The translations under genes and the position numbers were made by a program. 64,000 nt of DNA from Kineosporia sp. NBRC 101731 (GTDB taxonomy: Bacteria; Actinomycetota; Actinomycetes; Actinomycetales; Kineosporiaceae): positions 1,315,467 to 1,379,466 of the forward strand of contig NZ_BSTC01000001.1 of NCBI RefSeq assembly GCF_030269305.1. Direction: 5' to 3'. The notes beneath the pieces were generated by a model. That model saw only the letters and a program-made list of their open reading frames with translations, made no database searches and was not told the origin of the DNA. Positions within the stretch are counted from its first letter, which is position 1. Each line of letters opens with the position of its first letter. Of this stretch, positions 1 through 64,000 are shown piece by piece.

Positions 1-600
1 ACCGGTCACGGCGGGCACACGTCCCGCCCGCACCTCACCGAAGACGTCATCTTCGCGCTCGCCGCGGTCGTCACCGGTGTTCCCGCTGCCCTCTCGCGCC
101 GGCTCGACCCGAGGTCCGGGGCGAGCATGGTCTGGGGCCGCATCAACGCCGGCGTGGCGATGAACGCGATCCCCAGCGCCGGTGAGGTGGCCGGCACGTT
201 CCGCTGCCTCGACAGTGCGGTCTGGACCGTCGCCAGTTCGGTCATCACCGAGACCATCCACGCGATCGTGCAGCCCTACGGGGTCAAGGCCGAGGTCAAC
301 TACCAGCGCGGGGTGCCCCCCACGGTCAACGACGCCGATGCCGTGGCGATCGCCGAGGCCAGCATCAAGGCCGAGCTGGGGGCCGACGCGCTGCAGCTGA
401 CCCCGCAGAGCCTCGGCGGCGAGGACTTCGCCTGGATCCTGGAGAAGGTGCCCGGCGCGATGGTCCGGCTCGGCACCCGCACGCCGGGCGGCACGACCTT
501 CGACCTCCACCGGCCCGACTTCGACGTGGACGAGCGGGCCGTGTCGGTCGCGTCGACGTTCCTGGCGTCGGTGGCGGTGCGGGATCTGTTCGGAGGGTAG
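1..600 (+). CDS. M20-family amidohydrolase, C-terminal part
   Basis: The last 199 codons of an M20-type metallo-amidohydrolase; the start lies left of the window. The frame is open from base 1 and ends at TAG 598-600. The fragment opens with GHGGHTSRP, a conserved His-bearing segment of M20 amidohydrolases, continues through the small lid/dimerisation domain (INAGVAMNAIPSAGEVAGTF) and ends with the catalytic-domain segment SLGGEDFAWILEKVPGAM, whose Glu-Asp pair is typical of the family. Such enzymes are cytosolic and hydrolyse N-acyl or peptide-like amides; the substrate cannot be read here. Amidohydrolases of this kind sit beside purine-salvage genes in mycobacteria. It is followed by a 292-base gap and then the nucleoside transporter operon on the same strand. 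Confidence 0.85.
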   Translation, partial: TGHGGHTSRPHLTEDVIFALAAVVTGVPAALSRRLDPRSGASMVWGRINAGVAMNAIPSAGEVAGTFRCLDSAVWTVASSVITETIHAIVQPYGVKAEVNYQRGVPPTVNDADAVAIAEASIKAELGADALQLTPQSLGGEDFAWILEKVPGAMVRLGTRTPGGTTFDLHRPDFDVDERAVSVASTFLASVAVRDLFGG

Positions 601-892
601 GTCCGTGAGGGCAATCAATCCAGGGTTGCCCCTCCTGACCAGGTTCAATCTGATATTGGCGAGTTCCGGTCCGGGGGCGGCGAGTCCTCCGGTCGGCGGG
701 GCGAATGACGAACAGATTTCAACGGTCACGGTTCGGACACCGAATGTCTCCGGGTCAGATCGCGCCCTGAATAACAGCTATGGTCGCCCCTGATACCGGC
801 CCGGTCAGGGCCGGGACCGGGGCAGTTGTCCTGGACGTCATGTCCTGGATACCCCTGGTTCGACCAAAGCTGTAACTCAAGAGGAGGCACCT
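601..892 (+). other. Intergenic region upstream of the BMP lipoprotein gene
   Basis: No convincing gene. A 62-codon open frame (605-793) has no ribosome binding site and no recognisable product. A short hairpin lies at 796-814 (CCGGCCC-GGTCA-GGGCCGG). The last bases carry a strong ribosome binding site, GAGGAGG at 881-887, for the next gene. This stretch presumably holds the promoter of the nucleoside-uptake operon; I see no clear -35/-10 pair. Confidence 0.5.
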
Positions 893-1948
893 GTGCTCCG
901 GGTGACCAAGCTGGTTGCGGTGGCTGCCGCCGCTACCTTCGCCCTCGCCGCCTGTGGCGGCGGGAGCTCCGACGGCTCGAGCGACGCCGGTGACACCGGT
1001 TCCGCGAAGTCCGACGTCAAGGTCGGTCTGGCCTACGACGTCGGCGGCCGTGGCGACCAGTCGTTCAACGACTCCGCCGCGACGGGCCTGGACAAGGCCA
1101 AGTCCGAGTTCGGGATCGATGTCAAGGAACTCGAGGCCAGCGCCAACGAGACCGACACGGCCCGTGAAGAGCGCCTGCGCCTGCTCGCGCAGGGCGGCTA
1201 CAACCCGGTGATCGCGGTCGGCTTCGCCTACGCCACGCCGCTGGGCAAGGTCGCGGAGGAGTTCCCGGACGTCCAGTTCGGCATCATCGACGACTCCAGC
1301 CTGGAGAAAGTCAGCAACGTGACCTCGCTGGTCTTCGCCGAGGAGCAGGGCTCGTTCCTGGTCGGCGCGATCGCGGCCGAGGCATCCAAGAGCGGCAACG
1401 TCGGCTTCGTCGGTGGCGTGAACACCCCGCTGATCCAGAAGTTCGAGGCCGGCTTCACGCAGGGCGCCGAGTCTGTGAACAAGGACATCAAGGTTCAGGT
1501 CAAGTACCTGACCCAGCCGCCGGACTTCGCGGGCTTCAACGCTCCCGACAAGGGTGAGACCACCGCGCAGGGCATGATCGACGCCGGCGCGGACGTCATC
1601 TACGCCGCCGCCGGTGGTTCCGGTTCCGGTGTGTTCAAGGCGATCTCCGCCGCAGGCGAGGGCAACTGGGCCATCGGTGTCGACTCCGACCAGTACCTGA
1701 CCGCCGACTCCGCGGTGAAGGACTACATCCTGACCTCGATGCTCAAGCGCGTCGACACGGCCGTCTACGACTTCATCAAGTCGGCCGTCGACGGCAAGGT
1801 GCTCACCGGCGTTCAGGAGTTCGACCTGTCCGACGAGGGCATCGCGTACTCCACCTCGAACGAGGCGGTCAAGGAGTACGAGGCCAAGGCGGACGAGCTC
1901 AAGGAGCAGATCATCAGCGGCGACATCAAGGTGTCCGCCACCCCGTGA
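893..1948 (+). CDS. BMP-family nucleoside-binding lipoprotein (ABC transporter substrate-binding)
   Basis: Extracytoplasmic substrate-binding lipoprotein of the BMP/Med (PnrA-like) family, 351 aa, expected to bind purine or pyrimidine nucleosides and deliver them to the adjacent ABC importer. The GTG start at 893 follows GAGGAGG by about 6 bases. A type II signal peptide occupies residues 1-20, with lipobox LAAC at 18-21 (lipidated Cys21), then a Gly/Ser-rich linker. The mature part begins VKVGLAYDVGGRGDQSFND, the typical first strand and binding loop of BMP proteins; IDAGADVIYAAAGGSGSGVF is the conserved second-lobe segment. It is first in an operon with an ATPase and two permeases, followed by cytidine deaminase and thymidine phosphorylase, which supports nucleoside as ligand. 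A stable hairpin after it (1982-2019) could favour its higher expression. Confidence 0.93.
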   Translation: MLRVTKLVAVAAAATFALAACGGGSSDGSSDAGDTGSAKSDVKVGLAYDVGGRGDQSFNDSAATGLDKAKSEFGIDVKELEASANETDTAREERLRLLAQGGYNPVIAVGFAYATPLGKVAEEFPDVQFGIIDDSSLEKVSNVTSLVFAEEQGSFLVGAIAAEASKSGNVGFVGGVNTPLIQKFEAGFTQGAESVNKDIKVQVKYLTQPPDFAGFNAPDKGETTAQGMIDAGADVIYAAAGGSGSGVFKAISAAGEGNWAIGVDSDQYLTADSAVKDYILTSMLKRVDTAVYDFIKSAVDGKVLTGVQEFDLSDEGIAYSTSNEAVKEYEAKADELKEQIISGDIKVSATP

Positions 1949-1981
1949 CGCTGATCGATCAGATCTGACGCATTACCCTGG

Positions 1982-2019
1982 CCGCCGTCCCGCCCCGATT
2001 CTGCGGGGAGGGGCGGCGG
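1982..2019 (+). promoter_or_regulatory. Intercistronic hairpin, possible partial terminator or mRNA stabiliser
   Basis: Arms CCGCCGTCCCGCCCCG (1982-1997) and CGGGGAGGGGCGGCGG (2004-2019) pair over 16 positions with one G-T wobble and one mismatch around a 6-base loop. No U-tract follows. It lies between the substrate-binding lipoprotein and the ATPase genes, a position where such hairpins often raise the level of the upstream binding-protein mRNA relative to the downstream genes. The role is inferred. Confidence 0.5.
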
Positions 2020-2075
2020 TCCAGTTGTCCCCCCGGAAACGGATGTCCAGCAGTGGGTGAAGAGGTGTTCCGTTG

Positions 2076-3641
2076 ATGCCCGAGTCGGAAGGTGCCGCGC
2101 AGAGCGAGACTGGCGCGGCAGCCACCGTCCCCGCGGTCGAACTGTCGGGGATCACCAAGCGGTTCCCCGGCGTGGTCGCCAACCATGACGTGAACCTGCG
2201 GGTCCGGCCCGGCACGGTGCACGCCGTGGTGGGTGAGAACGGCGCCGGCAAGTCCACGCTGATGAAGACCCTGTACGGCATGCACAAGCCGGACGAGGGC
2301 ACGATCACGCTGAACGGTGAACAGGTCGTTCTGCACAGCCCGGCCGACGCGATCTCGCGCGGCGTGGGCATGGTGCACCAGCACTTCATGCTGGCCGACA
2401 ACCTGACCGTTCTGGAGAACGTCGTGCTCGGGGCCGAGCCCCGGCGCTGGGGTGGCTTCGGCCTGAACCGCGCCGCCGCCCGCACGAAGATCCGTGAGAT
2501 CGGCAAGCAGTACGGCCTCGAGGTCGACCCGGACGAGCTGGTCGAGCGCCTCGGCGTCGGCGACCGGCAGCGGGTCGAGATCATCAAGGTGCTCTACCGC
2601 GGTGCCCGCATCCTGGTGCTCGACGAGCCTACGGCCGTGCTGGTGCCGCAGGAGGTCGACGCACTGTTCGAGGCGCTGGCGGTGCTGAAGGGCCAGGGGC
2701 TCTCGATCATCTTCATCTCGCACAAGCTGGACGAGGTCCGCTCGGTCGCCGACGACATCACCGTCATGCGCCGCGGCACCACCGTCGCCACCGCCGACCC
2801 GAAGACGGTCAGCTCCCGCGAGCTCGCCGAGCTGATGGTCGGCAGCGAACTGCCCTCCCCGCAGACCAGCGACTCGACGGTCACCGACCGTCCCGTCCTC
2901 GAGCTGTCCGGCATCAACCTGGTGGACGGCGCCCGGCACCTGCTGCGCGACGTCACCCTGACCATCCACGCCGGTGAGGTGCTGGGCCTGGCCGGGGTCG
3001 AGGGCAACGGGCAGGCCGAGCTGGTCGAGTCGATCATGGGCATGCGCTCGGTCGACAGCGGCACGATCAAGCTGACCGGCGAGGACATCACCTCCTGGTC
3101 GACCCGCCGCCGCCGGGAGGCCGGCTGCGGCTACATCCCCGAGGACCGGCACCGGCACGGCCTGATCCTCGACGCCCCGCTCTGGGAGAACCGGATCCTC
3201 GGCCACCAGAGCCGCAAGCCCAACGTCCGCGGGCCGCTCGTCGACCGGTCCGGTGCCCGTGCCGACACCGAGCGGATCGTGCGCGAGTACGACGTGCGCA
3301 CCCCGTCCATCGACGTGCTGGCCAGCTCGCTGTCCGGCGGTAACCAGCAGAAGCTGATCGTCGGCCGCGAGATGAGCGGCAAGCCGAAGCTGCTGATCGC
3401 CGCTCACCCCACCCGGGGCGTCGACATCGGCGCGCAGACGGCCATCTGGGACCTCCTGCGCACCGCCCGGGCCGAGGGCCTGGCCGTGCTGCTGATCAGC
3501 GCCGACCTGGACGAGCTGATCGGCCTGTCCGACAGCCTGACCGTGATCCTGCGCGGCGAACTCGTCGCCGAGGTCGATCCCTCCACCGTCACCCCCGAAC
3601 AACTCGGCTCCGCGATGACCGGGGCCGGTGAGGCTGCGTGA
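2076..3641 (+). CDS. Nucleoside ABC transporter ATP-binding protein (two nucleotide-binding domains)
   Basis: Tandem-domain ATPase of the sugar/nucleoside (NupA/YufO, RbsA-like) ABC family, 521 aa, powering import by the two downstream permeases. The first domain (about residues 20-260) has an intact Walker A (GENGAGKST), a signature variant LGVGDRQRVEI and Walker B ILVLDEPTAVL. The second domain (about 270-515) has a degenerate Walker A (GVEGNGQAE, lacking GKS/T), signature LSGGNQQKLIVGRE and Walker B-like LLIAAHPTRGVD; this asymmetry is normal for the family. ATG at 2076 is preferred over the in-frame TTG three bases earlier; AGAGG lies about 11 bases upstream. It overlaps the next gene by four bases (GTGA). 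Confidence 0.95.
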   Translation: MPESEGAAQSETGAAATVPAVELSGITKRFPGVVANHDVNLRVRPGTVHAVVGENGAGKSTLMKTLYGMHKPDEGTITLNGEQVVLHSPADAISRGVGMVHQHFMLADNLTVLENVVLGAEPRRWGGFGLNRAAARTKIREIGKQYGLEVDPDELVERLGVGDRQRVEIIKVLYRGARILVLDEPTAVLVPQEVDALFEALAVLKGQGLSIIFISHKLDEVRSVADDITVMRRGTTVATADPKTVSSRELAELMVGSELPSPQTSDSTVTDRPVLELSGINLVDGARHLLRDVTLTIHAGEVLGLAGVEGNGQAELVESIMGMRSVDSGTIKLTGEDITSWSTRRRREAGCGYIPEDRHRHGLILDAPLWENRILGHQSRKPNVRGPLVDRSGARADTERIVREYDVRTPSIDVLASSLSGGNQQKLIVGREMSGKPKLLIAAHPTRGVDIGAQTAIWDLLRTARAEGLAVLLISADLDELIGLSDSLTVILRGELVAEVDPSTVTPEQLGSAMTGAGEAA

Positions 3642-4783
3642 AGAGCATGAATGCGGACACCGTCCGCCGCGTCGGCCTGTCCCTGGCCGCACCGGCGCTG
3701 GCGATCATCCTGTCCCTGGCGATCACCTCGGCCGTCCTGGCCGCCGCCGGGAACGACCCGTTCGAGACGTTCAAGCAGATGATCGAGTACGCCAAGGAAC
3801 CGCGTACCACGGCGATGATCATCAATGGCTCGGTCACCTACTACTTCGCCGCGCTGGCCGTCGCCTTCGGGTTCCGGATGAACCTGTTCAACATCGGTGT
3901 CGACGGCCAGTACCGGCTGGCGGCCATGCTCGCCGCCGCGGTCGGTGGCGCGGTCAGCCTGCCCCCGATCCTGCACGTCGGCCTGATCCTTCTGGTGGCC
4001 GTTCTGGTCGGTGGGCTCTGGGCCGCCGTCGCGGGTCTGCTGAAGGTGTACCGCGGGGTCAGCGAGGTGATCTCGACGATCATGCTGAACTCGATCACCA
4101 CTGCGCTGATCGCCTTCCTGCTCACCACCGACAAGCTCGCAGTGCAGGCCGAGGGCTCGAACAACATCGGCACCAAGGCGATCCCGGCCAGCGGCCAGGT
4201 ACCGGGTATCGGCCTGGTGCCGGACTCCCCGCTGAAGGTCTACGGCCTGATCGTCCTCGCCGTGATCGTCGGTTTCCTCTACTGGTTCGTGATCGAGCAC
4301 AGCCGCTTCGGGTTCGACCTGCGCGCGGCCGGCCGTAACGAGGAGGCCGCTGTCGCCAGCGGCGTCAACGTGAAGCGGATGATCCTGATCAGCATGGCCG
4401 TCTCCGGCGGTATCGCCGGTCTGGTCGGCATGCCGCAGCTGCTCGGCTCGAGCTACACCTACTCGCTCGACTTCCCGGCCGGCATCGGCTTCACCGGCAT
4501 CGCGATCGCGCTGCTCGGCCGCAACACCGCCCTCGGTGTGGCGATCGGGGCCCTGCTGTTCGGGTTCCTCGACAACTCCTCGCAGATCCTCGACCTGGAG
4601 GGCGTGCCGAAGGAGATCGTCATGATCACCCAGGGCGTGATCGTGCTGTCCGTCGTCATCGCCTACGAACTGGTCCGCCGCTACCGGATCGTCGCCCAGC
4701 AGCGTGAGGTCGGCCGCCGTCTGAGCGAACCGCCCGCGCCCGCCGCCGGTAACGACAAGACGCCGCAGGGAGCGCAGGCATGA
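3638..4783 (+). CDS. Nucleoside ABC transporter permease (first)
   Basis: Inner-membrane permease of the BPD_transp_2 (NupB/YufP-like) family, 381 aa, one half of the transmembrane channel. An N-terminal hydrophobic helix (about residues 10-32) is followed by a polar segment and then eight or so further hydrophobic segments; the motif RAAGRNEEAAVASGVNVKRM (about residues 229-248) is the conserved cytosolic coupling loop that contacts the ATPase. GTG start at 3638 overlaps the ATPase stop by four bases, and its own TGA overlaps the next ATG (ATGA), so the three transport genes are translationally coupled. The C-terminus is a short Pro/Ala-rich cytosolic tail. Confidence 0.94.
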   Translation: MKSMNADTVRRVGLSLAAPALAIILSLAITSAVLAAAGNDPFETFKQMIEYAKEPRTTAMIINGSVTYYFAALAVAFGFRMNLFNIGVDGQYRLAAMLAAAVGGAVSLPPILHVGLILLVAVLVGGLWAAVAGLLKVYRGVSEVISTIMLNSITTALIAFLLTTDKLAVQAEGSNNIGTKAIPASGQVPGIGLVPDSPLKVYGLIVLAVIVGFLYWFVIEHSRFGFDLRAAGRNEEAAVASGVNVKRMILISMAVSGGIAGLVGMPQLLGSSYTYSLDFPAGIGFTGIAIALLGRNTALGVAIGALLFGFLDNSSQILDLEGVPKEIVMITQGVIVLSVVIAYELVRRYRIVAQQREVGRRLSEPPAPAAGNDKTPQGAQA

Positions 4784-6042
4784 GCACCACGCTGGAAACG
4801 ACCACCCCGCCCGCCGCTCCGGCCCCGGAGAAGGCCACCCGTCTGAGCCAGCCGCTGCGCCTGGCCCTCTACGCCCTGGTCGCGCTGGCCGTACTGAGCC
4901 TGATCCGGGTGCTCACCGACGCCAACGACCTGACCTCGGCCGGCACCGTGAGTGCCGCCCTCACCCTGGCCGTGCCGATCGGCCTGGCCGGTCTCGGTGG
5001 CCTGTGGTCCGAGCGGGCCGGTGTGGTCAACATCGGTCTCGAGGGCATGATGATCCTCGGCACCTTCGGCGCCGGCTGGATCGGCTGGCAGCACGGTCCC
5101 TGGGCGGGTCTGCTGACGGCCGTGATCTTCGGCCTGGTCGGTGGTCTGGTGCACGCCGTCGCCACCGTCACCTTCGGCGTCGACCACGTGGTGTCCGGTG
5201 TCGCGATCAACATCCTCGGCCTGGGCGTCACCCAGTACCTGGCCGGTGAACTGCTGGCCGACAGCCCCGGCGGTGGCGAGACCCAGTCCCCGCCGATCTC
5301 CGCGCTGCCGCGTCCCTCGGTCCCCGGGCTGGACGGGCTGCTCGAGCCGCTGGAGAAGCACCACTGGTTCCTGATCTCCGACATCGCCGGCATCCTGCGG
5401 GGCCTGCTGACGAACGTCTCGATCCTGACCGTGGTCGCCGTGCTGCTGGTGATCGCCAGCTACGTGATCCTCTGGCAGACCCCGTTCGGCCTGCGGCTGC
5501 GCTCGGTCGGCGAGGACCCGCACGCCGCGGAGTCCCTCGGCGTCAAGGTGCGGCTGTACAAGTACATCGCGGTCGCGGTGTCGGGCGGTCTGGCCGGTCT
5601 GGCCGGTGGCTTCCTGGCCATCGTCGCCTCCGGCATCTACCGCGAGGGTCAGACCGGTGGCCGTGGTTACATCGGTCTCGCCGCGATGATCTTCGGCAAC
5701 TGGCGCCCGGGCGGCCTGATGATGGGTGCGGGCCTCTTCGGCTACACCGACGCCATGCAGCTGCGGAACGCGGTGGCGGTGCACGCCCTGCTGCTCGTGG
5801 TCTTCGCCCTGCTGCTGGTCGTCACGGCGCTCAACCTGTACCGCCGCAAGTGGATCACCGCCGCGGTCGGCCTGGTCTTCGCCGTGCTCTCGCTGGTCTG
5901 GTACCTGAACAGCGACGAGCTGCCCGGCCCGATCACCACGATGACGCCGTACGTCACCACACTGCTGGTGCTCGCCCTCTCGGCCCAGCGGCTGCGCATG
6001 CCGAAGGCCGACGGGCTGGTCTACCGGCCGGAGGGGAAGTAG
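4780..6042 (+). CDS. Nucleoside ABC transporter permease (second)
   Basis: Second BPD_transp_2-family permease (NupC/YufQ-like), 420 aa, partner of the preceding permease. The N-terminal 25 residues are Thr/Pro-rich and cytosolic, followed by about ten hydrophobic segments; LRSVGEDPHAAESLGVKVR (around residues 239-257) is the coupling loop. The conserved core segment SERAGVVNIGLEGMMILG (around residues 77-94) is highly characteristic of nucleoside/guanosine permeases. Compared with many homologues it has a C-terminal extension with two extra hydrophobic helices (about 345-400). The start overlaps the upstream stop (ATGA at 4780) and cytidine deaminase follows after 2 bases, so transport and catabolism are one transcription unit. 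Confidence 0.94.
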   Translation: MSTTLETTTPPAAPAPEKATRLSQPLRLALYALVALAVLSLIRVLTDANDLTSAGTVSAALTLAVPIGLAGLGGLWSERAGVVNIGLEGMMILGTFGAGWIGWQHGPWAGLLTAVIFGLVGGLVHAVATVTFGVDHVVSGVAINILGLGVTQYLAGELLADSPGGGETQSPPISALPRPSVPGLDGLLEPLEKHHWFLISDIAGILRGLLTNVSILTVVAVLLVIASYVILWQTPFGLRLRSVGEDPHAAESLGVKVRLYKYIAVAVSGGLAGLAGGFLAIVASGIYREGQTGGRGYIGLAAMIFGNWRPGGLMMGAGLFGYTDAMQLRNAVAVHALLLVVFALLLVVTALNLYRRKWITAAVGLVFAVLSLVWYLNSDELPGPITTMTPYVTTLLVLALSAQRLRMPKADGLVYRPEGK

Positions 6043-6044
6043 GT

Positions 6045-6530
6045 ATGACGGAACAGCAGGATGCGGCGGCAGCCGATCCCGACTTCTACCCGGGCCGGGT
6101 GGCCGGTGACGCCGGGCCGGACCAGATCGACTGGACCGCCCTGCGCGCCGCTGCCCGCCTGATCAAGGAGAAGGCCTACGCGCCGTACTCCGGGTTCCCG
6201 GTGGGTGCGGCGGCCCTGGTCGACGACGGCCGGATCGTGACCGGCTGCAACGTCGAGAACGCCTCGTACGGCGTGGGTCTGTGCGCCGAGTGCGGGCTGG
6301 TGTCGTCGCTCAACGCTTCGGGCGGAGGCCGTCTCGTGGCCTTCACCTGCGTCGGCCCCGACGGCGAGTCGCTCATGCCCTGCGGGCGCTGCCGTCAGCT
6401 GCTCTACGAATTCGGCGGCCCCGAGCTGCTGGTCGAGACCAGCCACGGCATCGTCCCGATGACGCAGGTGCTGCCGGACGCGTTCGGCCCGAGTGATCTG
6501 TCCCGGGCGACGGGCCCGACGCACACCTGA
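6045..6530 (+). CDS. cdd: Cytidine deaminase
   Basis: Zinc-dependent cytosolic enzyme converting (deoxy)cytidine to (deoxy)uridine, 161 aa. Motif GCNVENASYG gives the substrate-binding residues; the following CAEC contains the zinc-binding Cys and the catalytic Glu; MPCGRCRQLLYEF supplies the other two zinc Cys ligands. The first 30 residues (to about DQIDWTALR) are an extension relative to the ~130-aa minimal enzyme. ATG at 6045, two bases after the permease stop, was chosen because the frame opens further upstream only inside the permease gene. It sits in an operon with nucleoside import genes and directly before thymidine phosphorylase, which can take the resulting deoxyuridine. A 42-bp perfect palindrome follows. 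Confidence 0.95.
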   Translation: MTEQQDAAAADPDFYPGRVAGDAGPDQIDWTALRAAARLIKEKAYAPYSGFPVGAAALVDDGRIVTGCNVENASYGVGLCAECGLVSSLNASGGGRLVAFTCVGPDGESLMPCGRCRQLLYEFGGPELLVETSHGIVPMTQVLPDAFGPSDLSRATGPTHT

Positions 6531-6538
6531 TTTCTTTC

Positions 6539-6580
6539 GTGATCATGCAAAACCTCCCCGGGGAGGTTTTGCATGATCAC
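6539..6580. repeat. Dispersed palindrome, short form (copy 1)
   Basis: A perfect 42-bp palindrome: 21-bp arms beginning GTGATCATGCAAAACC, meeting at CCCC/GGGG with no loop. It starts 8 bases after the cdd stop and is followed by GGTTGTTTTGG. The same arms recur at 7983-8063 and 59860-59940 around a 39-bp centre, and in diverged form at 37017-37057. As RNA it would form a very stable stem that could act as a terminator or attenuator before deoA, but the recurrence shows it is a repeat family. Confidence 0.9.
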
Positions 6581-6669
6581 GGTTGTTTTGGGGGGACTAC
6601 GCGACGGGCAGAAGAGCCGAACGGGACTCACCCCGCCGTCCCGTGCGTCCCTTCGTTAACCTCGCGACC

Positions 6670-7962
6670 ATGACCGAACCTTTCGCCGCCGTCGACGTGA
6701 TCGCCGCCAAACGTGACCGCAACCGACTGAGCGACGCGCAGATCGACTGGGTGGTCGGCGCCTACACCCGCGGGGTGGTGGCCGACGAGCAGATGTCCGC
6801 GCTGCTGATGGCCATCCTGCTGAACGGCATGCTGCCGGAGGAGATCTCCCGGTGGACCGCCGCGATGATCGCCTCGGGGGAGCGCCTCGACTTCAGTGGC
6901 CTGTCCCGTCCGACCACCGACAAGCACTCCACCGGTGGGGTGGGCGACAAGATCACGCTGCCCCTGACCCCGTTGGTCGCGGCGCTCGGTGCCGCGGTGC
7001 CGCAGCTGTCGGGGCGCGGGCTCGGTCACACCGGGGGCACGCTGGACAAGCTGGAGTCGATCCCGGGCTGGCGGGCCCGTCTGAGCAATGCCGAGATGGC
7101 CCGGCAGCTCGACGAGGTGGGCGGGGTCATCTGTGCCGCGGGCGAGGGCCTGGCTCCGGCCGACCGCAAGATGTACGCCCTGCGCGACGTCACCGGAACC
7201 GTCGAGGCGGTGCCGCTGATCGCCTCGTCGATCATGAGCAAGAAGATCGCCGAGGGCACCGGGGCCCTGGTGCTCGACGTGAAGGTGGGCAGCGGCGCAT
7301 TCATGAAGAGCGAGGAGCAGGCCCGTCTTCTGGCCGGGACGATGGTGCGGCTGGGGGCGGACGCGGGGGTGAACACCGTGGCGCTGCTGACCGACATGTC
7401 CACACCGCTGGGCCTGACCGCGGGCAACGCCCTGGAGGTGCGCGAGTCGCTGGAGGTGCTGGCCGGCGGCGGGCCGCCCGACGTGGTCGAGCTGACCCTC
7501 GCGCTGGCCCAGGAGATGCTCGAGACCGCAGGCCTTTCCGGCGATCCGGAGAAGGCCCTGAAAGACGGCCGGGCGATGGACTCGTGGCGCCGGATGATCG
7601 CGGCGCAGGGCGGTGACGTGGATGCCCCGCTGCCGGTCGCGCAGCACACGCACCAGGTGCTCGCCCCCGCCGACGGCGTGCTGGTGGGCCTGGACGCGAT
7701 GGCCGTCGGTGTCAGCGCGTGGCGGCTGGGCGCGGGCCGTTCGCGCAAGGAAGACCCGGTGCAGGCCGGCGCCGGTGTCGAGATGCACGTCAAGCCCGGT
7801 GGCGAGGTGCGCGCCGGTGAGCCCCTTTTCACCCTGCACACCGACACCCCCGAGCGGTTCGACCAGGCGGTCGAGGCGCTGGAGGGCGGTTACCAGATCG
7901 CCCCGTACGGCGACCGCCCGGCGCACCGACCGCTGATCATCGACCGCATCACGGCCGACTAG
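6670..7962 (+). CDS. deoA: Thymidine phosphorylase
   Basis: Pyrimidine-nucleoside phosphorylase, 430 aa, splitting thymidine/deoxyuridine with phosphate to the base and 2-deoxyribose-1-phosphate in the cytosol. Diagnostic segments are DKHSTGGVGDKITLPLTPLV (about residues 82-101, phosphate and substrate binding) and SGRGLGHTGGTLDKLESIPG (around 114-133); the C-terminal alpha/beta domain includes SRKEDPVQAGAGVEMHVKPG. ATG at 6670 (MTEPFAAV) fits the family length; there is no clear ribosome binding site and the frame continues upstream, so the start is the least certain part. It is co-directional with the transporter genes and cdd, but separated from cdd by 139 bases containing the palindrome, so expression may be attenuated there or start from its own promoter. 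Confidence 0.95.
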   Translation: MTEPFAAVDVIAAKRDRNRLSDAQIDWVVGAYTRGVVADEQMSALLMAILLNGMLPEEISRWTAAMIASGERLDFSGLSRPTTDKHSTGGVGDKITLPLTPLVAALGAAVPQLSGRGLGHTGGTLDKLESIPGWRARLSNAEMARQLDEVGGVICAAGEGLAPADRKMYALRDVTGTVEAVPLIASSIMSKKIAEGTGALVLDVKVGSGAFMKSEEQARLLAGTMVRLGADAGVNTVALLTDMSTPLGLTAGNALEVRESLEVLAGGGPPDVVELTLALAQEMLETAGLSGDPEKALKDGRAMDSWRRMIAAQGGDVDAPLPVAQHTHQVLAPADGVLVGLDAMAVGVSAWRLGAGRSRKEDPVQAGAGVEMHVKPGGEVRAGEPLFTLHTDTPERFDQAVEALEGGYQIAPYGDRPAHRPLIIDRITAD

Positions 7963-7982
7963 AGCTCGCCAAAAAATCCTCC

Positions 7983-8063
7983 GTGATCATGCAAAACCTC
8001 CCCGGCGTTCTAGAACTGTGATGACGAGAGTTCTAGAACTCTGGGGAGGTTTTGCATGATCAC
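7983..8063. repeat. Dispersed palindrome, long form (copy 2)
   Basis: An 81-bp element. Outer arms of 21 bp (7983-8003 and 8043-8063) begin GTGATCATGCAAAACC and are identical to those of copy 1. The 39-bp centre holds two copies of a TTCTAGAAC palindrome (TTCTAGAACT within 8004-8042) around GTGATGACGAG. It lies between the convergent deoA and GH65 genes. The centre of copy 4 (59860-59940) has the same outer flanks in the opposite order, so the element exists in two orientations. Confidence 0.9.
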
Positions 8064-8091
8064 GAACAGGTTTTGGGGGCAACCTAACTGG

Positions 8092-8129
8092 GGACGCCCA
8101 CCCGCCCCGATCGGGGCGGGTGGGCGTCC
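8092..8129. terminator. Bidirectional hairpin between deoA and the GH65 gene
   Basis: A perfect 38-bp palindrome with 19-bp arms starting GGACGCCCACCCGCCCC, centred on GATC. It lies between the convergent stops of deoA (7962) and the GH65 gene (8156). On the plus strand it is followed by GCAGTTGTTGCCTTTGTTG rather than a clean U-tract, as is common for high-GC actinobacterial terminators. Confidence 0.7.
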
Positions 8130-8155
8130 GCAGTTGTTGCCTTTGTTGCCTGGGA

Positions 8156-10525
8156 CTACTTGCGGCGCATGGGTTCCCGGCCGAAGGGCTGGGTCGGCCG
8201 GGGGTGCGTCGGGGTGGCCGGCACCGCCAGGCTGACCGGGTCGCCGATCTTCAGCGTGACCAGCTCACCGTGGTGCAGGATCTCGAGCTCGTCCGCGGGG
8301 TTGCGCTCGTGCTCGGTGAGCAAGTAGGTCACCTGCTTGCCGTCGGTCTCCACCCGCAGGCGCAGGCCCTTGTGGGTGATGGTGAAGGCGAGCCGGTCCA
8401 GGCCCTCCGGAAGGCGCGGCGCGAAGGCGAGAGTTCCTGTCGTGTCGCGCATTCCGCCGAACCCGGCGACCAGGGACATCCACGTGCCGGCCAGCGAGGC
8501 GATGTGCAGGCCGTTCATCGTGTTGCCGTGCAGGTCGTGCAGGTCGGTGAGGGCGTTCTCGATGGTGTAGTCGTAGGCCAGGCCCAGGTGCCCGACCTCG
8601 GCCGCCATCACCGACTGTGTGCAGGCCGACAACGACGAGTCGCGCACCGTGAGCTTCTCGTAGTACGCGAAGTTCGCGGCCTTCTGCTCGGGGGTGAACG
8701 CGTCGCCGCGCAGCTGCATGGCCAGCACCAGGTCGGCCTGTTTGACCACCTGCTGCCGGTACAGCTGCACGTACGGCATCGTGAGCAGGAGGGGGTAGTC
8801 CTCCTCGGTCAGCGATTCGAAGTCCATCACCGCGTGACGGGTGAAGCCCTCGGCCTGCGGGTGCACGCCGAGCTTCTCGTCGAACGGGATGAACATCGAG
8901 TCGGCGCACTGCCGCCAGGCGCTGATCTCCTCCGCGTCCACCTCGAGAACGGCTGCCTCGTCGGTGTAGTTGGAGGCTGCCGTGGCCGCGGCCCGGAGGT
9001 TCCGCTGTGCCATCAGGTTGGTGTACACGTTGTTGTCGGTGATCGCGCTGTACTCGTCCGGCCCGGTGACACCGTCGATGCGGAACCAGCCGTCGCGGTC
9101 GAACGCGCCGTAGGAACGCCACAGCCGGGCGGTCTCGACCAGCAGGGGCAGGCCGATCTCGCGGTCGAACTCGTCGTCCTCGGTGGCGTCGTGATAGCGG
9201 ATCACGGCGTCGGCGATGTCGGCGTTGATGTGGAACGCCGCCGTGCCGGCCGGCCAGTAGCCGGAGCACTCGTCACCGTTGATGGTGCGCCACGGGAACG
9301 ACGCGCCCTTCAGGCCCAGCGTGGACGCGCGGTCCCTGGCCTTCTGCAACGTGCTGTGCCGCCAGCGCAGGGCATCCGCCGCGGCCCGGGGCGCGGTGTG
9401 GATGAGTACCGGCAGGACGAAGGTCTCGGTGTCCCAGAAGCAGTGGCCGTCGTACCCGGGCCCGGTCAGGCCCTTCGCCGGCACCGGCCGCTGCTCGGCC
9501 CGGGCTCCCGCCTGGAAGATGTGGAACAACGCGAAACGCACGGCCTGCTGCAGTTCCTCGTCACCGTCCACCTCCACGTCGGCACGGGCCCAGAACTCGT
9601 CCAGGTACTGCCGCTGCTCGGCCAGGAGGTCGTCCCAGCCGGTGTGGATGGCCCCGGTCAGGCCGGCCGCCACCTGGTCGCGCAGGGCCGGCAGCGACCG
9701 CTGCGAGCTCCAGCCGTAGCTGACGAACTTGATCAACCGCAGCTTCTGGCCCGGACGCAGGGTGGCCGTGACGGTGAGGCGGCCCCAGTCGGGACGCACG
9801 CCCCAGTTGGTGGAGACCTTGACGCCCTCGGGCACCTCGATGACGTGCTCGGCGGCGGCCGCCACGCGGCGACCGCTGTGCCGGGTCTCGTGCACCAGGG
9901 TGATGCGGTTGCCGTTGCAGTCGTGCTCCAGGGCCTGCAGCGGGTTGTGCATCGCCGCGGCGACCCGGGGGTCGACCGAACCACCTTCGGGCATCTGCTC
10001 GTTCGCGACCAGCTCGGACTGCAGCACCACGCGGGCGGTCTCGTGCAGCGGCTCGACCTCGTAGGCGATCGCCATCACCGAGCGGTGGGTGAACGACACC
10101 ACCCGGGTGCTCGTGACCCGCACCGACTGGTCGGCGGGCGAACGCCACTCGACCTCGCGCTTGAGCGTGCCCGCGCGCATGTCGAGCACCCGCTCGTGCT
10201 TGTCCAGGTGGCCGTAGCGCAGGTCGAAGGGCTCGTCGTCGACCAGCAGGCGGATCAGCTTGCCGTTGGTGACATTGATGATCGTCTGGCCGGACTCGGG
10301 GTAGCCGTAACCGGCCTCCGCGTGGGGCAGAGGCCTTCGTTCGTACACCGAGTTCAGGTAGGTGCCCGGCAGGCCGTGCGGTTCGCCCTCGTCCAGGTTG
10401 CCGCGAATTCCGATGTGCCCGTTGGACAGGGCGAACACCGACTCGGTGGAACCGAGGTCTTCCAGGTGGAGCTCGGTCTCCCGGATGCACCAGGGCTCGA
10501 CTGTGAATGCCGCTCGACGGTTCAT
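8156..10525 (-). CDS. Glycoside hydrolase family 65 protein (disaccharide phosphorylase)
   Basis: GH65 enzyme, 789 aa, expected to phosphorolyse an alpha-linked glucose disaccharide (maltose, trehalose or kojibiose class) to beta-glucose-1-phosphate and glucose. An N-terminal beta-sandwich (about residues 1-290) is followed by a helical linker and the (alpha/alpha)6 catalytic barrel: [15 protein letters not shown] (around 360-375) and [19 protein letters not shown] (around 485-503), whose Glu is the expected general acid. The C-terminal jelly-roll ends near residue 770. The substrate cannot be fixed from sequence. The start (ATG, 10525) overlaps by four bases the stop of the upstream beta-phosphoglucomutase gene, which would convert the product to glucose-6-phosphate; a comparable pair exists in M. 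tuberculosis (Rv3400-Rv3401, from memory). Confidence 0.93.
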
Positions 10526-11298
10526 GCGCGGTTATCTATCAGCTGAGCGAGATCGGTAACCACCACATCGGCCCCATGCTGGGACAACGCGGCGGCGTGA
10601 CCGACCCGGTCGACACCGATGACGATACCGAAGTGCCCGGATCGTCCGGCTTCGACGCCGACGAGGGCGTCTTCGAAGACCGCGGCCTGGCTCGGCTCGA
10701 CGCCGAGCAGCCGGGCGCCCTCGATGAAGGTGTCGGGAGCGGGCTTGCCGTTCAGGCCGGCGGCGATCGCGGCCTGGGCGTCGACCCGGGCCTCGACGAA
10801 CTTCTCCATGCCGGTCACGCGCAGCACCTCGGCGGTGTTGGCGCTGCTGGACACGACGGCGATGCGCAGCCCGGCGGCCTGGGCAGCCTCCAGGTAGCGG
10901 AACGTGCCGTCGAAGATGGTCACGCCGTCCTCGGCGATCATCTCGTGCACCAGGTTGTTCTTCCGGGTGCCGAGACCATTGACCGACTCGGTTTCTGGCG
11001 AGTCGGCCGCGTCGCCCTCCGGCAGGGTGATGCCGCGGGACGCCAGGAAGCTGCGGGTGCCGTCCTGCCGGCGCTTACCGTCCACGTATTTCACGTAGTC
11101 GGTGGCGATCTCGAACGGGACGAACGCTTCGCCGAGGCGCTGGGCGCGCTCGGCGAGATACGAGTCGAACATCTTCTTCCAGGCGGAGGCATGCACCGAC
11201 GCCGTGTCGGTGAGCACCCCGTCCAGATCGAAGAGGCAGGCCAGTACGTGTTCGGGGAGGCCGACGTCTTTCGGCCGCGCGGTTTGCGGATCGGACAT
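10522..11298 (-). CDS. pgmB: HAD-family beta-phosphoglucomutase
   Basis: Haloacid-dehalogenase-type phosphomutase, 258 aa, interconverting beta-glucose-1-phosphate and glucose-6-phosphate. Motif I is [10 protein letters not shown] (about residues 22-31: nucleophile Asp and acid/base Asp two later), followed by the helical cap (HASAWKKMF). Motif II lies in [14 protein letters not shown] and the motif III/IV region in [14 protein letters not shown]. The frame is open to 11352, but ATG at 11298 ([10 protein letters not shown]) gives a protein of ordinary family length. Its stop overlaps the start of the GH65 phosphorylase (ATGA), so both are made together as a disaccharide-use pair. Confidence 0.92.
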
Positions 11299-11402
11299 GT
11301 GTCCAAGCAGACCACAGCGGGCGCCCGCTTGTAGACGCGTTCGGCCTCGCATGCGACGACATTGCCTGTTCTTTCCCCGCCGGGGGCCCCCGCGATGACA
11401 CG

Positions 11403-12515
11403 ATGGGCGACATGGATCTGCCCGTGATGCCGCCGGTCAAACCGATGTTGGCCAAGTCGGTGCCGGAGATTCCGGACGTCGGTCACGTCGAGCCGAAATG
11501 GGACGGATTTCGTACCGTCGTGTTCCGGGACGGTGACGAGGTCGAACTGGGCAGCCGCAACGAGAAACCGATGACCCGGTACTTCCCGGAGCTGGTCGAG
11601 GCGCTGCGCGAGAACCTTCCCGAACGCTGTGTGATCGACGGCGAGATCGTCACCGTCGTCGACGACCGTCTGCAGTTCGAGGTGCTCCAGCAGCGCATCC
11701 ATCCGGCGGCCAGTCGCATCAAGCTGCTGTCCGAGCAGACCCCGGCCTCGTTCATCGCGTTCGACCTGCTCGCCGTGGGCGACGAGAACCTGATGGGGCA
11801 ACCGTTCTCACAGCGCCGGGCGCGTCTGGTCGAGGCCCTGTCCGCGGCCCGGGCCCCGATCCACTGCACGCCCGCCACCGGCGACCTGGCCACCGCGCAG
11901 GAGTGGTTCGGCATGTTCGAGGGCGCCGGGCTGGACGGGGTGGTCGCCAAGCCGCTGGACGGGCCCTATCTGCCGGACAAGCGGGCTATGTTCAAGGTCA
12001 AGCACGCCCGCACCGCCGACTGCGTGGTGGCCGGATTCCGCTGGCACAAGAGCGGCCCGGTCGTCGGATCGTTGCTGCTGGGGCTGTACCGCGAGGACGG
12101 CTCGCTGCAGCACGTCGGCGTGGCCGCGTCGTTCCCGATGATCCGGCGGGCCGAACTGGTCGAGGAGCTCGAGCCCTACCGGATGGCCGTGGAAGAGCTG
12201 GGGCAGCACCCGTGGGGCCAGTGGGCCCAGGCTCAGGCCCACGAGCACCAGCGCATGCCCGGCAACGTGTCCCGCTGGAACTCGACGAAAGATCTCTCCT
12301 TCGTGCCCCTGCGTCCCTCCTTGGTGGTCGAGGTGGCCTACGACCAGATGGAGGGCGACCGGTTCCGCCACACCGCGCAGTTCCGGCGCTGGCGCACCGA
12401 TCGCGAACCGGGCAGTTGTGGGTACGGCCAGCTCGAGCGGCCCGTGAGTTTCCGGCTTGAGGACGTCCTCTCGCCTTCGGGGTCACAGGCGCCACGGATC
12501 CAGAGTGAGGGTTGA
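11403..12515 (+). CDS. ATP-dependent DNA ligase (LigC/LigD ligase-domain type)
   Basis: Nick-sealing DNA ligase, 370 aa. The adenylated lysine is Lys32 in motif I (EPKWDGFR). Motif III is [10 protein letters not shown], motif [12 protein letters not shown] and motif [20 protein letters not shown]; an OB-fold domain follows from about residue 235 ([12 protein letters not shown]). The length matches stand-alone actinobacterial LigC or the ligase domain of LigD. It is followed by the DNA-polymerase module, the two halves of LigD encoded as adjacent genes, which suggests a role in non-homologous end joining. No Ku gene is in the window. ATG at 11403 has no obvious ribosome binding site; an in-frame ATG at 11412 (MDLPVMPP) is an alternative. 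Confidence 0.92.
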
Positions 12516-12518
12516 GTG

Positions 12519-13610
12519 ATGGCCGCCAAGAGCGCAGCGGTGCAGATCGAGGTCGAAGGTCCCGAGGGTGCCCGGTCGGTGCGCCTGTCCAGTCCTGACC
12601 GGGTGCTCTACCCGGAGGTCGGGCTCACCAAGAAAGATCTGGCCGAGTACGTCGTGGCGGTCGGCCCGGCCCTGGTGCGGGGTCTGCGTGACCGGCCGGT
12701 CTCGCTCGAGCGTTTCCCGGAAGGCGTCGGCGGGGAACGCTTTTACTCCAAGAACCCGCCCCGCGGGGTGCCCGCCTACGCCCGTTCGGTCACGGTGACC
12801 TACCCGAGCGGGCGCAGCCATCCGCAGCTGGTGGTGGACGAGGTGGCCACCGCGGTCTGGGCCGTTCAGATGAACACGCTGACCTTTCATCCGTGGCCGG
12901 TGCGGTCCGGGAACGCCGACAACCCCGACGAGCTGCGCCTCGACCTCGACCCCCAGCCCGGTCGTGACTACGCCGACGCCGTGCGGGCCGCCCTTCACCT
13001 GCGTGACCTGCTGAAAGAGCTCGGCCTGGAGGGCTATGCGAAGAGCTCGGGCAACCGCGGCGTGCACGTCTTCGTGCCCATCGCCCCTGACCACGAGTTC
13101 CTCGACGTACGGCACGCGGCCATCGGTATCGGCCGGGAGCTGGAGCGGCGCGATCCGGACCTGGTGACGATGGCCTGGTGGAAGGAGGAACGGGGCGAGC
13201 GGGTCTTCGTCGACTTCAACCAGTGCACCCGCGACCGCACGATGGCCGGCGCCTACAGCCCTCGTCCTCTGCCCCACGCCCCCGTCTCCACCCCGCTGAC
13301 CTGGGCCGAGCTGCCCGAGGTCGACCCGAGAACCCTGACCGTGCGTACCGTTCCGCAGCTACTGGCGGATCGTGGGGACCCCTGGGAGGACCTGCACGCC
13401 TCACCCGGTGACATCGCTCCCGCGCTGGCTCTGTGGCAGGACGACCTCGATCGAGGGCTCGGTGAGCTGCCCTTCCCGCCCGACTACCCGAAGATGCCCG
13501 GCGAACCCAAGCGCGCGCGGCCTTCGGTCTCCCGCGCCGACACCGAGGGCATTGCCGACCGGGACTGGTACGCCGACCCGGCCCGGTGGGACGGCGACCA
13601 GCCGAAATAG
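12519..13610 (+). CDS. LigD-type DNA polymerase/primase domain protein
   Basis: Stand-alone archaeo-eukaryotic primase-type polymerase like the PolDom of LigD, 363 aa, which adds (ribo)nucleotides at broken ends during end joining. Hallmarks: DRVLYPEVGLTKKDLAEYV (template/5'-phosphate side), LERFPEGVGGERFYSKNPP, the catalytic LRLDLDPQPG (two metal-binding Asp), KSSGNRGVHVFVPI (active-site Ser/His segment), and VFVDFNQCTRDRTMAGAYS with the downstream PVSTPLTWAEL. ATG at 12519 directly follows the ligase TGA; the preceding in-frame GTG at 12516 is an alternative. Ligase and polymerase therefore form one operon. The last 60 residues are a charged tail ending at TAG 13608-13610, immediately abutting the convergent gene's stop. 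Confidence 0.93.
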   Translation: MAAKSAAVQIEVEGPEGARSVRLSSPDRVLYPEVGLTKKDLAEYVVAVGPALVRGLRDRPVSLERFPEGVGGERFYSKNPPRGVPAYARSVTVTYPSGRSHPQLVVDEVATAVWAVQMNTLTFHPWPVRSGNADNPDELRLDLDPQPGRDYADAVRAALHLRDLLKELGLEGYAKSSGNRGVHVFVPIAPDHEFLDVRHAAIGIGRELERRDPDLVTMAWWKEERGERVFVDFNQCTRDRTMAGAYSPRPLPHAPVSTPLTWAELPEVDPRTLTVRTVPQLLADRGDPWEDLHASPGDIAPALALWQDDLDRGLGELPFPPDYPKMPGEPKRARPSVSRADTEGIADRDWYADPARWDGDQPK

Positions 13611-13928
13611 TTATCCGGCCAGGCTGTCGCGGGGGTCGGCGTCGCCGTAGAACTTCTGCCAGAGCAGGGCCAAGTGGGAGTGGAACTCGGCGTCGTCGTC
13701 GAAGTACCAGTCCGTATGGTGCTCGTACTCGGCGGGTGTCAGCTTCCCGGTCAGGCTCTTCGCGAAGCCACGCCGGAAGCTCTCCTTGAGCGAATCAATC
13801 TGCATCCCTGAGATGGCGTTGACGAAATCGTCTTCCCAGTCCCGGCCGAGGACATTCACATTGATGATGCGCCCGGCATAGTCGAGGAAGGTTCTGACGT
13901 CTTCATCGGGATTCTGGATGCGACTCAT
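13611..13928 (-). CDS. Small acidic protein, candidate immunity partner of the upstream toxin-like gene
   Basis: Unrecognised 105-aa protein beginning MSRIQNPDEDVRTFLDYAG. It is predicted mostly helical and acidic, with a distinctive aromatic C-terminal half (EHHTDWYFDDDAEF, LALLWQKFYGD). Its ATG at 13928 overlaps the stop of the upstream gene (ATGA), so the two are translationally coupled. A toxin-like protein followed by a small overlapping acidic gene is the usual layout of polymorphic toxin and immunity pairs; the immunity role is inferred from position and size, not from homology I can name. Base composition appears less GC-rich than in neighbouring housekeeping genes. It ends one base after the convergent polymerase gene. 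Confidence 0.65.
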   Translation of the reverse strand: MSRIQNPDEDVRTFLDYAGRIINVNVLGRDWEDDFVNAISGMQIDSLKESFRRGFAKSLTGKLTPAEYEHHTDWYFDDDAEFHSHLALLWQKFYGDADPRDSLAG

Positions 13929-14947
13929 GATCCGTCCATCGGCTTGGGGTACATCGTTTTGAGACGGTACTCGCCGCCGGGGCCACGACGGAAGTACGCG
14001 AACATCACTCCGTCGGTGAAGTCGGTGGGAGTCGGTGGTCTGCTGCCAGGAGGATCGCCGGTGGGCCGAGCCCGGGTACCGTTCATGCGGATCCCCTTGA
14101 CGTACCGGCGGTATTCGGGACCAAAGATCTCGGAGAGTGGCGCCTCCACCCGGATGTACTCGATTCCTGAAAGCGTGTTCTCCTGCTGTTGTCCCGCAAA
14201 TGCGCGGCCGGCCCGAAGGAAGCTCGCGGCTTTCAGGAATGCCTCGGGGGAGGTAATCCTCGTGGCGTGGCGTCCGCATCGGTGACTGCGGCCCGTGTCA
14301 CCGTCCACCGTGGTGCCGGTCATCGGGTCGATCCACCACAGCACCCGGTCGGTCAGCTGCTGATCGGTGACCTGCGGCCCGTGCCGCTGGGGTCCGTGGC
14401 CCTGCCGGCGCAGTTCTTCGATACGGGGCGGTGTTCCGGTGTCCGTGGAGCTGAGGGAGTCGGCTGTCCTGATCTCCTCGGCGACGTCGTCCTGGATCGT
14501 CACCAGCGCTTCACCCGACTCCTGGAGGTCGCGGGCCAGGTCCTGGGCGACACCGATGAGCCAGCCGGCCTCGACGGTCTCCAGATGGCCGAGGGCCTCG
14601 TCGATGGCCAGAGCCGCATGATCGAGGTGGTCCTCGCCGAGTTCCGCGGTGACGGCGCTCAGATGCCCGGACGCCTCGGGGGCCGACATGTCGTCGTGCA
14701 CCCGGTCGAGCACCTCCACCGCGTGGGCCAGCCGCTCCTCCAGGTCCGACAGGTGGGAAAGAGCGTCGGAGAGGTACTCGGACGCGGTCTCGTAGCCGTA
14801 GGCGACGCCGTCCCATCCGGCCCGCAGTGCGTTCTCGGTCTGCGTCTGTGCGGTGTCCGCCGCCCGGCCGCAGCGGGTCTGCGAGTCGGCCAGCACCGCG
14901 GCCAGGCCCGTGATCGCGGCGGCGATCAGACCGGTACGCGCAGTCAC
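13925..14947 (-). CDS. Putative polymorphic-toxin-like protein with C-terminal effector domain
   Basis: A 340-aa protein in two parts. Residues about 1-175 are helical and acidic (YETASEYLSDALSHLSDLEE, HLDHAALAIDEALGHLETVE), like the stalk or delivery domains of small secreted toxins; there is no cleavable signal peptide, though the first 20 residues are hydrophobic. After a Ser/Thr/Gly linker (175-200) comes a compact domain with CGRHATRITSPEAFLKAASF (conserved-looking His), then YRRYVKGIRMNG and a final strand GGEYRLKTMYPKP, reminiscent of nuclease toxin folds. No family is confidently recognised. GTG start at 14947 is the only good one in frame. The overlapping downstream gene is the likely immunity protein. 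No secretion genes are adjacent. Toxin function is inferred. Confidence 0.6.
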   Translation of the reverse strand: MTARTGLIAAAITGLAAVLADSQTRCGRAADTAQTQTENALRAGWDGVAYGYETASEYLSDALSHLSDLEERLAHAVEVLDRVHDDMSAPEASGHLSAVTAELGEDHLDHAALAIDEALGHLETVEAGWLIGVAQDLARDLQESGEALVTIQDDVAEEIRTADSLSSTDTGTPPRIEELRRQGHGPQRHGPQVTDQQLTDRVLWWIDPMTGTTVDGDTGRSHRCGRHATRITSPEAFLKAASFLRAGRAFAGQQQENTLSGIEYIRVEAPLSEIFGPEYRRYVKGIRMNGTRARPTGDPPGSRPPTPTDFTDGVMFAYFRRGPGGEYRLKTMYPKPMDGS

Positions 14948-15091
14948 ACATCAGTTACTACAGGTGGTTACGTAACGCTGACAAGTACGGATGAACCACT
15001 CGCCCGCGACCAACGGCCCTGGCAGTTACGATCACGCGGCGGATCCGCCCGGAACCCCTGTGGGACGGGTGTCGCGCTATAAGCTCCTCGG

Positions 15092-16198
15092 GTGACCGGT
15101 CCAATTGATTCAGCCAGCATTGCCCGGGCCCCCAAGGTCCTCCTCCACGATCACCTTGACGGTGGCCTGAGGCCGGAGACGATCGTCGCGATCTCCGCGG
15201 AGATCGGCCACGAGCTGCCCACCACCGACCCGGAAGAGCTGCGCGAGTGGTTCCGCAGCAGCGCCGACTCCGGTTCGCTGGAGCGCTACCTCGAGACGTT
15301 CGTGCACACCGTCGCGGTGATGCAGCGCCGTGACGACCTGGTGCGCGTGGCCCGCGAGGCCGCGATCGACCTGGCCGCGGACGGTGTGGTCTACGCCGAG
15401 ATCCGCTGGGCCCCCGAGCAGCACCTCGAGGGCGGCCTGAGCCTCGACGAGGTGGTCGTCGCTGTGCAGGAGGGTCTGGCCCAGGGCGAGAAGGAGGCCG
15501 CGGCGGCGGGCACCCCGATCCGCACCGGCCAGCTCGTCACCGCCATGCGGCACGCCGCGCGGGGTCGTGAGATCGCCGAGCTGGCCGAGCGGCACCGGGA
15601 CAACGGCGTGGTCGGGTTCGACATCGCCGGGGCCGAGGCCGGGTACCCGCCCTCGCGTCACCTTGACGCCTTCGACTACCTGCACGAAGCCAACATGCAC
15701 GTGACCATCCACGCCGGTGAGGCCTTCGGCCTGCCGAGCATCTGGGAGGCCGTGCAGGTCTGCGGCGCCGACCGGCTCGGTCACGGCGTGCGGATCATGG
15801 AAGACATCGAGGTCATCGGGGGTCGCGACACGTACGGCCGTCCGGCCGCCAAGCTCGGCCGGCTGGCCGGGTTCGTGCGCGACAAGCGCATCCCGCTGGA
15901 GCTGTGCCCGACCAGCAACGTGCAGACCGGGGCCGCGGCGAGCATCGCCGAGCACCCGATCGGCCTGCTCAAGGACCTGCGGTTCCGCGTCACCCTGAAC
16001 ACCGACAACCGGCTGATGTCCGGTACCTCGATGACCCGGGAGATGACGCTGCTGGTCGAGCAGGCGGGATGGACCCTGGAAGACCTACGATGGGTCACCA
16101 TTAATGCCCTGAAGAGTGCATTCATCCCGTTCGACGAACGACTCGCCCTGATCGAGGACGTGGTGAAACCCGGTTACGCCCAACTGGGTATCAGCTGA
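15092..16198 (+). CDS. add: Adenosine deaminase
   Basis: Cytosolic zinc enzyme deaminating (deoxy)adenosine to (deoxy)inosine, 368 aa. The TIM-barrel ligands are visible: [10 protein letters not shown] (HxH metal site, about residues 17-26), [10 protein letters not shown] (metal His and catalytic Glu region), [10 protein letters not shown], and [16 protein letters not shown] (metal Asp plus substrate Asp). Length is normal. The GTG start at 15092 has only weak ribosome-binding potential upstream, so leaderless or weak initiation is possible. It stands 144 bases from the divergent toxin-like gene and belongs functionally with cdd, deoA and the purine nucleoside phosphorylase in this window. 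The TPR protein gene follows after 29 bases, possibly on the same transcript. Confidence 0.95.
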
Positions 16199-16227
16199 TC
16201 GGCCTGAGCTCGAAGGAGGACTGAGCG

Positions 16228-18345
16228 GTGGCGTACCGGCCGGCCCGCTTCCCGGGCTCCCGGCGCGTGCTCGCCGCGGACGCGGTGGGGCGCTATGACC
16301 TGCGCCGGACCATGATGGCCCGGTTGCTGGCGTCCAACCCGGCGCTCTCGTTGCTGCTCCTGGTCGGCGATGTCGAGATGGACGAACTCGACCTCGACCC
16401 CCATGCCGGCGTCGAGGCGGTGTCTGCTGCCTTCACGCGTCCCGAGCCGGATGTGCACGGCCTGATCATCGCCGGGAACCTCCTGGTCAACACGGCCGTG
16501 CAGCATCCGCGGACGAACAACGGGATGAGCCTGTACGTACTCGGCGACCTGAAGGCCCGCAACGTGGTGATCAGCGGGCTGGAGCTCGTGGTGCACGGCG
16601 ATCTGCGGGTTTCCGAGGTTTTCGCCGGAGCGGGCCCGTCCGGCGGGGCCCGGCTGGACGGTGACGTCCACGCGAAGATGCTCGTCTCCGAAGCCTTCCC
16701 GATGCTCGTCGGCGGGCAGCTGAAGGCGCCGGTGCTGGAGACCGGGCGCACCCGGATCGGTGTGGTCGAGGGCGCGGGGGTGCGCGAGGCCAAGGGTGAG
16801 GTGCCTCCCTCGCTGGTGATGACCGATCAGGTGCTGGAGCCCGGCCCGGAGGGGGTCGAGCTGTTCTCCTGGCCCCGCTTCAAGACCGCCGTGGCCTCGC
16901 GCATGCCCACCCTGAGCCCCGACTACCTGGCCGGCCGCACCAACCTGGAGTCGATGCGCGAGCTGCGCCGGCTCGAGGGTGAGATCGAGGTGGTGCTCGC
17001 CGAGGGCCGGTACGCCCGCGGCGCCGAACTGCTGCGCAAGGCCCGGGCCATGGGGGCGCCCCGCAACGAGACCGGGCTGATGCTGGCCGACGCGATCTAC
17101 CGGGTGCATCACGGCACCGGTAGTCGCGAGGCCCTGGCCGAGGCGCTCGAACTGCTCGACGAGGCCCTCGGCCCCAAGCCCGACACCGCGGCGGTGATGG
17201 CCCACCCGCAGGCTCTGCTGCAGCGTGCGGCGATCCTGCTGCAGCTGAAGGAACACGACGACGAAGCCTTCGACCAGGCCTGGCGTGACTGCAGCCTGGC
17301 CGCGGTGACCATGCCCGCGCAGGAAAGGGCAGGCATCGCCGGGCTGATGGGGCAATGGCTGTTCACCCGTCACCGCTACGACGAGTGCGTTCCCTACCTG
17401 CGGCAGGCGCTCTCGGCCGATCCGGACGACGGCGCGCAGCACGGCCGTCTGGCCCGGGCGCTGTGGATGCTCGACCGCGAGGCCGAGGCACTGCCGCACG
17501 CCACCCGCTCGCTCGAGCTGAACCCCGCCGACAACCGGATGTGGTACGTCCGGGGCAAGTGCCAGCAGGTGCTGGGCGACCCCGAGGACGCCCGGCTCGA
17601 CCTGGCCACCTACCTGGAGATGCACCCCGACGACGACCTGGCCGTGGAGGCCCTGATCATCGTCGACCTCGACGCCGGGGACACCGACGAGGCGGTCGAG
17701 AGTGCCCTGCGCTTCATCGAGCACTACCCCGATATCGACGGCGCCCCGGCTCGTTTCGGCCGCCTGTTCCACCTGCGCGAACGCTACGACCTGGCCGTGC
17801 CGCTGCTGCGCCGGGCGATGCAGCTGCACCCGGAAGACTCGTCCATCGTCCGTGACCTGGCCTTCGCCCTCAACGAGAGCGGCCACGACCAGATGGGTCT
17901 CGACACCGCGCTGCGTCGCGTCGAGATCGACTCCGAGGACGACCACATCACCTACCTGCGGGCCGAGGTCAACCTGGCGCTGAACGACCCGAACGCCGCC
18001 GAGGGTGACCTCGAGGAGTACGTGGCCCGGTTCCCGCGGGCCGGGCGGGCTTTCGCATCATTGGCCAGCATCCGCCTGCTGCAGCTGCGTCCCGCCGAGG
18101 CGAAGCGGCTGCTCGAGACCGCCCAGTCGATCGCGCCGGACGACTACTACATCGACAGCGTCGTGGAGAAGGCCGGTTTCGCTCAGGACACCGATCCGAC
18201 CGACACGACCGACCTGACCGACCTGACCGACTCGGCGAGCCGGCCCACCCAGCTGATGAAGGCAGGCCCCTCGCCCCAGGAGGGCGAGAGGTCTGCGGCC
18301 GCTCAGTTGTCGTTCCGGGACGGCGGTTTCCGGCGACCCGGCTGA
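16228..18345 (+). CDS. Large TPR protein with N-terminal solenoid-like domain
   Basis: A 705-aa protein of unknown function. GTG at 16228 follows an excellent ribosome binding site (AAGGAGG, 16213-16219). Residues about 35-215 contain successive short strands with turns (VGDVEMDELDLD, DVHGLIIAGNLLVNTAVQH, MSLYVLGDLKARNVVISGLE, LVVHGDLRVSEVF, LDGDVHAKMLV), the pattern of a right-handed beta-solenoid resembling polymer-forming bactofilin-like domains. Residues about 250-650 are helical, with repeated TPR-like A/B helix pairs (YARGAELLRKARAMGAP, YDECVPYLRQALSADPDDG, EAEALPHATRSLELNPAD). The C-terminal 60 residues are disordered, with a short TDxTDLTDLTD repeat. Possibly a scaffold or assembly factor. 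It lies in an add-TPR pair and is convergent with the mutase gene. Confidence 0.8.
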   Translation: MAYRPARFPGSRRVLAADAVGRYDLRRTMMARLLASNPALSLLLLVGDVEMDELDLDPHAGVEAVSAAFTRPEPDVHGLIIAGNLLVNTAVQHPRTNNGMSLYVLGDLKARNVVISGLELVVHGDLRVSEVFAGAGPSGGARLDGDVHAKMLVSEAFPMLVGGQLKAPVLETGRTRIGVVEGAGVREAKGEVPPSLVMTDQVLEPGPEGVELFSWPRFKTAVASRMPTLSPDYLAGRTNLESMRELRRLEGEIEVVLAEGRYARGAELLRKARAMGAPRNETGLMLADAIYRVHHGTGSREALAEALELLDEALGPKPDTAAVMAHPQALLQRAAILLQLKEHDDEAFDQAWRDCSLAAVTMPAQERAGIAGLMGQWLFTRHRYDECVPYLRQALSADPDDGAQHGRLARALWMLDREAEALPHATRSLELNPADNRMWYVRGKCQQVLGDPEDARLDLATYLEMHPDDDLAVEALIIVDLDAGDTDEAVESALRFIEHYPDIDGAPARFGRLFHLRERYDLAVPLLRRAMQLHPEDSSIVRDLAFALNESGHDQMGLDTALRRVEIDSEDDHITYLRAEVNLALNDPNAAEGDLEEYVARFPRAGRAFASLASIRLLQLRPAEAKRLLETAQSIAPDDYYIDSVVEKAGFAQDTDPTDTTDLTDLTDSASRPTQLMKAGPSPQEGERSAAAQLSFRDGGFRRPG

Positions 18346-18346
18346 T

Positions 18347-20068
18347 CTAGCTGATGCCCAGCGCGTGGGACACGTCGGCGGTGATGCGGGCCAGTCGGTC
18401 CGCGGCCGCCTCCCGGGCCCGGTCGACCGAGCCGTTCTCCACCGGAATCACTACTTCCAGATAGCACTTCAGCTTCGGTTCGGTACCGCTCGGGCGCACG
18501 ATCACCCGGTCGCCGTTGGTCGTGCGGTAGCGCAGACCGGGCGTGCCGGGCAGCCCGTCCACCCCCTCGGACAGATCTTCGGCCGATTTCACCGGGCTGC
18601 CACCGAGATTCGCCGGCGGCCGCTGGGTGATGCGATCGAGCATGCTCGAGATCTGCGCCAGATCGTCCACCCGCACCGAGAACTGGTCGGTGGCGTGCAG
18701 ACCGTGCCGCGTGGCCAGATCGTTCAGGGCATCGAGCAGGGTGCGCCCCTGGGCCCGTAGCTGGGCCGCGTACTCGGCGATCAGCAGGGCCGCGCTGATG
18801 CCGTCCTTGTCGCGCACGGCACCGGGGGAGACGCAGTAACCCAGCGCCTCCTCGTAGGCGTAGGACAGCTCGGGAACCCGGGCCAGCCACTTGAAACCGG
18901 TCAGGGTCTCGGTGTGCGGCACGCCGTGGGCCGCCGCGACGCGGGAGAGCAGCTGCGACGACACGATCGAGCTGGCCACCACGCCCCGGACGCCCCGGAC
19001 CAGCAGGTAGTCACCGAGTAGGGCCCCGACCTCGTCACCGCGCAGCATGCGCCAGTCGCCCTCCGGCACCGGTACCGCCACGGCGCAGCGGTCCGCGTCC
19101 GGGTCGTTGGCGATCACCAGATCGGCGCCGCGCTCACGGGCGGCGGCCAGCGCCAGGTCGAGTGCACCGGGCTCTTCCGGGTTGGGAAAACTCACGGTGG
19201 GGAAGTCCGGGTCGGGCTGCGCCTGCTGCTCGACCACGTAGGGGGCCGGGAAACCCGCGGCCGCGAAGGCCCGCACCGCCGTGTCCCCGCCGACACCGTG
19301 CAGCGGGGTCAGCACGATACTGATCTCGCGGGCGCTGCCCGGTGTGAGCACGGCGCCGACCGAGGCGAGGTACTCGTCCACGATCGACGGGCCGATCGGT
19401 TCCCAGCCATCGGTCGCCATCGGCACGTCGATGGCCGGCGGCGCGGCCGCGATCTGGTGGGCGATCAGGTCGTCCATCGGGGGGACGATCTGGGCGCCAC
19501 TGCCGGGGGAGGAGTCGGCCCGCCCACCCAGGTACACCTTGTAACCATTGTCCTGCGGCGGGTTGTGGCTCGCCGTGACCATGATCCCGGCGTCGGCGTG
19601 CAGATGGCGCAACGCGAACGCCAGCACCGGTGTCGGCAGCGGGCCGGGCAGCAACTGGGCCACACACCCCGCCGCGGTCAGCACCGCGCAGGTGTCCCGG
19701 GCGAACACGTCGGAGTCGTGGCGGGCGTCGTACCCCACCACCACCCGGGGCTGCTCACCGTCGGCGCCCACCGTTGCGAGGGCCTGGTGCAGATGGCCGG
19801 CGATGCCGGCCGCGGCGCGGATGACGACTGCACGGTTCATCCGGTTCGGCCCCGCGCCCAGTGCGCCGCGCAAGCCCGCGGTGCCGAACTGGAGGGAGCC
19901 GGAGAAGCGTTGTACGAGATCATCGACCGCTTCACCGGAGACGGTGGAATCGCCGGAGGTGACCAGCTCGATCAGCCGGTCCACCTCGCGCCGGGTACGG
20001 GGATCGGGGTCCGCGTCCCGCCAATGGGTCGCGCGGTCTACCAGACCCGCGAGCTCGGTTTCGTCCAC
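18347..20068 (-). CDS. Phosphosugar mutase (phosphogluco/phosphomanno/phosphopentomutase type)
   Basis: Alpha-D-phosphohexomutase superfamily enzyme of the long PGM2/PgcA type, 573 aa. The catalytic phosphoserine lies in GIMVTASHNPPQDNGYKVY, the Mg site in NDPDADRCAVAV, sugar-binding segments in GDEVGALLGDYL and EEALGYCVSPGAVRDKDG, and the phosphate-binding C-terminal motif in RPSGTEPKLKCYLEV. Members act on hexose-1-phosphates, and some (PGM2 class) on ribose-1-phosphate; its place beside purine and pyrimidine phosphorylases makes phosphopentomutase activity attractive but unproven. GTG start at 20068. It is the second gene after lpdA on the minus strand, 40 bases apart, and is convergent with the TPR gene with almost no gap. 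Confidence 0.93.
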   Translation of the reverse strand: MDETELAGLVDRATHWRDADPDPRTRREVDRLIELVTSGDSTVSGEAVDDLVQRFSGSLQFGTAGLRGALGAGPNRMNRAVVIRAAAGIAGHLHQALATVGADGEQPRVVVGYDARHDSDVFARDTCAVLTAAGCVAQLLPGPLPTPVLAFALRHLHADAGIMVTASHNPPQDNGYKVYLGGRADSSPGSGAQIVPPMDDLIAHQIAAAPPAIDVPMATDGWEPIGPSIVDEYLASVGAVLTPGSAREISIVLTPLHGVGGDTAVRAFAAAGFPAPYVVEQQAQPDPDFPTVSFPNPEEPGALDLALAAARERGADLVIANDPDADRCAVAVPVPEGDWRMLRGDEVGALLGDYLLVRGVRGVVASSIVSSQLLSRVAAAHGVPHTETLTGFKWLARVPELSYAYEEALGYCVSPGAVRDKDGISAALLIAEYAAQLRAQGRTLLDALNDLATRHGLHATDQFSVRVDDLAQISSMLDRITQRPPANLGGSPVKSAEDLSEGVDGLPGTPGLRYRTTNGDRVIVRPSGTEPKLKCYLEVVIPVENGSVDRAREAAADRLARITADVSHALGIS

Positions 20069-20108
20069 ACCCAGAACTTACCTGGTCGTCACCGGAGTCT
20101 GCCTGCGG

Positions 20109-21467
20109 CTACCCGATGTGCAGCTGTCGCGCCGCCTCGGCCACCGAGCCCGAGATCGACGGGTACACGGTGAACACGGAGGCCACCTCGTCGACCGTGA
20201 GCCGGGCCGAGACCGCCAGCGTGATGGGATGAATCAACTCGGACGCGCGCGGTGCCACCACCGTGCCGCCGAGCACCCGGCCCGAGGGCGAGGCGAACAG
20301 CTTCACGAAACCGTCGTGGATGCCCTGCATCTTGGCCCGGGCGTTGGTGGCCAGCGGCAGCTTCACCGAGACGGCCTCCAGCCCGGCGTCGACCTGGGCC
20401 TGGGTCACCCCGACGGTGGCGATCTCGGGGGAGGTGAACACGTTGGAACTCACCAGCCGCAGCTCCAGCGGGGACACCGCGTCGCCCAGCGCGTGCCACA
20501 TCGCCTTGCGGCCCTGCATGGCCGCGACCGAGGCCAGCGGGAACACCCCGGTGCAGTCGCCCGCCGCGTAGACACCGCGCGCGCTGGTGCGGGAGACCCG
20601 GTCGACCCCGATGTGCCCGGACTCCGAGACCGTGATCCCGGCCTCCGCAAGCCCCAGGCCGGAGGTGTTCGGCACCGCGCCGACCGCCATCAGGCAGTGC
20701 GAGCCCTCGACCGTGCGTCCGTCGGACAGCGTGACCACGACGCCCGCGTCCGTCCGTTTGACGCTTTGCGCGCGCGAACGGGACAGCACCTCCATGCCAC
20801 CGCGCCGGAACACGTCTTCCAGCACCTCGGCGGCATCCGCGTCCTCGCCCGGCAGTACCCGGTCGCGGCTGGACACCAGCGCGACCTGGGCGCCGAGCGC
20901 GTGATAGGCGCTGGCGAACTCGGCCCCGGTCACCCCGGAGCCGACCACGATCAGCTTCTCCGGCAGTTCTTCCAGGTCGTAGAGCTGGGTCCAGTTCAGC
21001 ACGCGCTCACCGTCGGGCCGGGCGTCCGGCAGTTCCCGGGGGCTGGCGCCGGTGGCGATCAGCAGGGTGTCGGCCTCGACGATCTGCTCGCCGACCTTCA
21101 CCCGTCCGGGGCCCTCGAGCACACCGCGGCCCTCGACGATGCGCACCCCTTCGGCCTCCAGGCGCCGCGTGATGTCGCGGGACTGCGCCTGGGCCAGCTT
21201 CTTCACGCGGCGGTTGACCTCGCCCAGGTCGGCCCGTACCCGGCCGAGGCCGTGGATGCCGAGTTCGCCGGAGCTGCCGACGGTGGCCAGCACCTCGGCG
21301 GTGGCGATGAGGGTCTTGCTCGGCACCACGTCGGTGAGGACCGCCGCACCTCCCGGGCCGTTCTCCTCGACCACCGTGACGTCGGCGCCGAGCTGGGACG
21401 CCACCAGCGCGGCCTCGTACCCGCCGGGCCCGCCGCCGACGATGACAATCCTGCTCTTCACGCTCAC
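20109..21467 (-). CDS. lpdA: NAD(P)H-quinone dehydrogenase, flavoprotein disulfide reductase family
   Basis: FAD-dependent pyridine nucleotide oxidoreductase of the mycobacterial LpdA (Rv3303c) type, 452 aa. FAD-binding GGGPGGYEAALVASQLGA is at the N-terminus, the NAD(P) fold near VVGSGVTGAEFASAYHALGA, GVYAAGDCTGVFPLASVAAM is the second FAD contact, and the C-terminal dimerisation domain ends VYPSISGSVAEAARQLH. The redox-active CxxxxC of true lipoamide dehydrogenases is absent: the equivalent stretch reads PGGAAVLTDVVPSKTL, which is why such proteins act on quinones rather than disulfides. GTG at 21467 is chosen; GTG 21461 is nearly equivalent. The open frame reaches 21536, but those residues have no place in the fold. 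The mutase gene follows after 40 bases. Confidence 0.92.
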   Translation of the reverse strand: MSVKSRIVIVGGGPGGYEAALVASQLGADVTVVEENGPGGAAVLTDVVPSKTLIATAEVLATVGSSGELGIHGLGRVRADLGEVNRRVKKLAQAQSRDITRRLEAEGVRIVEGRGVLEGPGRVKVGEQIVEADTLLIATGASPRELPDARPDGERVLNWTQLYDLEELPEKLIVVGSGVTGAEFASAYHALGAQVALVSSRDRVLPGEDADAAEVLEDVFRRGGMEVLSRSRAQSVKRTDAGVVVTLSDGRTVEGSHCLMAVGAVPNTSGLGLAEAGITVSESGHIGVDRVSRTSARGVYAAGDCTGVFPLASVAAMQGRKAMWHALGDAVSPLELRLVSSNVFTSPEIATVGVTQAQVDAGLEAVSVKLPLATNARAKMQGIHDGFVKLFASPSGRVLGGTVVAPRASELIHPITLAVSARLTVDEVASVFTVYPSISGSVAEAARQLHIG

Positions 21468-21600
21468 CGGCTCATTGTCCCGCACCAGGGCCGCGCGGCA
21501 CGCCCGGGCAGGCCGCTGACGACCAGCTGACGACAACGAGTCCCAGTTGTCACACCAGGCGTTTGCACGTCAGCACCGGTGAATCCCTACTCTGTCCCTC

Positions 21601-22080
21601 ATGGATCTCTACGCCGCCTACGGCGCGAACCTCGACCCCGAGCGGATGGCGCTGCGGGCGCCCCACTCGCCGTTGCGCGGGTTCGGGTGGATCAGCGGCT
21701 GGCGCCTCACATTCGCCCAGGTCCCCAACGCTGTGGACGGTGCCCTGGCGACGCTGGTGGAGGACCCGGCCGCGCAGGTCTACGTCAGTCTCTACGACGT
21801 CACCTCCGGGGACGAGCAGGCGCTGGACGAGTGGGAGGGACTGGCCACCGGGCAGTCCCGGAAGATCCACGTCCGGGTGCAGACCCTGGACGGCGACGCG
21901 GTGGCCTGGGTACACGTGCTGGACGCCTACGAGGGTGGCCTGCCCGCGGCCCACTACCTGGGCATGCTGGGCGACGCGGCCGAGGCCGGCGGCGCGCCCA
22001 GCGACTACGTCCACCACCTGCGCACCAGCCCGTGCGTGTCGAGTGACACCCCTGAGCACCTTCCCCCGAACGAGCTGTGA
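21601..22080 (+). CDS. Gamma-glutamylcyclotransferase-like protein
   Basis: A 159-aa protein of the GGCT/AIG2-like fold. The start MDLYAAYGANLDPERMALRAP contains the YGSNL-like loop (here YAAYGANL), the signature that binds the gamma-glutamyl amine in this family; the EW pair in ALDEWEGL contains the acidic position expected for the catalytic Glu. It could cyclise gamma-glutamyl compounds, but many actinobacterial members are uncharacterised. The ATG at 21601 has no clear ribosome binding site. It is transcribed divergently from lpdA and lies 7 bases upstream of purine nucleoside phosphorylase, a conserved-looking pairing whose meaning is not known. Confidence 0.82.
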   Translation: MDLYAAYGANLDPERMALRAPHSPLRGFGWISGWRLTFAQVPNAVDGALATLVEDPAAQVYVSLYDVTSGDEQALDEWEGLATGQSRKIHVRVQTLDGDAVAWVHVLDAYEGGLPAAHYLGMLGDAAEAGGAPSDYVHHLRTSPCVSSDTPEHLPPNEL

Positions 22081-22087
22081 GCCTTCG

Positions 22088-22912
22088 ATGACTGACCTTT
22101 CCCCGACCGACTCCCCGACTGAGCTGGCCGCGGCGGCCGCCCAGCGCCTCGCCGAGCTGACAGGCGTCGATAAGCACGACGTGGCCCTGGTTCTGGGCTC
22201 CGGCTGGGCCCCTGCCGCCGACCTTCTGGGTGAGACCGTGGCGCAGGTGCCGGCCACCGAGATCCCGGGCTTCTCGGTCTCCGGCGTGCCCGGTCACGTG
22301 GGCCAGCTGCGCTCGGTGCGGATCAACTCGCAGGGCGAGCCCAAGCACGCCCTGATCCTCGGCAGCCGCACGCACTACTACGAGGGCAAGGGCGTGCGCG
22401 CCGTGGCCCACGGGGTGCGCACCGCGGCGGCGGCCGGCTGCTCGATGGTGGTGCTGACCAATGGCTGTGGCGGCCTGAACCCCGAATGGCCGCCCGGAAC
22501 CCCGGTTCTGATCAGCGACCACATCAACCTGACCGGTGCGTCCCCGCTCGAGGGCGCCACCTTCGTCGACCTCACCGACCTGTACTCGTCCCGGCTGCGG
22601 GAGATCTGCCGCCAGGTGCAGCCCGATCTGCCCGAGGGCGTCTACGCGCAGTTCCGTGGCCCGCAGTACGAGACCCCGGCCGAGGTGCGCATGGCCGGGC
22701 GGCTCGGCGCCGACCTGGTCGGCATGTCCACGGCTCTGGAGGCCATCGCGGCCCGCGAGGCCGGCCTGGAGATCCTCGGCATCTCGCTGGTGACGAACTT
22801 CGGCGCGGGCATCACCGGCCAGCCGCTCAGCCACGCCGAGGTGCTGGCCGAGGGCAAGGCCGCCGCCGAGCGCGTGGGCTCGATGCTCGCCGAGGTCGTC
22901 CGGCGGCTCTGA
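22088..22912 (+). CDS. Purine nucleoside phosphorylase (trimeric type)
   Basis: Phosphorolyses (deoxy)inosine and (deoxy)guanosine to base and (deoxy)ribose-1-phosphate, 274 aa, PNP/MTAP family (class I trimeric). ALVLGSGWAP provides the phosphate-binding Ser loop, GSRTHYYEGKG the phosphate Arg/His loop, LTNGCGGLNPEW the base pocket start, FRGPQYETPAEVRM the Glu that binds purine N1, and GISLVTNFGAGITG the Asn region specific for 6-oxopurines. ATG at 22088 lies 7 bases after the GGCT stop. Together with add it completes adenosine to hypoxanthine conversion. A strong hairpin terminator follows at 22943-22976. Confidence 0.95.
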   Translation: MTDLSPTDSPTELAAAAAQRLAELTGVDKHDVALVLGSGWAPAADLLGETVAQVPATEIPGFSVSGVPGHVGQLRSVRINSQGEPKHALILGSRTHYYEGKGVRAVAHGVRTAAAAGCSMVVLTNGCGGLNPEWPPGTPVLISDHINLTGASPLEGATFVDLTDLYSSRLREICRQVQPDLPEGVYAQFRGPQYETPAEVRMAGRLGADLVGMSTALEAIAAREAGLEILGISLVTNFGAGITGQPLSHAEVLAEGKAAAERVGSMLAEVVRRL

Positions 22913-22942
22913 GGTCCCGACCGCTCTCAACGGTGGACGTCC

Positions 22943-22976
22943 GGGCTGACCGGCGCCCTCAGGCGCCGGTCAGCCC
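22943..22976. terminator. Hairpin between PNP and the convergent carboxylase alpha gene
   Basis: Perfect 15-bp arms GGGCTGACCGGCGCC and its complement around a 4-base CTCA loop, followed on the plus strand by TTCGGTT. It lies between convergent stops at 22912 and 22983 and can serve both transcripts. Confidence 0.75.
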
Positions 22977-22982
22977 TTCGGT

Positions 22983-24776
22983 TCAGTCCTTCACTTCGCA
23001 GATCAGCGCGCCGGACGTCACGGTCAGGCCGATCTGGGCGGTCAGGGCGGTCACCGTGCCGGCCTTGTGGGCGGTGAGGGGCTGTTCCATCTTCATCGCC
23101 TCGAGCACCACGACCAGGTCGCCCGCCTCCAGGTGCTGCCCCTCCTCGACGGCGACCTTGACGATCGTGCCCTGCATCGGTGAGGTCAGGGCATCACCAC
23201 TGACGGCGGCCGCAGCCCGGCTCCGGGTGCGGCGGGGAGCCTTCTTCTCGGCGGTCCGGGCGGTTCCCGACCCGCCCGACCCGCCCAGCCCGGCCGGCAG
23301 GATCACTTCCAGGCGCTTGCCGCCGACCTCGACCACGACGCGTTCGCGCGGTTCCTCCGGGGTCTCCTCACCGGCCGGCCCGGTCCAGGACGGGATGGTG
23401 TTGTCGAACTCGGTCTCGATCCAGCGGGTGTGCACCGTGAACGGCTCGCTGGTGAAGGCCGGGTCCGCCACGACCGCCCGATGGAACGGCAGCACCGTCG
23501 GCAGGCCCTCGACCACGAACTCGCCCAGCGCCCGACGGGCCCGTTCCAGCGCCTGACGGCGGGTGGCACCGGTGACGATCAGCTTGGCCAGCATCGAGTC
23601 GAACCCGCCACCGATCACCGAACCCGCCACCACACCCGAGTCCAGGCGCACACCCGGCCCGGACGGAGGCTCGAACACCACCACGGTGCCCGGCTGGGGC
23701 AGGAAGTTGCGCCCCGCGTCCTCACCGTTGATCCGGAACTCGATCGCATGCCCGCGCACCGGCGGGTCGTCGTAGCCCAGCGGCTCCCCGGCCGCGACCC
23801 GCAGCTGCTCACGCACCAGGTCGATCCCGGTGACCTCTTCGGAGACCGGGTGCTCGACCTGCAGGCGGGTGTTGACCTCCAGGAACGAGATCGTGCCGTC
23901 CGGGCCGATCAGGAATTCACAGGTGCCGGCGCCGACGTATCCGGCCTCGGTCAGGATGGCCTTCGACGCCCGGTACAGCTCGGCGGTCTGGTCGTGGGTC
24001 AGGAACGGGGCGGGTGCCTCCTCGACCAGTTTCTGGTTACGGCGCTGCAACGAGCAGTCCCGGGTGGAGACGACCACCACGTGCCCGTGGGCATCGGCCA
24101 GGCACTGCGTCTCCACGTGCCGCGGACGATCCAGGAACCGCTCCACGAAACACTCACCCCGCCCGAACGCGGCCACCGCCTCACGGGTCGCGGACTCGAA
24201 CAGCTCCGGGATCTCCTCCAGCGTCCGGGCCACCTTCAAGCCCCGCCCACCACCACCGAAAGCGGCTTTGATCGCCACCGGGAGCCCGTGCTCACGGGCG
24301 AAGGTGACCACCTCGTCCGCCGTCTGCACCGGATCCCTCGTGCCCGGCACCAGAGGTGCTCCCGCCCGCTGAGCGATGTGGCGGGCCTTGACCTTGTCAC
24401 CCAGCACGTCGATCGCCGAGGGGGGCGGGCCGATCCAAGTCAGCCCGGCGGCGATGACGGCGGCGGCGAAGTCGGCGTTCTCGGCCAGGAACCCGTAACC
24501 CGGATGCACCGCATCGGCCCCGGAGCGGGCGGCGACGTCGAGCAGTTTGTCCACGACGAGGTACGACTGCGCGGCGGTGGTGCCGTCCAGTGAGTAGGCT
24601 TCGTCGGCCACGGTGACGTGCAGGGCGTCCCGGTCGGGCTCGGCGTACACGGCCACCGAGGCGATACCGGCGTCCCGGCAGGCGCGCGCGATCCGCACCG
24701 CGATCTCACCCCGGTTGGCGATCAGGACCTTGCTGATGGACCGGGGGGTGCCCGGTTCCGGGGACGGCGTCGTCAT
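22983..24776 (-). CDS. Acyl-CoA carboxylase alpha subunit (biotin carboxylase + BCCP)
   Basis: Biotin carboxylase/biotin carrier fusion, 597 aa, like mycobacterial AccA3; it carboxylates its own biotin for acetyl/propionyl-CoA carboxylation. Domains: N-terminal [22 protein letters not shown]-grasp with [13 protein letters not shown] and [20 protein letters not shown] (about residues 130-330), biotin-carboxylase C-terminal domain to about 450, and a C-terminal biotinyl domain with [11 protein letters not shown] (biotinylated Lys in MKM). ATG at 24776 has GGGAG upstream; the frame is open to 24932 but the extra residues are outside the fold. The beta and epsilon subunits and BirA lie 5-9 kb away in the same window, consistent with one functional carboxylase locus. 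Divergent from the thioredoxin gene. Confidence 0.95.
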
Positions 24777-24943
24777 CTCGGCTCCCTCGTCGACTCCCTC
24801 TCGGCATCGGAGAGTATCGCCGGTACCGCTCTCCCGGACCCCTCGGGAAGTGGCTCCGGACACGTTGAAGGTGACAGTCGTCCTCTGGACGGCCCTCCCG
24901 GGAACAGTGCCGCGGGGAAGTCGGTTGACCAACCGTGGCTACT

Positions 24944-25309
24944 ATGACGATGACCCAGCAGAACCACGACGAAACGGTCAAGGACGGCATTGTCCTGATC
25001 GACTTCTGGGCCTCCTGGTGCGGTCCGTGCCGCCAGTTCGCCCCCGTCTTCGAGAAGGCGTCGGAAACGAACGAGGACGCCAAGTTCGCCAAGGTGGACA
25101 CCGAGGACCAGCAGGAACTCGCCGCTCAGTACGGCGTGACCTCGATCCCGACGCTGGTGGTCTACCGCGACGGCATCCCGGTGTTCGGTCAGCCCGGCGC
25201 CCTTCCCGAGGCTGCCCTGACCGACATCCTGCGTCAGGTGCGCGACCTGGACATGGACGAGGTCCGCACCCAGTACGAGGCCCAGCTGAAAGAAGCCGGC
25301 CGCAGCTGA
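24944..25309 (+). CDS. Thioredoxin
   Basis: Small cytosolic disulfide oxidoreductase, 121 aa. The active site WCGPC lies in LIDFWASWCGPCRQF (about residues 18-32); the cis-Pro is in YGVTSIPTLVVYRDG, both standard. Compared with housekeeping TrxA it has a short C-terminal extension (YEAQLKEAG). ATG at 24944 (MTMTQQNHDE) is chosen; ATG 24950 and GTG 24935 are in frame and no ribosome binding site separates them clearly. It is transcribed divergently from the carboxylase alpha gene and converges on the EEP-domain gene. Confidence 0.92.
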   Translation: MTMTQQNHDETVKDGIVLIDFWASWCGPCRQFAPVFEKASETNEDAKFAKVDTEDQQELAAQYGVTSIPTLVVYRDGIPVFGQPGALPEAALTDILRQVRDLDMDEVRTQYEAQLKEAGRS

Positions 25310-25333
25310 TCAGCCGTCCCGGGACATCGCGGA

Positions 25334-25363
25334 GTGCCGGTGGGCCGATCAGCCCGCCGGCAC
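25334..25363. terminator. Hairpin between thioredoxin and the convergent EEP gene
   Basis: Arms GTGCCGGTGGGC (25334-25345) and GCCCGCCGGCAC (25352-25363) pair over 12 positions with one wobble around a 6-base loop. The right arm overlaps the last codons of the minus-strand gene. It probably ends the thioredoxin transcript. Confidence 0.55.
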
Positions 25364-26755
25364 CTCCAGCGCCGCCACGATCGCCCGGTGCGAACTGCCC
25401 CCGATGGTGGCCGTCGCGGTCGAGCCCACGCCGAGCTTCTCGTCGACCAGCACATGGTCGGCCGGGGTGATCGGCAGCGGTGACCACGAGGGCCACGTGG
25501 GCCGCAGACCCTTGCCGGTGATGTCGGCCGCGTCTTCCCAGCCGGCCTTCTCGAGCATCCGGAACCCCGGCTGCCAGGGGGCCACGTTGAGGCTGCCCAC
25601 CAGGAACGATCCGCTCGTGGCGCCCTCTACCCGCTGCTGCGAGAGCCGGGTCAGGTCGGCCCGCCAGCCCGGGCCCGGCCGCAGCGGGCTCCCTGACAGC
25701 TGGGCCACGGTCAGGCCGACCCGGGCCTTGTTGACCTCGAGCACCCCGGTGGCGACGGGTGAGTCGTACTCCTGCGCCTCGGCGAGGCCGGAGATGGTCA
25801 GCCGGCTCCAGATCCCGATGCCGTCGGTCTGATCGCCGGACACGTGCATCCACACCGGCGGCGTGTTCCGGCTCAGGCCCGACACCGTCAGCTCGTGGGC
25901 CAGGGTGGTGCTCAGGCCGGTGACGATCACCACGTCCGCCGAGTAGTCGGTCGCCGCGCCCACCACGTCCGAGGCGCTCGCCCGACCGTGGTTGCCGTCC
26001 ACCGTCATCACCCGCACGGTGTCCGTCGTTCCGGCCGGCAGGTCCCGGGACGAGGCGTAGCCCGCCACCATCGCCCAGGGCAGCAGCGCGGCCAGCGCCG
26101 CGATGCCGGTCGAGATGAAGTGCTTGCCACCCACCCCGATCGCGATCACCGGCAGCGCGCAGATCGTCACCAGCGGCGCCAGGGCCGACGGGGCGGAGAC
26201 GAACGGCGAGAGCGAGTCGACGAACACCGTGGCCGTCCACAGCGCCAGGAGCAGGGCGACCGCGGTCAGCCAGAGGCCCACCCGGCGACGCCGGCGGGGG
26301 TCGGCGGCGCGGTGCGGCTCGTGGTCGTCGTCGTGAGCGTCGAAGCGTGCGCTGTCGTGCGCGTCGAAGTCGTCCGGGTCGCGGCGGGCGGGAGGACGTG
26401 TCAAGGCATCGCCGGCCGGGCCCAGATCCATACCGCCCACGCCGCCCAGCGGGGTGGGACGGGCCGGGAACCGTTCGGCCAGGGGCCCGCGCTCGGGGCG
26501 CTCCGGCCGGCGACTCGGCGCTTCCTCCGGCTCGGGGACGTCCCAGGGGGCCGGGGCCTTCTGGCGTGCGGTGGGGTTGGTGCCGGGAGAGCGGTCCACC
26601 GGCTGGGGACGTAGCGGCAGTCCACTGCTCGCGGTCTGGGCGCGCTCGGCGGCCTCACGCTCCGCACGCAACTCGCGACGCGTCTTCGGGGTCTTCGGTG
26701 CGGCGCCGCTCTCCGGCCCGCGGCGTGATCCACGTTCCGGGGGGCGGCCGTCCAT
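25349..26755 (-). CDS. Membrane-anchored endonuclease/exonuclease/phosphatase-family protein
   Basis: A 468-aa protein: a charged, Pro/Arg-rich cytosolic N-terminus (residues 1-150), about three closely spaced transmembrane helices (around 160-240: LWLTAVALLLALWTATVFVD and following), then an extracytoplasmic domain resembling the EEP (DNase I-like) fold, as in other actinobacterial membrane EEP proteins. The domain begins RVMTVDGNHGRASASDVVGA (core strand and Asn) and ends with LVDEKLGVGSTATATIGGSSHRAIVAAL, the usual D-H segment where the catalytic His is in SSHRAI. The expected Glu of the second EEP motif is not obvious (VIVTGLS replaces the usual LQE), so activity is uncertain. ATG at 26755. 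It is 37 bases downstream of the GGDEF/EAL gene. Confidence 0.72.
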   Translation of the reverse strand: MDGRPPERGSRRGPESGAAPKTPKTRRELRAEREAAERAQTASSGLPLRPQPVDRSPGTNPTARQKAPAPWDVPEPEEAPSRRPERPERGPLAERFPARPTPLGGVGGMDLGPAGDALTRPPARRDPDDFDAHDSARFDAHDDDHEPHRAADPRRRRRVGLWLTAVALLLALWTATVFVDSLSPFVSAPSALAPLVTICALPVIAIGVGGKHFISTGIAALAALLPWAMVAGYASSRDLPAGTTDTVRVMTVDGNHGRASASDVVGAATDYSADVVIVTGLSTTLAHELTVSGLSRNTPPVWMHVSGDQTDGIGIWSRLTISGLAEAQEYDSPVATGVLEVNKARVGLTVAQLSGSPLRPGPGWRADLTRLSQQRVEGATSGSFLVGSLNVAPWQPGFRMLEKAGWEDAADITGKGLRPTWPSWSPLPITPADHVLVDEKLGVGSTATATIGGSSHRAIVAALEVPAG

Positions 26756-26792
26756 GATTCGACAACTTATCCCAAGGAGCCGTGGGTCAGGG

Positions 26793-28634
26793 TCAGGATG
26801 CGCGATCTGTGGACCACGTGGGTACGGTGCGTAACCGCTCGAGGAACTCCGGGGCGGTCACCGCACCCCCGTAGAACAGGCCCTGCCCGGTGTCGCAACC
26901 GAGGTCGGTCAGCCGGCGGGCGGTCGGGCCGTCCTCGATGCCCTCGGCCACCACCCGGGCCTTCAGCCCGTGGGCCATCGCGATGGTGTGCTGCACGATC
27001 GTGGCGGTCGATTCCCGGGCCAGGTCCGCCACGAACGCCTGGTCGAGCTTCACCTCGTCCATCGGCAGCTGCCGGAGGTACGACAGCGACGAGTAGCCGG
27101 TGCCGAAGTCGTCGATCGAGACCGAGATGCCGTCCTGGCGCCAGCGGCGCAGCAGCACGGACGCCGCCTCCGGGTCGGTGAGCAGCGACTGCTCGGTGAT
27201 CTCCACCCGCAGCGCGGCCGGGGGCAGTGAATGCTGTCGCAGGGCCGCCCCGATCCGGCCGGACAGTTCCTCGTCCCGCAGGTCGTCGGCGCTCAGGTTC
27301 ACGCTCACCGGCACCTGGTGGCCCTCCCGCCACCACGAGGCGCAGGCGGCCAGGGCCTGGTCGAGAACGAGCGCGGCCATCGGCCGGCCCAGCCCGGTGC
27401 GCTCGGTCAGGGGAAGGAAGACCGCGGGCAGCAGCACCCCGTCGCGCGGGTGACGCCAGCGGGCCAGGGCCTCGGCGCCCACGATGCGCCCGCTCCCCAG
27501 ATCGACCTGGGGCTGCAGGTGCACCTCGATGTCGCCGCGGGTCAGGGCCAGACGCAGCTCACCGGTGCGGCGCAGCCGCTCGCCGCCGTCGTCGTCGCTC
27601 GGGTCGTACCGGGCTTGCCCGGTGCGGTCACGGCGGGCGTGGTGCAGCGCCACGTCGGCCCGGCGCAACAGGTCGGACCGCTCGGGCGGGAGCGGGGACG
27701 TGCTGGTCGCGATACCGATGCTCGCCGCCATGTGCAGCCGCGACCCGCACACGTCGAACGGTTCGTGCAAGCAGGCCTGCAGACGGTTCGCGATGCGCTG
27801 GGCCTCGTCCGGCCCGGCCCCCGGAAGCAGAACGGCGAACTCGTCGCTACCCAGCCGGGCCAGCATCTGCCCGGGCCGCAGGCAGGAGCGCAGCCGGGCC
27901 CCCACCGCCGTCAGCAGCCGGTCGCCGGTCTCGTGCCCGAGGGCCTCGTTGACGTCGCGGAAGTTGTCCAGGTCGACCAGCAACATCGACCTGGTGTCCG
28001 ACCCGGGCGCGGCCAGCGCCTGGGCCAGGGCTCGCCGGCTGGCCAGGCCGGTGAGGGTGTCGGTGTCGTCCTGGCCGGGCTGATCCGGCTGATCGGGGTG
28101 ATCGGGCCGGCCGGGCTGAGACCGTGGGGCACCCGCCCACAGGGCGCGGGCCCGGAACCCGGCCGCGACCAGACAGGCCAGCGCGATGCCCGCCCCGATG
28201 CGCGAGGTGTGCGACACCCCCTGCGACACCGTCACGAGGACGGCGCAGGCGGCGACGACCACGGCGAGCAGGGCGGTCACCTGGAGGGTGAACAGCACGG
28301 ACAACCGGCGCCCGTCCGGTGCACCCGGCTCGCCGCTCGCACCGGTGTCGCCGGTCCGGCTGGCCCCGTCGGTCACGGGATCGGCGGAAAACTCCTCCTC
28401 TTCGTGCACCTGGTTGCTCTCGGTGACATCGGTGTCAGTCGGGCACGGGGGTGCGAGGACCGGGGGTGAGGGTCGGGGGACGATCGCGGCACCGGCCATG
28501 TCCGGTCGGCCCGCGAGAGCTGCCCGGATGTTCTGGTCCGCGCTCTGACCTGTGGGTTCAAGGTCAATGCGGGGCAATTCGCTCGTTTCGGTCGGGGGCG
28601 TCGGGCGGTGCCGGCCTGGCCTGGTCAAGCCCAT
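26793..28634 (-). CDS. GGDEF/EAL domain protein (cyclic-di-GMP signalling)
   Basis: Dual-domain c-di-GMP enzyme, about 613 aa. A disordered N-terminus is followed by a two-helix membrane anchor (VLFTLQVTALLAVVVAACAVLV and IGAGIALACLVAAGF), a GGDEF domain with active-site variant RLGSDEF, and an EAL domain with GAEALARWRHP, a metal-site DDFGTGYSSLSYLRQLP and KLDQAF. The EAL residues look intact, so phosphodiesterase activity is likely; GSDEF is a tolerated variant, and cyclase activity is uncertain. The start is uncertain: ATG 28634 is given, ATG 28499 is possible, and neither has a good ribosome binding site. Maf lies upstream on the same strand with a gap of about 90 bases. Confidence 0.88.
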   Translation of the reverse strand: MGLTRPGRHRPTPPTETSELPRIDLEPTGQSADQNIRAALAGRPDMAGAAIVPRPSPPVLAPPCPTDTDVTESNQVHEEEEFSADPVTDGASRTGDTGASGEPGAPDGRRLSVLFTLQVTALLAVVVAACAVLVTVSQGVSHTSRIGAGIALACLVAAGFRARALWAGAPRSQPGRPDHPDQPDQPGQDDTDTLTGLASRRALAQALAAPGSDTRSMLLVDLDNFRDVNEALGHETGDRLLTAVGARLRSCLRPGQMLARLGSDEFAVLLPGAGPDEAQRIANRLQACLHEPFDVCGSRLHMAASIGIATSTSPLPPERSDLLRRADVALHHARRDRTGQARYDPSDDDGGERLRRTGELRLALTRGDIEVHLQPQVDLGSGRIVGAEALARWRHPRDGVLLPAVFLPLTERTGLGRPMAALVLDQALAACASWWREGHQVPVSVNLSADDLRDEELSGRIGAALRQHSLPPAALRVEITEQSLLTDPEAASVLLRRWRQDGISVSIDDFGTGYSSLSYLRQLPMDEVKLDQAFVADLARESTATIVQHTIAMAHGLKARVVAEGIEDGPTARRLTDLGCDTGQGLFYGGAVTAPEFLERLRTVPTWSTDRAS

Positions 28635-28726
28635 GTGAACCAGTCTTAAGGGTGATCGCAGGCCCGGCAACCGAAACAGATATATGCCACCAGCCGGTGT
28701 CACCTGCGAAACGTGGACACTTTCTG

Positions 28727-29410
28727 TTACTTGCCTGTCCAGAGCGACGGCCAGGCCACGCCAAGTTCCGTCGTCAGGTCGCGCAGCAGCGGCAGCGACA
28801 GCCCGACCACGCCGTGATGATCGCCCTCGATCCCGCTGATGAAGGCCCCGCCGATCCCGTCCACGGTGAAGGCACCCGCCACGGCCAGCGGCTCGCCGGT
28901 GGCCACGTAGGCCTCGATCTCCTCGTCGGTGACCTTGGCGAAGTGCACGGTGGTGATCGAGACCGCGCCGAGCGTGCCGCCGGTGCCGCCGTCCTCCGGG
29001 TCGCGCAGATCGATCAGCCAGTGCCCGGTGCACAGCCGTCCGCTGCGCCCGCGCATCTCCTTCCAGCGCCGCACCGCGTCCTGCGCGTCGGCGGGCTTGC
29101 CCAGGGCGACACCGTCCAGGTCCAGCACCGAGTCGCACCCGAGCACCAGGCCGGGCTCGGGAGCCTCGTCGTCCTCGCCGGCCTCGTCGTGGTCGAAGAA
29201 TTCCTTCTCCACCGTGCGGGCGACGTCCTCGGCCTTCTCCTTGGCCAGGAGAAGCGCGACGTCTTCCGGCTCGGTGATGCCGGTGCGGGCCAGCACGGCC
29301 GGTTCATCGACGTCCGAGACCCGCACGGCGGGATCGATCCCGGCGGCGCGCAGGGTGGCCAGTCGCGCGGGGGAGGCGGAGGCGAGGGTCAGAGGGATAT
29401 GAGTGCTCAC
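28727..29410 (-). CDS. maf: Maf-family nucleoside triphosphate pyrophosphatase
   Basis: House-cleaning nucleotide pyrophosphatase, 227 aa. Family signatures: LTLASASPARLATLRAAGI (about residues 6-24), LGCDSVLDLDGVALGKP (GCDS motif followed by the GKP loop), GHWLIDLRD, and GEPLAVAGAFTVDGIGGAFI with the downstream G..GVVGLSLPLL. An acidic insert (FFDHDEAGEDDEAPEPG) before GCDS lengthens it beyond the ~200-aa norm, as in other actinobacteria. GTG at 29410 is preferred to the in-frame TTG at 29419. Maf next to carboxylase epsilon/beta subunits is a conserved actinobacterial order. Confidence 0.93.
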   Translation of the reverse strand: MSTHIPLTLASASPARLATLRAAGIDPAVRVSDVDEPAVLARTGITEPEDVALLLAKEKAEDVARTVEKEFFDHDEAGEDDEAPEPGLVLGCDSVLDLDGVALGKPADAQDAVRRWKEMRGRSGRLCTGHWLIDLRDPEDGGTGGTLGAVSITTVHFAKVTDEEIEAYVATGEPLAVAGAFTVDGIGGAFISGIEGDHHGVVGLSLPLLRDLTTELGVAWPSLWTGK

Positions 29411-29682
29411 GGCGGACAAGTGAAGCAGTCACCCGGCCGGCCCGGCGCCCGGCGCCCCGTGACGTACCCCGGGCCGGTCCTGCTCGGCGCGGTCCGCCTG
29501 CCTTCTGCCGCCTGCCGCCCGCTGGCTGCCTTCTGCCGCCTGCCGGTGGCCGGGCCGCTGGGTTGCCGGGCTGCTGGGGGTAACGGGCGGACGGGCAACT
29601 GGGCAACTGGGGGTGGACGAAATCCGGACCGTGCCGACCTCTCCCCGATGGAATCACCGGAGGGTTTGGCTGAGGTGAGGAA

Positions 29683-29738
29683 CGCAATGTGTACACCTGG
29701 TACATCGGGTACCGGATGTACCAGGTGTACACATTGCG
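29683..29738. repeat. 56-bp near-perfect palindrome
   Basis: Arms of 24 bp (29683-29706 and 29715-29738) beginning CGCAATGTGTACACCTGG; the 8-base centre GGGTACCG itself contains GGTACC, so only one base pair of the whole is mismatched. The smaller palindromes GTGTACAC and GGTACC are nested inside. It could be a transcription terminator for the carboxylase transcript, a multi-dimer operator, or a mobile palindrome; no second copy is seen in the window. Confidence 0.85.
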
Positions 29739-29803
29739 CGGGGTGCCGAGGGTGTCTGGTGTGCCCGGTGTGTCGGTGCGCTGAAGGGCCGGGGTGCTGG
29801 GGG

Positions 29804-29904
29804 TGCTGGGGAACCGGGGGTGCTGGGGAACCGGGGGTGCTGGGGAACCGGGGGTGCTGGGGAACCGGGGGTGCTGGGGAACCGGGGGTGCTGGGGAGCC
29901 GGGG
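29804..29904. repeat. 17-bp tandem repeat array (six copies)
   Basis: Five perfect copies of TGCTGGGGAACCGGGGG (29804-29888) and a sixth with one A-to-G change and one base short (29889-29904). A degenerate start is visible from about 29791. The period is not a multiple of three, so it is not a protein repeat. The G-runs could form quadruplex structures. It is likely to vary in copy number between strains. Confidence 0.9.
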
Positions 29905-30002
29905 CGCAGAAGCCGGGTGATCCGGCGGTTCGGAGATTCGGTGGTCTGGAGCGCCGGGGTTCCAGGGGCTTGGACGGCTGGAGAGTGGAAGTGCTGCGCC
30001 GG

Positions 30003-30233
30003 TCAGCGAGTCCGGCCCGACGCCCGCCAGGCACCGGGCCCGGGTGACAACGGGTGTCGCGTCAGCGAGGCTCGATCGGTCCAGCTCGAAGCCGGCCGGG
30101 CGCGCGGTTCCGGGGCGTCGCCGGAGCTTCCCACCGCCCCGATCACTGCGAGCAGCGCGGCAACTTCCTCCTCGGTCGCGTCCCCGCGAACCAGACGCAA
30201 CAGCGGCCGGTCAGTTGCTTCGTCCTCAGGCAT
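30003..30233 (-). CDS. Acyl-CoA carboxylase epsilon subunit
   Basis: Small regulatory/assembly subunit (76 aa) specific to actinobacterial acyl-CoA carboxylases. It begins MPEDEATDRPLLRLVRGDAT, matching the typical start in which LLRVVRGxAT precedes a short helix (EEEVAALLAVIGAV); a variable middle and the diagnostic end SSWTDRASLTRHPLSPGPGA, then WRASG, follow. It stabilises the alpha/beta complex. It lies 9 bases after the beta subunit stop on the same strand, in the expected order beta-epsilon-maf. The reading is convincing despite its small size because of the conserved W.DR...R.PL.PGPGAWRASG pattern. Confidence 0.9.
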   Translation of the reverse strand: MPEDEATDRPLLRLVRGDATEEEVAALLAVIGAVGSSGDAPEPRARPASSWTDRASLTRHPLSPGPGAWRASGRTR

Positions 30234-30242
30234 GAAAGGTCC

Positions 30243-31892
30243 TCACAGCGGGATGTTGCCGTGCTTCTTCGGCAGCGACTGCTCGCGTTTGGTGCGCAGG
30301 GCCCGCAGCGCCCGCACGATGTGCTCGCGGGTGCGGGCCGGCTGGATCACCGCGTCGATGTAGCCCCGCTCGGCCGCGACGTAGGGGTTGGCCAGGGTGT
30401 CCTCGTACTCGGTGACGAACGCCTGACGGGCCGCCTCGACGTCGCCGCCGGAGCTCATCACCTGCTTGATCTCGTTGCGGTAGAGGATGTTCACCGCCCC
30501 CTGCGCCCCCATCACGGCAATCTGCGCGGTCGGCCAGGCCAGGTTGAGGTCGGCGCCCAGGTGCTTGGAACCCATCACGTCGTAGGCACCGCCGTAGGCC
30601 TTGCGGGTGATCACCGTGACCAGTGGCACGGTGGCCTCGGCGTAGGCGTAGATCAGCTTGGCCCCGCGCCGGATGATGCCGTTCCACTCCTGATCGGTGC
30701 CCGGCAGGAAACCCGGCACGTCGACGAGCGTGAGCACCGGGATGTTGAACGCGTCGCAGGTGCGCACGAACCGCGCGGCCTTCTCCGAGGCGTTGATGTC
30801 CAGACAACCCGCGAACTGCATCGGCTGGTTGGCCACCACCCCGACCGGTGCGCCCTCGACGCGCCCGAACCCGACGATGATGTTCGGCGCGAACAGCGCG
30901 TGCACCTCGAGGAACTCGCCCTCGTCCAGCAGGTGCTCGATCACCGCGTGCATGTCGTAGGGCTGGTTCGCCGAGTCCGGGACGAACGTGTCCAGCCAGG
31001 GGTCGGGCTCCAGATCGGCCTCGAAGGCGGCCACGGGAGAGTCGGAGAGGTTGTTGTCCGGCAGGTACGAGACCAGCGAGCGCACGTACTCCAGCGCGTC
31101 CGCCTCGTCGGTACCCAGGTAGTGCGCGTTGCCGGAGAGCGTGTTGTGGGTGCGGGCCCCGCCGAGCTCCTCGAACGTGACCTCCTCACCGGTGACGGTG
31201 CGGATCACGTCGGGGCCGGTGATGAACATGTGCGAGGTCTGGTCGACCATCACCACGAAGTCGGTCAGTGCCGGGCCGTACACGTGCCCGCCCGCCGCCG
31301 CGCCCATGATCAGCGAGATCTGCGGGATCACCCCGGAGGCCTTCACGTGCTGGGCGAAGATCTGGCCGTACAGGCCGAGAGAGACCACGCCCTCCTGGAT
31401 CCGCGCGCCGCCACCCTCGTTGATGCCGATCAGCGGCACCCCGGTGCGCACGGCCATCTGCTGGATCTTGACGATCTTCTCGCCGTAGACCTCCCCCAGC
31501 GAGCCGCCGTAGACCGTGACGTCCTGGCTGAACACGCACACCTGACGACCCTCAATCGTGCCGTACCCGGTGATCACCCCGTCGCCGTAGGGTCGTTTGC
31601 GATCCACCCCGAACGCCGTCGACCGGTGTCGGGCCAGTTCGTCGAGCTCCACGAAGGAGCCCTCGTCCAGCAGCGCGAGCAGGCGCTCGCGGGCGGTCTG
31701 CTTGCCCTTGGCGTGCTGCTTCTCGACGGCCCGTTCGGAACCGGCGTGCACGGCCTCGTCGATGCGGCGGTGGAAGTCGGCCAGTTTTCCGGCGGTCGTG
31801 TGGATGTCGGGGTGCCCTGTCTCGACGGTCCCGACTCTCTCGCCGGTCTCGACCGTCCCGTCCACCTCGTCCACCGATACCGGGTCGGACAT
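30243..31892 (-). CDS. Acyl-CoA carboxylase beta subunit (carboxyltransferase)
   Basis: Carboxyltransferase subunit, 549 aa, of the propionyl/acetyl-CoA carboxylase family (PccB/AccD5-like), transferring CO2 from carboxybiotin to acyl-CoA. Crotonase-fold halves: N-terminal with [38 protein letters not shown] and oxyanion-hole glycines near [19 protein letters not shown]-terminal with [39 protein letters not shown] and the terminal [21 protein letters not shown] at 31892 has GAGGGAG just upstream; the open frame continues to 32648 but outside the fold. Followed by the epsilon gene after 9 bases; divergent from birA, so enzyme and biotinylating ligase share a promoter region. Confidence 0.95.
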
Positions 31893-32013
31893 CGCGCGCT
31901 CCCTCGTCGGACTGCTCGGAACCCCAGCGAGCCTAGCCGGGCATCCCGGCCACGTACCGGACCGGATCGGGACGCAGGTCACACCCGGCCTGTCCCGGCC
32001 TATCCTGACTGGC

Positions 32014-32859
32014 ATGTCAGCCGACTGGACCGATCTGGATCGCCCACCCCTGCGGCAGGCGTCGCTGCGTGCGGCCCTGACCTCCGGACCGGACGCCTGG
32101 AGCACGGTCGACGTGGTCTCCGAGACCGGTTCCACCAATGCTGACCTGATGGAACGCGCCCGGGCGGGGGAGTCCGGCGGCGCGGTGCTGGTGGCCGACC
32201 GCCAGAGTTCGGGCCGGGGACGCCTCGGGCGTGAGTGGGTGAGCCCGGCCCGTTCGGGGCTCGCGGTCTCGGTGCTGGTGCGTCCCACCGCCCCGATCGA
32301 GAACTGGGGCTGGATCAGCCTGCTCACCGGGGTCGCGGTCACCGACGCACTGATCCGGGTCTGTGGGCTGCCCGCAACCCTGAAGTGGCCCAACGACGTC
32401 CTGCTGCCCACGATCGACGGCAACGGGTACGCCGGTGACCACCTGAAGGTCGCGGGCATCCTGGTCGAAGCCGCACCCGGCGCCGTGGTGATCGGCATCG
32501 GGCTCAACGTCAGCCAGTCGCAGGACGAGCTCCCGGTGCCCACCGCCACGTCGTTGCGCCTGTCCGGCTCGGCCACCACCGACCGGGACACGGTCCTGCG
32601 GGCGGTACTGCGGTCGCTGGCCCGCCGGCTGGCCGAGTTCGAGAACACCGGGCCGGGTGGTATCGCGGCTGCCTACCGTGAGCGTTGTTCCACGATCGGT
32701 CGCACCGTGCGGGCCGAGCTGCCCGGTGGGGTCACCCGCACCGGTATCGCCGACGGTGTGGACGACAACGGGCGCCTGCTCTTGCTGACACCGGATGGTG
32801 CCATTTCGGCTCTCTCGGCAGGCGACGTGGTGCACATCCGCAACCCAGAAACGGCATGA
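32014..32859 (+). CDS. birA: Biotin--[acetyl-CoA-carboxylase] ligase
   Basis: Monofunctional biotin protein ligase, 281 aa, attaching biotin to the BCCP lysine of the alpha subunit via biotinyl-AMP. Signatures: [14 protein letters not shown] (about residues 36-49), the biotinyl-AMP loop [18 protein letters not shown] (about 64-81), [13 protein letters not shown] with the catalytic Lys, and [19 protein letters not shown]. There is no N-terminal DNA-binding domain, so it is not the bifunctional BirA repressor. The C-terminal SH3-like domain follows to residue 281. ATG at 32014; the gene is divergent from the carboxylase beta subunit with a 121-base shared promoter space. Confidence 0.94.
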
Positions 32860-32866
32860 TCTGCCC

Positions 32867-33457
32867 ATGGGTTTCCCGACGCGTCTGCTGGCCGACGATG
32901 AACAACTCGTCCTGGTGCTCCGCCGCCACATCAAGGTCATTGCCTGGCCGATCCTGCTGCTGATCCTCATCCTCGCCCTGATCGGCGCGAGTTTCCTGCT
33001 GGGCCAGCCGATCGTGACGATCGTCGCGGCCGGCGCAGGGCTGCTCGTCGCACTGCGCTGGGTGCTCTGGCCGATCCTGATCTGGTGGAACGAGATCTAC
33101 GTGGTCACCACCGAGCGCCTGATCCTGCGCCGCGGCGTGCTCAACCGCTCCGGTCACGACATGCCGCTGACCCGGCTGAACGAGGTGTCGTTCGAGCACG
33201 GCCTGATCGAGCGGATGCTCGGCTGCGGCACGCTCAAGGTGGAGAACGCCAGTGACGGCGGTCCGCTGGTGCTGACCGACATCCCGAAGGTCGAGCTGGT
33301 GCAGCGCACGTTGCACGAGCTCTCCGACGCCGCGCGGGGCTACGAGGGGGGTCGTCCGCTCGACCCGTCGGTCGCCCGTTCCCTCGACGACGCCTTCGAC
33401 GAGGAGTACCGCGGTCCGGCTGCTGCCGACACACCGGAAGACCACGGACGCCGCTGA
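32867..33457 (+). CDS. PH-domain membrane protein (bPH2/YdbS-like)
   Basis: A 196-aa membrane protein: two transmembrane helices (about residues 25-70: AWPILLLILILALIGASFLL and IVTIVAAGAGLLVALRWVLW), then a bacterial PH-like domain with the family segment YVVTTERLILRRGVLNRSGH and MPLTRLNEVSFEHGLIER, and an acidic C-terminal tail. Function is unknown; homologues sit next to birA and purK in mycobacteria, as here. ATG at 32867 is 7 bases after birA stop, and its own stop overlaps the cyclase start by one base (TGATG), so birA, this gene and the cyclase are likely one operon. Confidence 0.9.
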   Translation: MGFPTRLLADDEQLVLVLRRHIKVIAWPILLLILILALIGASFLLGQPIVTIVAAGAGLLVALRWVLWPILIWWNEIYVVTTERLILRRGVLNRSGHDMPLTRLNEVSFEHGLIERMLGCGTLKVENASDGGPLVLTDIPKVELVQRTLHELSDAARGYEGGRPLDPSVARSLDDAFDEEYRGPAAADTPEDHGRR

Positions 33458-34434
33458 TGACCAACCGGGACGAGTTCACCTCCCACCTGCTCGGCGGCCC
33501 CTGGACGCTGCGCCGGCGGGAGGTGGCCAAGCGGGTCGGCGTCTCTTTGCTGTCGGCCCGCAAGCTGTGGCGCGCCCTGGGATTTCCCGGGGTCGACGAC
33601 GAGGAGGTCGCGTTCAACGACACCGACCGCAAGGCCCTCGAACGCGCCGTCGGGCTCGTCCGGCACGACCTGATCGACGAAGAGACCGCGATCGCCTGCG
33701 CCCGGGCCCTGGGCCAGACCACCGACCGGCTGGTGTCCTGGCAGATCGAGGCGCTGCTGGAGTTCCTCGCCAGCCGCAGTCCCAGCGGTGTTCCCGAAGA
33801 TCCGATCAAGCTCATCGAGCAGCTCACCCCCGAGCTCGAGGAGCTGCTGCTCTACTCGTTCCGCCGTCAGCTGGTCGCCGCGATCAGCCGCTTCGACGCC
33901 ACCTCGGGCCGTCCCGCCGACACCGTCACGGTGTGCTTCGCCGACCTGGTCTCCTACACCCGCCTCTCGCGCCGTCTGCCCCGCCGGGAACTGTCCCGGC
34001 TGGTGCAGCGGTTCGAGGGGCTGGCCTCCGACGTGGTCACGGCCGGGGGCGGCCGGGTGATCAAGACGGTGGGGGACGAGGTTCTCTTCATCGCACCGGA
34101 CGAGATGACCGGCGCCCTGATCGCCCTGTCCATCTCGGCGCGGATGGCCGAGGACGACGTGGTGCCCGACGTGCGGGTGGGCATGGTGCACGGCCCGGTG
34201 CTGCGCAGTCTGGGTGACGTCTACGGCAACACGGTCAACCTGGCCAGCCGGCTCACGTCGCTCGCCGAGCCCGGCACCGTGGTCACCGACCCGAGCACGG
34301 CCAAAGCGCTGCAGAACCATCCCGGCATCGAGTTGGTGGCCCAGCGCCCCCGCCTGGTGCGGGGGTTCGGTCAGGTCCAGCCGCTGCTGGTGGCCCCGAT
34401 GGGGATCAGCGACCAATTGATCACGGTCGACTAA
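33457..34434 (+). CDS. Class III adenylate cyclase with N-terminal regulatory domain
   Basis: Soluble nucleotidyl cyclase, 325 aa. The N-terminal half (about residues 1-150) is an all-helical regulatory domain like that of the pH-responsive mycobacterial cyclase Rv1264 (WTLRRREVAKRVGVSLLSAR). The catalytic domain (about 160-310) shows VTVCFADLVSYTRLSRRL (metal Asp), GGRVIKTVGDEVLFIAP (second metal Asp), RVGMVHGPVLRSLGDVYG and YGNTVNLASRLTSLAEPG (transition-state Asn and Arg). All catalytic residues appear present, so cAMP synthesis is likely. ATG overlaps the preceding stop (TGATG). Convergent with gtrA, the stops overlapping by four bases. Confidence 0.93.
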   Translation: MTNRDEFTSHLLGGPWTLRRREVAKRVGVSLLSARKLWRALGFPGVDDEEVAFNDTDRKALERAVGLVRHDLIDEETAIACARALGQTTDRLVSWQIEALLEFLASRSPSGVPEDPIKLIEQLTPELEELLLYSFRRQLVAAISRFDATSGRPADTVTVCFADLVSYTRLSRRLPRRELSRLVQRFEGLASDVVTAGGGRVIKTVGDEVLFIAPDEMTGALIALSISARMAEDDVVPDVRVGMVHGPVLRSLGDVYGNTVNLASRLTSLAEPGTVVTDPSTAKALQNHPGIELVAQRPRLVRGFGQVQPLLVAPMGISDQLITVD

Positions 34435-35024
34435 TTGAGGACGCCCGGGTCACCTGTGGTCTGTGGGCGCACGTTGATCTCGTGGTGGGCTTTGGCCTCG
34501 AGATCCTCGGCGATCGCCTCGGGGGTGCCGGGGGGTGTGAGGTGCTCCTCGGCGCCGGCCTGGTCGTCGGTGAAGACGAACGTGCGGTAGGCCCAGAACC
34601 GGAACAGGGTGCCCAGCACCAGACCGATCACATTGCCGGAGATGTTGTCGGCCAGCGGTGATTCCAGGCCCAGGACGTAGCGGGAGAAGCCCAGGCAGGC
34701 CAGGGCGATGGCCAGGCCGGCCCCGTTCATCACCAGGAACAGCACGAACTCGCGGCGGCGCGAGGCCCGGCGGCGGTGGCGGAAGGTCCAGTAGCGGTTG
34801 CCCAGCCAGGCCACCAGCGTCGCGACCAGCACGGAGATGGTCTTCGCGGTCAGCGGCTTGTGGCTCAGCCCGAGCGCCTCACCGGCGGCGCTGTGCAGCA
34901 GCAAGTTGAACACACCGGTGTCGACGATGAACGCGACGCCGCCGACGGCACCGAACTTCGCCACCTCGCGGTACAGCAGATCGACCGACCTGCGCAGTCG
35001 GGTGAAAGGTGAATCGGCAGCCAT
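34431..35024 (-). CDS. GtrA-family membrane protein
   Basis: A 197-aa protein with four transmembrane helices of the GtrA family, small flippase-like proteins that help move prenyl-linked sugars in cell-envelope glycan synthesis. Helix 1 begins at VAKFGAVGGVAFIVDTGVFN; the conserved NRYWTFRHRR (end of helix 2) and the final FWAYRTFVF are the typical family motifs. A ~45-residue acidic tail (DDQAGAEEHLTPPGTPE) extends past the membrane domain. ATG at 35024; divergent from purK with an 80-base gap. The neighbouring order birA/PH protein/GtrA/purK/purE is conserved in mycobacteria. Confidence 0.93.
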   Translation of the reverse strand: MAADSPFTRLRRSVDLLYREVAKFGAVGGVAFIVDTGVFNLLLHSAAGEALGLSHKPLTAKTISVLVATLVAWLGNRYWTFRHRRRASRRREFVLFLVMNGAGLAIALACLGFSRYVLGLESPLADNISGNVIGLVLGTLFRFWAYRTFVFTDDQAGAEEHLTPPGTPEAIAEDLEAKAHHEINVRPQTTGDPGVLN

Positions 35025-35104
35025 TGGCCCAACAGTGCCATGACTACCTGAGGATCGCTAAGCGGAGACGGGCCTCGTACACGTACGCCTGACGCATCGT
35101 TATT

Positions 35105-36382
35105 GTGACCGCCGTGAGCTCCACACCCCGTACCCCCGAATCCACCGGCCCCGACGCGACCGGTGCGACCGGCCCGTTCGGGAAGGTCCGGCTCACCCCG
35201 CTGACCGCGGCCGACCCGATCCCCGGCGGCTTCCCGACCGTCGGCGTGATCGGCGGTGGGCAGCTGGCCCGGATGATGCAGCCTCCGGCCGTCGCGATGG
35301 GCGTGCGCCTGCGGGTACTGGCCGAGTCGGAGACCGCCAGCGCCGCGCTCGCCATCCACGAGGCGCCGGTCGGCGACCACCGTGACATTTCGGTGGTGTC
35401 CGCGTTCGCCTCCGGCGTCGACGTGATCACCTTCGAGCACGAGCACGTGCCCGGCCCGATCCTGGAGAAGCTCGTCGCCGACGGGGTGCCGGTGCGTCCC
35501 GGCCCGGCCGCGCTCGGTTTCGCCCAGGACAAGATCGCCATGCGGCGCAAGCTCACCGAACTCGGGCTGCCCTGCCCGCGCTGGGCCCAGGTGCGCACGT
35601 GGGACGAGCTGGCCGCGTTCGCCGCCTCGCTCGAGGGCGGCCTGGTGCTGAAGACGCCGCGCGGGGGGTACGACGGCAAGGGTGTGCTGCTCTTCGACGA
35701 GCTTGCCGGGCCGAAGGCGGAGACGGCCCGCGGATGGCTCGACGCCGCCGCCCCGGACGGTCTGCTCGCCGAGGAGAAGGTCGCCTTCACCCGCGAGCTC
35801 GCCGCCCTGATCGCCCGCAGCCCCTCCGGCCAGGCCGCCGCCTGGCCCGTGGTCGAGAGCACGCAGAAGGACGGCATCTGCCACGAGGTGATCGCCCCGG
35901 CCCCCGGCCTGACGCAGGACCAGGCGGCGCAGGCCACGAGCGTCGGCCTGCGGATCGCCGGTGAGCTCGGCGTGGTCGGGGTGCTCGCGGTCGAGATGTT
36001 CCAGACCGATGACGGCCGCATCCTCGTCAACGAACTGGCCATGCGCCCCCACAACTCCGGGCACTGGACCATCGACGGCGCCGTGACCAGCCAGTTCGAG
36101 CAGCACCTGCGGGCGGTGCTCGACCTGCCGCTGGGTGACGTGAAGGCCCGCTCGCCGTGGACCGTGATGGTCAACGTGCTGGGCGGCGAGTACGAGGACC
36201 TCTACCGCAGCTACCTGCACGTGATGGCTCGCGACCCGGGCGTGAAGGTGCACATGTACGCCAAGGAGGTCCGGCTCGGGCGCAAGGTCGGCCACGTCAC
36301 CGTCTGCGGTGACGACCTGGACGACTGCCTGGCCCGGGCCCGGCACGCCGCGGCGTTCATCCGCGGCGACATCGACGAGTGA
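35105..36382 (+). CDS. purK: 5-(carboxyamino)imidazole ribonucleotide synthase
   Basis: ATP-grasp enzyme of purine synthesis, 425 aa, converting AIR plus bicarbonate to N5-CAIR. Key segments: [20 protein letters not shown] (N-terminal Rossmann-like), [50 protein letters not shown] (ATP-binding Lys and glycine loop), [20 protein letters not shown] (metal and product site) and the C-terminal [12 protein letters not shown]. The N-terminal 40 residues (Thr/Pro-rich) exceed the normal ~380-aa length; a later start is possible, but the next in-frame GTG (35114) changes little. PurE follows 26 bases later. Confidence 0.94.
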
Positions 36383-36408
36383 TCCGACGAGTGAACGAGG
36401 TTTCGGCA

Positions 36409-36990
36409 ATGACTGCTCAGCCACTGGTCGGCCTGGTCATGGGCTCGGACTCGGACTGGCCCGTGATGGAGGCCTCCGCCCTCGCCCTGGAGGAGTTCGG
36501 GGTGCCCTACGAGGCCGACGTGGTCTCCGCGCACCGCATGCCCCAGGAGATGATCAGCTACGGCGCCGCCGCACACGAGCGAGGCCTGCGGGTGATCATC
36601 GCCGGGGCCGGAGGTGCCGCCCACCTGCCCGGCATGCTGGCCAGCGTCACCCCGCTGCCGGTGATCGGGGTGCCGGTGCCGCTGAAGTACCTGGACGGCA
36701 TGGACTCCCTGATGTCCATCGTCCAGATGCCCGCCGGGATCCCGGTCGCCACGGTCTCCATCGCCGGGGCCCGCAACGCCGGCCTGCTCGCCGTCCGCAT
36801 CCTGGCCGCCGGTGAGGGCGAATTCGCCGCCGGCCTGCGCACGGCCCTGGTCGGCTTCTCGGTGTCACTGCGAGACGCCGCACACGCCAAGGGCGAGAAA
36901 CTCCGCGCCCGGGCGAACAGCGCCGCCGCCGAGTCCGGCGTGGGCCCGGCCGAGCCGACCCGCCCGGCCACCGGCTTCACCGCCCGCTGA
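36409..36990 (+). CDS. purE: N5-carboxyaminoimidazole ribonucleotide mutase
   Basis: Class I PurE, 193 aa, converting N5-CAIR to CAIR, the step after PurK. The family signature [20 protein letters not shown] is at the N-terminus with [14 protein letters not shown] (active-site His in SAHR), [17 protein letters not shown] and [20 protein letters not shown]. The C-terminal 30 residues are a variable tail. ATG at 36409 with CGAGG about 8 bases upstream; the open frame starts earlier at a GTG (36379) but the extra residues have no family match. The neighbouring inverted repeat at 37011-37063 could end the purK-purE message. Confidence 0.95.
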
Positions 36991-37010
36991 ACAGGGACAC
37001 CCCCAAGATC

Positions 37011-37063
37011 TTGGCCGTGATCAGGCAAACTTTCCCCGGGAAACTTTGCATGATCACGGCCAA
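37011..37063. repeat. Diverged palindrome (copy 3) / terminator after purE
   Basis: Arms start TTGGCCGTGATCAGGCAAAC (from 37011) and pair with 37038-37063 with two mismatches; the inner 41 bp (37017-37057) is clearly the GTGATCATGCAAA family seen at 6539, 7983 and 59860, with AAACTTTCCC in place of AAAACCTCCC. It is followed by AGGTTTTTCTTG, a T-rich tract on the plus strand, so it can end the purK-purE transcript. A further half site TGATCATGCAGG lies at 37074-37085, and GGGACACCC (36994-37002) pairs with GGGTGTCCC (37084-37092) outside it. Confidence 0.8.
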
Positions 37064-37109
37064 AGGTTTTTCTTGATCATGCAGGGTGTCCCCGGCGGTG
37101 ACGCGAAGG

Positions 37110-37144
37110 AGGCCCGGGCCGGTGAACACTCACCGTCCGGGCCT
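37110..37144 (-). terminator. Hairpin downstream of the LCP gene
   Basis: AGGCCCGGGCCGGTGA (37110-37125) pairs with TCACCGTCCGGGCCT (37130-37144) with one bulge around ACAC. It lies just past the LCP stop codon (37158) in the direction of its transcription. Confidence 0.6.
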
Positions 37145-37157
37145 CGTTCGTGCTGGC

Positions 37158-38585
37158 CTATTTGTCTTTCTGCTCGTCGGCCAGGGTCTGGAGGGCCGAG
37201 GTGTCGTCGCTCTTCAGGGCGGCGAACATCTGCAGGGCCTTCTGCGTGTCCCACTTCACCGCGGACATGCCGTTGACCCGATAGTCGGCGTTGCCGATGG
37301 GCACGGTCATCGAGATGCCTTCGCTGCCCGAGACCGCCTTCATCGCCAGGACGAACTTGGTCAGGGCGACCGGGCCGGTGTTCTCGTCGATCGTCAGGGC
37401 CCCGCCGCCGGCCTTGGCCGCCGGGATGGCCCGCCAGGGCTGGATCAGCGTGCCGGGGGAGAGGGTCTTCTTGGCGATGGCGGCCAGGGTCTCGCGCTGC
37501 CGCTCGACCCGGCCGAGGTCACCCTTGGGGTCGCTGTACCGGGCGCGGGCATAGCCGAGGGCGGTCTTGCCGTCCATCTGCTGGCAGCCCTTCTTCAGGT
37601 TGATGTGTGCCTTGGCGTCTTTCATGTTCCGCTTCGGGCACAGCTCCACCCCGCCGATCGCGTTGACGATGTTGGCGAACCCGCCCAGGCCGGTCTCGAC
37701 GTACTCGTCGATCTTCACGCCGCCGACGTTCTCCAGGGTCTGGATCAGCAGGGTCGGCCCGCCGAAGGAGTACGCGGCGTTGATCTTGTTGCTGCCGTGG
37801 CCCGGGATCGGCACGTACGAGTCACGCGGCACGCTGATCAGCACGGTCGGGCCGTCACCGGAGGGCACGTGCAGCAACATGATCGTGTCGGTGCGCTGCC
37901 CCGCGACCGAGCCGGTGCCGAGTTCCTTCTTCTCCTCGGCGCTCAGATCGTCGCGGGCGTCACTGCCGACCACCAGGTAGGTGCGGCCCGGGGTGTCTTC
38001 CAGCTTCGAGTCCTGGTGGGCCGGCTCGATCGCGTCGACCCGGTTCAGGCTGGACCATGCCGTGAACCCGAGGATGATCGGGTAGGCGATGAGCAGGCCG
38101 ACGATGACCAGTACCACCAGCTTCACGCTCGGCCGGGGCAGGCTGCGGCCGGTCCCCACCGCCGACGGACGGCTGCCGGGGCCACCCGGCCCACGGCCGC
38201 CCGGGCCACCGGGACCCCGACCGCCCGGGCCACCAGGACCCCGACCGCCCGGACCGCTCGGACCGGGACCGCCACCGCCCGGACCGCCGGCGCCGCGATC
38301 GCCCGTGCTCCGCGACCTGGCCCCGTACGCATCGCCGCCCGGACCGCCGGGGACACCGCCGCGTCCGTAAGCCTCGTCGTGCTCGTCCACGTACTGCCCA
38401 TACTGCGCGTGCGGGTCGGCGCCGCCGTGCTGGCGGTACATGTCGCCGACCTCGTCGTTGTCCTGGTCATAGGGGTACTCGTCCCGCCGGGCACCCTGCG
38501 GGACCTGAGGGATCTGCTGATCTCCCGGGCGCCGCCGCGGCCGGCCGGCCGCCTCGTCGGGTGACCAGTAGTTGTCGTCGCTCAT
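37158..38585 (-). CDS. LytR-CpsA-Psr (LCP) family cell-wall glycopolymer transferase
   Basis: Membrane-anchored LCP protein, 475 aa, which attaches glycopolymers (teichoic-acid or arabinogalactan-like) from lipid carriers to peptidoglycan. Residues 1-150 are cytosolic, disordered and include a collagen-like Gly-Pro-Gly-Gly-Arg repeat (about residues 95-140, nucleotides about 38160-38300). One transmembrane helix follows (VKLVVLVIVGLLIAYPIILG), then the LCP domain: GRTYLVVGSDARDD, RTDTIMLLHVPSG, VLISVPRDSYVPIPGHGSNK (conserved Arg/Asp for pyrophosphate and Mg), INAAYSFGGPTLLIQTLENV, ALGYARARYS and RVERQRETL. ATG at 38585 overlaps the stop of the CoA-binding gene (ATGA). An equivalent of mycobacterial CpsA is likely. 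Confidence 0.94.
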   Translation of the reverse strand: MSDDNYWSPDEAAGRPRRRPGDQQIPQVPQGARRDEYPYDQDNDEVGDMYRQHGGADPHAQYGQYVDEHDEAYGRGGVPGGPGGDAYGARSRSTGDRGAGGPGGGGPGPSGPGGRGPGGPGGRGPGGPGGRGPGGPGSRPSAVGTGRSLPRPSVKLVVLVIVGLLIAYPIILGFTAWSSLNRVDAIEPAHQDSKLEDTPGRTYLVVGSDARDDLSAEEKKELGTGSVAGQRTDTIMLLHVPSGDGPTVLISVPRDSYVPIPGHGSNKINAAYSFGGPTLLIQTLENVGGVKIDEYVETGLGGFANIVNAIGGVELCPKRNMKDAKAHINLKKGCQQMDGKTALGYARARYSDPKGDLGRVERQRETLAAIAKKTLSPGTLIQPWRAIPAAKAGGGALTIDENTGPVALTKFVLAMKAVSGSEGISMTVPIGNADYRVNGMSAVKWDTQKALQMFAALKSDDTSALQTLADEQKDK

Positions 38586-39025
38586 GCCACTCCCAGTCTC
38601 GGAGCCTCGATGGCCGGGCAGGTGTCCATGACGACCTGGAGGCCCGCGGCGCTCGCGCGGGCGGCCGCGGCCTGGTCGATCACGCCGAGCTGCAGCCAGA
38701 CGGCCTTCGCGCCCACGGCGATCGCCTCGTCCACCACCTCGCCCACCAGTTCACTGCGGACGAAGCAGTCGACCACGTCGATCGGGCCCACCGCCGCGGC
38801 AGCCTCGGCGAGCGTGCGGTAGCCCGTCGCGCCGTGCACCTTCCCGGCCTTCGGATGCACCGGCACGATGCGCATGCCGAGGTTCTGCACGTAGCGTGCG
38901 ACACCGTAGGCGGGGCGGGCGCGATTGTCGGACAGCCCGACCACCGCCCATCGTGCGGGGGTGGTGAGCAAGCGCTGCATCACGCCGGGATCGTTACGGT
39001 GCGCCTTGGGTGGGCCGGTCTCCAT
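38582..39025 (-). CDS. CoA-binding domain protein (YccU-like)
   Basis: Small Rossmann-fold protein of the CoA_binding_2 family, 147 aa, as in E. coli YccU. Its motifs are WAVVGLSDNRARPAYGVARY (glycine-rich loop), NLGMRIVPVHPKAGKVHGAT, PIDVVDCFVRSELVGEVVDEA and KAVWLQLGVID with CPAIE near the end (MDTCPAIEAPRLG). Function is not established for the family. ATG at 39025 is chosen (METGPPKAHRN); the open frame reaches 39064. Its stop overlaps the LCP start, so the two are co-translated. Confidence 0.9.
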   Translation of the reverse strand: METGPPKAHRNDPGVMQRLLTTPARWAVVGLSDNRARPAYGVARYVQNLGMRIVPVHPKAGKVHGATGYRTLAEAAAAVGPIDVVDCFVRSELVGEVVDEAIAVGAKAVWLQLGVIDQAAAARASAAGLQVVMDTCPAIEAPRLGVA

Positions 39026-39146
39026 ACGCACAGTCTGCCCTGAGACTCCGACAAAATGCCGCACTGCGGGAACCAGTCCCAGGTAACTGATGGCAAGGCC
39101 GACTTTCCGTCAAACCCCTGCTACGCAACGACACCTGAGTCGTAGG

Positions 39147-39179
39147 AAAGGTGCAGGGCTGCACCCTCCCTGCACCTTT
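39147..39179 (-). terminator. Hairpin downstream of galE
   Basis: Perfect 12-bp arms AAAGGTGCAGGG (39147-39158) and CCCTGCACCTTT (39168-39179). On the minus strand the stem is followed by CCTACGACTC. It lies 37 bases past the galE stop and before the CoA-binding gene. Two further direct copies of CTGCACCT-like sequence surround it. Confidence 0.65.
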
Positions 39180-39215
39180 CTGCGCTGTCCTGCACCTCAG
39201 GTGCCCACGTCGTCC

Positions 39216-40190
39216 TTAGCGGGAAACTGACTGCCACGCCGCCCAGGCGGAGGCAACCATGTCGTCCAGGCTGTGCCGGGTGTCCCACTCCAGGTCGCGC
39301 TGGGCCAGCTGGCCGTCGGCCACGATCCGCGCCGGGTCGCCCGGGCGCCGGTCGACGATCTTCGGCTCGAAGGCGATGCCGGTGACCTTGGCGACCGCGG
39401 TCATGATCTCGAGCACCGAGGCGCCACTGCCGCTGCCCAGGTTGTAGACCCGCTCGATGTCCTGGCCGGCCTCCATCCGGGCGGCCGCCGCGACGTGGGC
39501 CAGGGCGATGTCCTGCACGTGCACGTAGTCGCGCACGCAGGAACCGTCGGGCGTCGCGTAGTCGTTGCCCCGGACCTGCGGGATGCCGCCCTCGGTCAGG
39601 GTTTTCAGCACCACCGGGAACAGGTTGTGGGGGCTCACGTCGTAGATGTCGGAGTGGCCCGAGCCGACCACGTTGAAGTAGCGCAGCGAGGTGTGGGTCA
39701 GGCCGGAGACCCGGCCGACGTTGCGCAGCAGCCACTCACCGATGAGCTTGCTCTCACCGTAAGGGCTTTCGGGCGTCGTGGCGGTGCTCTCGGTGACCAG
39801 CTCGACGTCTGGCGTGCCGTAGACGCCTGCGCTGGAGGAGAACACGATGTTCTCCACGCCGACCTCGGCCATCACCTCGAGCAGCACCTGAGTGCCCTGA
39901 ACGTTCTGGGTGTAGGTGTGCAGCGGCCGCTTCACCGACTCACCGGCGTACTTGAATCCCGCGCAGTGGATCACCCCGGTGATCGGCGTGCCGTCGGGCT
40001 CGGTCAGAGCCGCCCGCACGGCGTCCCGGTCGAGGATCGAACCTTCGTGGAACCGCGTACCGGAACCGACGAAACCCCGCACCCCGGTCGAGAGGTCGTC
40101 CAGGACGGCGACGGACCGCCCGGACTCCTCGAGGCAGCGGGCAATATGCGCGCCGATGTACCCGGCGCCACCGGTCACAAGCCATGTCAT
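39216..40190 (-). CDS. galE: UDP-glucose 4-epimerase
   Basis: Extended short-chain dehydrogenase, 324 aa, interconverting UDP-glucose and UDP-galactose. NAD-binding MTWLVTGGAGYIGAHIARCL is at residue 1; the catalytic triad lies in NIVFSSSAGVYG (Ser) and SPYGESKLIGEWLL (Tyr-x-x-x-Lys); LRYFNVVGS, DYVHVQDIALAHVAA and YNLGSGSGASVLEIM are conserved GalE segments. ATG at 40190 gives exactly the canonical start; the frame extends 6 codons further. A single-gene unit ended by a strong hairpin. Galactose supply for cell-wall polymers fits the nearby LCP and GtrA genes. Confidence 0.94.
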   Translation of the reverse strand: MTWLVTGGAGYIGAHIARCLEESGRSVAVLDDLSTGVRGFVGSGTRFHEGSILDRDAVRAALTEPDGTPITGVIHCAGFKYAGESVKRPLHTYTQNVQGTQVLLEVMAEVGVENIVFSSSAGVYGTPDVELVTESTATTPESPYGESKLIGEWLLRNVGRVSGLTHTSLRYFNVVGSGHSDIYDVSPHNLFPVVLKTLTEGGIPQVRGNDYATPDGSCVRDYVHVQDIALAHVAAAARMEAGQDIERVYNLGSGSGASVLEIMTAVAKVTGIAFEPKIVDRRPGDPARIVADGQLAQRDLEWDTRHSLDDMVASAWAAWQSVSR

Positions 40191-40321
40191 ATCGACAACC
40201 CTACTCACTGGGGCTGAACGCCCGGATCGCGGCCACTGTCAGAACGATGTCAGAACGGTGCCGGGGATTGTCGAACAGCCGGGCAAAGGCCCCGCCAGGG
40301 CCGAAACTCACCGGGTAACGG

Positions 40322-41107
40322 TCAGCCCGGCAGGTCGAGAACTACCCGAACGGCACGGTGATCGCCCACCGGAAGGTCGGCGACCCCCTCTCCGCGCGCC
40401 CGGGTTCCGGGTGGCAGACCCACCCCGAGCACGTGGTCGAGCTGCACCCCCGGCCGTCGTCCGGGGAAGGTCGGCGTGTTCACCAGGGGCGCCCAGCCGG
40501 TGAGGGCCCGGACCGGCAGGGGTGGCAGGTTGAAGTCGCCGAGCACCACCACCGGGCCGTCCGCGAGCTCCTCCACCCAGGTCCGCAGGCGGCGCAGCTG
40601 ACGCACGTTGACCCCGGGCACGAACGACAGGTGGGTGCACACCACGGTCACACCGTTCGCGAGCCGCGCGGCGAGCGCCACCCGGGGCTCGTCCTTCAGC
40701 CAGATCAGGCGCGGGGGCCGGCCGGGCACCGGGAGGGGGAAGCGGCCGCGGGCCGGTTCCAGGGTCAGCGTGTGCCAGGTGAGCACGGGTAGGCGGGAGA
40801 TCAGGCAGATTCCGTAGGCCGGCCCGTCCACCGGCCCGCCGGAGTAGGGCACCCAGGTCTCCCCGGGCGTCCCCAGGACGGTCGGTTCGAAGCGGGCCCA
40901 CCGGGTGTCCAGGGCCGCGGCCAGCACCGCGGTCTGGTCGAGGCCGGAGCGGTCCTGGCCGAGGTCGACCTCCTGGCAGCCGAGCACGTCGACATCGAGC
41001 GTCACGGCGGCTGCGGCCAGGGCCTGCGCGCCGGCCGCGGTCCCCTGGGCGGTGCGCCCCGAGAACAGGTTCAGTGAGGCCAGACGCACGTTCTCACCAG
41101 CTCTCAC
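40322..41107 (-). CDS. Endonuclease/exonuclease/phosphatase-family hydrolase
   Basis: Soluble EEP (DNase I-like) enzyme, 261 aa. Core motifs: VRLASLNLFSGRTAQG (Asn), VDVLGCQEVDLGQDRSG (catalytic Glu in QEVD), VVCTHLSFVPGVNVRQLRRL (His), VVVLGDFNLPPLPVRAL (GDFN: Asp/Asn), LDHVLGVGLPPG and the final LPVGDHRAVRVVL (catalytic D-H). All catalytic residues appear intact, so it is a phosphodiesterase or phosphatase of unknown substrate. GTG start at 41107 overlaps the stop of the upstream phosphotransferase gene (GTGA), indicating a two-gene operon. Confidence 0.9.
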   Translation of the reverse strand: MRAGENVRLASLNLFSGRTAQGTAAGAQALAAAAVTLDVDVLGCQEVDLGQDRSGLDQTAVLAAALDTRWARFEPTVLGTPGETWVPYSGGPVDGPAYGICLISRLPVLTWHTLTLEPARGRFPLPVPGRPPRLIWLKDEPRVALAARLANGVTVVCTHLSFVPGVNVRQLRRLRTWVEELADGPVVVLGDFNLPPLPVRALTGWAPLVNTPTFPGRRPGVQLDHVLGVGLPPGTRARGEGVADLPVGDHRAVRVVLDLPG

Positions 41108-42015
41108 CAGGGCTCGTCACCGACTCCGGCTTCCAGGTCGGCGAGCATCTGGACGGCGTCGTCCACGATGCCCGCGTCGTTGCTGTGAACGCCGTGCAGC
41201 AGCCAGCGGGCGATCGCGAACTCGCCGGACAGCCGCGCGCGGCGCACCAGGTCGGCGTCCACCGGCTCGCGGCGGGCGGCGGTGTAGGCCGCGAAGACCG
41301 GGCGCATGGCCGGTTCGGTCGCGCCGATCGACACCCAGGCCAGGTCGTCGGCGGGATCGGCGACCCGGGTCTCCGACCACTCCATCACCCCGGTGACCTT
41401 CTCGCCCTCGGCCAGCACGTTGTCACCGGCCAGGTCGCCGTGCACCACACAGGGCACGAAACGCCACGCGCCGACCTCTTCCACGGCGTGTTCCCAGCGG
41501 GTCAGTAGCCGCACCGGGGTGAGGCCGGTGGCCGCGACCCGGTCGAGCTCGGCCAGCCGGCGGAACCGGTACTCCTCGGCCGTGTAGACCGGCATCCCGG
41601 CCTCTTCCGCCAGGTGGGTGGGCAGGTTGTGGATGGCCGCGATGGCCTCGCCGTACGAGGCGGCCAGCGTCGGGCGGTGCAGCAGCTCGAGAGGACGCAC
41701 GGCCCGGCCGGGCAGCCGGCGGTGCACCAGGGCGCGACCGCCGTCGCGCAGCGGGGCGACGCCCTCGGCCTCGGGCAGGCCGAACGGCACCCACGAGCGC
41801 AAGGTGCCGACGAGCTGCGACTCCGCGTCGAGGCGCATCCCGGCGACGTCGGTGCGAGGGGCCCGCACCACCCAGTGCCGGCTCAGGTTGTCCTCGATCA
41901 GGGCGGTGTCGACGTCGTCGGCGGTCGCGTCGAGGGTCTGGGTGCGCATCGGTTCCAGGCCGTTGACGGCGGCCGAGGCCAGCGCAGCCAGGGAGAGCGG
42001 TGATCGGGAGGGCAC
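41104..42015 (-). CDS. Aminoglycoside/macrolide phosphotransferase-family protein
   Basis: Kinase-like protein of the APH/choline kinase superfamily, 303 aa, related to actinobacterial macrolide 2'-phosphotransferase-type proteins. Brenner motif CVVHGDLAGDNVLAEG contains the catalytic Asp and Asn; the motif corresponding to DFG reads TGVMEWSETRVADPADDLAW, with Glu where an Asp is usual. N-terminal lobe: LSRHWVVRAPRTDVAGMRLD and GGRALVHRRLPGRAV. Whether it modifies an antibiotic or a metabolite is unknown; proteins of this type are common in the core genomes of actinobacteria. GTG start at 42015, divergent from nudC with 39 bases between; coupled to the downstream EEP gene. Confidence 0.85.
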   Translation of the reverse strand: MPSRSPLSLAALASAAVNGLEPMRTQTLDATADDVDTALIEDNLSRHWVVRAPRTDVAGMRLDAESQLVGTLRSWVPFGLPEAEGVAPLRDGGRALVHRRLPGRAVRPLELLHRPTLAASYGEAIAAIHNLPTHLAEEAGMPVYTAEEYRFRRLAELDRVAATGLTPVRLLTRWEHAVEEVGAWRFVPCVVHGDLAGDNVLAEGEKVTGVMEWSETRVADPADDLAWVSIGATEPAMRPVFAAYTAARREPVDADLVRRARLSGEFAIARWLLHGVHSNDAGIVDDAVQMLADLEAGVGDEPW

Positions 42016-42054
42016 CCGACCACCGTAACCGCGGATCCCGATTAGGGTGCGGCT

Positions 42055-42969
42055 ATGTCATTGGAGCGTCTCGCCCTGTCCCGTTCCACGCTCGACCGGG
42101 CGGCCCACCGCCGGGCGGATCCCGGCCTGATCGACAGCTTGCTCAACGACCCGCGCACCCGGGTCGCGCTGTTCCACGAGGGCGAGACCGCGGTGACCGA
42201 CGCGCCGACCGTGCTGCTGTGGCCCGTGGAATCCGTGCTGAACCTGAAAACTGACGGCCAGCAGTTCTTCCTGGGTACCGACGGCGACGGCCGCGACTAC
42301 CTGGCGCTGTCCGTGTCCGAGCGCCCGGCGGTGCCCGAGGGGGTGCGCTGGGCCTCGCTGCGGGAGGTCGGCTCGCTGCTCGACGACACCGGCGCGGGCA
42401 TCTTCACCACCGCGGTCGCGCTGATGGCCTGGCACACCTTCCACACCCACTGCTCGAACTGCGGGGCCGCCACCGGTGTCGCGCAGGGCGGGTGGATCCG
42501 GCAGTGCCCCGAGTGCCACCGTGAGCACTACCCGCGCACCGACCCCGCGGTGATCATGTCGATCGCCGATCAGGACGACCGCCTGCTGCTGGGCCGTCAG
42601 GCCAGCTGGCCCCAGAACCGTTACTCGACGCTCGCCGGGTTCGTCGAGCCGGGCGAGTCGCTGGAGGACGCGGTCCGCCGGGAAGTGGCCGAGGAGGCCG
42701 GTGTGGTGGTCGGGGAGGTGCAGTACCGGGGCAGCCAGCCCTGGCCGTTCCCGTCGTCCCTCATGCTCGGTTTCCACGGGCGGGCACTCAGCAGCGAGAT
42801 CAAGGTCGACGAGGTGGAGATCGCCGAAGCACGCTGGTGGAGCCGCGACGAGCTGCAGGCCGACATCAAGGCCGGCACGCTGGTGCTGCCCCCGGCCGTG
42901 TCGATCGCCCGCCGGCTCATCGAGAACTGGTTCGGGGCGGAGATTCCCGATGATCCCTCGGGTTGGTGA
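42055..42969 (+). CDS. nudC: NAD(+) diphosphatase
   Basis: NudC-type NUDIX hydrolase, 304 aa, splitting NADH/NAD+ to NMN(H) and AMP and able to remove NAD caps from RNA. Zinc ribbon: HCSNCGAATGVAQGGWIRQC followed by PECHREHYPRTDPAVI. Nudix box GFVEPGESLEDAVRREVAEE, followed by AGVVVGEV. The NudC-specific SQPWPFPSSLMLGF lies downstream. ATG at 42055; the N-terminal domain (residues 1-125) is the usual NADH pyrophosphatase N-domain. Its 3' end converges on the kinase gene with an 11-base gap. Confidence 0.95.
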   Translation: MSLERLALSRSTLDRAAHRRADPGLIDSLLNDPRTRVALFHEGETAVTDAPTVLLWPVESVLNLKTDGQQFFLGTDGDGRDYLALSVSERPAVPEGVRWASLREVGSLLDDTGAGIFTTAVALMAWHTFHTHCSNCGAATGVAQGGWIRQCPECHREHYPRTDPAVIMSIADQDDRLLLGRQASWPQNRYSTLAGFVEPGESLEDAVRREVAEEAGVVVGEVQYRGSQPWPFPSSLMLGFHGRALSSEIKVDEVEIAEARWWSRDELQADIKAGTLVLPPAVSIARRLIENWFGAEIPDDPSGW

Positions 42970-42980
42970 CCGTCAGAAGA

Positions 42981-43532
42981 TCACCACTGAGGACGAGGTT
43001 TGAGCGCGGGGCGGTCCGGGTGGTCGAAGCGGGCCACCAGGCCGGCGTGCCGGGCCGGATCGTCGTCCGCCAGGTACCGCGACCACGCACCCGGGACGCG
43101 GGTGGCCTCCTCCGGAGGCAACCGGCGTCCCAAAGCAGGGGCCGACACGTCGAGATGCACGATCAGGTCGAACCCGTCGCGGATGTCGTCACGGGTGAGG
43201 AACCGGCCGTCGACGACGGCCACCGTGCCCGGCGGGGCGGGCTGCGGGGAGACCCGCACCGAGCGGTCGGTGAGCGGGTCGCGCAGCCGGGGCAGCCAGG
43301 TGTGGCGCCCGTCCGGCAGCAACGCGTCGAGCACCTCCCGGCGCAGCGCCGGGAAGTCGTAGTACAGGTCGTAGACCGCGTCCGGATCGTCGCGCCCGTA
43401 CTCCAGCCGCACCGAGCGCCCGCGCAGGAAGTCCTTCGCGCTCACCCGGGCGACCGGCACGGCGCTGTTCTCCAGCTCCCGCGCGATCGCGTCGGCCAGC
43501 CGGGCTGTGTCCGCCTCGACCGGCCCGTCCAC
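42981..43532 (-). CDS. Uridine-kinase-like protein (N-terminus uncertain)
   Basis: P-loop-kinase-like protein related to actinobacterial uridine kinases; 183 aa from GTG 43532. Family segments: VSAKDFLRGRSVRLEYGRDD, YDLYYDFPALRREVLDALLP, PPGTVAVVDGRFLTR and IVHLDVSAPALGRRLP, and a final FDHPDRPALK. The nucleotide loop reads DGPVEADTARLADAI, without the GKS/T lysine, so catalysis is doubtful. The open frame continues upstream without ATG/GTG/TTG to a CTG at 43631 which overlaps the mycoredoxin stop in the four-base geometry used elsewhere here (CTGA); residues encoded there (LRELAEHVVRQLIALSGDG) look like the missing family N-terminus. The true start may thus be CTG 43631. Confidence 0.75.
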   Translation of the reverse strand: MDGPVEADTARLADAIARELENSAVPVARVSAKDFLRGRSVRLEYGRDDPDAVYDLYYDFPALRREVLDALLPDGRHTWLPRLRDPLTDRSVRVSPQPAPPGTVAVVDGRFLTRDDIRDGFDLIVHLDVSAPALGRRLPPEEATRVPGAWSRYLADDDPARHAGLVARFDHPDRPALKPRPQW

Positions 43533-43627
43533 GCCGAGGCGCAGCCGCCTTCGATCAGAGCCGTCGCCCGACAGCGCGATCAGCTGCCGGACGACGTGCT
43601 CGGCGAGCTCCCTGAGAGTCAGGAGAC

Positions 43628-43888
43628 TCAGGCGATCGGGACCAGGCGCGACTTGACCTCGGCCAGCGAGGGGTTGGTCGCGGCGCTGCCGTCCGGGAAG
43701 ACCACGGTCGGCACGGTCTGGTTGCCACCGTTCACCGACATCACGTACTCGGCGGCGTCGGGCACCTCTTCGATGTTGACCTCGGTGTAGCCGATGCCGT
43801 CACGGTCGAGTTGCTTCTTCAGCCGATTGCAGTAGCCGCACCAGGTCGTGCTGAACATGGTGATCGTGCCGGGTGCCGGGGTCTCCAT
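43628..43888 (-). CDS. Mycoredoxin (glutaredoxin-like, CxxC)
   Basis: 86-aa thiol oxidoreductase of the Mrx1 type that reduces mycothiol mixed disulfides. The active site is CGYC in MFSTTWCGYCNRLKKQLDRD (about residues 17-20), the cis-Pro is in GNQTVPTVVFPDG and the C-terminal helix AEVKSRLVPIA is standard. ATG at 43888 is preceded by GAGGAAGG, a strong ribosome binding site. It is transcribed divergently from uvrD2, the same pairing as in mycobacteria (Rv3198A/uvrD2). The kinase-like gene follows directly. Confidence 0.93.
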   Translation of the reverse strand: METPAPGTITMFSTTWCGYCNRLKKQLDRDGIGYTEVNIEEVPDAAEYVMSVNGGNQTVPTVVFPDGSAATNPSLAEVKSRLVPIA

Positions 43889-43986
43889 CGCAACCTTCCT
43901 CAGTCGTGTGCCTCACTCGTCGAGCGTTCAACATCGCGGCCCGGGGCTGTGTTCCCGCCCCGTGCGCAGACTGAGAGACTGCCCCG

Positions 43987-46119
43987 ATGACCACCCCAGC
44001 CCACGGCGCCGACGGCATGCTCGCCGGGCTGGACCCTGAGCAGCGTGAGGTCGCCCTCGCCGTGCGGGGCCCGGTCTGCGTGCTGGCCGGGGCCGGTACC
44101 GGCAAGACCCGCGCCATCACCCACCGCATCGCCTACGGCGTGCACTCCGGCGTCTACAAACCCCAGCAGGTTCTCGCCGTCACCTTCACCGCCCGCGCGG
44201 CCGGGGAGATGCGGACCCGCCTGCGTCAGCTCGGCGTCGGCGGGGTGCAGGCCCGCACCTTCCACGCCGCGGCCCTGCGCCAGCTCGGCTACTTCTTCCC
44301 CCGCGTGATCGGCGGACGCCCGCCGGAACTGCTCGAGCACAAGGCCCGCATGGTCGCCGACGCCGCGTCCCGGCTGCGGATCACCGTCGACCGCGCCGCC
44401 GTACGCGACCTGGCCGCCGAGATCGAGTGGTCGAAGGTCTCCCTGCTCACCCCCGAGAGCTACGTCAAGGCCGCCCGCACGGCCGGCCGGGGCGAGCCGG
44501 GCGGCTTCCCGGTCGAGACCGTCTCCCGGCTGATCCAGGTCTACGAAGAGGCCAAGACCGACCGCGGCGTGATCGACTTCGAAGACGTCCTGCTGCTCAT
44601 GGCCGGGCTGATCGAGAGCTACCCGCACGTGGCGAACGAGGTGCGGGGCCAGTACCGGCACTTCGTGGTGGACGAGTACCAGGACGTCTCCGCCCTCCAG
44701 CAGCGCCTGCTCAGCCAGTGGCTGGGCGACCGCAAGGAGCTGTGCGTGGTCGGCGACCCGAGCCAGACCATCTACTCCTTCACCGGTGCCTCGCCCGAGC
44801 ACCTGATGACCTTCCAGCACACCTATCCCGACGCCACGGTGGTGCGCCTGGTGCGCGACTACCGATCCACCCCGCAGATCGTGGCGCTGGCCAACCGGCT
44901 GCTCGCCCGCCGGGTGAAGACCTCCGGCCCCGCCCCCCTGGAACTGCGCTCGCAACGGGAGGCCGGCCCGGCACCCCGCCTGAACAGCTACGACGACGAC
45001 GCCGCAGAGGCCGCGGCGGTGGCCAAACAGATCTCGGCACTGCTCGAGGACGGCGTGCGGATGCGCGAGATCGCCGTGCTCTTCCGCACCAACTCGCAGT
45101 CCGAGCAGATGGAACAGGCGCTGGCGGACGCCGGTCTCGCCTACGTGCTGCGCGGCGGCGAGCGCTTCTGGGCCCGCAAGGAGGTGCGCGAGGCGGTCAT
45201 GCTGATCCGTGGCTCGGCCCGCGGCGGGCTCGGCGACGGCACCCTGGGCGAGTCGGTGCGGGACGTCCTGTCGCACTGCGGATGGACGCCCCAGGCCCCC
45301 ACCGGGGTCCAGGCCGGTGGGGTGCGCGAACGCTGGGAGTCGCTGCAGGCCCTGGCCGCGCTCGCCGACGACATGCAGGCCGCGCGTCCCGACGCCACCC
45401 TCTCCGACCTGGTCACGGAACTGGACGAGCGGGCCTCGGCGCAGCACGCCCCGGCCGTCGAGGGGGTCACGCTGGCCTCACTGCACGCCGCGAAGGGCCT
45501 GGAGTGGGACGCGGTCTTCCTGATCGGGGTGTCCGAGGGGCTGATGCCGATCTCGTTCGCCGAGAACTGGGACGCGGTGGAGGAGGAGCGCCGGCTGTTC
45601 TACGTCGGCATCACCCGGGCCCGCGAGCACCTGCACCTGTCCTGGGCCCGGTCGCGCAACCCCGGTGGCCGGGCGAACCGCAACCCCTCGCGGTTCCTCG
45701 ACGGCCTGTTCCCCGAGGCCGGTTCGGACGCCGTCTCCCGGCGGGCCCAGAAGGTGCGGGAGCCGCAGGAGACCCGGGCCGCCGCCGCGCACCGTCCGCC
45801 GCCGGCCCTGTGCAAGATCTGCGGCCGGTCGCTGACCGGGGCCGTGGAGCGCAAGGTCGGCCGTTGCTCGTCCTGCCCGACCGGGTACGACGAGCAGACG
45901 CTGCAGAGCCTGCGCGACTGGCGCGCGGCGGCCGCCGAGGTGACCCGGGTGCCCGCCTACGTGATCTTCACCGACGCCACCCTGATGGCCATCGCCGAGG
46001 CGAACCCGTCCGAGCCCGGCGAACTCGCCCGGGTGCCCGGTGTGGGGGCCGTCAAGCTGCAGAAATGGGGGGACGACGTGCTGGCCGTGCTGTCGGGGGC
46101 ACCTGGGGAGTCGGCTTAG
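43987..46119 (+). CDS. uvrD2: ATP-dependent DNA helicase UvrD2
   Basis: Superfamily 1A 3'-5' DNA helicase, 710 aa. Walker A GAGTGKTRAITHRIAYGV (about residues 34-51), Walker B/DEYQD in FVVDEYQDVSALQQ, motif IV RDYRSTPQI, motif V LHAAKGLEWDAVFLIGVSEG and motif VI EEERRLFYVGITRAREHL. The C-terminus has the UvrD2 marks: a four-cysteine zinc motif (LCKICGRSL to GRCSSCP, about 605-630) and an HRDC domain (QSLRDWRAAAAEVTRVPAYV to VPGVGAVKLQKWG). These are the features distinguishing UvrD2 from UvrD1/PcrA. It is divergent from the mycoredoxin gene. Confidence 0.95.
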   Translation: MTTPAHGADGMLAGLDPEQREVALAVRGPVCVLAGAGTGKTRAITHRIAYGVHSGVYKPQQVLAVTFTARAAGEMRTRLRQLGVGGVQARTFHAAALRQLGYFFPRVIGGRPPELLEHKARMVADAASRLRITVDRAAVRDLAAEIEWSKVSLLTPESYVKAARTAGRGEPGGFPVETVSRLIQVYEEAKTDRGVIDFEDVLLLMAGLIESYPHVANEVRGQYRHFVVDEYQDVSALQQRLLSQWLGDRKELCVVGDPSQTIYSFTGASPEHLMTFQHTYPDATVVRLVRDYRSTPQIVALANRLLARRVKTSGPAPLELRSQREAGPAPRLNSYDDDAAEAAAVAKQISALLEDGVRMREIAVLFRTNSQSEQMEQALADAGLAYVLRGGERFWARKEVREAVMLIRGSARGGLGDGTLGESVRDVLSHCGWTPQAPTGVQAGGVRERWESLQALAALADDMQAARPDATLSDLVTELDERASAQHAPAVEGVTLASLHAAKGLEWDAVFLIGVSEGLMPISFAENWDAVEEERRLFYVGITRAREHLHLSWARSRNPGGRANRNPSRFLDGLFPEAGSDAVSRRAQKVREPQETRAAAAHRPPPALCKICGRSLTGAVERKVGRCSSCPTGYDEQTLQSLRDWRAAAAEVTRVPAYVIFTDATLMAIAEANPSEPGELARVPGVGAVKLQKWGDDVLAVLSGAPGESA

Positions 46120-46220
46120 CGGCACGTGCGCGTGGCTGGTGATCCCCGTACCGCCTATCGTGGTTCGTGACACATCGGTAGGTATGGGCGCGGTACGGTC
46201 ACATTTCGGAGGATCACTCG

Positions 46221-48848
46221 GTGGTCAGCGCGAAGAAGCTGTTCGGGCGGGCCGTGAAGACGCACCGGCAGGCCGAGGGGCTGCTCGACGCGGTGCGCGA
46301 GCGTCTCGACCGGCTCGAGGCCGAGTCGACGCACAGCGCGGAGTCGGCCCAGCAGCAGACCGCGCTGGCGGCGCGGCTGGAACGGGCCGCCGCCGACGCG
46401 GCCCCGCAGTGGCTGGGCGCGCCCTGGCCGGTGATCGGCGAGCAGCGTTTCCCCCTGGAGCACTCCGCCCGCGCCGGTGACCCGGCGATGATCCGGATCG
46501 GCGACGCGCAGCCCCTGCCCGGCGTCGGCTTCCCGGTGATCGTCCCGTTCACCGGGGTCGGCCACATCGCGATCGACACCGACGCCCGCGACCCGGCCGT
46601 CGCCGGGCTCCTGCGCAGCATCATCACCCGGCTGGTGGCAGCCTTCCCGGCCGGTCAGCTGCGCCTGCTCGCCGTCGACGGCGGTGCTCTCGGCGCCCCG
46701 CTGGCACCGTTCCACCCGCTGGTTCCCGCCGGGGTGATGAACGAGCCGGTCAGTGACCTGGACGAGTTCCGCGAGCTGCTCACCGAGGCCGAGGAACAGG
46801 TGAAACAGGTGCAGGCGGGTCTGAACCCGTCGCCCGACGTGCTCGTCGTGGTCACCGCCGCACTGCCCGCCAGCTGCACCCGCAGCGACTACTCCCGGAT
46901 CGCGGCCCTGTCGCACGCCGGCCCGGCCGCCCGCGTGCACCTGCTGCTGACCGGCTGGGGGAGCCCGCACCGCTCCCGGTCGTCGTGGGACCAGGTCCCG
47001 CCGCTGGAGCGCACCACGAGGATCACCGCCGACCCCTCCTCGTACGGGCACTTCCGGGTCGGCGACCCACCGCTGGAGAGCTTCGGGGGAGAGGGCCGCG
47101 CGCTCAACGCCACGGTCACGCTCGACCCGCCGCCCCCACCCGGCCTGATCGACGAGCTGTGCCGCCGGGTCGCGGCCAAGGCCGAGTCGGACGGCACCCT
47201 GCTGTTCGACGACCTGGTGCCCGACCGGCTCTGGGCCGAGTCGTCGATCACCGGCCTGACCACGCTGGTGGGTCGCATCGGCCGGGGCGACGCGGTGGTC
47301 TCGCTCGACGACCAGACCCCGCACTGGCTGGTCGCGGGCCGCACCGGCTCGGGCAAGACGGTGTTCCTGCTCGACATCCTCTACGGCCTGGCCGCCCGCT
47401 ACTCGCCCGACGAGATGGCTCTCTACCTGCTGGACTTCAAGGAGGGCGTGTCGTTCTCGGAGTTCATCCCGACCGAGATCGACCCGACCTGGGTGCCGCA
47501 CGCGCGCACCGTCGGGGTGGAGTCCGACCGGGAGTACGGCCTGGCCGTACTGGCCGAGCTGGTGCGGGAGATGAGCCGCCGGGCCGCCGCGATGAAGAAG
47601 GCCGGCGTCACCAACCTGGCCCAGCTGCGCACCTCCCGGCCCGACGTGGCGCTGCCGCGCATCCTCACCGTGATCGACGAGTTCCACGTGCTGCTCAAGG
47701 GCACCGACGACACGGCCAAGCGCTCGGTCGCGCTGCTGGAGGAGATCGCCCGCAAGGGCCGGTCGTACGGCATCCACCTGATCATGGCCAGTCAGTCGGT
47801 CTCCGGCATCGAGTCGCTCTTCGGCAAGAGCACGTCGGTGTTCGGGCAGTTCGGCATGCGGGTCGCGCTGTCCGGGGGCGGCGGCATCCTGGACACGATG
47901 AACGACGCCGCGGCCGCACTGCCGATCGGCCAGGTCGTGCTCAACCACGCCGCCGGGGTGGCCAGCGCCAACCGCCGGGCCCGGTTCCCCGACGCGGACG
48001 CGGCCAGCCTGCACGCGCTGCGGCACCGGATGTGGGAGATGCGCACCCCCGGCTCCCCGCCGCCCGCGGTCTTCATCGGGTACGCCGAGTACTCGGTGGA
48101 CGAGGCCCCGCCGCCCCCGCGCCGCGCCACCGGCCGTCGCCGCAAGGTCGCACTGGTCGGCCGCCAGGTCGACGTGGGCCTGTCGTCGGCCGCCTTTCCG
48201 CTCGACTCCTCACCGGGCCGCCACCTCGGGGTGCTCGGCACCTCGGCGGTCGGTGCCGACGTGCTCGCCTCGGCCGCGATCAGCCTGGCCCAGCAGCACG
48301 AGCCCGGCGAGGCCAGTTTCCACCTGGTCAGCCTGATCGGGTCGGCCGAGGAAGACGTCTTCATCCTCGAGCAGCGACTGCAGCGCGCCGGGCACCGGGC
48401 GCAGATGCTGCGCCTGCCCGAGTACCGCGAGTTGTTGCGGCAGTTCGCGAACAACCCGCCCGACCGGATGCGGCCCAACTACCTGTTCGTCTACGGCGCC
48501 GACGCGGCCGCCTCCTCGCTCCGGCAGAAGAAGCCCGGTCGCGCGCCGGGCATCGACGACTTCCGCACGATCCTGCGGGAGGGCCCGGCCTCCGGGGTGC
48601 ACATCTTCGGCTGGTGGCGCGGCGTGCGGCGTCTCAGCGACGACCTGGGTCTCGCGGGCAAGGACGACGTGGCCGGCCTGGTCGCCCTGAACGTGAAGGG
48701 CAACGAGGTGGGCACCCTGATCGGCCGGACGAACCTGCGCTGGCAGCCCCGGCACAACCGGGCCCTGCTGATCGACCGGCACGAGGACCGCGAGGAGCTG
48801 ATCGTGCCGTTCGTGTCGCCCGGCCGTTACAGCGAGGAGTTCGCCTGA
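46221..48848 (+). CDS. FtsK/SpoIIIE-domain ATPase
   Basis: An 875-aa FtsK/HerA-superfamily ATPase of unknown role, unlike cell-division FtsK in having no N-terminal transmembrane helices. Residues 1-60 are charged and coiled-coil-like. A first region (about 70-330) is a nucleotide-fold-like domain without a P-loop. The main ATPase shows GRTGSGKTVFLLDILYGLAA (Walker A, about residue 373), LYLLDFKEGVSFSEF, LTVIDEFHVLL (Walker B, near 485), KGRSYGIHLIMASQSV and the arginine-containing FGMRVALS. A C-terminal region (about 640-870) is a degenerate second module (LGVLGTSAVGADVLASAAIS). GTG at 46221 has GGAGG 8 bases upstream. It is co-translated with the following membrane protein (TGATG). It could be a secretion- or DNA-pump component; the partner is unidentified. 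Confidence 0.85.
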   Translation: MVSAKKLFGRAVKTHRQAEGLLDAVRERLDRLEAESTHSAESAQQQTALAARLERAAADAAPQWLGAPWPVIGEQRFPLEHSARAGDPAMIRIGDAQPLPGVGFPVIVPFTGVGHIAIDTDARDPAVAGLLRSIITRLVAAFPAGQLRLLAVDGGALGAPLAPFHPLVPAGVMNEPVSDLDEFRELLTEAEEQVKQVQAGLNPSPDVLVVVTAALPASCTRSDYSRIAALSHAGPAARVHLLLTGWGSPHRSRSSWDQVPPLERTTRITADPSSYGHFRVGDPPLESFGGEGRALNATVTLDPPPPPGLIDELCRRVAAKAESDGTLLFDDLVPDRLWAESSITGLTTLVGRIGRGDAVVSLDDQTPHWLVAGRTGSGKTVFLLDILYGLAARYSPDEMALYLLDFKEGVSFSEFIPTEIDPTWVPHARTVGVESDREYGLAVLAELVREMSRRAAAMKKAGVTNLAQLRTSRPDVALPRILTVIDEFHVLLKGTDDTAKRSVALLEEIARKGRSYGIHLIMASQSVSGIESLFGKSTSVFGQFGMRVALSGGGGILDTMNDAAAALPIGQVVLNHAAGVASANRRARFPDADAASLHALRHRMWEMRTPGSPPPAVFIGYAEYSVDEAPPPPRRATGRRRKVALVGRQVDVGLSSAAFPLDSSPGRHLGVLGTSAVGADVLASAAISLAQQHEPGEASFHLVSLIGSAEEDVFILEQRLQRAGHRAQMLRLPEYRELLRQFANNPPDRMRPNYLFVYGADAAASSLRQKKPGRAPGIDDFRTILREGPASGVHIFGWWRGVRRLSDDLGLAGKDDVAGLVALNVKGNEVGTLIGRTNLRWQPRHNRALLIDRHEDREELIVPFVSPGRYSEEFA

Positions 48849-49489
48849 TGTCGCCGTCGTCCCCGCAGCAGGGCTGGGCCGAGTACGCCGAGTACGCGCG
48901 CCGGCTGGACTCGGTGCGGGCCGAGGAGAACGCCCGCACGGCCGGCATCCGCGAGGGGGTCGCGCAGATGTCCGAGCACGCGGACGAGTTGGTGGCCCTT
49001 CTGGACAATCAGCGCTACCACCTGACGGCCTTCGCCCAGAAGGCGAAGCTGACGTTCCCTCCGGGGGCCGGCACCCCGCCCGAGGGGCGCGTGGAGCCGC
49101 AGACCGACCTGGCCCGGGTGGCCCAGCTGATCGACGAGGCCGAGTCCCAGGGGGCGGACGCCCACAACCGGGCGATCCGGCCGAACCTGCTGCCCGGCCT
49201 GAGCGGTGGGCTACGCGGGTTCGTGGTGTTCGGGGTGACCGCGCTGGTGATCATGGCGGTCCAGTTCGTCGGGTTCGCCACCACCGGCAACAATCCCGAC
49301 TTCCTCCGGTACGGCGTCCTGGTGCCGTTGGTCGGTTTCGGTGCCGCGTCGCTGCTGCTGCGGGTGGGCAACAAGGGCCGTGACCCCGACCTGGCACCCG
49401 CGCCCGTGCCCACCCGGCTGGGACTGCTGATGTGTTTCGGGGCGCTCCCGGTGCTTTTCCTCATCCTGATCGCGGCGAACCGCAGCTGA
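48848..49489 (+). CDS. Conserved-looking membrane protein partner of the FtsK-like ATPase
   Basis: A 213-aa protein I do not recognise. Residues 1-120 are soluble, charged and probably coiled-coil (WAEYAEYARRLDSVRAEENA, MSEHADELVALLDNQRYHL), then three hydrophobic helices (about 127-145 FVVFGVTALVIMAVQFVGFA, 157-172 LVPLVGFGAASLLLR, 192-208 LMCFGALPVLFLILIAA). ATG at 48848 overlaps the ATPase TGA, so it must be made in step with it and is the likely membrane anchor for that otherwise soluble ATPase. No other component (substrate, second membrane protein) is adjacent. Confidence 0.82.
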   Translation: MSPSSPQQGWAEYAEYARRLDSVRAEENARTAGIREGVAQMSEHADELVALLDNQRYHLTAFAQKAKLTFPPGAGTPPEGRVEPQTDLARVAQLIDEAESQGADAHNRAIRPNLLPGLSGGLRGFVVFGVTALVIMAVQFVGFATTGNNPDFLRYGVLVPLVGFGAASLLLRVGNKGRDPDLAPAPVPTRLGLLMCFGALPVLFLILIAANRS

Positions 49490-49787
49490 GGCCGGGCTCG
49501 CCCAGAGGTGGGGCAGAGGTGGGGCAGAGGTGGGGCAGAGGCTGCCCAGAGCAGAACCGCGCACTCGCAAAACTTTTTTGGAATTTCTAAAAGCCTTGTG
49601 CAGCAAGGAAAAGGACCCACCTACTGAGCCGTTCAGGTGGGCGCCACGAAGTATTCGCCATTAAATACGTTGTCCGCCGGGCACGGGGGCGTCTACTCTC
49701 GATCTCGTTGTCCTGTCAGTGACAACAATCGCACTGCGGCAGACCTGAAGAAGGTCGGCCCGGGACTAGAGCAGGAGGTGGCGACAC
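49490..49787. other. Interval between the FtsK-like operon and the whiB7 locus
   Basis: No gene. It holds an 11-bp direct repeat AGAGGTGGGGC in three perfect copies (49504-49536), ending in a half-inverted copy (AGAGGCTGCCCAGAG); an unusually AT-rich patch (about 49565-49595, CAAAACTTTTTTGGAATTTC); hairpins CCTTG-TGCAG-CAAGG (49594-49608) and CCCACCT...AGGTGGG (49616-49641); and the whiB7-type promoter listed separately. A short stem GACCTGAAGAAGGTC lies at 49742-49756 in the 5' leader. Confidence 0.6.
49650..49699 (+). promoter_or_regulatory. Candidate whiB7 promoter with AT-rich WhiB7 element
   Basis: A -35 like TTGTCC (49670-49675) and a -10 like TACTCT (49694-49699) are separated by 18 bases. 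Directly upstream of the -35 is an AT-rich stretch, AGTATTCGCCATTAAATAC (49650-49668). WhiB7 is known to activate SigA promoters through an AT-rich sequence just upstream of the -35 using its AT-hook, and to autoregulate; this layout matches in position and composition. The transcription start would be near 49706, giving a leader of about 465 bases before whiB7. Confidence 0.65.
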
Positions 49788-50078
49788 GTGAAGAACACGA
49801 TTGACATGCGGATCACCGCCGCCTCCGTCGCCGTCCAAGGCAAAGCCGCGTCCGTGTCCTCGTCCTTGAATGAGGTCCGGTATCACGTCGGCGCGACTGA
49901 ACTCGTCAACACGGGTGCAGTCTGCCTGCAGTCCGCTCCGTCGTCCCTGAGCTCCTTCTGGGCCGGCGCCATGAGTGGGGCTGCTGCCGCCAAGGCCGGC
50001 CGTCTGGCCGCCGTGCGACCGTCCTCCGATTTCTTCAAGCCCCCTTACGGGTCACAGGCCAGCGATGGCACCGGATAG
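49788..50078 (+). CDS. Upstream ORF in the whiB7 leader (candidate attenuator peptide)
   Basis: A 96-codon open frame with a strong ribosome binding site (GGAGG at 49774-49778) before GTG 49788. The peptide begins MKNTIDMRITAASVAVQGKA and is Ala/Ser-rich, with no recognisable domain, signal peptide or conserved motif. It ends 24 bases before a strong intrinsic terminator and about 93 bases before whiB7. WhiB7 leaders in mycobacteria and Streptomyces are known to contain a translated uORF whose stalling by ribosome-targeting antibiotics prevents terminator formation; position, strength of initiation signal and terminator make this the likely equivalent. The peptide sequence may matter less than its translation. 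Confidence 0.7.
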   Translation: MKNTIDMRITAASVAVQGKAASVSSSLNEVRYHVGATELVNTGAVCLQSAPSSLSSFWAGAMSGAAAAKAGRLAAVRPSSDFFKPPYGSQASDGTG

Positions 50079-50102
50079 GCAAACGCCGCTTCCGGCCTCG
50101 CG

Positions 50103-50139
50103 AAAAAGCCGTGGACCCCATTGGGGTCCACGGCTTTTT
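50103..50139 (+). terminator. Intrinsic terminator in the whiB7 leader
   Basis: A near-perfect hairpin, arms AAAAAGCCGTGGACCCCA (50103-50120) and complement (50122-50139), ending in CTTTTTCGTTGTCTG on the plus strand. It is the clearest Rho-independent terminator in the window. It lies after the uORF and 32 bases before whiB7, so whiB7 expression requires read-through. The A-tract on the 5' side could also stop transcription from the other direction. Confidence 0.85.
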
Positions 50140-50171
50140 CGTTGTCTGACAAGGGTTTTCAGGTTTCCGTG

Positions 50172-50555
50172 ATGAGCAGAACGTCCAATCTCAACTCCAA
50201 TTCAGCGAAAGATGAAACAGCTCCCGGTCGTCACCGGGGGAACAACCCGAGGGGGATGAAACCCGTGCAGCTCACCGCCTTGCTCGACGCCTTGGTGGAA
50301 GAGATCGACGAGACCTCGACCGAGATGCCCTGCCGGGTGTTCGACGCGGAGCTCTGGTTCGCTGAGTCTCCGACGGATGTGGAGCAGGCGAAGGCACTTT
50401 GCCGCGACTGCCCCGTGCGGCAGGAATGCCTGGCCGGTGCGCTGGAGCGCAACGAGCCGTGGGGGGTCTGGGGAGGCGAGCTCTTCGTCGCCGGCGTGAT
50501 CGTCGCGCGCAAGCGCCCCCGGGGCCGGCCGCGGAAGGTTGTGGTGGCTGCCTGA
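50172..50555 (+). CDS. whiB7: WhiB7-type Fe-S transcription regulator
   Basis: WhiB-family regulator, about 127 aa, that activates intrinsic antibiotic resistance genes with SigA. The four cluster cysteines are in MPCRVFDAELWF and LCRDCPVRQECLAG; the WhiB signature is EPWGVWGGELF; the C-terminal AT-hook KRPRGRPRK identifies the WhiB7 subclass. The N-terminal 45 residues (SNLNSNSAKDETAPGRHRGN) are disordered and longer than in M. tuberculosis WhiB7. ATG 50172 is given although its ribosome binding site is weak; ATG 50256 (MKPVQLTALL) is a possible alternative start. It is preceded by its own promoter, uORF and terminator. Confidence 0.9.
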   Translation: MSRTSNLNSNSAKDETAPGRHRGNNPRGMKPVQLTALLDALVEEIDETSTEMPCRVFDAELWFAESPTDVEQAKALCRDCPVRQECLAGALERNEPWGVWGGELFVAGVIVARKRPRGRPRKVVVAA

Positions 50556-50643
50556 TCTCCGGGTCAGGCGGCCGCCCGGCCAGCGCACCGATATTCCTAA
50601 GTACTACTCACATAACGTTTTTCGTTTCCAGGGGGAAACTGTC

Positions 50644-50811
50644 ATGCATGCCAGCCTGTACAACTTCGAACTGATCAAACTGCAACATCACGAGGCCAGG
50701 ACGCTCGCCGCCGACGAGCGGTACGTCGCCGTGGCCAGGCGCGCCCGCCGCCGCACGAAGCGGGCACTGTGGACGAAGGCGACGACCGCCCGGGTTGGAT
50801 CGGTTCGGTAG
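50644..50811 (+). CDS. Small basic protein, unknown function
   Basis: A 55-aa open frame starting MHASLYNFELIKLQHHEART with a ribosome binding site (GGGGGA) about 8 bases before the ATG. The second half is strongly basic (VARRARRRTKRALWTKATTA). The context is right after whiB7 and before the AP-superfamily gene. Small actinobacterial proteins with a helical N-terminus and basic tail are common; no function is suggested. A 17-bp hairpin at 50882-50925 follows. Being separated from whiB7 by about 90 bases, it could be either an independent gene or co-transcribed. Confidence 0.6.
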   Translation: MHASLYNFELIKLQHHEARTLAADERYVAVARRARRRTKRALWTKATTARVGSVR

Positions 50812-50881
50812 TCGCCAGAAATTTCGCCACTGACCTGTATCAGAGAGGCAACGCCGGGACTCTTCACAGCGTCTTGGACTT

Positions 50882-50925
50882 CGGACGGGTGCTGACCATC
50901 GGAGGGGGTGGTCAGCCCCCGTCCG
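50882..50925. terminator. Hairpin between the small basic gene and the AP-superfamily gene
   Basis: Arms of 17 bp (CGGACGGGTGCTGACCA, 50882-50898; complement 50909-50925) with one mismatch around a 10-base loop TCGGAGGGGG. It lies 27 bases upstream of the next ATG. There is no U-tract, so it could be a weak terminator for the small gene or a leader structure of the following gene. Confidence 0.5.
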
Positions 50926-50951
50926 GCGTTTGCGTCCTAATCTCACCTGGC

Positions 50952-52385
50952 ATGAGCGCACGTGAGATCGCCGAGACCCTCACCCGGCCGGACCTGGCCC
51001 ACATCGTCGACCTCGTCGCCTATCCGGAACCGGCCGGCACCGTCGTGGTGCACGGGCAGCGTGGTGTGGTGCGGCTGTACGCGGGGGAGCGGCACGAGGT
51101 ACTCGCCGGATCAGACCCACTGGCCGACACCGACCCGATCGCGTTCCTGCCCTACGACCGGGAATGTGCGAATCCGTCGCCGCCGAACGTGTCCAACGCG
51201 TATCCCGAACCGGCCCGGCGACTGCTGTCGTTCTTCGCCGACACCGATCGCAGCCCCGACCTCGTCGTGATCCACACACCCTCGCACTTCTTCCCGGACG
51301 AGGGAGGGCACGCCGGCGAGCACGGCTCGCTCGACGTGATCCAGTCCCGGGCGCCGTTCGTGCTCTCCGGTGCGGGTGTCCCGCCGGCCGGCCCGGTGCG
51401 GGGGCATGCCCGGATGATCGACGTGGCCCCGACGCTGCTACGTCTGGCCGGGGTCGATGATCTCGAAGGTCTCGAGGGTCAGGCGATCGAACTGGCGGAC
51501 GAGGTCCCCTCCCGTCGCGTGGTCGGTCTGCTCTGGGACGGCGCTCCCAGCTCCGACCTGCTCACCCTGGCGGCCGACGGCGAACTGCCGGCCGTCGCCG
51601 AACTGCTGGCCGACGGTATCGCTCTGACCGGCGGGACCGTGGCCGAGTTCCCCAGCGTGACCTTGTGCAATCACACCAGCGCGCTGACCGGTGTCGGCCC
51701 CGGGCGCCACGGCATTCTCGGCAACGTCTTCTACGACCGGGCTCGGGGGGAGCGCATCAACGCGAACGACGAGAGCACCTGGCACCGCAGTGCTGAATGG
51801 TTGCGACCCGGTGTGCGCACGGTGTTCGAGCGCCTCGACCGGGCGCGGCCGGGCAGTCGCAGCGTATGTGTGAACGAGGCGGTGGACCGGGGCGCGACCA
51901 CGTCGACGATGCAGATGATCCGGGCCCTGGGCGATGCGCCGGGTCGTTCCGTCACGGACTTCCTGCCCCCGGCGATCGGGAGCCCTCACCTGGACGACCG
52001 CTATTTCGCCTGGGCCACGCGGGTGGACGACGCCGGACTCGCGCAGGTGCTGCGGGAGTGGGCCGATCCGGCGGCGGCCCCGGACCTGACCTGGTGGTCG
52101 ACCGTCGTCACGGACGCCGGGCATCACGCCGGCGGGCCGCGCTCAACGATCGCGCGGGACAGCCTGCGCGACGCGGACCGTCGGCTGGGCATCTTTCTGG
52201 CGCATCTGGAAGCTATCGGACTGCGGCAGCAGGTGACTTTCCTGCTCACCGCTGACCACGGCTTCGAAGCGGCGGACACGAGCGTGACCGGGTCATGGGG
52301 CCCGGCCCTGGCCGACGTCTGTGGGCGACTGGGCGTCACCTACCGCGACGAGGGGCCAGGCTTCGTCTACCTGAACGTGGGATGA
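50952..52385 (+). CDS. Alkaline-phosphatase-superfamily hydrolase, possibly circularly permuted
   Basis: A 477-aa metal-dependent hydrolase of the AP/nucleotide pyrophosphatase superfamily. The conserved N-terminal motif of the superfamily (RRVVGLLWDGAPSSDLL) occurs near residue 190, then SVTLCNHTSALTGVGPGRHG (nucleophile Thr and Asn region, about 234-253), VVTDAGHHAGGP (metal Asp and His) and FLLTADHGFE (Asp-His). The segment usually found at the C-terminus is instead at residues about 100-165: HFFPDEGGHAGEHGSL and RAPFVLSGAGV, RMIDVAPTLLRLAGV. The order of parts is therefore permuted relative to standard members. The substrate is unknown. ATG 50952 (MSAREIAETLTRP) follows the hairpin. Confidence 0.82.
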   Translation: MSAREIAETLTRPDLAHIVDLVAYPEPAGTVVVHGQRGVVRLYAGERHEVLAGSDPLADTDPIAFLPYDRECANPSPPNVSNAYPEPARRLLSFFADTDRSPDLVVIHTPSHFFPDEGGHAGEHGSLDVIQSRAPFVLSGAGVPPAGPVRGHARMIDVAPTLLRLAGVDDLEGLEGQAIELADEVPSRRVVGLLWDGAPSSDLLTLAADGELPAVAELLADGIALTGGTVAEFPSVTLCNHTSALTGVGPGRHGILGNVFYDRARGERINANDESTWHRSAEWLRPGVRTVFERLDRARPGSRSVCVNEAVDRGATTSTMQMIRALGDAPGRSVTDFLPPAIGSPHLDDRYFAWATRVDDAGLAQVLREWADPAAAPDLTWWSTVVTDAGHHAGGPRSTIARDSLRDADRRLGIFLAHLEAIGLRQQVTFLLTADHGFEAADTSVTGSWGPALADVCGRLGVTYRDEGPGFVYLNVG

Positions 52386-52647
52386 ATCGCGTTCAGAAAT
52401 GATCGTCCGGCGGGTGCACCGAATAAGGCCTGGTGAATGGTGGGGCGGGCATTCAGGAAATGCACTTCGGGCCATCATCTGCGGTCAGGACCCGAGATAT
52501 TCGCCGTGTTCAGGGTCGGTCGGGCCGGGCCTGCAGCTCGGTGGGCCGAAGACGATGCCGGTACCGCTCCCGACCGGGTGTGGGGAGCGGCCTGATCTAC
52601 CGGCGGTGCGGGGGTTCCTACGGTCTACGGGTGTGGGTCAGGCCTGG
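52386..52647. other. Region downstream of the AP-superfamily gene
   Basis: No supportable gene. A 160-codon open frame on the plus strand (52399-52881) runs through here but lacks a ribosome binding site, is Gly/Arg/Pro-rich with frame-shifted-looking composition, and overlaps the zinc-ribbon gene on the opposite strand. No strong hairpin or repeat is visible. Confidence 0.45.
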
Positions 52648-52899
52648 TCAGCATCGGCTGCTGCGCACGTCATTGCCGGCTTCGATCTCCAGAATCCGCT
52701 CCCGGGCACAGGTTTCGCAGTCCCAGAGGGCAACGCCGTTGATCACCGACCAGGCTCCGACCACGCGGTAGAGAGCTTGTGGAGCCGGCGCGAGGCAGGT
52801 TCGGCAGTGGGTATGCGTGCCGGACTGCGAGGGAATCGCAGCCAGACCGGCAGGTTGGGATTCGGCGATCCGGGTCTCTGAACGCAGTGAGCCATTCAT
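52648..52899 (-). CDS. Small protein with two CxxC motifs (zinc ribbon-like)
   Basis: An 83-aa open frame starting MNGSLRSETRIAESQPAGLA. It has CRTC (in THCRTCLAPAPQALYRVVG) and CETC (in LWDCETCARERILEIEAGND), spaced to bind one zinc; the middle VGAWSVINGVALWDCETC resembles actinobacterial small cysteine-rich proteins. Function is unknown. The start is uncertain: ATG at 52899 is followed by the best coding composition, while the frame is open to 52965. It lies alone on the minus strand between two non-coding stretches. Confidence 0.5.
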   Translation of the reverse strand: MNGSLRSETRIAESQPAGLAAIPSQSGTHTHCRTCLAPAPQALYRVVGAWSVINGVALWDCETCARERILEIEAGNDVRSSRC

Positions 52900-53350
52900 G
52901 GGTTCAGGGTACGCATTTCGCGTAACGCGCGGATGACGGTTCGCTGTCCCGGCGGATATCTGCACGACATCTGGATGTATCCGTAGGCCGTGCGGGGGAT
53001 GCTGACTAATCTCAGAATACGGGATATGCGTCTCGAAAACTGGAGGGTCGGTTAACCCGGGGGACCGGCCCGCTCCCGGTTGTTCGCAACCCTCCGTGAG
53101 GTCTCCCCGAAGGCTGACGGTGCTGGTCGCAGGGTGTGCGAAGCCGGTGGGCGGGGTGTCGGAGTGGTCCCGGTTCGGCGGGTCGGAGGTTCACCTACGG
53201 TCAGGGAGAGCGGGCTGCCGGCCGAGGTGTGACGTGCGGGGGCAAGAGTTAACGGGCACCCGCCGGTAGTTCGACGGGTGCCCGGCGTGGCCGGTTGCGC
53301 GAGGCCGATGTGGTGCGCATCACTGCAGTGCCCGTACATACCCGTACGGC
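52900..53350. other. Intergenic region between the zinc-ribbon gene and the ABC1 kinase
   Basis: No gene seen over about 450 bases; open frames of 60-95 codons here lack ribosome binding sites and recognisable products. A terminator-like hairpin, arms CGGGCACCCG (53253-53262) and CGGGTGCCCG (53275-53284), lies about 70 bases past the ABC1 kinase stop and probably ends that transcript. The segment 52960-53050 is relatively AT-rich and may hold the promoter of the zinc-ribbon gene. Confidence 0.5.
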
Positions 53351-54721
53351 TCAGTCGCGCGCGACCTCGTTGTCATCCCGCTCGTCATGCAGCTCGTAGG
53401 CCCCGGCATCGAATTCCGGCAGCCACTGCTGCAGCACCTCGGGCACCGGTACATCGCCGTCGATCTGGCAGAGCACCGCGATGCCGCCCAGCCAGACCCG
53501 GTGGATCAGCAGGTACTCGGGCGGCAGGTTGAGCTTGAGGCCCATCGTCCAGTCCGGCCGCCGGACATCGTTGATGTAGGTGAAGAGCGAGCGCATCCAG
53601 GCCCGCTCGAAGCGCCAGCTGGAGTGCCGGATCGGCTCCAGGAAAGGGGCCAGGTAGGTCAGCAGGGCATCGCCGTCGATCGTGATGGACGACTTGATGA
53701 AGCCGAGTTCGCGCAGACCCGCGACCACCGCCTCCGACTCACCGGCCATGGCCAGGGTGAGCAGGCGTCCCATCTCCGGCGGCATGCCCTCGGGCAGACG
53801 CTTGACGGCGCCGAAGTCGAGTACCCCGAAACGGCCGTCGTCGAGCAGACGGTAGTTGCCCGGGTGCGGGTCGGCGTGCAGCATCCCGGCCCGGGCCGGG
53901 CCGGCCAGCAGGAACTCCAGGTAGCGCCGGGCGCCCAGGTCACGTTCCTCGCGGGTGCCGGAGGAGATCAGCTTCGACAACGGCACACCCTCGAGCCACT
54001 CGCTGACGATCACGTGCTCGCTGCTGGCCAGGACCGCAGGGATCGCGAACACCGGGTCGTCCCGGAAGGCCTTGGCGAACTTCGCCTGGGTCTTGGCCTC
54101 GAGCGTGTAGTCGAGTTCCTCCACCATGCGGGCCTTGAGCTCGTCGAGGATCGGCTTCACATCGAGGCCGGGGATCCAGCCACCCGCGATCCGGCCCACC
54201 CTCGTCACCTGGTTGAGGTCCGAGATCAGGGCTGCTCCCGCACCCGGGTACTGGATCTTCACCGCGCAGGCCCGGCCGTCCCGCCAGACGGCCTTGTGTA
54301 CCTGGCCGATGCTCGCCGCGGCCGCGGGCTGGTCGTCGAAGCTCTGGAACTTGCTGGTGCGCCAGCGGGGGCCCAGTTGCTCGGCCAGCACCTGATGCAC
54401 CGTGGCGGCCGGCAATGGGGGAGCGGAGTCCTGCAACTTCGTCAGGGTCGCCCGGTAGGGCGCGGCGACCTCCTCGGGGAGTGCGGCCTCGAAAACGCTC
54501 AGGGCCTGGCCGAACTTCATCGCCCCGCCCTTGAGCTCGCCCAGTACGCGGAACAGCTGCTCCGCGGTGCGGGCCTGCATCTCGGCCGCGACCAGTTCGG
54601 CCGGCTTACCGCCGAGACGTTTACCCAGTCCCAGAGCAGTACGTCCGGCAGCCGTCAGGGGCAGGGACGCCAGCTTCGCCGTCCGGGTGACCGCGCGACG
54701 CGGCAGATCTGTCACTTTCAC
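53351..54721 (-). CDS. ABC1/UbiB-type atypical kinase
   Basis: Atypical protein kinase-like protein of the ABC1/ADCK family, 456 aa. The family KxGQ motif is in LKGGAMKFGQALSVFEAALP (about residues 65-84), the nucleotide Lys in GRACAVKIQYPGAGAALISD, and the catalytic/metal segments in MLHADPHPGNYRLLDDGRFG and VLDFGAVKRLPEGM. Catalytic residues look intact. Members bind ATP and act in lipid/quinone metabolism; in actinobacteria a homologue (Rv3197) lies next to whiB7 and is linked to macrolide tolerance, consistent with the position here. GTG at 54721 overlaps the stop of the upstream gene (GTGA). Confidence 0.92.
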   Translation of the reverse strand: MKVTDLPRRAVTRTAKLASLPLTAAGRTALGLGKRLGGKPAELVAAEMQARTAEQLFRVLGELKGGAMKFGQALSVFEAALPEEVAAPYRATLTKLQDSAPPLPAATVHQVLAEQLGPRWRTSKFQSFDDQPAAAASIGQVHKAVWRDGRACAVKIQYPGAGAALISDLNQVTRVGRIAGGWIPGLDVKPILDELKARMVEELDYTLEAKTQAKFAKAFRDDPVFAIPAVLASSEHVIVSEWLEGVPLSKLISSGTREERDLGARRYLEFLLAGPARAGMLHADPHPGNYRLLDDGRFGVLDFGAVKRLPEGMPPEMGRLLTLAMAGESEAVVAGLRELGFIKSSITIDGDALLTYLAPFLEPIRHSSWRFERAWMRSLFTYINDVRRPDWTMGLKLNLPPEYLLIHRVWLGGIAVLCQIDGDVPVPEVLQQWLPEFDAGAYELHDERDDNEVARD

Positions 54722-55833
54722 ATTCTCCCTTCTCGTCCGGCACCGCGCGCGTCCGCATCGTTCTCAGTTCCCGGCATTCCCGTCCAGGAGCAACCGCACC
54801 CGGGATGAACCGGCCAGGGACGGCGGGCGACCAGGCCGTCGGGCAGTTCCACCTCGAGCGTGGCGCCGACGGCGGCGGGCTCGGCCACACCGTCGAGATG
54901 GGCCAGGACCTGCAGGCTCACCAGCCCGGCGGCCAGGGCCGAGCTCGCTGATTCCTGCGGTGTCTCACCCTGGGCGCGCAGCTGGCCGGCCAGGGCGGGC
55001 CAGGCCGGGTCGCGATCTGTGCGGTGCAGGTCAAGACACCGCAGGCAGGGACTGGTACCCGGGAGCACCAGCGGGCCGACCACCACGCCGTCCTCACCCA
55101 CCACCACCGAGAGGTGGGAGACGTCCGCGCTCATCAGGGTGTCGGCGCGGGCCGCGTCGGCGGTGCCGTGGTCGACGAGGACGACCAGATCCGGTTCGGT
55201 GTGTCGGGCGGCGGGGCGCGTGCCCCGGGTGCCCCTGGTGTCCGGCTGCGGGGAATGCCCTCCGGCGCGCCGCACCAGATCCTGGCCCACCGCGACCCGC
55301 GGGCGGCCGAGGTCGGGCAGGCCGGCCCCCGCCGGGGCCAGGTCGGCGGCGGTGACCCGGCCCGGGTCCTGCACCACGACGGTGCCGACCCCGGCCGCGG
55401 CCAGGGTGGCGGCGATCGAGCTGCCCAGCCGTCCCGCGCCCCGCACGACCACCTGGCGGTCGGCCCGGGCGGTGAGGAGTTGCCAGCCGTCGCCGCAGTG
55501 CGGGTGCACCACGGACCAGACGGCCGCATCGGGGGCCAGGCGCGCACCGGCTCGCCCCAGGCGTGCCGGATCAGGAAGACCGGGCCCGGACGACACCAGG
55601 ACCCCGCAGTCACGCAGGAGTGTGATGAGGTGGCCACCCCGCTCGGGATCGCCGTGTACGGACAGCGATCCGGGCACCGAGGTGTCGATGCCGTGATGAA
55701 GAGCCTCGACCAGAGGGATGTCCTGCAGAGTGAGGCCGGTGATCACCGTGCCACGTCGCCGGGAGAGCCCGATCTGCAATGTGGCCGGATCCCGCCAGGC
55801 CCGCCGGAACCCCGGCTTGAGACGAATGCGCAC
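54718..55833 (-). CDS. E1/ThiF-like protein (TOMM leader-peptide-binding type)
   Basis: A 371-aa protein of the ThiF/MoeB-related fold, similar to cyclodehydratase-partner (TOMM) proteins. N-terminal residues 1-100 resemble a leader-peptide-binding wing (RLKPGFRRAWRDPATLQIGL). A Rossmann region follows: VVVRGAGRLGSSIAATLAAA, GVGTVVVQDPGRVTAADLAP. Zinc-type cysteine pairs lie near the C-terminus (PCLRCLDLHRTDRDPAWPAL and the terminal GCGCSW). No substrate peptide or cyclodehydratase is nearby. GTG 55833 (VRIRLKPGF) follows GAGGGGG about 8 bases upstream; the frame is open to 55896. Coupled to the ABC1 kinase gene. Confidence 0.8.
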   Translation of the reverse strand: MRIRLKPGFRRAWRDPATLQIGLSRRRGTVITGLTLQDIPLVEALHHGIDTSVPGSLSVHGDPERGGHLITLLRDCGVLVSSGPGLPDPARLGRAGARLAPDAAVWSVVHPHCGDGWQLLTARADRQVVVRGAGRLGSSIAATLAAAGVGTVVVQDPGRVTAADLAPAGAGLPDLGRPRVAVGQDLVRRAGGHSPQPDTRGTRGTRPAARHTEPDLVVLVDHGTADAARADTLMSADVSHLSVVVGEDGVVVGPLVLPGTSPCLRCLDLHRTDRDPAWPALAGQLRAQGETPQESASSALAAGLVSLQVLAHLDGVAEPAAVGATLEVELPDGLVARRPWPVHPGCGCSWTGMPGTENDADARGAGREGRM

Positions 55834-56084
55834 GATTTTCCCCCTCGACCTGTGAAGGGTGTCAGGAAGAACGACGCCGTGCACCGGGCTGTCCACAGGA
55901 CGGCCCGGGGGTGTGGATAACTATGGTGAAAATGCCTGGGTGGCGGCCAGGGCTCGTTGCCGTGCCCTGGCCCGCGCCACCGCCGCACCTCGGGCCTCAT
56001 GACGTCTCATGACGTCTCCGCCGTCGGCCCGGCCCACGGAGCCGAGGGATCCTCCCGGACCCCACGACTGCCCGAAGGTGCTGG
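55834..56084. other. Spacer with a DnaA-box-like 9-mer
   Basis: No gene between the E1-like gene start and DUF5679. The 9-mer TGTGGATAA (55912-55920, complement TTATCCACA) matches the DnaA box consensus exactly; a related GTCCACAGG lies at about 55891. A second exact 9-mer is at 56642-56650. Confidence 0.5.
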
Positions 56085-56240
56085 TCAGGCCTTGCCGAGG
56101 ATGCGGTTCAGGTTCGTCCCGCACACCGGGCACACGCCCTTGGCCATGCGACGGCCGTTGGTCTCGACGACCTTGCCCTCGGCCTGACGCTTTTCCTTGC
56201 ACTTCACGCAGTAGAACTCGCCGCTGTAGGTGTCCGACAT
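56085..56240 (-). CDS. DUF5679 small zinc-ribbon protein
   Basis: A 51-aa protein beginning MSDTYSGEFYCVKCKEKRQA; it has two CxxC pairs (YCVKC and CPVCG) and ends GTNLNRILGKA. This compact actinobacterial family (DUF5679) is widespread and of unknown function. ATG at 56240 gives the canonical start; ribosome binding site GGAGC is about 7 bases upstream on the minus strand. It lies 251 bases upstream of the E1-like gene on the same strand. Confidence 0.88.
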   Translation of the reverse strand: MSDTYSGEFYCVKCKEKRQAEGKVVETNGRRMAKGVCPVCGTNLNRILGKA

Positions 56241-56808
56241 GTTCGCTCCTGTTACGGGTTGTGAATTGGTCTGGACGCATCGACCGCTCGTAACGAGGCG
56301 ATGCCCTGACTGGGCGTAACGCCTTCCGCGGCGACTCCCCGGCCCGGTCGGAAGGTCACATTAGCTCAGCACGCAGGTTGTGCCTGCTTAGACGGCTATT
56401 CGGCGCGTCGGGAGACTGCCCGTGTGAGGCAAGATGTCGGTTTTGTAACGGCCTGTCCGGGTACTCGTAGTAAGAACCGCCACATGAAAAAGGGGCCCCG
56501 GGCCGATCACCGTGCGCCTTCCCCAGCGCGCGAAGATCGTTACCCGGAGCCCTCGTGGATCACGCTATGAGGTGCTCGCCGTGCAGTCAATCGTTCAGGC
56601 ACCCCCGGACTGCACCGAGTGCGCCCCGGCACCCTCTGGCCTGTGGATAACCCTGTGGAATTCAGGGCCGGACCTGTGGATAGGACGGATATGTCCGAAG
56701 ATGGAACGCCCCCGGACCGCTCGCCGCCGGTTATTTCCAGTTGCGGTTCTGTGATCACAGCGCGTTTGATCCCTGATTCTCAGGGCATTCGCCGGGTACG
56801 GTGCTGAG
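56241..56808. other. Intergenic region between DUF5679 and the YgjP-type peptidase, with DnaA-box-like sites
   Basis: No supportable gene. It contains an exact DnaA-box 9-mer TGTGGATAA (56642-56650), a one-mismatch TGTGGATAG (56675-56683) and the palindromic GGGGCCCCGGGCC near 56492-56504. The left part presumably holds the DUF5679 promoter and the right part that of the peptidase. Short open frames here have no start signals. Confidence 0.55.
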
Positions 56809-57462
56809 GTGGCCAATAGCACGCCGGAACCGTCGGACGACCCGCGGGTCGAGGTGCGCCGGAGCGGACGGCGCCGCAGCACGGTCACGGCCTATCGCGA
56901 GGGGGGCCGGACCGTGGTGCTCATACCGGCGCGTTTCACCCGCAGCCAGGAGCAGGAGTGGGTGCAGCGCATGCTGGACCGGCTCTCCGCCCAGGAGCGC
57001 CGCCGGCGCCCGGGCGACGAGGAGCTGCTGACCCGGGCCCTCACCCTCAACGAGCGGTACTTGCGGGGACTGGCCACTCCGGCCGGCGTCACCTGGGTGC
57101 AGAACCAGAACACCCGATGGGGGTCATGCACCCCCGCCGACCGCTCGATCCGGCTGAGTACCCGGCTGCTGGGTATGCCCTCGTGGGTGCTCGACTACGT
57201 GTTGCTGCACGAACTGGCCCACCTGATCCAGCCGGGCCACGGGCCGGATTTCTGGTCGCTGCTCGACTCCTATCCCCGCACCGAGCGGGCGCGCGGCTTC
57301 CTCGAGGGATTCTCCGCGGCCCGCGACCTGCCGGTGGACGACGACCCGCCCGGTTCCACGTCCGACGGCGAGACCCCGGCCGACCGGGCCGAGCACGGCG
57401 ACACCGAGACCGACGAAGAGGTTGACGTCAGCGAGGCGTCCCCGGCGTCCCAGATGTCGTGA
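56809..57462 (+). CDS. YgjP/M48-type metallopeptidase domain protein
   Basis: A 217-aa protein with the gluzincin motif HELAH in VLLHELAHLIQPGHGPDFWS (about residues 139-158) and the YgjP-like segment WVQNQNTRWGSCTPADRSIR (the RWGSC loop). The N-terminal third carries RRSGRRRSTVTAYREGGRTV, typical of YgjP (DUF45), and the tail is acidic (DTETDEEVDVSEAS). The family is probably a peptidase of unknown substrate. GTG at 56809 with GAGGTG overlapping; weak initiation signal. Its 3' end overlaps the NUDIX gene (57428) by 35 bases, tail to tail. Confidence 0.88.
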   Translation: MANSTPEPSDDPRVEVRRSGRRRSTVTAYREGGRTVVLIPARFTRSQEQEWVQRMLDRLSAQERRRRPGDEELLTRALTLNERYLRGLATPAGVTWVQNQNTRWGSCTPADRSIRLSTRLLGMPSWVLDYVLLHELAHLIQPGHGPDFWSLLDSYPRTERARGFLEGFSAARDLPVDDDPPGSTSDGETPADRAEHGDTETDEEVDVSEASPASQMS

Positions 57463-58039
57463 GTGCTGTGGGAGTGGTGGCCAGTACCTGACCGGCGCGG
57501 CGCACGAGTTCCGGGACGCCGGAGGCCAGGTTGTCGGGCAGTTCGCCGACCGGCCACCACCGCACCTGCGGTGACTCGTCGCTCGGCGTCGGCTCGACCA
57601 CCGGCGTGACCATCAGGTACTGCAGGTCGAGGTGCCAGTCGACCACGCCGGGGGCGCACGGGGCGCGGTGCCGGGACAGCAGGACCGGTGAACCCAGCAC
57701 CCGGCCCGTCAGCCCGGTCTCCTCGACCACCTCGCGGGCCGCGGCCTGAGCACCACCGGTGTCGTCCGGTTCGAAATGGCCCCCGGGCTGCACCCACTTC
57801 CGCATCTTGTGGTGGAACACCAGGCAGGTCTGGGAACCGTCCTCGCTCAGCACCGCCGCCGAGGCGGTCAGGTGGGCCGGTGCCTGCGTACGGCGCAGCA
57901 GGCCGTCGCCCGTGCTCGCGAGCAGGGCCAGCCACGCCGTCTGCTCGAAGCGCTCGTCCGGGCCGTCCGGCCGGGCGTTGCGCAGGGCGGCACCGACGTC
58001 GTCGAGAAGTCCGGTGCCGCCCCGGAGCGTGTCGGTCAC
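57428..58039 (-). CDS. NUDIX hydrolase
   Basis: A 203-aa NUDIX protein with the box WVQPGGHFEPDDTGGAQAAA followed by REVVEETGL; the REVVEETG part is intact. HHKMRKWVQPGGHFE is characteristic of a family of actinobacterial nucleotide-sanitation proteins. The first 60 residues are a helical N-terminal domain (RFEQTAWLALLAST). Substrate unknown. GTG start at 58039 overlaps the stop of the metalloprotease gene (GTGA), so the two genes are coupled. Overlaps the peptidase at its 3' end. Confidence 0.88.
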   Translation of the reverse strand: MTDTLRGGTGLLDDVGAALRNARPDGPDERFEQTAWLALLASTGDGLLRRTQAPAHLTASAAVLSEDGSQTCLVFHHKMRKWVQPGGHFEPDDTGGAQAAAREVVEETGLTGRVLGSPVLLSRHRAPCAPGVVDWHLDLQYLMVTPVVEPTPSDESPQVRWWPVGELPDNLASGVPELVRRAGQVLATTPTALTTSGTPGTPR

Positions 58040-59616
58040 CGGTCCTCGTCGTCCTTCGGCTTGTCCTGGTCATCGTTCTTGGACGTGCCCGGCGCGCTGC
58101 CGTCCTCGCCGGGGGCCTCCCCGAGCCCGCCGTCCAGCAGTTTCGCCAGTTCCGCGTCCATGTCGTCGTCGGCCTTGTCGACCTGGGCGAAGCCCATCGG
58201 GTCGGCGAACGCGGTCTCGCCGGGGGCGATGTCGGGGTGCTCCCAGAGCGCGTCCCGGCCGGAGGACCCGCGGGCGGCGGTCAGGGCCGACCATACCGCC
58301 GCGGCCTCCCGCAGCCGGCGGGGCCGCAGCTCGAGACCGACCAGGGAGGCGAACGTGTGCTCGGCCGGGCCACCGGCGGCCCGGCGCCGGCGGATGGTCT
58401 CCTGCAGGGCGGACGCGTGCGGCAGGGAGGTGCGGGCGGCCTCGTCGACCACGGTGTCCACCCAGCCCTCGACCAGGGCCAGCGCCATCTCCAGCCGGTC
58501 GAGCGCGGCCTGCTGGGCCGGGGTGCGCTCGGGCTCGAAGATGTCGGAAGCCAGCGCCGCCTGCATGGCCTGCGGGTCGGTCGGGTCGATCTCGCGGATC
58601 GCCGACTCGATGCGGTCGGTGTCGATCACGATGCCGCGCGCGTACTCCTCGACCAGCGACAGCAGGTGCGCCCGCAGCCACGGCACTCCCGCCACCAGCC
58701 GGGCGTGGGCGGCCTCGCGCAGGGCCAGGTACAGCCGTACCTCGTCCTCCTCCAGGCCCAGACCGCTGCCGAACTCGGTCAGGTTGGAGGGGATCAGCGC
58801 GACCCGGCCGGCGGGCAGCAGCGGCAGGCCGACGTCACCACCGCCGATCACCTCCCGCGACAGACCGCCCAGGGCCTGGCCGAGCTGGGCGCCGAAGAAC
58901 GTGCCACCCATCTTGCGCATCATCGGCAGGGCGTTGCCGAGCAGACCGCGCATCTCTTCCGGCGACTGCTCGGTGAGGGCCTTGGCCATCGCCTCGCCCA
59001 CGCTCTCGGCCACCGGCTCGACGATGATCTTCCAGACGCCGAGCGTGTTCTCGATCCACTCCGCGCGGCTCCAGGCCTCGGTGCGCGCGGTCGCGGCGGG
59101 CAGGTCGCAGACCCGGTCGAGCCACAGGTCGGCCGTGCGCAGGGCCTCGGCGACCTTGCGCTGCTGGGACTCACCCACACTCGGGTCTCCGCCCTCGGCC
59201 GCAGCCTGACGGGCCACACTGGTGGCGAGCTCCCAGTTCACCGGGCCGTCGCCACCGGTGCTCATCATCTGCTGCACCTGGCTGAGCATGGCCTGCAGCG
59301 CCTGGGGGTCTTGAGGCATACCGGGCAGATTCATCAGGCCGGGCGGGAGATTGCCCAGCACGTCCGGCGGCAGTTGGGCCCCGCCGCCCATGAAGGCGGA
59401 GAAGAGCCCGGCCAGCGGATCTTCCGGCTCCTTCCGGGGGGCGCTGTCCCGGCCGCCGGTGGGCAGGTCGGAGCCGAAGCCGATGCGTGGGCCGGTGCCC
59501 CGACGGGGCTCGTCGCCGGTGGGTACGTCCGGCGTGTCCGAGCCCTGCTCGCGGCTCTCGTCGTCGCGGGGGCCGTCGGACTCAGCGTCCTGGCCGTCCC
59601 GGTTTCCCTCGCTCAT
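58036..59616 (-). CDS. Zinc-dependent metalloprotease of the DUF2342 family
   Basis: A 526-aa actinobacterial protein of the DUF2342 (zinc metalloprotease-like) family, comparable to M. tuberculosis Rv3195. A disordered N-terminus (to about residue 55) precedes a Pro/Met-rich segment, then mostly helical sequence. The helix YLALREAAHARLVAGVPWLR (about residues 285-305) carries the E..H-type putative metal site; LIPSNLTEFGSGLGLEEDEV and WVDTVVDEAARTSLP are other conserved segments. The C-terminus is acidic. ATG at 59616 has GGGAG upstream. Co-translated with the NUDIX gene; divergent from the SDR-like gene. Confidence 0.9.
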   Translation of the reverse strand: MSEGNRDGQDAESDGPRDDESREQGSDTPDVPTGDEPRRGTGPRIGFGSDLPTGGRDSAPRKEPEDPLAGLFSAFMGGGAQLPPDVLGNLPPGLMNLPGMPQDPQALQAMLSQVQQMMSTGGDGPVNWELATSVARQAAAEGGDPSVGESQQRKVAEALRTADLWLDRVCDLPAATARTEAWSRAEWIENTLGVWKIIVEPVAESVGEAMAKALTEQSPEEMRGLLGNALPMMRKMGGTFFGAQLGQALGGLSREVIGGGDVGLPLLPAGRVALIPSNLTEFGSGLGLEEDEVRLYLALREAAHARLVAGVPWLRAHLLSLVEEYARGIVIDTDRIESAIREIDPTDPQAMQAALASDIFEPERTPAQQAALDRLEMALALVEGWVDTVVDEAARTSLPHASALQETIRRRRAAGGPAEHTFASLVGLELRPRRLREAAAVWSALTAARGSSGRDALWEHPDIAPGETAFADPMGFAQVDKADDDMDAELAKLLDGGLGEAPGEDGSAPGTSKNDDQDKPKDDEDR

Positions 59617-60100
59617 GTTCTGTGTCTCCCTCGCTGGCTGTCGGCTGCCGCCGTCGCCCGGAGCCGGATGGCCCCGTCCTACCGAAGATCGTTCCAGGCC
59701 GTTGAGGTCCTGGGCACCAGGGTCGCACCGATCCGGTGAACCGACCCAGCCGACCGCGCCGTCCACGCTGTCCCATGACCCCGTCAGCAGCCCCAACGAC
59801 CGGGCGGACGCGATCGAGCCCCCGATCCAATCCGCCCACGGCGAACGCGCCCCTCCCTCGTGATCATGCAAAACCTCCCCAGAGTTCTAGAACTGTGATG
59901 GACGGAGTTCTAGAACGCCGGGGAGGTTTTGCATGATCACGAGAGGTTGGTGGGTGGACATGAGGGGTGGGTGGACGGTGTTGGTCTGCTCCAGGAAGGG
60001 CTCCAGGCTCCGGGTCTGACAACGTCGTCCCTTCGTACTCGCGCTGTTGCCCCGGCGCCCCGGGGTGCCAGGAATCGGCTGGTGATGATGGGATTCCCCC
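59617..60100. other. Intergenic region between the metalloprotease and the SDR-like gene
   Basis: No gene. It contains the 81-bp palindromic repeat at 59860-59940 and, upstream of the plus-strand gene, GATCCCCGTG-like sequence with no clear ribosome binding site. Promoters of the two divergent genes presumably lie here. Confidence 0.55.
59860..59940. repeat. Dispersed palindrome, long form (copy 4)
   Basis: An 81-bp element with the same 21-bp outer arms (beginning GTGATCATGCAAAACC) as copies 1 and 2. The 39-bp centre (59881-59919) again contains two TTCTAGAAC palindromes around GTGATGGACGG. The flanks of the inner palindromes are exchanged relative to copy 2 (AGAG and GCC/CGCC), as if the element were inverted while the core kept its orientation. 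It lies in a divergent promoter region, so terminator function cannot be its only role. Confidence 0.9.
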
Positions 60101-61762
60101 GTGACCCCGACACGCCGCCCCCGTTTCCTGCCCGGATCAGGTGGTCAGCCGGGTCCAGGGGTGATCGCCGTCACGGGCGCCGCCGGGCCCGCCGGCCGGG
60201 CGCTGGTGCGCTCCCTGCTGGCCCGGATGAGTGAAACCGCCGGCCCCGGGCCGGCGCCACGGCGGGTGATCGCGATCGACTCGGCCGAGCGGATCGCACG
60301 GCTCGTGATGCCCGCCCCGGTGAAGCATCCCGAACCCGCTCCGGAGCCCGTGGCGGAACCGGGGCCACCGGGTCTGCCGGGTCTGCCGGGTCTGCCGGGT
60401 CTGCCGGGGCTGGAGTATGCCGCCGAGGAGACCAAGGACATCGACCCGGCCACGGACGCGGACCTCGTCCCACCCGTGACCGCCGCCCCCCACAGCGAAG
60501 GGGTGCCGACCGACGAAGGTGCCGCGTCGTCCTCAGGTGCCGATGGGAACAGCACCGCGGAAGACCGGCCCCGCCGCCGCTCCTACCTGCCCGCCGGGCT
60601 CACGGCCCGTCTCGAGCCGAAGCCCAGGGACCCGAAGCCCAAAGACCCGAAGCCCAGGGACCCGAAGCCCAAAGACCCGAAGCCCAAGGACCCCAAGCCC
60701 AGAGACCCGAAGCCCCAGGACGCGAAACCCCAGGATGTGGCGAAAGAGGAGGACGAGCCGGGTGTTCCGGAACTCGGCATCGTCCCCGGCACCGACACCG
60801 GGGTGGAGTGGCGCGCGGCCGACATCTCCTCGCCCGACGTGGTCACCGTCCTGGACTCCGCCGACGTCGTGATCCACCTGGCCACCGCCGACGACCTGGC
60901 CGAGTCGGTCACCGGCAGTGCCTCGGACCGCAGGGTGCGGGCCGTACGTGCGGCGCAGGCCGTGAGCATGGCCGCGGCCGCGGTCGGAGCGCGCCGTCTG
61001 GTCGCGGTCACCAGCGCGATGGTGCTCGGTGCCCGCCCCGACAACCCGGTGCCCCTGGCCGATGACGCGACCTGCCGCGCCGAGGCCGACGAGGGCCAGG
61101 TGGGTGATCTGCTGGAGGTCGAGCGGGTGCTCGAGCGCATCCCGCGGGTGCACCCGGGCCTGGCCTTCACCCTGCTGCGCCCCGCGGCCCTGGTCGGGCC
61201 GGGCGTGGACACCGCCGTCACCCGGCACTTCGAGGCGCCCCGCCTGCTGGTGCTGCGCGGCACCGGTACGCAGTGGCAGTTCTGTCACGTCGACGACCTG
61301 TCCGCCGCGATCTGGACGGCGATCACCCGGGGCCTGGACGGGCCGCTGACCGTGGGGGCGGCCGGGTCGCTGGACGAGTCCCAGGTCGAGACGATCAGTG
61401 GGATGCGGCGTCTGGAGGTGCCCGCCGGCCTGGCCTTCAGTACCGCCGAGCGGCTGAACCGGGTGGGGGTGCTGAACACCCCGGCCAGTGAGCTGGCCTA
61501 TGTCGTGCACCCCTGGGTGATCGGCTCGGCCGGACTGCTCGCCGCGGGCTGGCAGGCACAGCAGGACAACGAGTCCTGTCTGAAGGGGCTGCTCGACGAC
61601 CAGCGTCGCCGCCGGGTCACGCCGAGCGGTCGAAGGGTCGGCGGCCGCGATGCCGCGATGGGTGCGGCCGGGGCGGCCGTGGCGTTGCTGGGAACCGCCG
61701 CGATCGTGCGGCAGGCCAGGTCGCGTCAGTCCAAACGCCGCCGCTCTACCCTTGAACCGTGA
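60101..61762 (+). CDS. NAD-dependent epimerase/SDR-like protein with large repeat insertion
   Basis: A 553-aa atypical SDR. The Rossmann start is VIAVTGAAGPAGRALVRSLL (about residues 21-40), and after strand 2 (PRRVIAIDSAER) a ~170-residue insertion follows: collagen-like PGLPGLPGLPGLPGL (nucleotides 60368-60412) and eight 15-bp units encoding DPKP(K/R) (60614-60733). The fold resumes at VEWRAADISSPDVV and AADVVIHLATAD-like sequence, then RRLVAVTSAMVLGARPDNPV, LAFTLLRPAALVGPGVD and FCHVDDLSAAIW. The Tyr-x-x-x-Lys is not obvious, so catalysis is doubtful. Homologues without the insert exist in actinobacteria. GTG start 60101; stop overlaps the PDZ protease start (GTGA). Confidence 0.85.
   Translation: MTPTRRPRFLPGSGGQPGPGVIAVTGAAGPAGRALVRSLLARMSETAGPGPAPRRVIAIDSAERIARLVMPAPVKHPEPAPEPVAEPGPPGLPGLPGLPGLPGLEYAAEETKDIDPATDADLVPPVTAAPHSEGVPTDEGAASSSGADGNSTAEDRPRRRSYLPAGLTARLEPKPRDPKPKDPKPRDPKPKDPKPKDPKPRDPKPQDAKPQDVAKEEDEPGVPELGIVPGTDTGVEWRAADISSPDVVTVLDSADVVIHLATADDLAESVTGSASDRRVRAVRAAQAVSMAAAAVGARRLVAVTSAMVLGARPDNPVPLADDATCRAEADEGQVGDLLEVERVLERIPRVHPGLAFTLLRPAALVGPGVDTAVTRHFEAPRLLVLRGTGTQWQFCHVDDLSAAIWTAITRGLDGPLTVGAAGSLDESQVETISGMRRLEVPAGLAFSTAERLNRVGVLNTPASELAYVVHPWVIGSAGLLAAGWQAQQDNESCLKGLLDDQRRRRVTPSGRRVGGRDAAMGAAGAAVALLGTAAIVRQARSRQSKRRRSTLEP
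60614..60733 (+). repeat. 15-bp tandem repeat within the SDR-like gene
   Basis: Eight consecutive 15-bp units of the form GACCCGAAGCCCAAA/AGG/AAG, encoding (D/E)PKP(R/K/Q), the last two diverged (KPQ/AKPQ). Preceded at 60368-60412 by five 9-bp units CCGGGTCTG encoding PGL. Both keep the reading frame, so length can vary without breaking the gene. Confidence 0.9.
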
Positions 61763-62874
61763 CCGACCAGCCCGGAGCCCAGCCCGAACACCACGACGAC
61801 TGGGTTCCGCCCCGGTCGGGTCTGATCGACCCCCGCACCGCGGTGATGCTGATCGCCTGTCTGTTCGCGGTGGTGCTGTCCGCCGTGGTGGTGCTGCTGC
61901 CGGTGAAGTACGCGATCCTCAAGCCCGGTCCGGTGCTGAACACCCTGGGCAACAGCACCGACAAGAAGCCGCTGATCTCGATCTCCGGCCACCCGACCTA
62001 CGAGACCTCCGGCACGCTCGACCTGACCACGGTCTCGGTGCTCGGCGGTCCTGACCGCACGGTCACCCTGATCCAGGTCATCGACGGCTGGCTGCGGCGT
62101 AGCAGCGCGGTGGTGCCGGAGGAGCAGGTGTTCACGCCGGGGGAGACCCAGGAGCAGTCGGACGCCGAGAACCAGGCCGAGATGACCTCGTCGCAGGAGA
62201 GCGCGACCGCCGCGGCCCTGTGGGCGCTGGGCATCGACGTGCCGACCACGCTGACCGTGGCGGGCACCGACCCGTCCGCGCCGGCGGCCGACGCGCTGAA
62301 GAAGGACGACGTGATCCTCGGCCTGAATGGGAAGAACGTCGGTGACCTGGCCGAACTGCGCACCATGCTGGCGGCCACCGGCCCGGGCGACGACGTGACG
62401 GTGAAGGTCCGCCGCGACGGCAAGGCGCGAGCGGTCACCACCCAGACCGTCCAGGCCGAAGACGGTGACACGGTGCTCGGCATCTACATCACGCCGGACT
62501 TCGACTTCCCGTTCGACGTGAAGATCCAGATCGAGGACATCGGCGGCCCGAGCGCCGGCACGATGTTCGCCCTGGGCATCATCGACAAGCTCACCCCGGG
62601 CGACCTGACCAACGGTAAGGACATCGCCGGCACCGGCACGATGGACGCCGACGGCACGGTCGGCCCGATCGGTGGCATCCGGCAGAAGCTGGTCGGGGCC
62701 CGCGAGGCGGGCGCCGAGTACTTCCTCGCCCCGGCGGACAACTGCAACGAGGTGGTCGGGCACGTGCCCGACGGCCTGCAGGTGGTCAAGGTCAAGACGC
62801 TCGACCAGGCGCGCACCGACGTCGAGAAGATCGCCGCCGGCGACGCGTCCGGGCTGGCCGGGTGCGATTCCTGA
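61759..62874 (+). CDS. PDZ-domain Lon-like serine protease (YlbL type)
   Basis: Membrane-anchored protease, 371 aa, with one N-terminal transmembrane helix (TAVMLIACLFAVVLSAVVVL, about residues 30-50), a PDZ domain (about 165-255: ALKKDDVILGLNGKNVGDLA) and a C-terminal Lon-type S16 protease domain. The catalytic Ser is in IGGPSAGTMFALGIIDKL and the Lys in GPIGGIRQKLVGAREAGAEY. These form the Ser-Lys dyad of the family, like YlbL/Rv3194c. GTG at 61759 overlaps the preceding stop (GTGA). Substrates are unknown; the protease faces the outside. Confidence 0.93.
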   Translation: MTDQPGAQPEHHDDWVPPRSGLIDPRTAVMLIACLFAVVLSAVVVLLPVKYAILKPGPVLNTLGNSTDKKPLISISGHPTYETSGTLDLTTVSVLGGPDRTVTLIQVIDGWLRRSSAVVPEEQVFTPGETQEQSDAENQAEMTSSQESATAAALWALGIDVPTTLTVAGTDPSAPAADALKKDDVILGLNGKNVGDLAELRTMLAATGPGDDVTVKVRRDGKARAVTTQTVQAEDGDTVLGIYITPDFDFPFDVKIQIEDIGGPSAGTMFALGIIDKLTPGDLTNGKDIAGTGTMDADGTVGPIGGIRQKLVGAREAGAEYFLAPADNCNEVVGHVPDGLQVVKVKTLDQARTDVEKIAAGDASGLAGCDS

Positions 62875-62888
62875 ACTGAATGGAGGAC

Positions 62889-62912
62889 GACGCACCGCAC
62901 CTTCGGTGCGTC
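62889..62912. terminator. Hairpin after the PDZ protease gene
   Basis: Arms GACGCACCG (62889-62897) and CGGTGCGTC (62904-62912) around CACCTT, 15 bases after the protease stop. Just downstream (62938-62964) are three direct copies of GTCAGTCTC-like sequence. It lies between convergent genes. Confidence 0.55.
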
Positions 62913-62955
62913 CGTCCCGTCAGCCCTGTCCGTCCCGTCAGTCTCGTCAGTCTCG

Positions 62956-63549
62956 TCAGTCCAGGGTCGCGGCGACGCCCTCGACCAGTCCGGGGGCGAG
63001 GTCGCGGCCCACCGCCACGTTGTCGTCGGCGTCGTGGTCGCGGGCCCGCACGGCGCAGCAGTACTCACCCGAGCGCAGCACCGCAGCGCCCAGTCGCACG
63101 TCCCGGCGGTCCGGATGCTGCTCGATCCAGGCGGCGGCCGATTCCTCGTCGTCCGGGATCTGGTCCTCCACCTCGGGCGGCAGCACCGTGCGTTCCACCA
63201 CCACGGCGCAACCGTCCACCGATTCCGGCCAGGCGATCTGGTGCAGAAGTTCTTCCAGGTTCTGGGCCTGCGGCAGGCCCTCCTGCTCGACGGCGGTCAG
63301 GTGATCGGGGTCTTCCTGCGAGGCGTTGATCACCTCGGTCGGCAGCCGGGAGGCCAGGGAAGGATCTCTCTGGAGCGCGGCCGCGGTCTTGACCAGGGCG
63401 AACACCCGCACCGGGGCATCCCAGCCGGCGGTGGCGACGTGACGTTCCAGCTCCACGATCACGCGGCGGACGGAGAGCGAGCGGGGGTCGGCGAGTTCTT
63501 CTGTCACGGCCCGCAGTCTTCCATCCGAAAGATCTTCGGGCTTCCTCAC
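62956..63549 (-). CDS. PPA1309-family protein
   Basis: A 197-aa actinobacterial protein of the PPA1309 family, unknown function. It starts MRKPEDLSDGRLRAVTEELA; diagnostic segments are VIVELERHVATAGWDAPVRV, FALVKTAAALQRDPSLASRL, VDGCAVVVERTVLPPEVED and EQHPDRRDVRLGAAVLRSGE. Soluble, no signal or membrane segments. GTG start at 63549 is given; a later GTG (63507, VTEELADPRS) is possible. It is divergent from the UPF0182 gene and convergent with the PDZ protease, the same arrangement as in many actinobacteria. Confidence 0.9.
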   Translation of the reverse strand: MRKPEDLSDGRLRAVTEELADPRSLSVRRVIVELERHVATAGWDAPVRVFALVKTAAALQRDPSLASRLPTEVINASQEDPDHLTAVEQEGLPQAQNLEELLHQIAWPESVDGCAVVVERTVLPPEVEDQIPDDEESAAAWIEQHPDRRDVRLGAAVLRSGEYCCAVRARDHDADDNVAVGRDLAPGLVEGVAATLD

Positions 63550-63640
63550 CTGCTGGCCAGTTGTTCCAGCCGGTATTCACAGCGCCACATCAGCTGCGTC
63601 AGGTAGGGAACCGGGCGGATGGTGGGTAAGTTCTCCATGC

Positions 63641-64000
63641 GTGACCTATGAGCGCGACCCCCGAGGCCCACGGCCGGTCCTGAACAAACGCAGGCGCGGA
63701 GCTCTGGCACCTACGCTGATCACTCTCGGCGTGCTCATCGTGCTGGGTCTGATCGCGTCCCAGATGTGGACGGAGGTGCTCTGGTACCAGTCGGTCGGAT
63801 TTGCGAAGGTTTATCAGACCGAGCTGATCACCAAGATCATCCTGTTCGTGCTGGGCGCCGCCGTGATGGGTGCGGCCGTGGCGGCCTCGCTGATCATCGG
63901 CTACCGCAGCCGCCCGATCTACGCCCCGATCTCCACCGAGCAGGTGGGGCTGGACCGCTATCGCGAGAGCATCGAGCCGCTGCGTCGCCTGGTCGGCATC
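63641..64000 (+). CDS. UPF0182 membrane protein, N-terminal part
   Basis: First 120 codons of a large multi-spanning UPF0182 protein (usually about 950-1000 aa); the rest lies right of the window. The start VTYERDPRGPRPVLNKRRRG is followed by a first helix TLITLGVLIVLGLIASQMWT, then EVLWYQSVGFAKVYQTELI (the conserved WY..VGF segment) and a second helix IILFVLGAAVMGAAVAASLI. GTG 63641 is out of frame with a nearby ATG (63638), which gives no product. Function unknown; next to the PDZ protease and PPA1309 genes, as in mycobacteria. Confidence 0.92.
   Translation, partial: MTYERDPRGPRPVLNKRRRGALAPTLITLGVLIVLGLIASQMWTEVLWYQSVGFAKVYQTELITKIILFVLGAAVMGAAVAASLIIGYRSRPIYAPISTEQVGLDRYRESIEPLRRLVGI

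Follow-up and report, generated by a model that had tools for sequence, protein, structure and literature searches.

The window analysed in this work is a stretch of 64,000 nucleotides from the 8.26 Mb genome of Kineosporia sp. NBRC 101731, a member of the genus Kineosporia. It contains a whiB7 gene that is preceded by a predicted promoter, a long upstream open reading frame (uORF) and a predicted intrinsic terminator. The anatomy of the locus, its conservation, the base pairing and the retention of the uORF frame were read from the comparison of related sequences. The features are listed below with their positions in the window.

46221-48848, upstream of the whiB7 locus: gene for an FtsK/EccC-like ATPase, then an ORF of 213 codons (Pfam/NCBIfam search)
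49661-50555, + strand: whiB7 attenuation locus, with promoter, uORF, terminator and WhiB7 orthologue in order
49661-49666, + strand: AT-rich WhiB7-type element TTAAAT, 3 nt upstream of the -35 box, a 4/6 match to GAAAWY (sequence)
49670-49699, + strand: candidate promoter with -35 TTGTCC (49670-49675), a spacer of 18 nt and -10 TACTCT (49694-49699)
49773-49778, + strand: strong ribosome-binding site AGGAGG of the uORF (sequence)
49788-50078, + strand: uORF of 96 codons with GTG start and TAG stop, its frame kept and its peptide body nearly free
50049-50059, + strand: left arm of the predicted antiterminator, inside the uORF, with GGGTC at 50049-50053 and GGC at 50057-50059 (nascent-chain fold, consensus of six Kineosporia, cross-genus covariation of the equivalent helix)
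50062-50101, + strand: predicted stem at the antiterminator apex, in which 50062-50075 pair with 50091-50101 and enclose the TAG stop codon of the uORF (50076-50078)
50100-50142, + strand: intrinsic terminator hairpin with T-tract, a predicted 20-pair stem (fold and conservation)
Within 50100-50142, + strand: right arm of the predicted antiterminator, formed by the terminator 5' arm, with GCC at 50108-50110 and GACCC at 50114-50118
50256-50555, + strand: whiB7, starting at ATG 50256 or, more likely, at GTG 50265 (profile and sequence comparison)
50644-50811, downstream of whiB7: small ORF of 55 codons, beginning MHASLYNFELIK, with similar ORFs in two other loci (L008, L011)
53351-54721, - strand: ABC1/UbiB-like kinase; among NCBIfam models it fits that of a macrolide-binding ATPase (MABP-1) best, at 479 bits, below the cut-off of 800

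Three comparisons identify the downstream gene as a WhiB7 orthologue. Its product matches the Pfam Whib profile with 61.2 bits against a cut-off of 23.6, and M. tuberculosis WhiB7 (PDB 7kif) aligns to it with 108 bits, whereas WhiB chains not named WhiB7 reach at most 39.5 bits. Six WhiB genes were found in the genome, and the comparison of this gene with its own genome singles out the whiB7 locus (3.2e-64, next 1.4e-9); since only one of the six stands out, the genome holds no second WhiB7-like copy. The sequence GAGGGGG (region 50249-50267) abuts ATG 50256, while GTG 50265, three codons on, is better spaced. Because of this abutment, and because relatives start with MQLTALLD-like sequences, GTG 50265 is the likelier start. 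A WhiB7 match was present in 216/296 genomes of the class sample. Among the neighbouring genes, no match of the small downstream ORF passed a threshold, the ones obtained being Pfam Cytochrom_D1 with 11.9 bits and the NCBIfam DLW-39 family with 12.9 bits (cut-off 24), and the 213-codon ORF that follows the FtsK/EccC-like ATPase had no Pfam or NCBIfam match.

Promoter, terminator and layout of the leader

A set of whiB7 leaders was compiled from 175 loci, of which 153 passed a rule on terminator and uORF and 97 were left after dereplication. The 22 loci that failed comprised 14 with no uORF by the SD rule, six with no terminator by the pattern, which favours GCC[GA][CT]G stems, and two in which the WhiB motif was not found. 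The layout of promoter, GTG-start uORF, terminator and whiB7 occurs in 6/6 Kineosporia genomes, and the same order of elements recurs across the family and class in many further genera. The distance from the uORF stop codon to the terminator stem ranges from 7 to 45 nt (median 25) in the 97 leaders.

Promoters were searched with the pattern TTG, 16-19 nt, TANNNT, scored together with an AT-rich element 3 nt upstream. This WhiB7-type arrangement was detected in 91/97 dereplicated leaders, with a score that was reached by 0/910 shuffles, and 89 of these 91 leaders have at least 5 of 7 A/T at the position of the AT-rich element. Comparison of the six Kineosporia sequences gives TTAAATACGTTGTCC at this element in all of them. 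The AT-rich motif and its 3-nt spacing to the -35 box are as reported for Streptomyces WblC targets in the accessible part of PMC7157823. The transcript start is estimated from the sequence to lie near 49707; an inverted repeat, GTTGTC...GACAAC at 49707-49726, falls on this position. A separate AT-rich block at 49569-49601, upstream of the promoter, has the core AAACTTTTTT in 6/6 Kineosporia and is possibly a further regulator site or the remnant of an old terminator.

The hairpin at the T-tract has a 37-base core, AAAAAGCCGTGGACCCC/GGGGTCCACGGCTTTTT, at 50103-50139. On folding, the 61-nt stretch around it reaches -41.9 kcal/mol, a stability attained by 0/200 shuffles (z -9.2), and the six Kineosporia sequences include one compensatory pair in the stem. 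Predicted structure and conservation together place a terminator between the uORF and whiB7. In the terminators of 41/97 leaders, GGAACC is paired with GGATCC, leaving an A.A mismatch; the 5' arm of these terminators looks as if it were tuned to the antiterminator (GGTTC) and not to its own 3' arm. Directly 3' of the terminator, at 50142-50152, TTGTCTGACAA is identical in 4/6 Kineosporia, and TTGTCTGGCAA is found in the other two.

The initial annotation had recognized a whiB7 attenuation locus from a TTGTCC-18-TACTCT promoter after an AT-rich stretch, a 96-codon open frame with GGAGG, a 37-base hairpin at a T-tract and a WhiB protein with GVWGGE and an AT-hook. Each of these parts is found where it was read, GVWGGE and RGRPRK being encoded downstream of the hairpin, and the reading as a whole is supported by the presence of all parts in 6/6 Kineosporia and, in varied form, in numerous further actinobacteria. 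Simple promoter and terminator scans of the window listed neither the promoter nor the terminator of this locus. The probable causes are a promoter that departs widely from the sigma70 consensus and a stem that extends into the T-tract; both elements are better judged by their conservation.

The strength of the terminator and the presence of conserved blocks in the 113-nt spacer behind it would also suit another arrangement, with the uORF as a small gene of the usual kind, closed by a terminator of its own, and whiB7 expressed from a second promoter within the spacer. We regard this as very improbable, given that the AT-rich WhiB7-type promoter precedes the uORF in 91/97 leaders, that the conservation of the uORF peptide (see below) is unlike that of a gene product, and that the end of the uORF covaries with the terminator arm. 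The promoter scan of the spacer listed no promoter-like site, a result that says little, as the scan missed the upstream promoter too.

Frame and peptide of the uORF

The uORF was initially described as long and without known sequence. At E 0.001 its peptide indeed matches nothing in Pfam or NCBIfam, but the uORF is not unusual in length, as the uORFs of the 97 leaders span 23-172 codons with a median of 84, and its sequence is nearly free. Because long uORFs are the rule and their sequence is hardly constrained, stalling determinants in the uORF peptide may be absent.

Comparison points to translation, on the basis of the SD sequence, frame-keeping indels and a GC3 bias. In the 29 pairs of related loci described below, indels in multiples of three make up 37/61 of those in the uORF versus 7/47 in the noncoding spacer after the terminator (p 1.4e-6), and the uORF body has a GC3 of 0.83, with GC1 0.66 and GC2 0.59. 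The openness of the frame alone says little, because shuffled uORFs remain open in 23% of trials.

Selection on the peptide was estimated from 29 independent locus pairs with ≥ 80% identity, a few of which have doubtful gaps (e.g. L044/L051). The dN/dS was 0.72 for the uORF body (95% bootstrap interval 0.63-0.82), 0.49 for the last 15 codons (0.33-0.76) and 0.10 for whiB7 (0.07-0.14); the value for the body is perhaps overstated, because its codon bias may hold dS down. A value of 0.97, obtained from 389 pairs with > 72% identity, was replaced, since unrelated genera were mixed in. Within Kineosporia, differences in the first part of the uORF are equal across the three codon positions (0.37, 0.35 and 0.36 per codon), and in pairwise comparison the fourfold sites are identical at 97/106 in the last 14 codons versus 289/411 before. 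The uORF looks translated, with its frame and codon bias kept and its peptide nearly free, although some peptide constraint may exist, as the body has a dN/dS under 1 and the last 15 codons have one of 0.49.

An alternative reading is an arrest peptide, i.e. an Erm-type nascent-peptide motif that stalls the drug-bound ribosome at a set codon. The uORF ends in W-x-P-P-V in 21/97 leaders and in PPV in 31/97, and this end, with its lower dN/dS, is the most conserved part of the uORF. However, all six Kineosporia uORFs end in SDG[T/S]G, lack W-x-P-P-V and still keep the antiterminator fold, and the motif is missing from the uORF of locus L017 as well. The fourfold sites at the uORF end are conserved too, and the same bases build the antiterminator, whereas the body is nearly unconstrained. 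In addition, several drug classes are sensed by the whiB7 uORF according to excerpts of PMC12121999, which is hard to explain by one motif. Among the motifs compared here, none was conserved at a stall site, the dN/dS of the body being 0.72 and the frequent C-terminal motif occurring in 0/6 Kineosporia. An arrest peptide is in our judgment unlikely. W-x-P-P-V is read as a side effect of the RNA, although the reduced dN/dS at the uORF end leaves room for peptide constraint. That related species keep the frame but hardly the peptide speaks for a 'ribosome timer' indifferent to sequence rather than for a specific stalling peptide.

Antiterminator pairing and its distribution

The antiterminator can be named from predicted folds as the last ~30 nt of the uORF paired with the terminator 5' arm, with the stop codon near the apex. 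For this prediction, the RNA was folded as a nascent chain that begins 45 nt ahead of the uORF stop and ends at the terminator loop, when the 3' arm does not yet exist. Among 48 loci that were hand-picked from 129, the general pattern is one long imperfect hairpin with the stop codon near its apex and the terminator 5' arm on its 3' side. In the window, the fold and the Kineosporia consensus pair GGGTC (50049-50053) with GACCC (50114-50118), and GGC (50057-50059) with GCC (50108-50110).

The recoding, swap, 3' arm and ribosome-mask tests of the fold used all 97 leaders; the comparison with other windows of the same uORF used 96, as one uORF was too short. In 95/97 leaders, the final 45 nt of the uORF pair with at least 6 nt of the terminator 5' arm. 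Compared with the mean of 60 synonymous recodings, the native fold is the more stable in 88/97 (mean z -1.57); compared with the mean of 40 swapped uORF ends, it is so in 93/97 (mean z -1.70), and compared with other windows of its own uORF in 89/96 (mean z -2.15). As the leaders are related, p-values from the recoding and swap tests overstate independence. Taken singly, 19/97 leaders beat all recodings and 23/97 all swaps; the leader of the window is not significant on its own (z -1.32 for synonymous recodings, -0.92 for swaps).

A covariance analysis of related leaders, proposed in the initial annotation, bears out the pairing on two measures and finds it ordinary on two others. The alignment (A2) holds 67 of the 97 leaders, 30 with odd or mycobacterium-like ends having been dropped by eye, which favours the covariation count. 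RNAalifold found no structure on A2 with default scoring; with RIBOSUM scoring it gave the structure used for the counts, the outer helix of which was extended by hand. Cells that changed on both sides of antiterminator pairs numbered 73 versus 40.9 ± 5.1 after shuffling, and the covariation score was 0.206 versus 0.157 ± 0.007, each with 0/500 shuffles as high; sliding the pairing partners lowers both values. The number of pairs with changes on both sides (69/500 shuffles) and the number of pair types (63/500) were not exceptional and were as high when slid by -3 columns. No compensatory change in antiterminator pairs was found among the six Kineosporia. The cross-genus fold and covariation support an antiterminator that excludes the terminator, while the window alone supports it weakly. 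The initial annotation had also called the antiterminator undescribed. Accessible parts of PMC10727445 and PMC9618640 already describe a whiB7 antiterminator that uses overlapping uORF and terminator sequences, whereas the exact Kineosporia pairing is specific to this work.

A covariance model built from A2 matched 75/148 class genomes once each at E 0.001. All 71 matches that could be checked lie 59-272 nt upstream of a WhiB7 match on the same strand, and four have no checkable whiB7 place. Of the 75 matched genomes, 46 do not figure in the training list, though some of these share a genus with training rows; this list was mapped by hand, and some named loci may duplicate other genomes. The model also matched 16 of the 38 relatives in a second set, at E 0.01. 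One genome (G016) has a second, antisense match at the same place. This second search gave no match in three Kineosporia, namely G002, G003 and the genome of the window, which was not hit in any of the whole-genome searches; a direct search of the window, itself a training row, gave one clear match at 50043-50120 with 33.9 bits, the next reaching 15.1. Rfam 15 was searched with the 12 kb of the window that surround the locus and with 16 loci of the set, L007 included, and no family reached its gathering score. Sub-threshold Rfam matches (Xoo2 with 25.2 bits over the terminator, COG3860 and BcKCsr2 in other loci) were taken as chance.

Proposed switch and relation to known attenuators

We conclude that the locus is very probably a whiB7/wblC ribosome-mediated transcription attenuator, in which we infer the uORF to act as a timer. 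RNA polymerase would initiate near 49707 and, in the unstressed cell, a ribosome would closely trail it through the 96-codon uORF to the stop codon. There, the ribosome would cover the apex of the hairpin made by the uORF end and the terminator 5' arm, so that the 5' arm is released, the terminator folds and transcription ends. When elongation is slowed anywhere in the uORF, by an antibiotic or a missing amino acid, the antiterminator hairpin would form first and hold the terminator 5' arm, and the polymerase would read into whiB7. WhiB7 would then activate its own promoter via the AT-rich element.

Folding limits how such a switch can work. With the 3' arm allowed, the fold is more stable in 97/97 leaders, by a mean of 14.1 kcal/mol (-60.9 versus -34.4 in the window), and the terminator is held in 85/97. 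A thermodynamic picture of the switch finds no support, as the terminator wins at equilibrium; because the terminator-containing fold prevails as soon as the 3' arm is present, the switch must be a kinetic one, with timing deciding. Masking a ribosome at the stop codon lowered the pairing probability of the arm in 81/97 leaders, but in only 19 did it fall to less than half. A ribosome in this position would presumably open the antiterminator apex.

In this timer, the length and frame of the uORF would matter and no dedicated stalling peptide would be needed; the comparison suggests that RNA pairing and uORF frame count far more than the protein sequence of the uORF. We hold it to be an evenly balanced question whether the leader is a class-wide actinobacterial structured RNA without a matching Rfam 15 family, with a sequence-indifferent timer uORF (frame, codon bias and rough length kept while the peptide drifts) and with W-x-P-P-V as a by-product of antiterminator bases. 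If true, the timer would explain the induction of whiB7 by drugs of unlike action and by amino-acid shortage. Antibiotic stalling of ribosomes within the whiB7 uORF was called untested in 2025 in an accessible passage of PMC12121999, and the present comparison turns this question into a clear contrast between a peptide motif and a generic timer. It concerns leaders that control intrinsic antibiotic tolerance in actinobacteria.

In trp-type attenuators, termination is allowed when a ribosome sits on the uORF stop codon and thereby keeps the antiterminator from forming. The Kineosporia leader resembles them and the ilvB1-type attenuator of M. tuberculosis, in which a ribosome at the uORF stop likewise blocks the antiterminator and permits termination (PMC13236596, in part). 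Both types have a short uORF whose control codons sense amino acids, whereas the Kineosporia uORF is long and nearly free in sequence. Ribosome-targeting antibiotics are sensed through the uORF by the macrolide-inducible erm-type leader peptides. The Kineosporia leader shares this uORF-based sensing, but has no conserved peptide body.

The closest likeness is to the whiB7/wblC uORF attenuator known in Streptomyces and Mycobacterium (Lee 2022, via citing papers; Dinan 2014, PMC4128351; PMC10727445). In the general scheme, as available parts of PMC11550727, PMC9618640, PMC10727445 and PMC4128351 give it, translation of the uORF leads to the terminator and disturbed translation to the antiterminator. 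In M. tuberculosis under linezolid, whiB7 is a stated exception to reduced transcript completion (PMC10937400, in part). No paper on whiB7 in Kineosporia was found in the literature searched, which lacked most subscription journals. The leaders share the uORF with SD sequence, the terminator at the uORF end, the overlapping antiterminator, WhiB7 and the AT-rich promoter element (PMC7157823). Kineosporia differs in its uORF end, SDG[T/S]G where W-x-P-P-V is frequent elsewhere, in a terminator stem without the GGAACC/GGATCC mismatch of 41/97 leaders, and in its AT element TTAAAT. The mechanism is already known; the Kineosporia locus adds a sharper antiterminator and evidence that the peptide sequence carries little weight.
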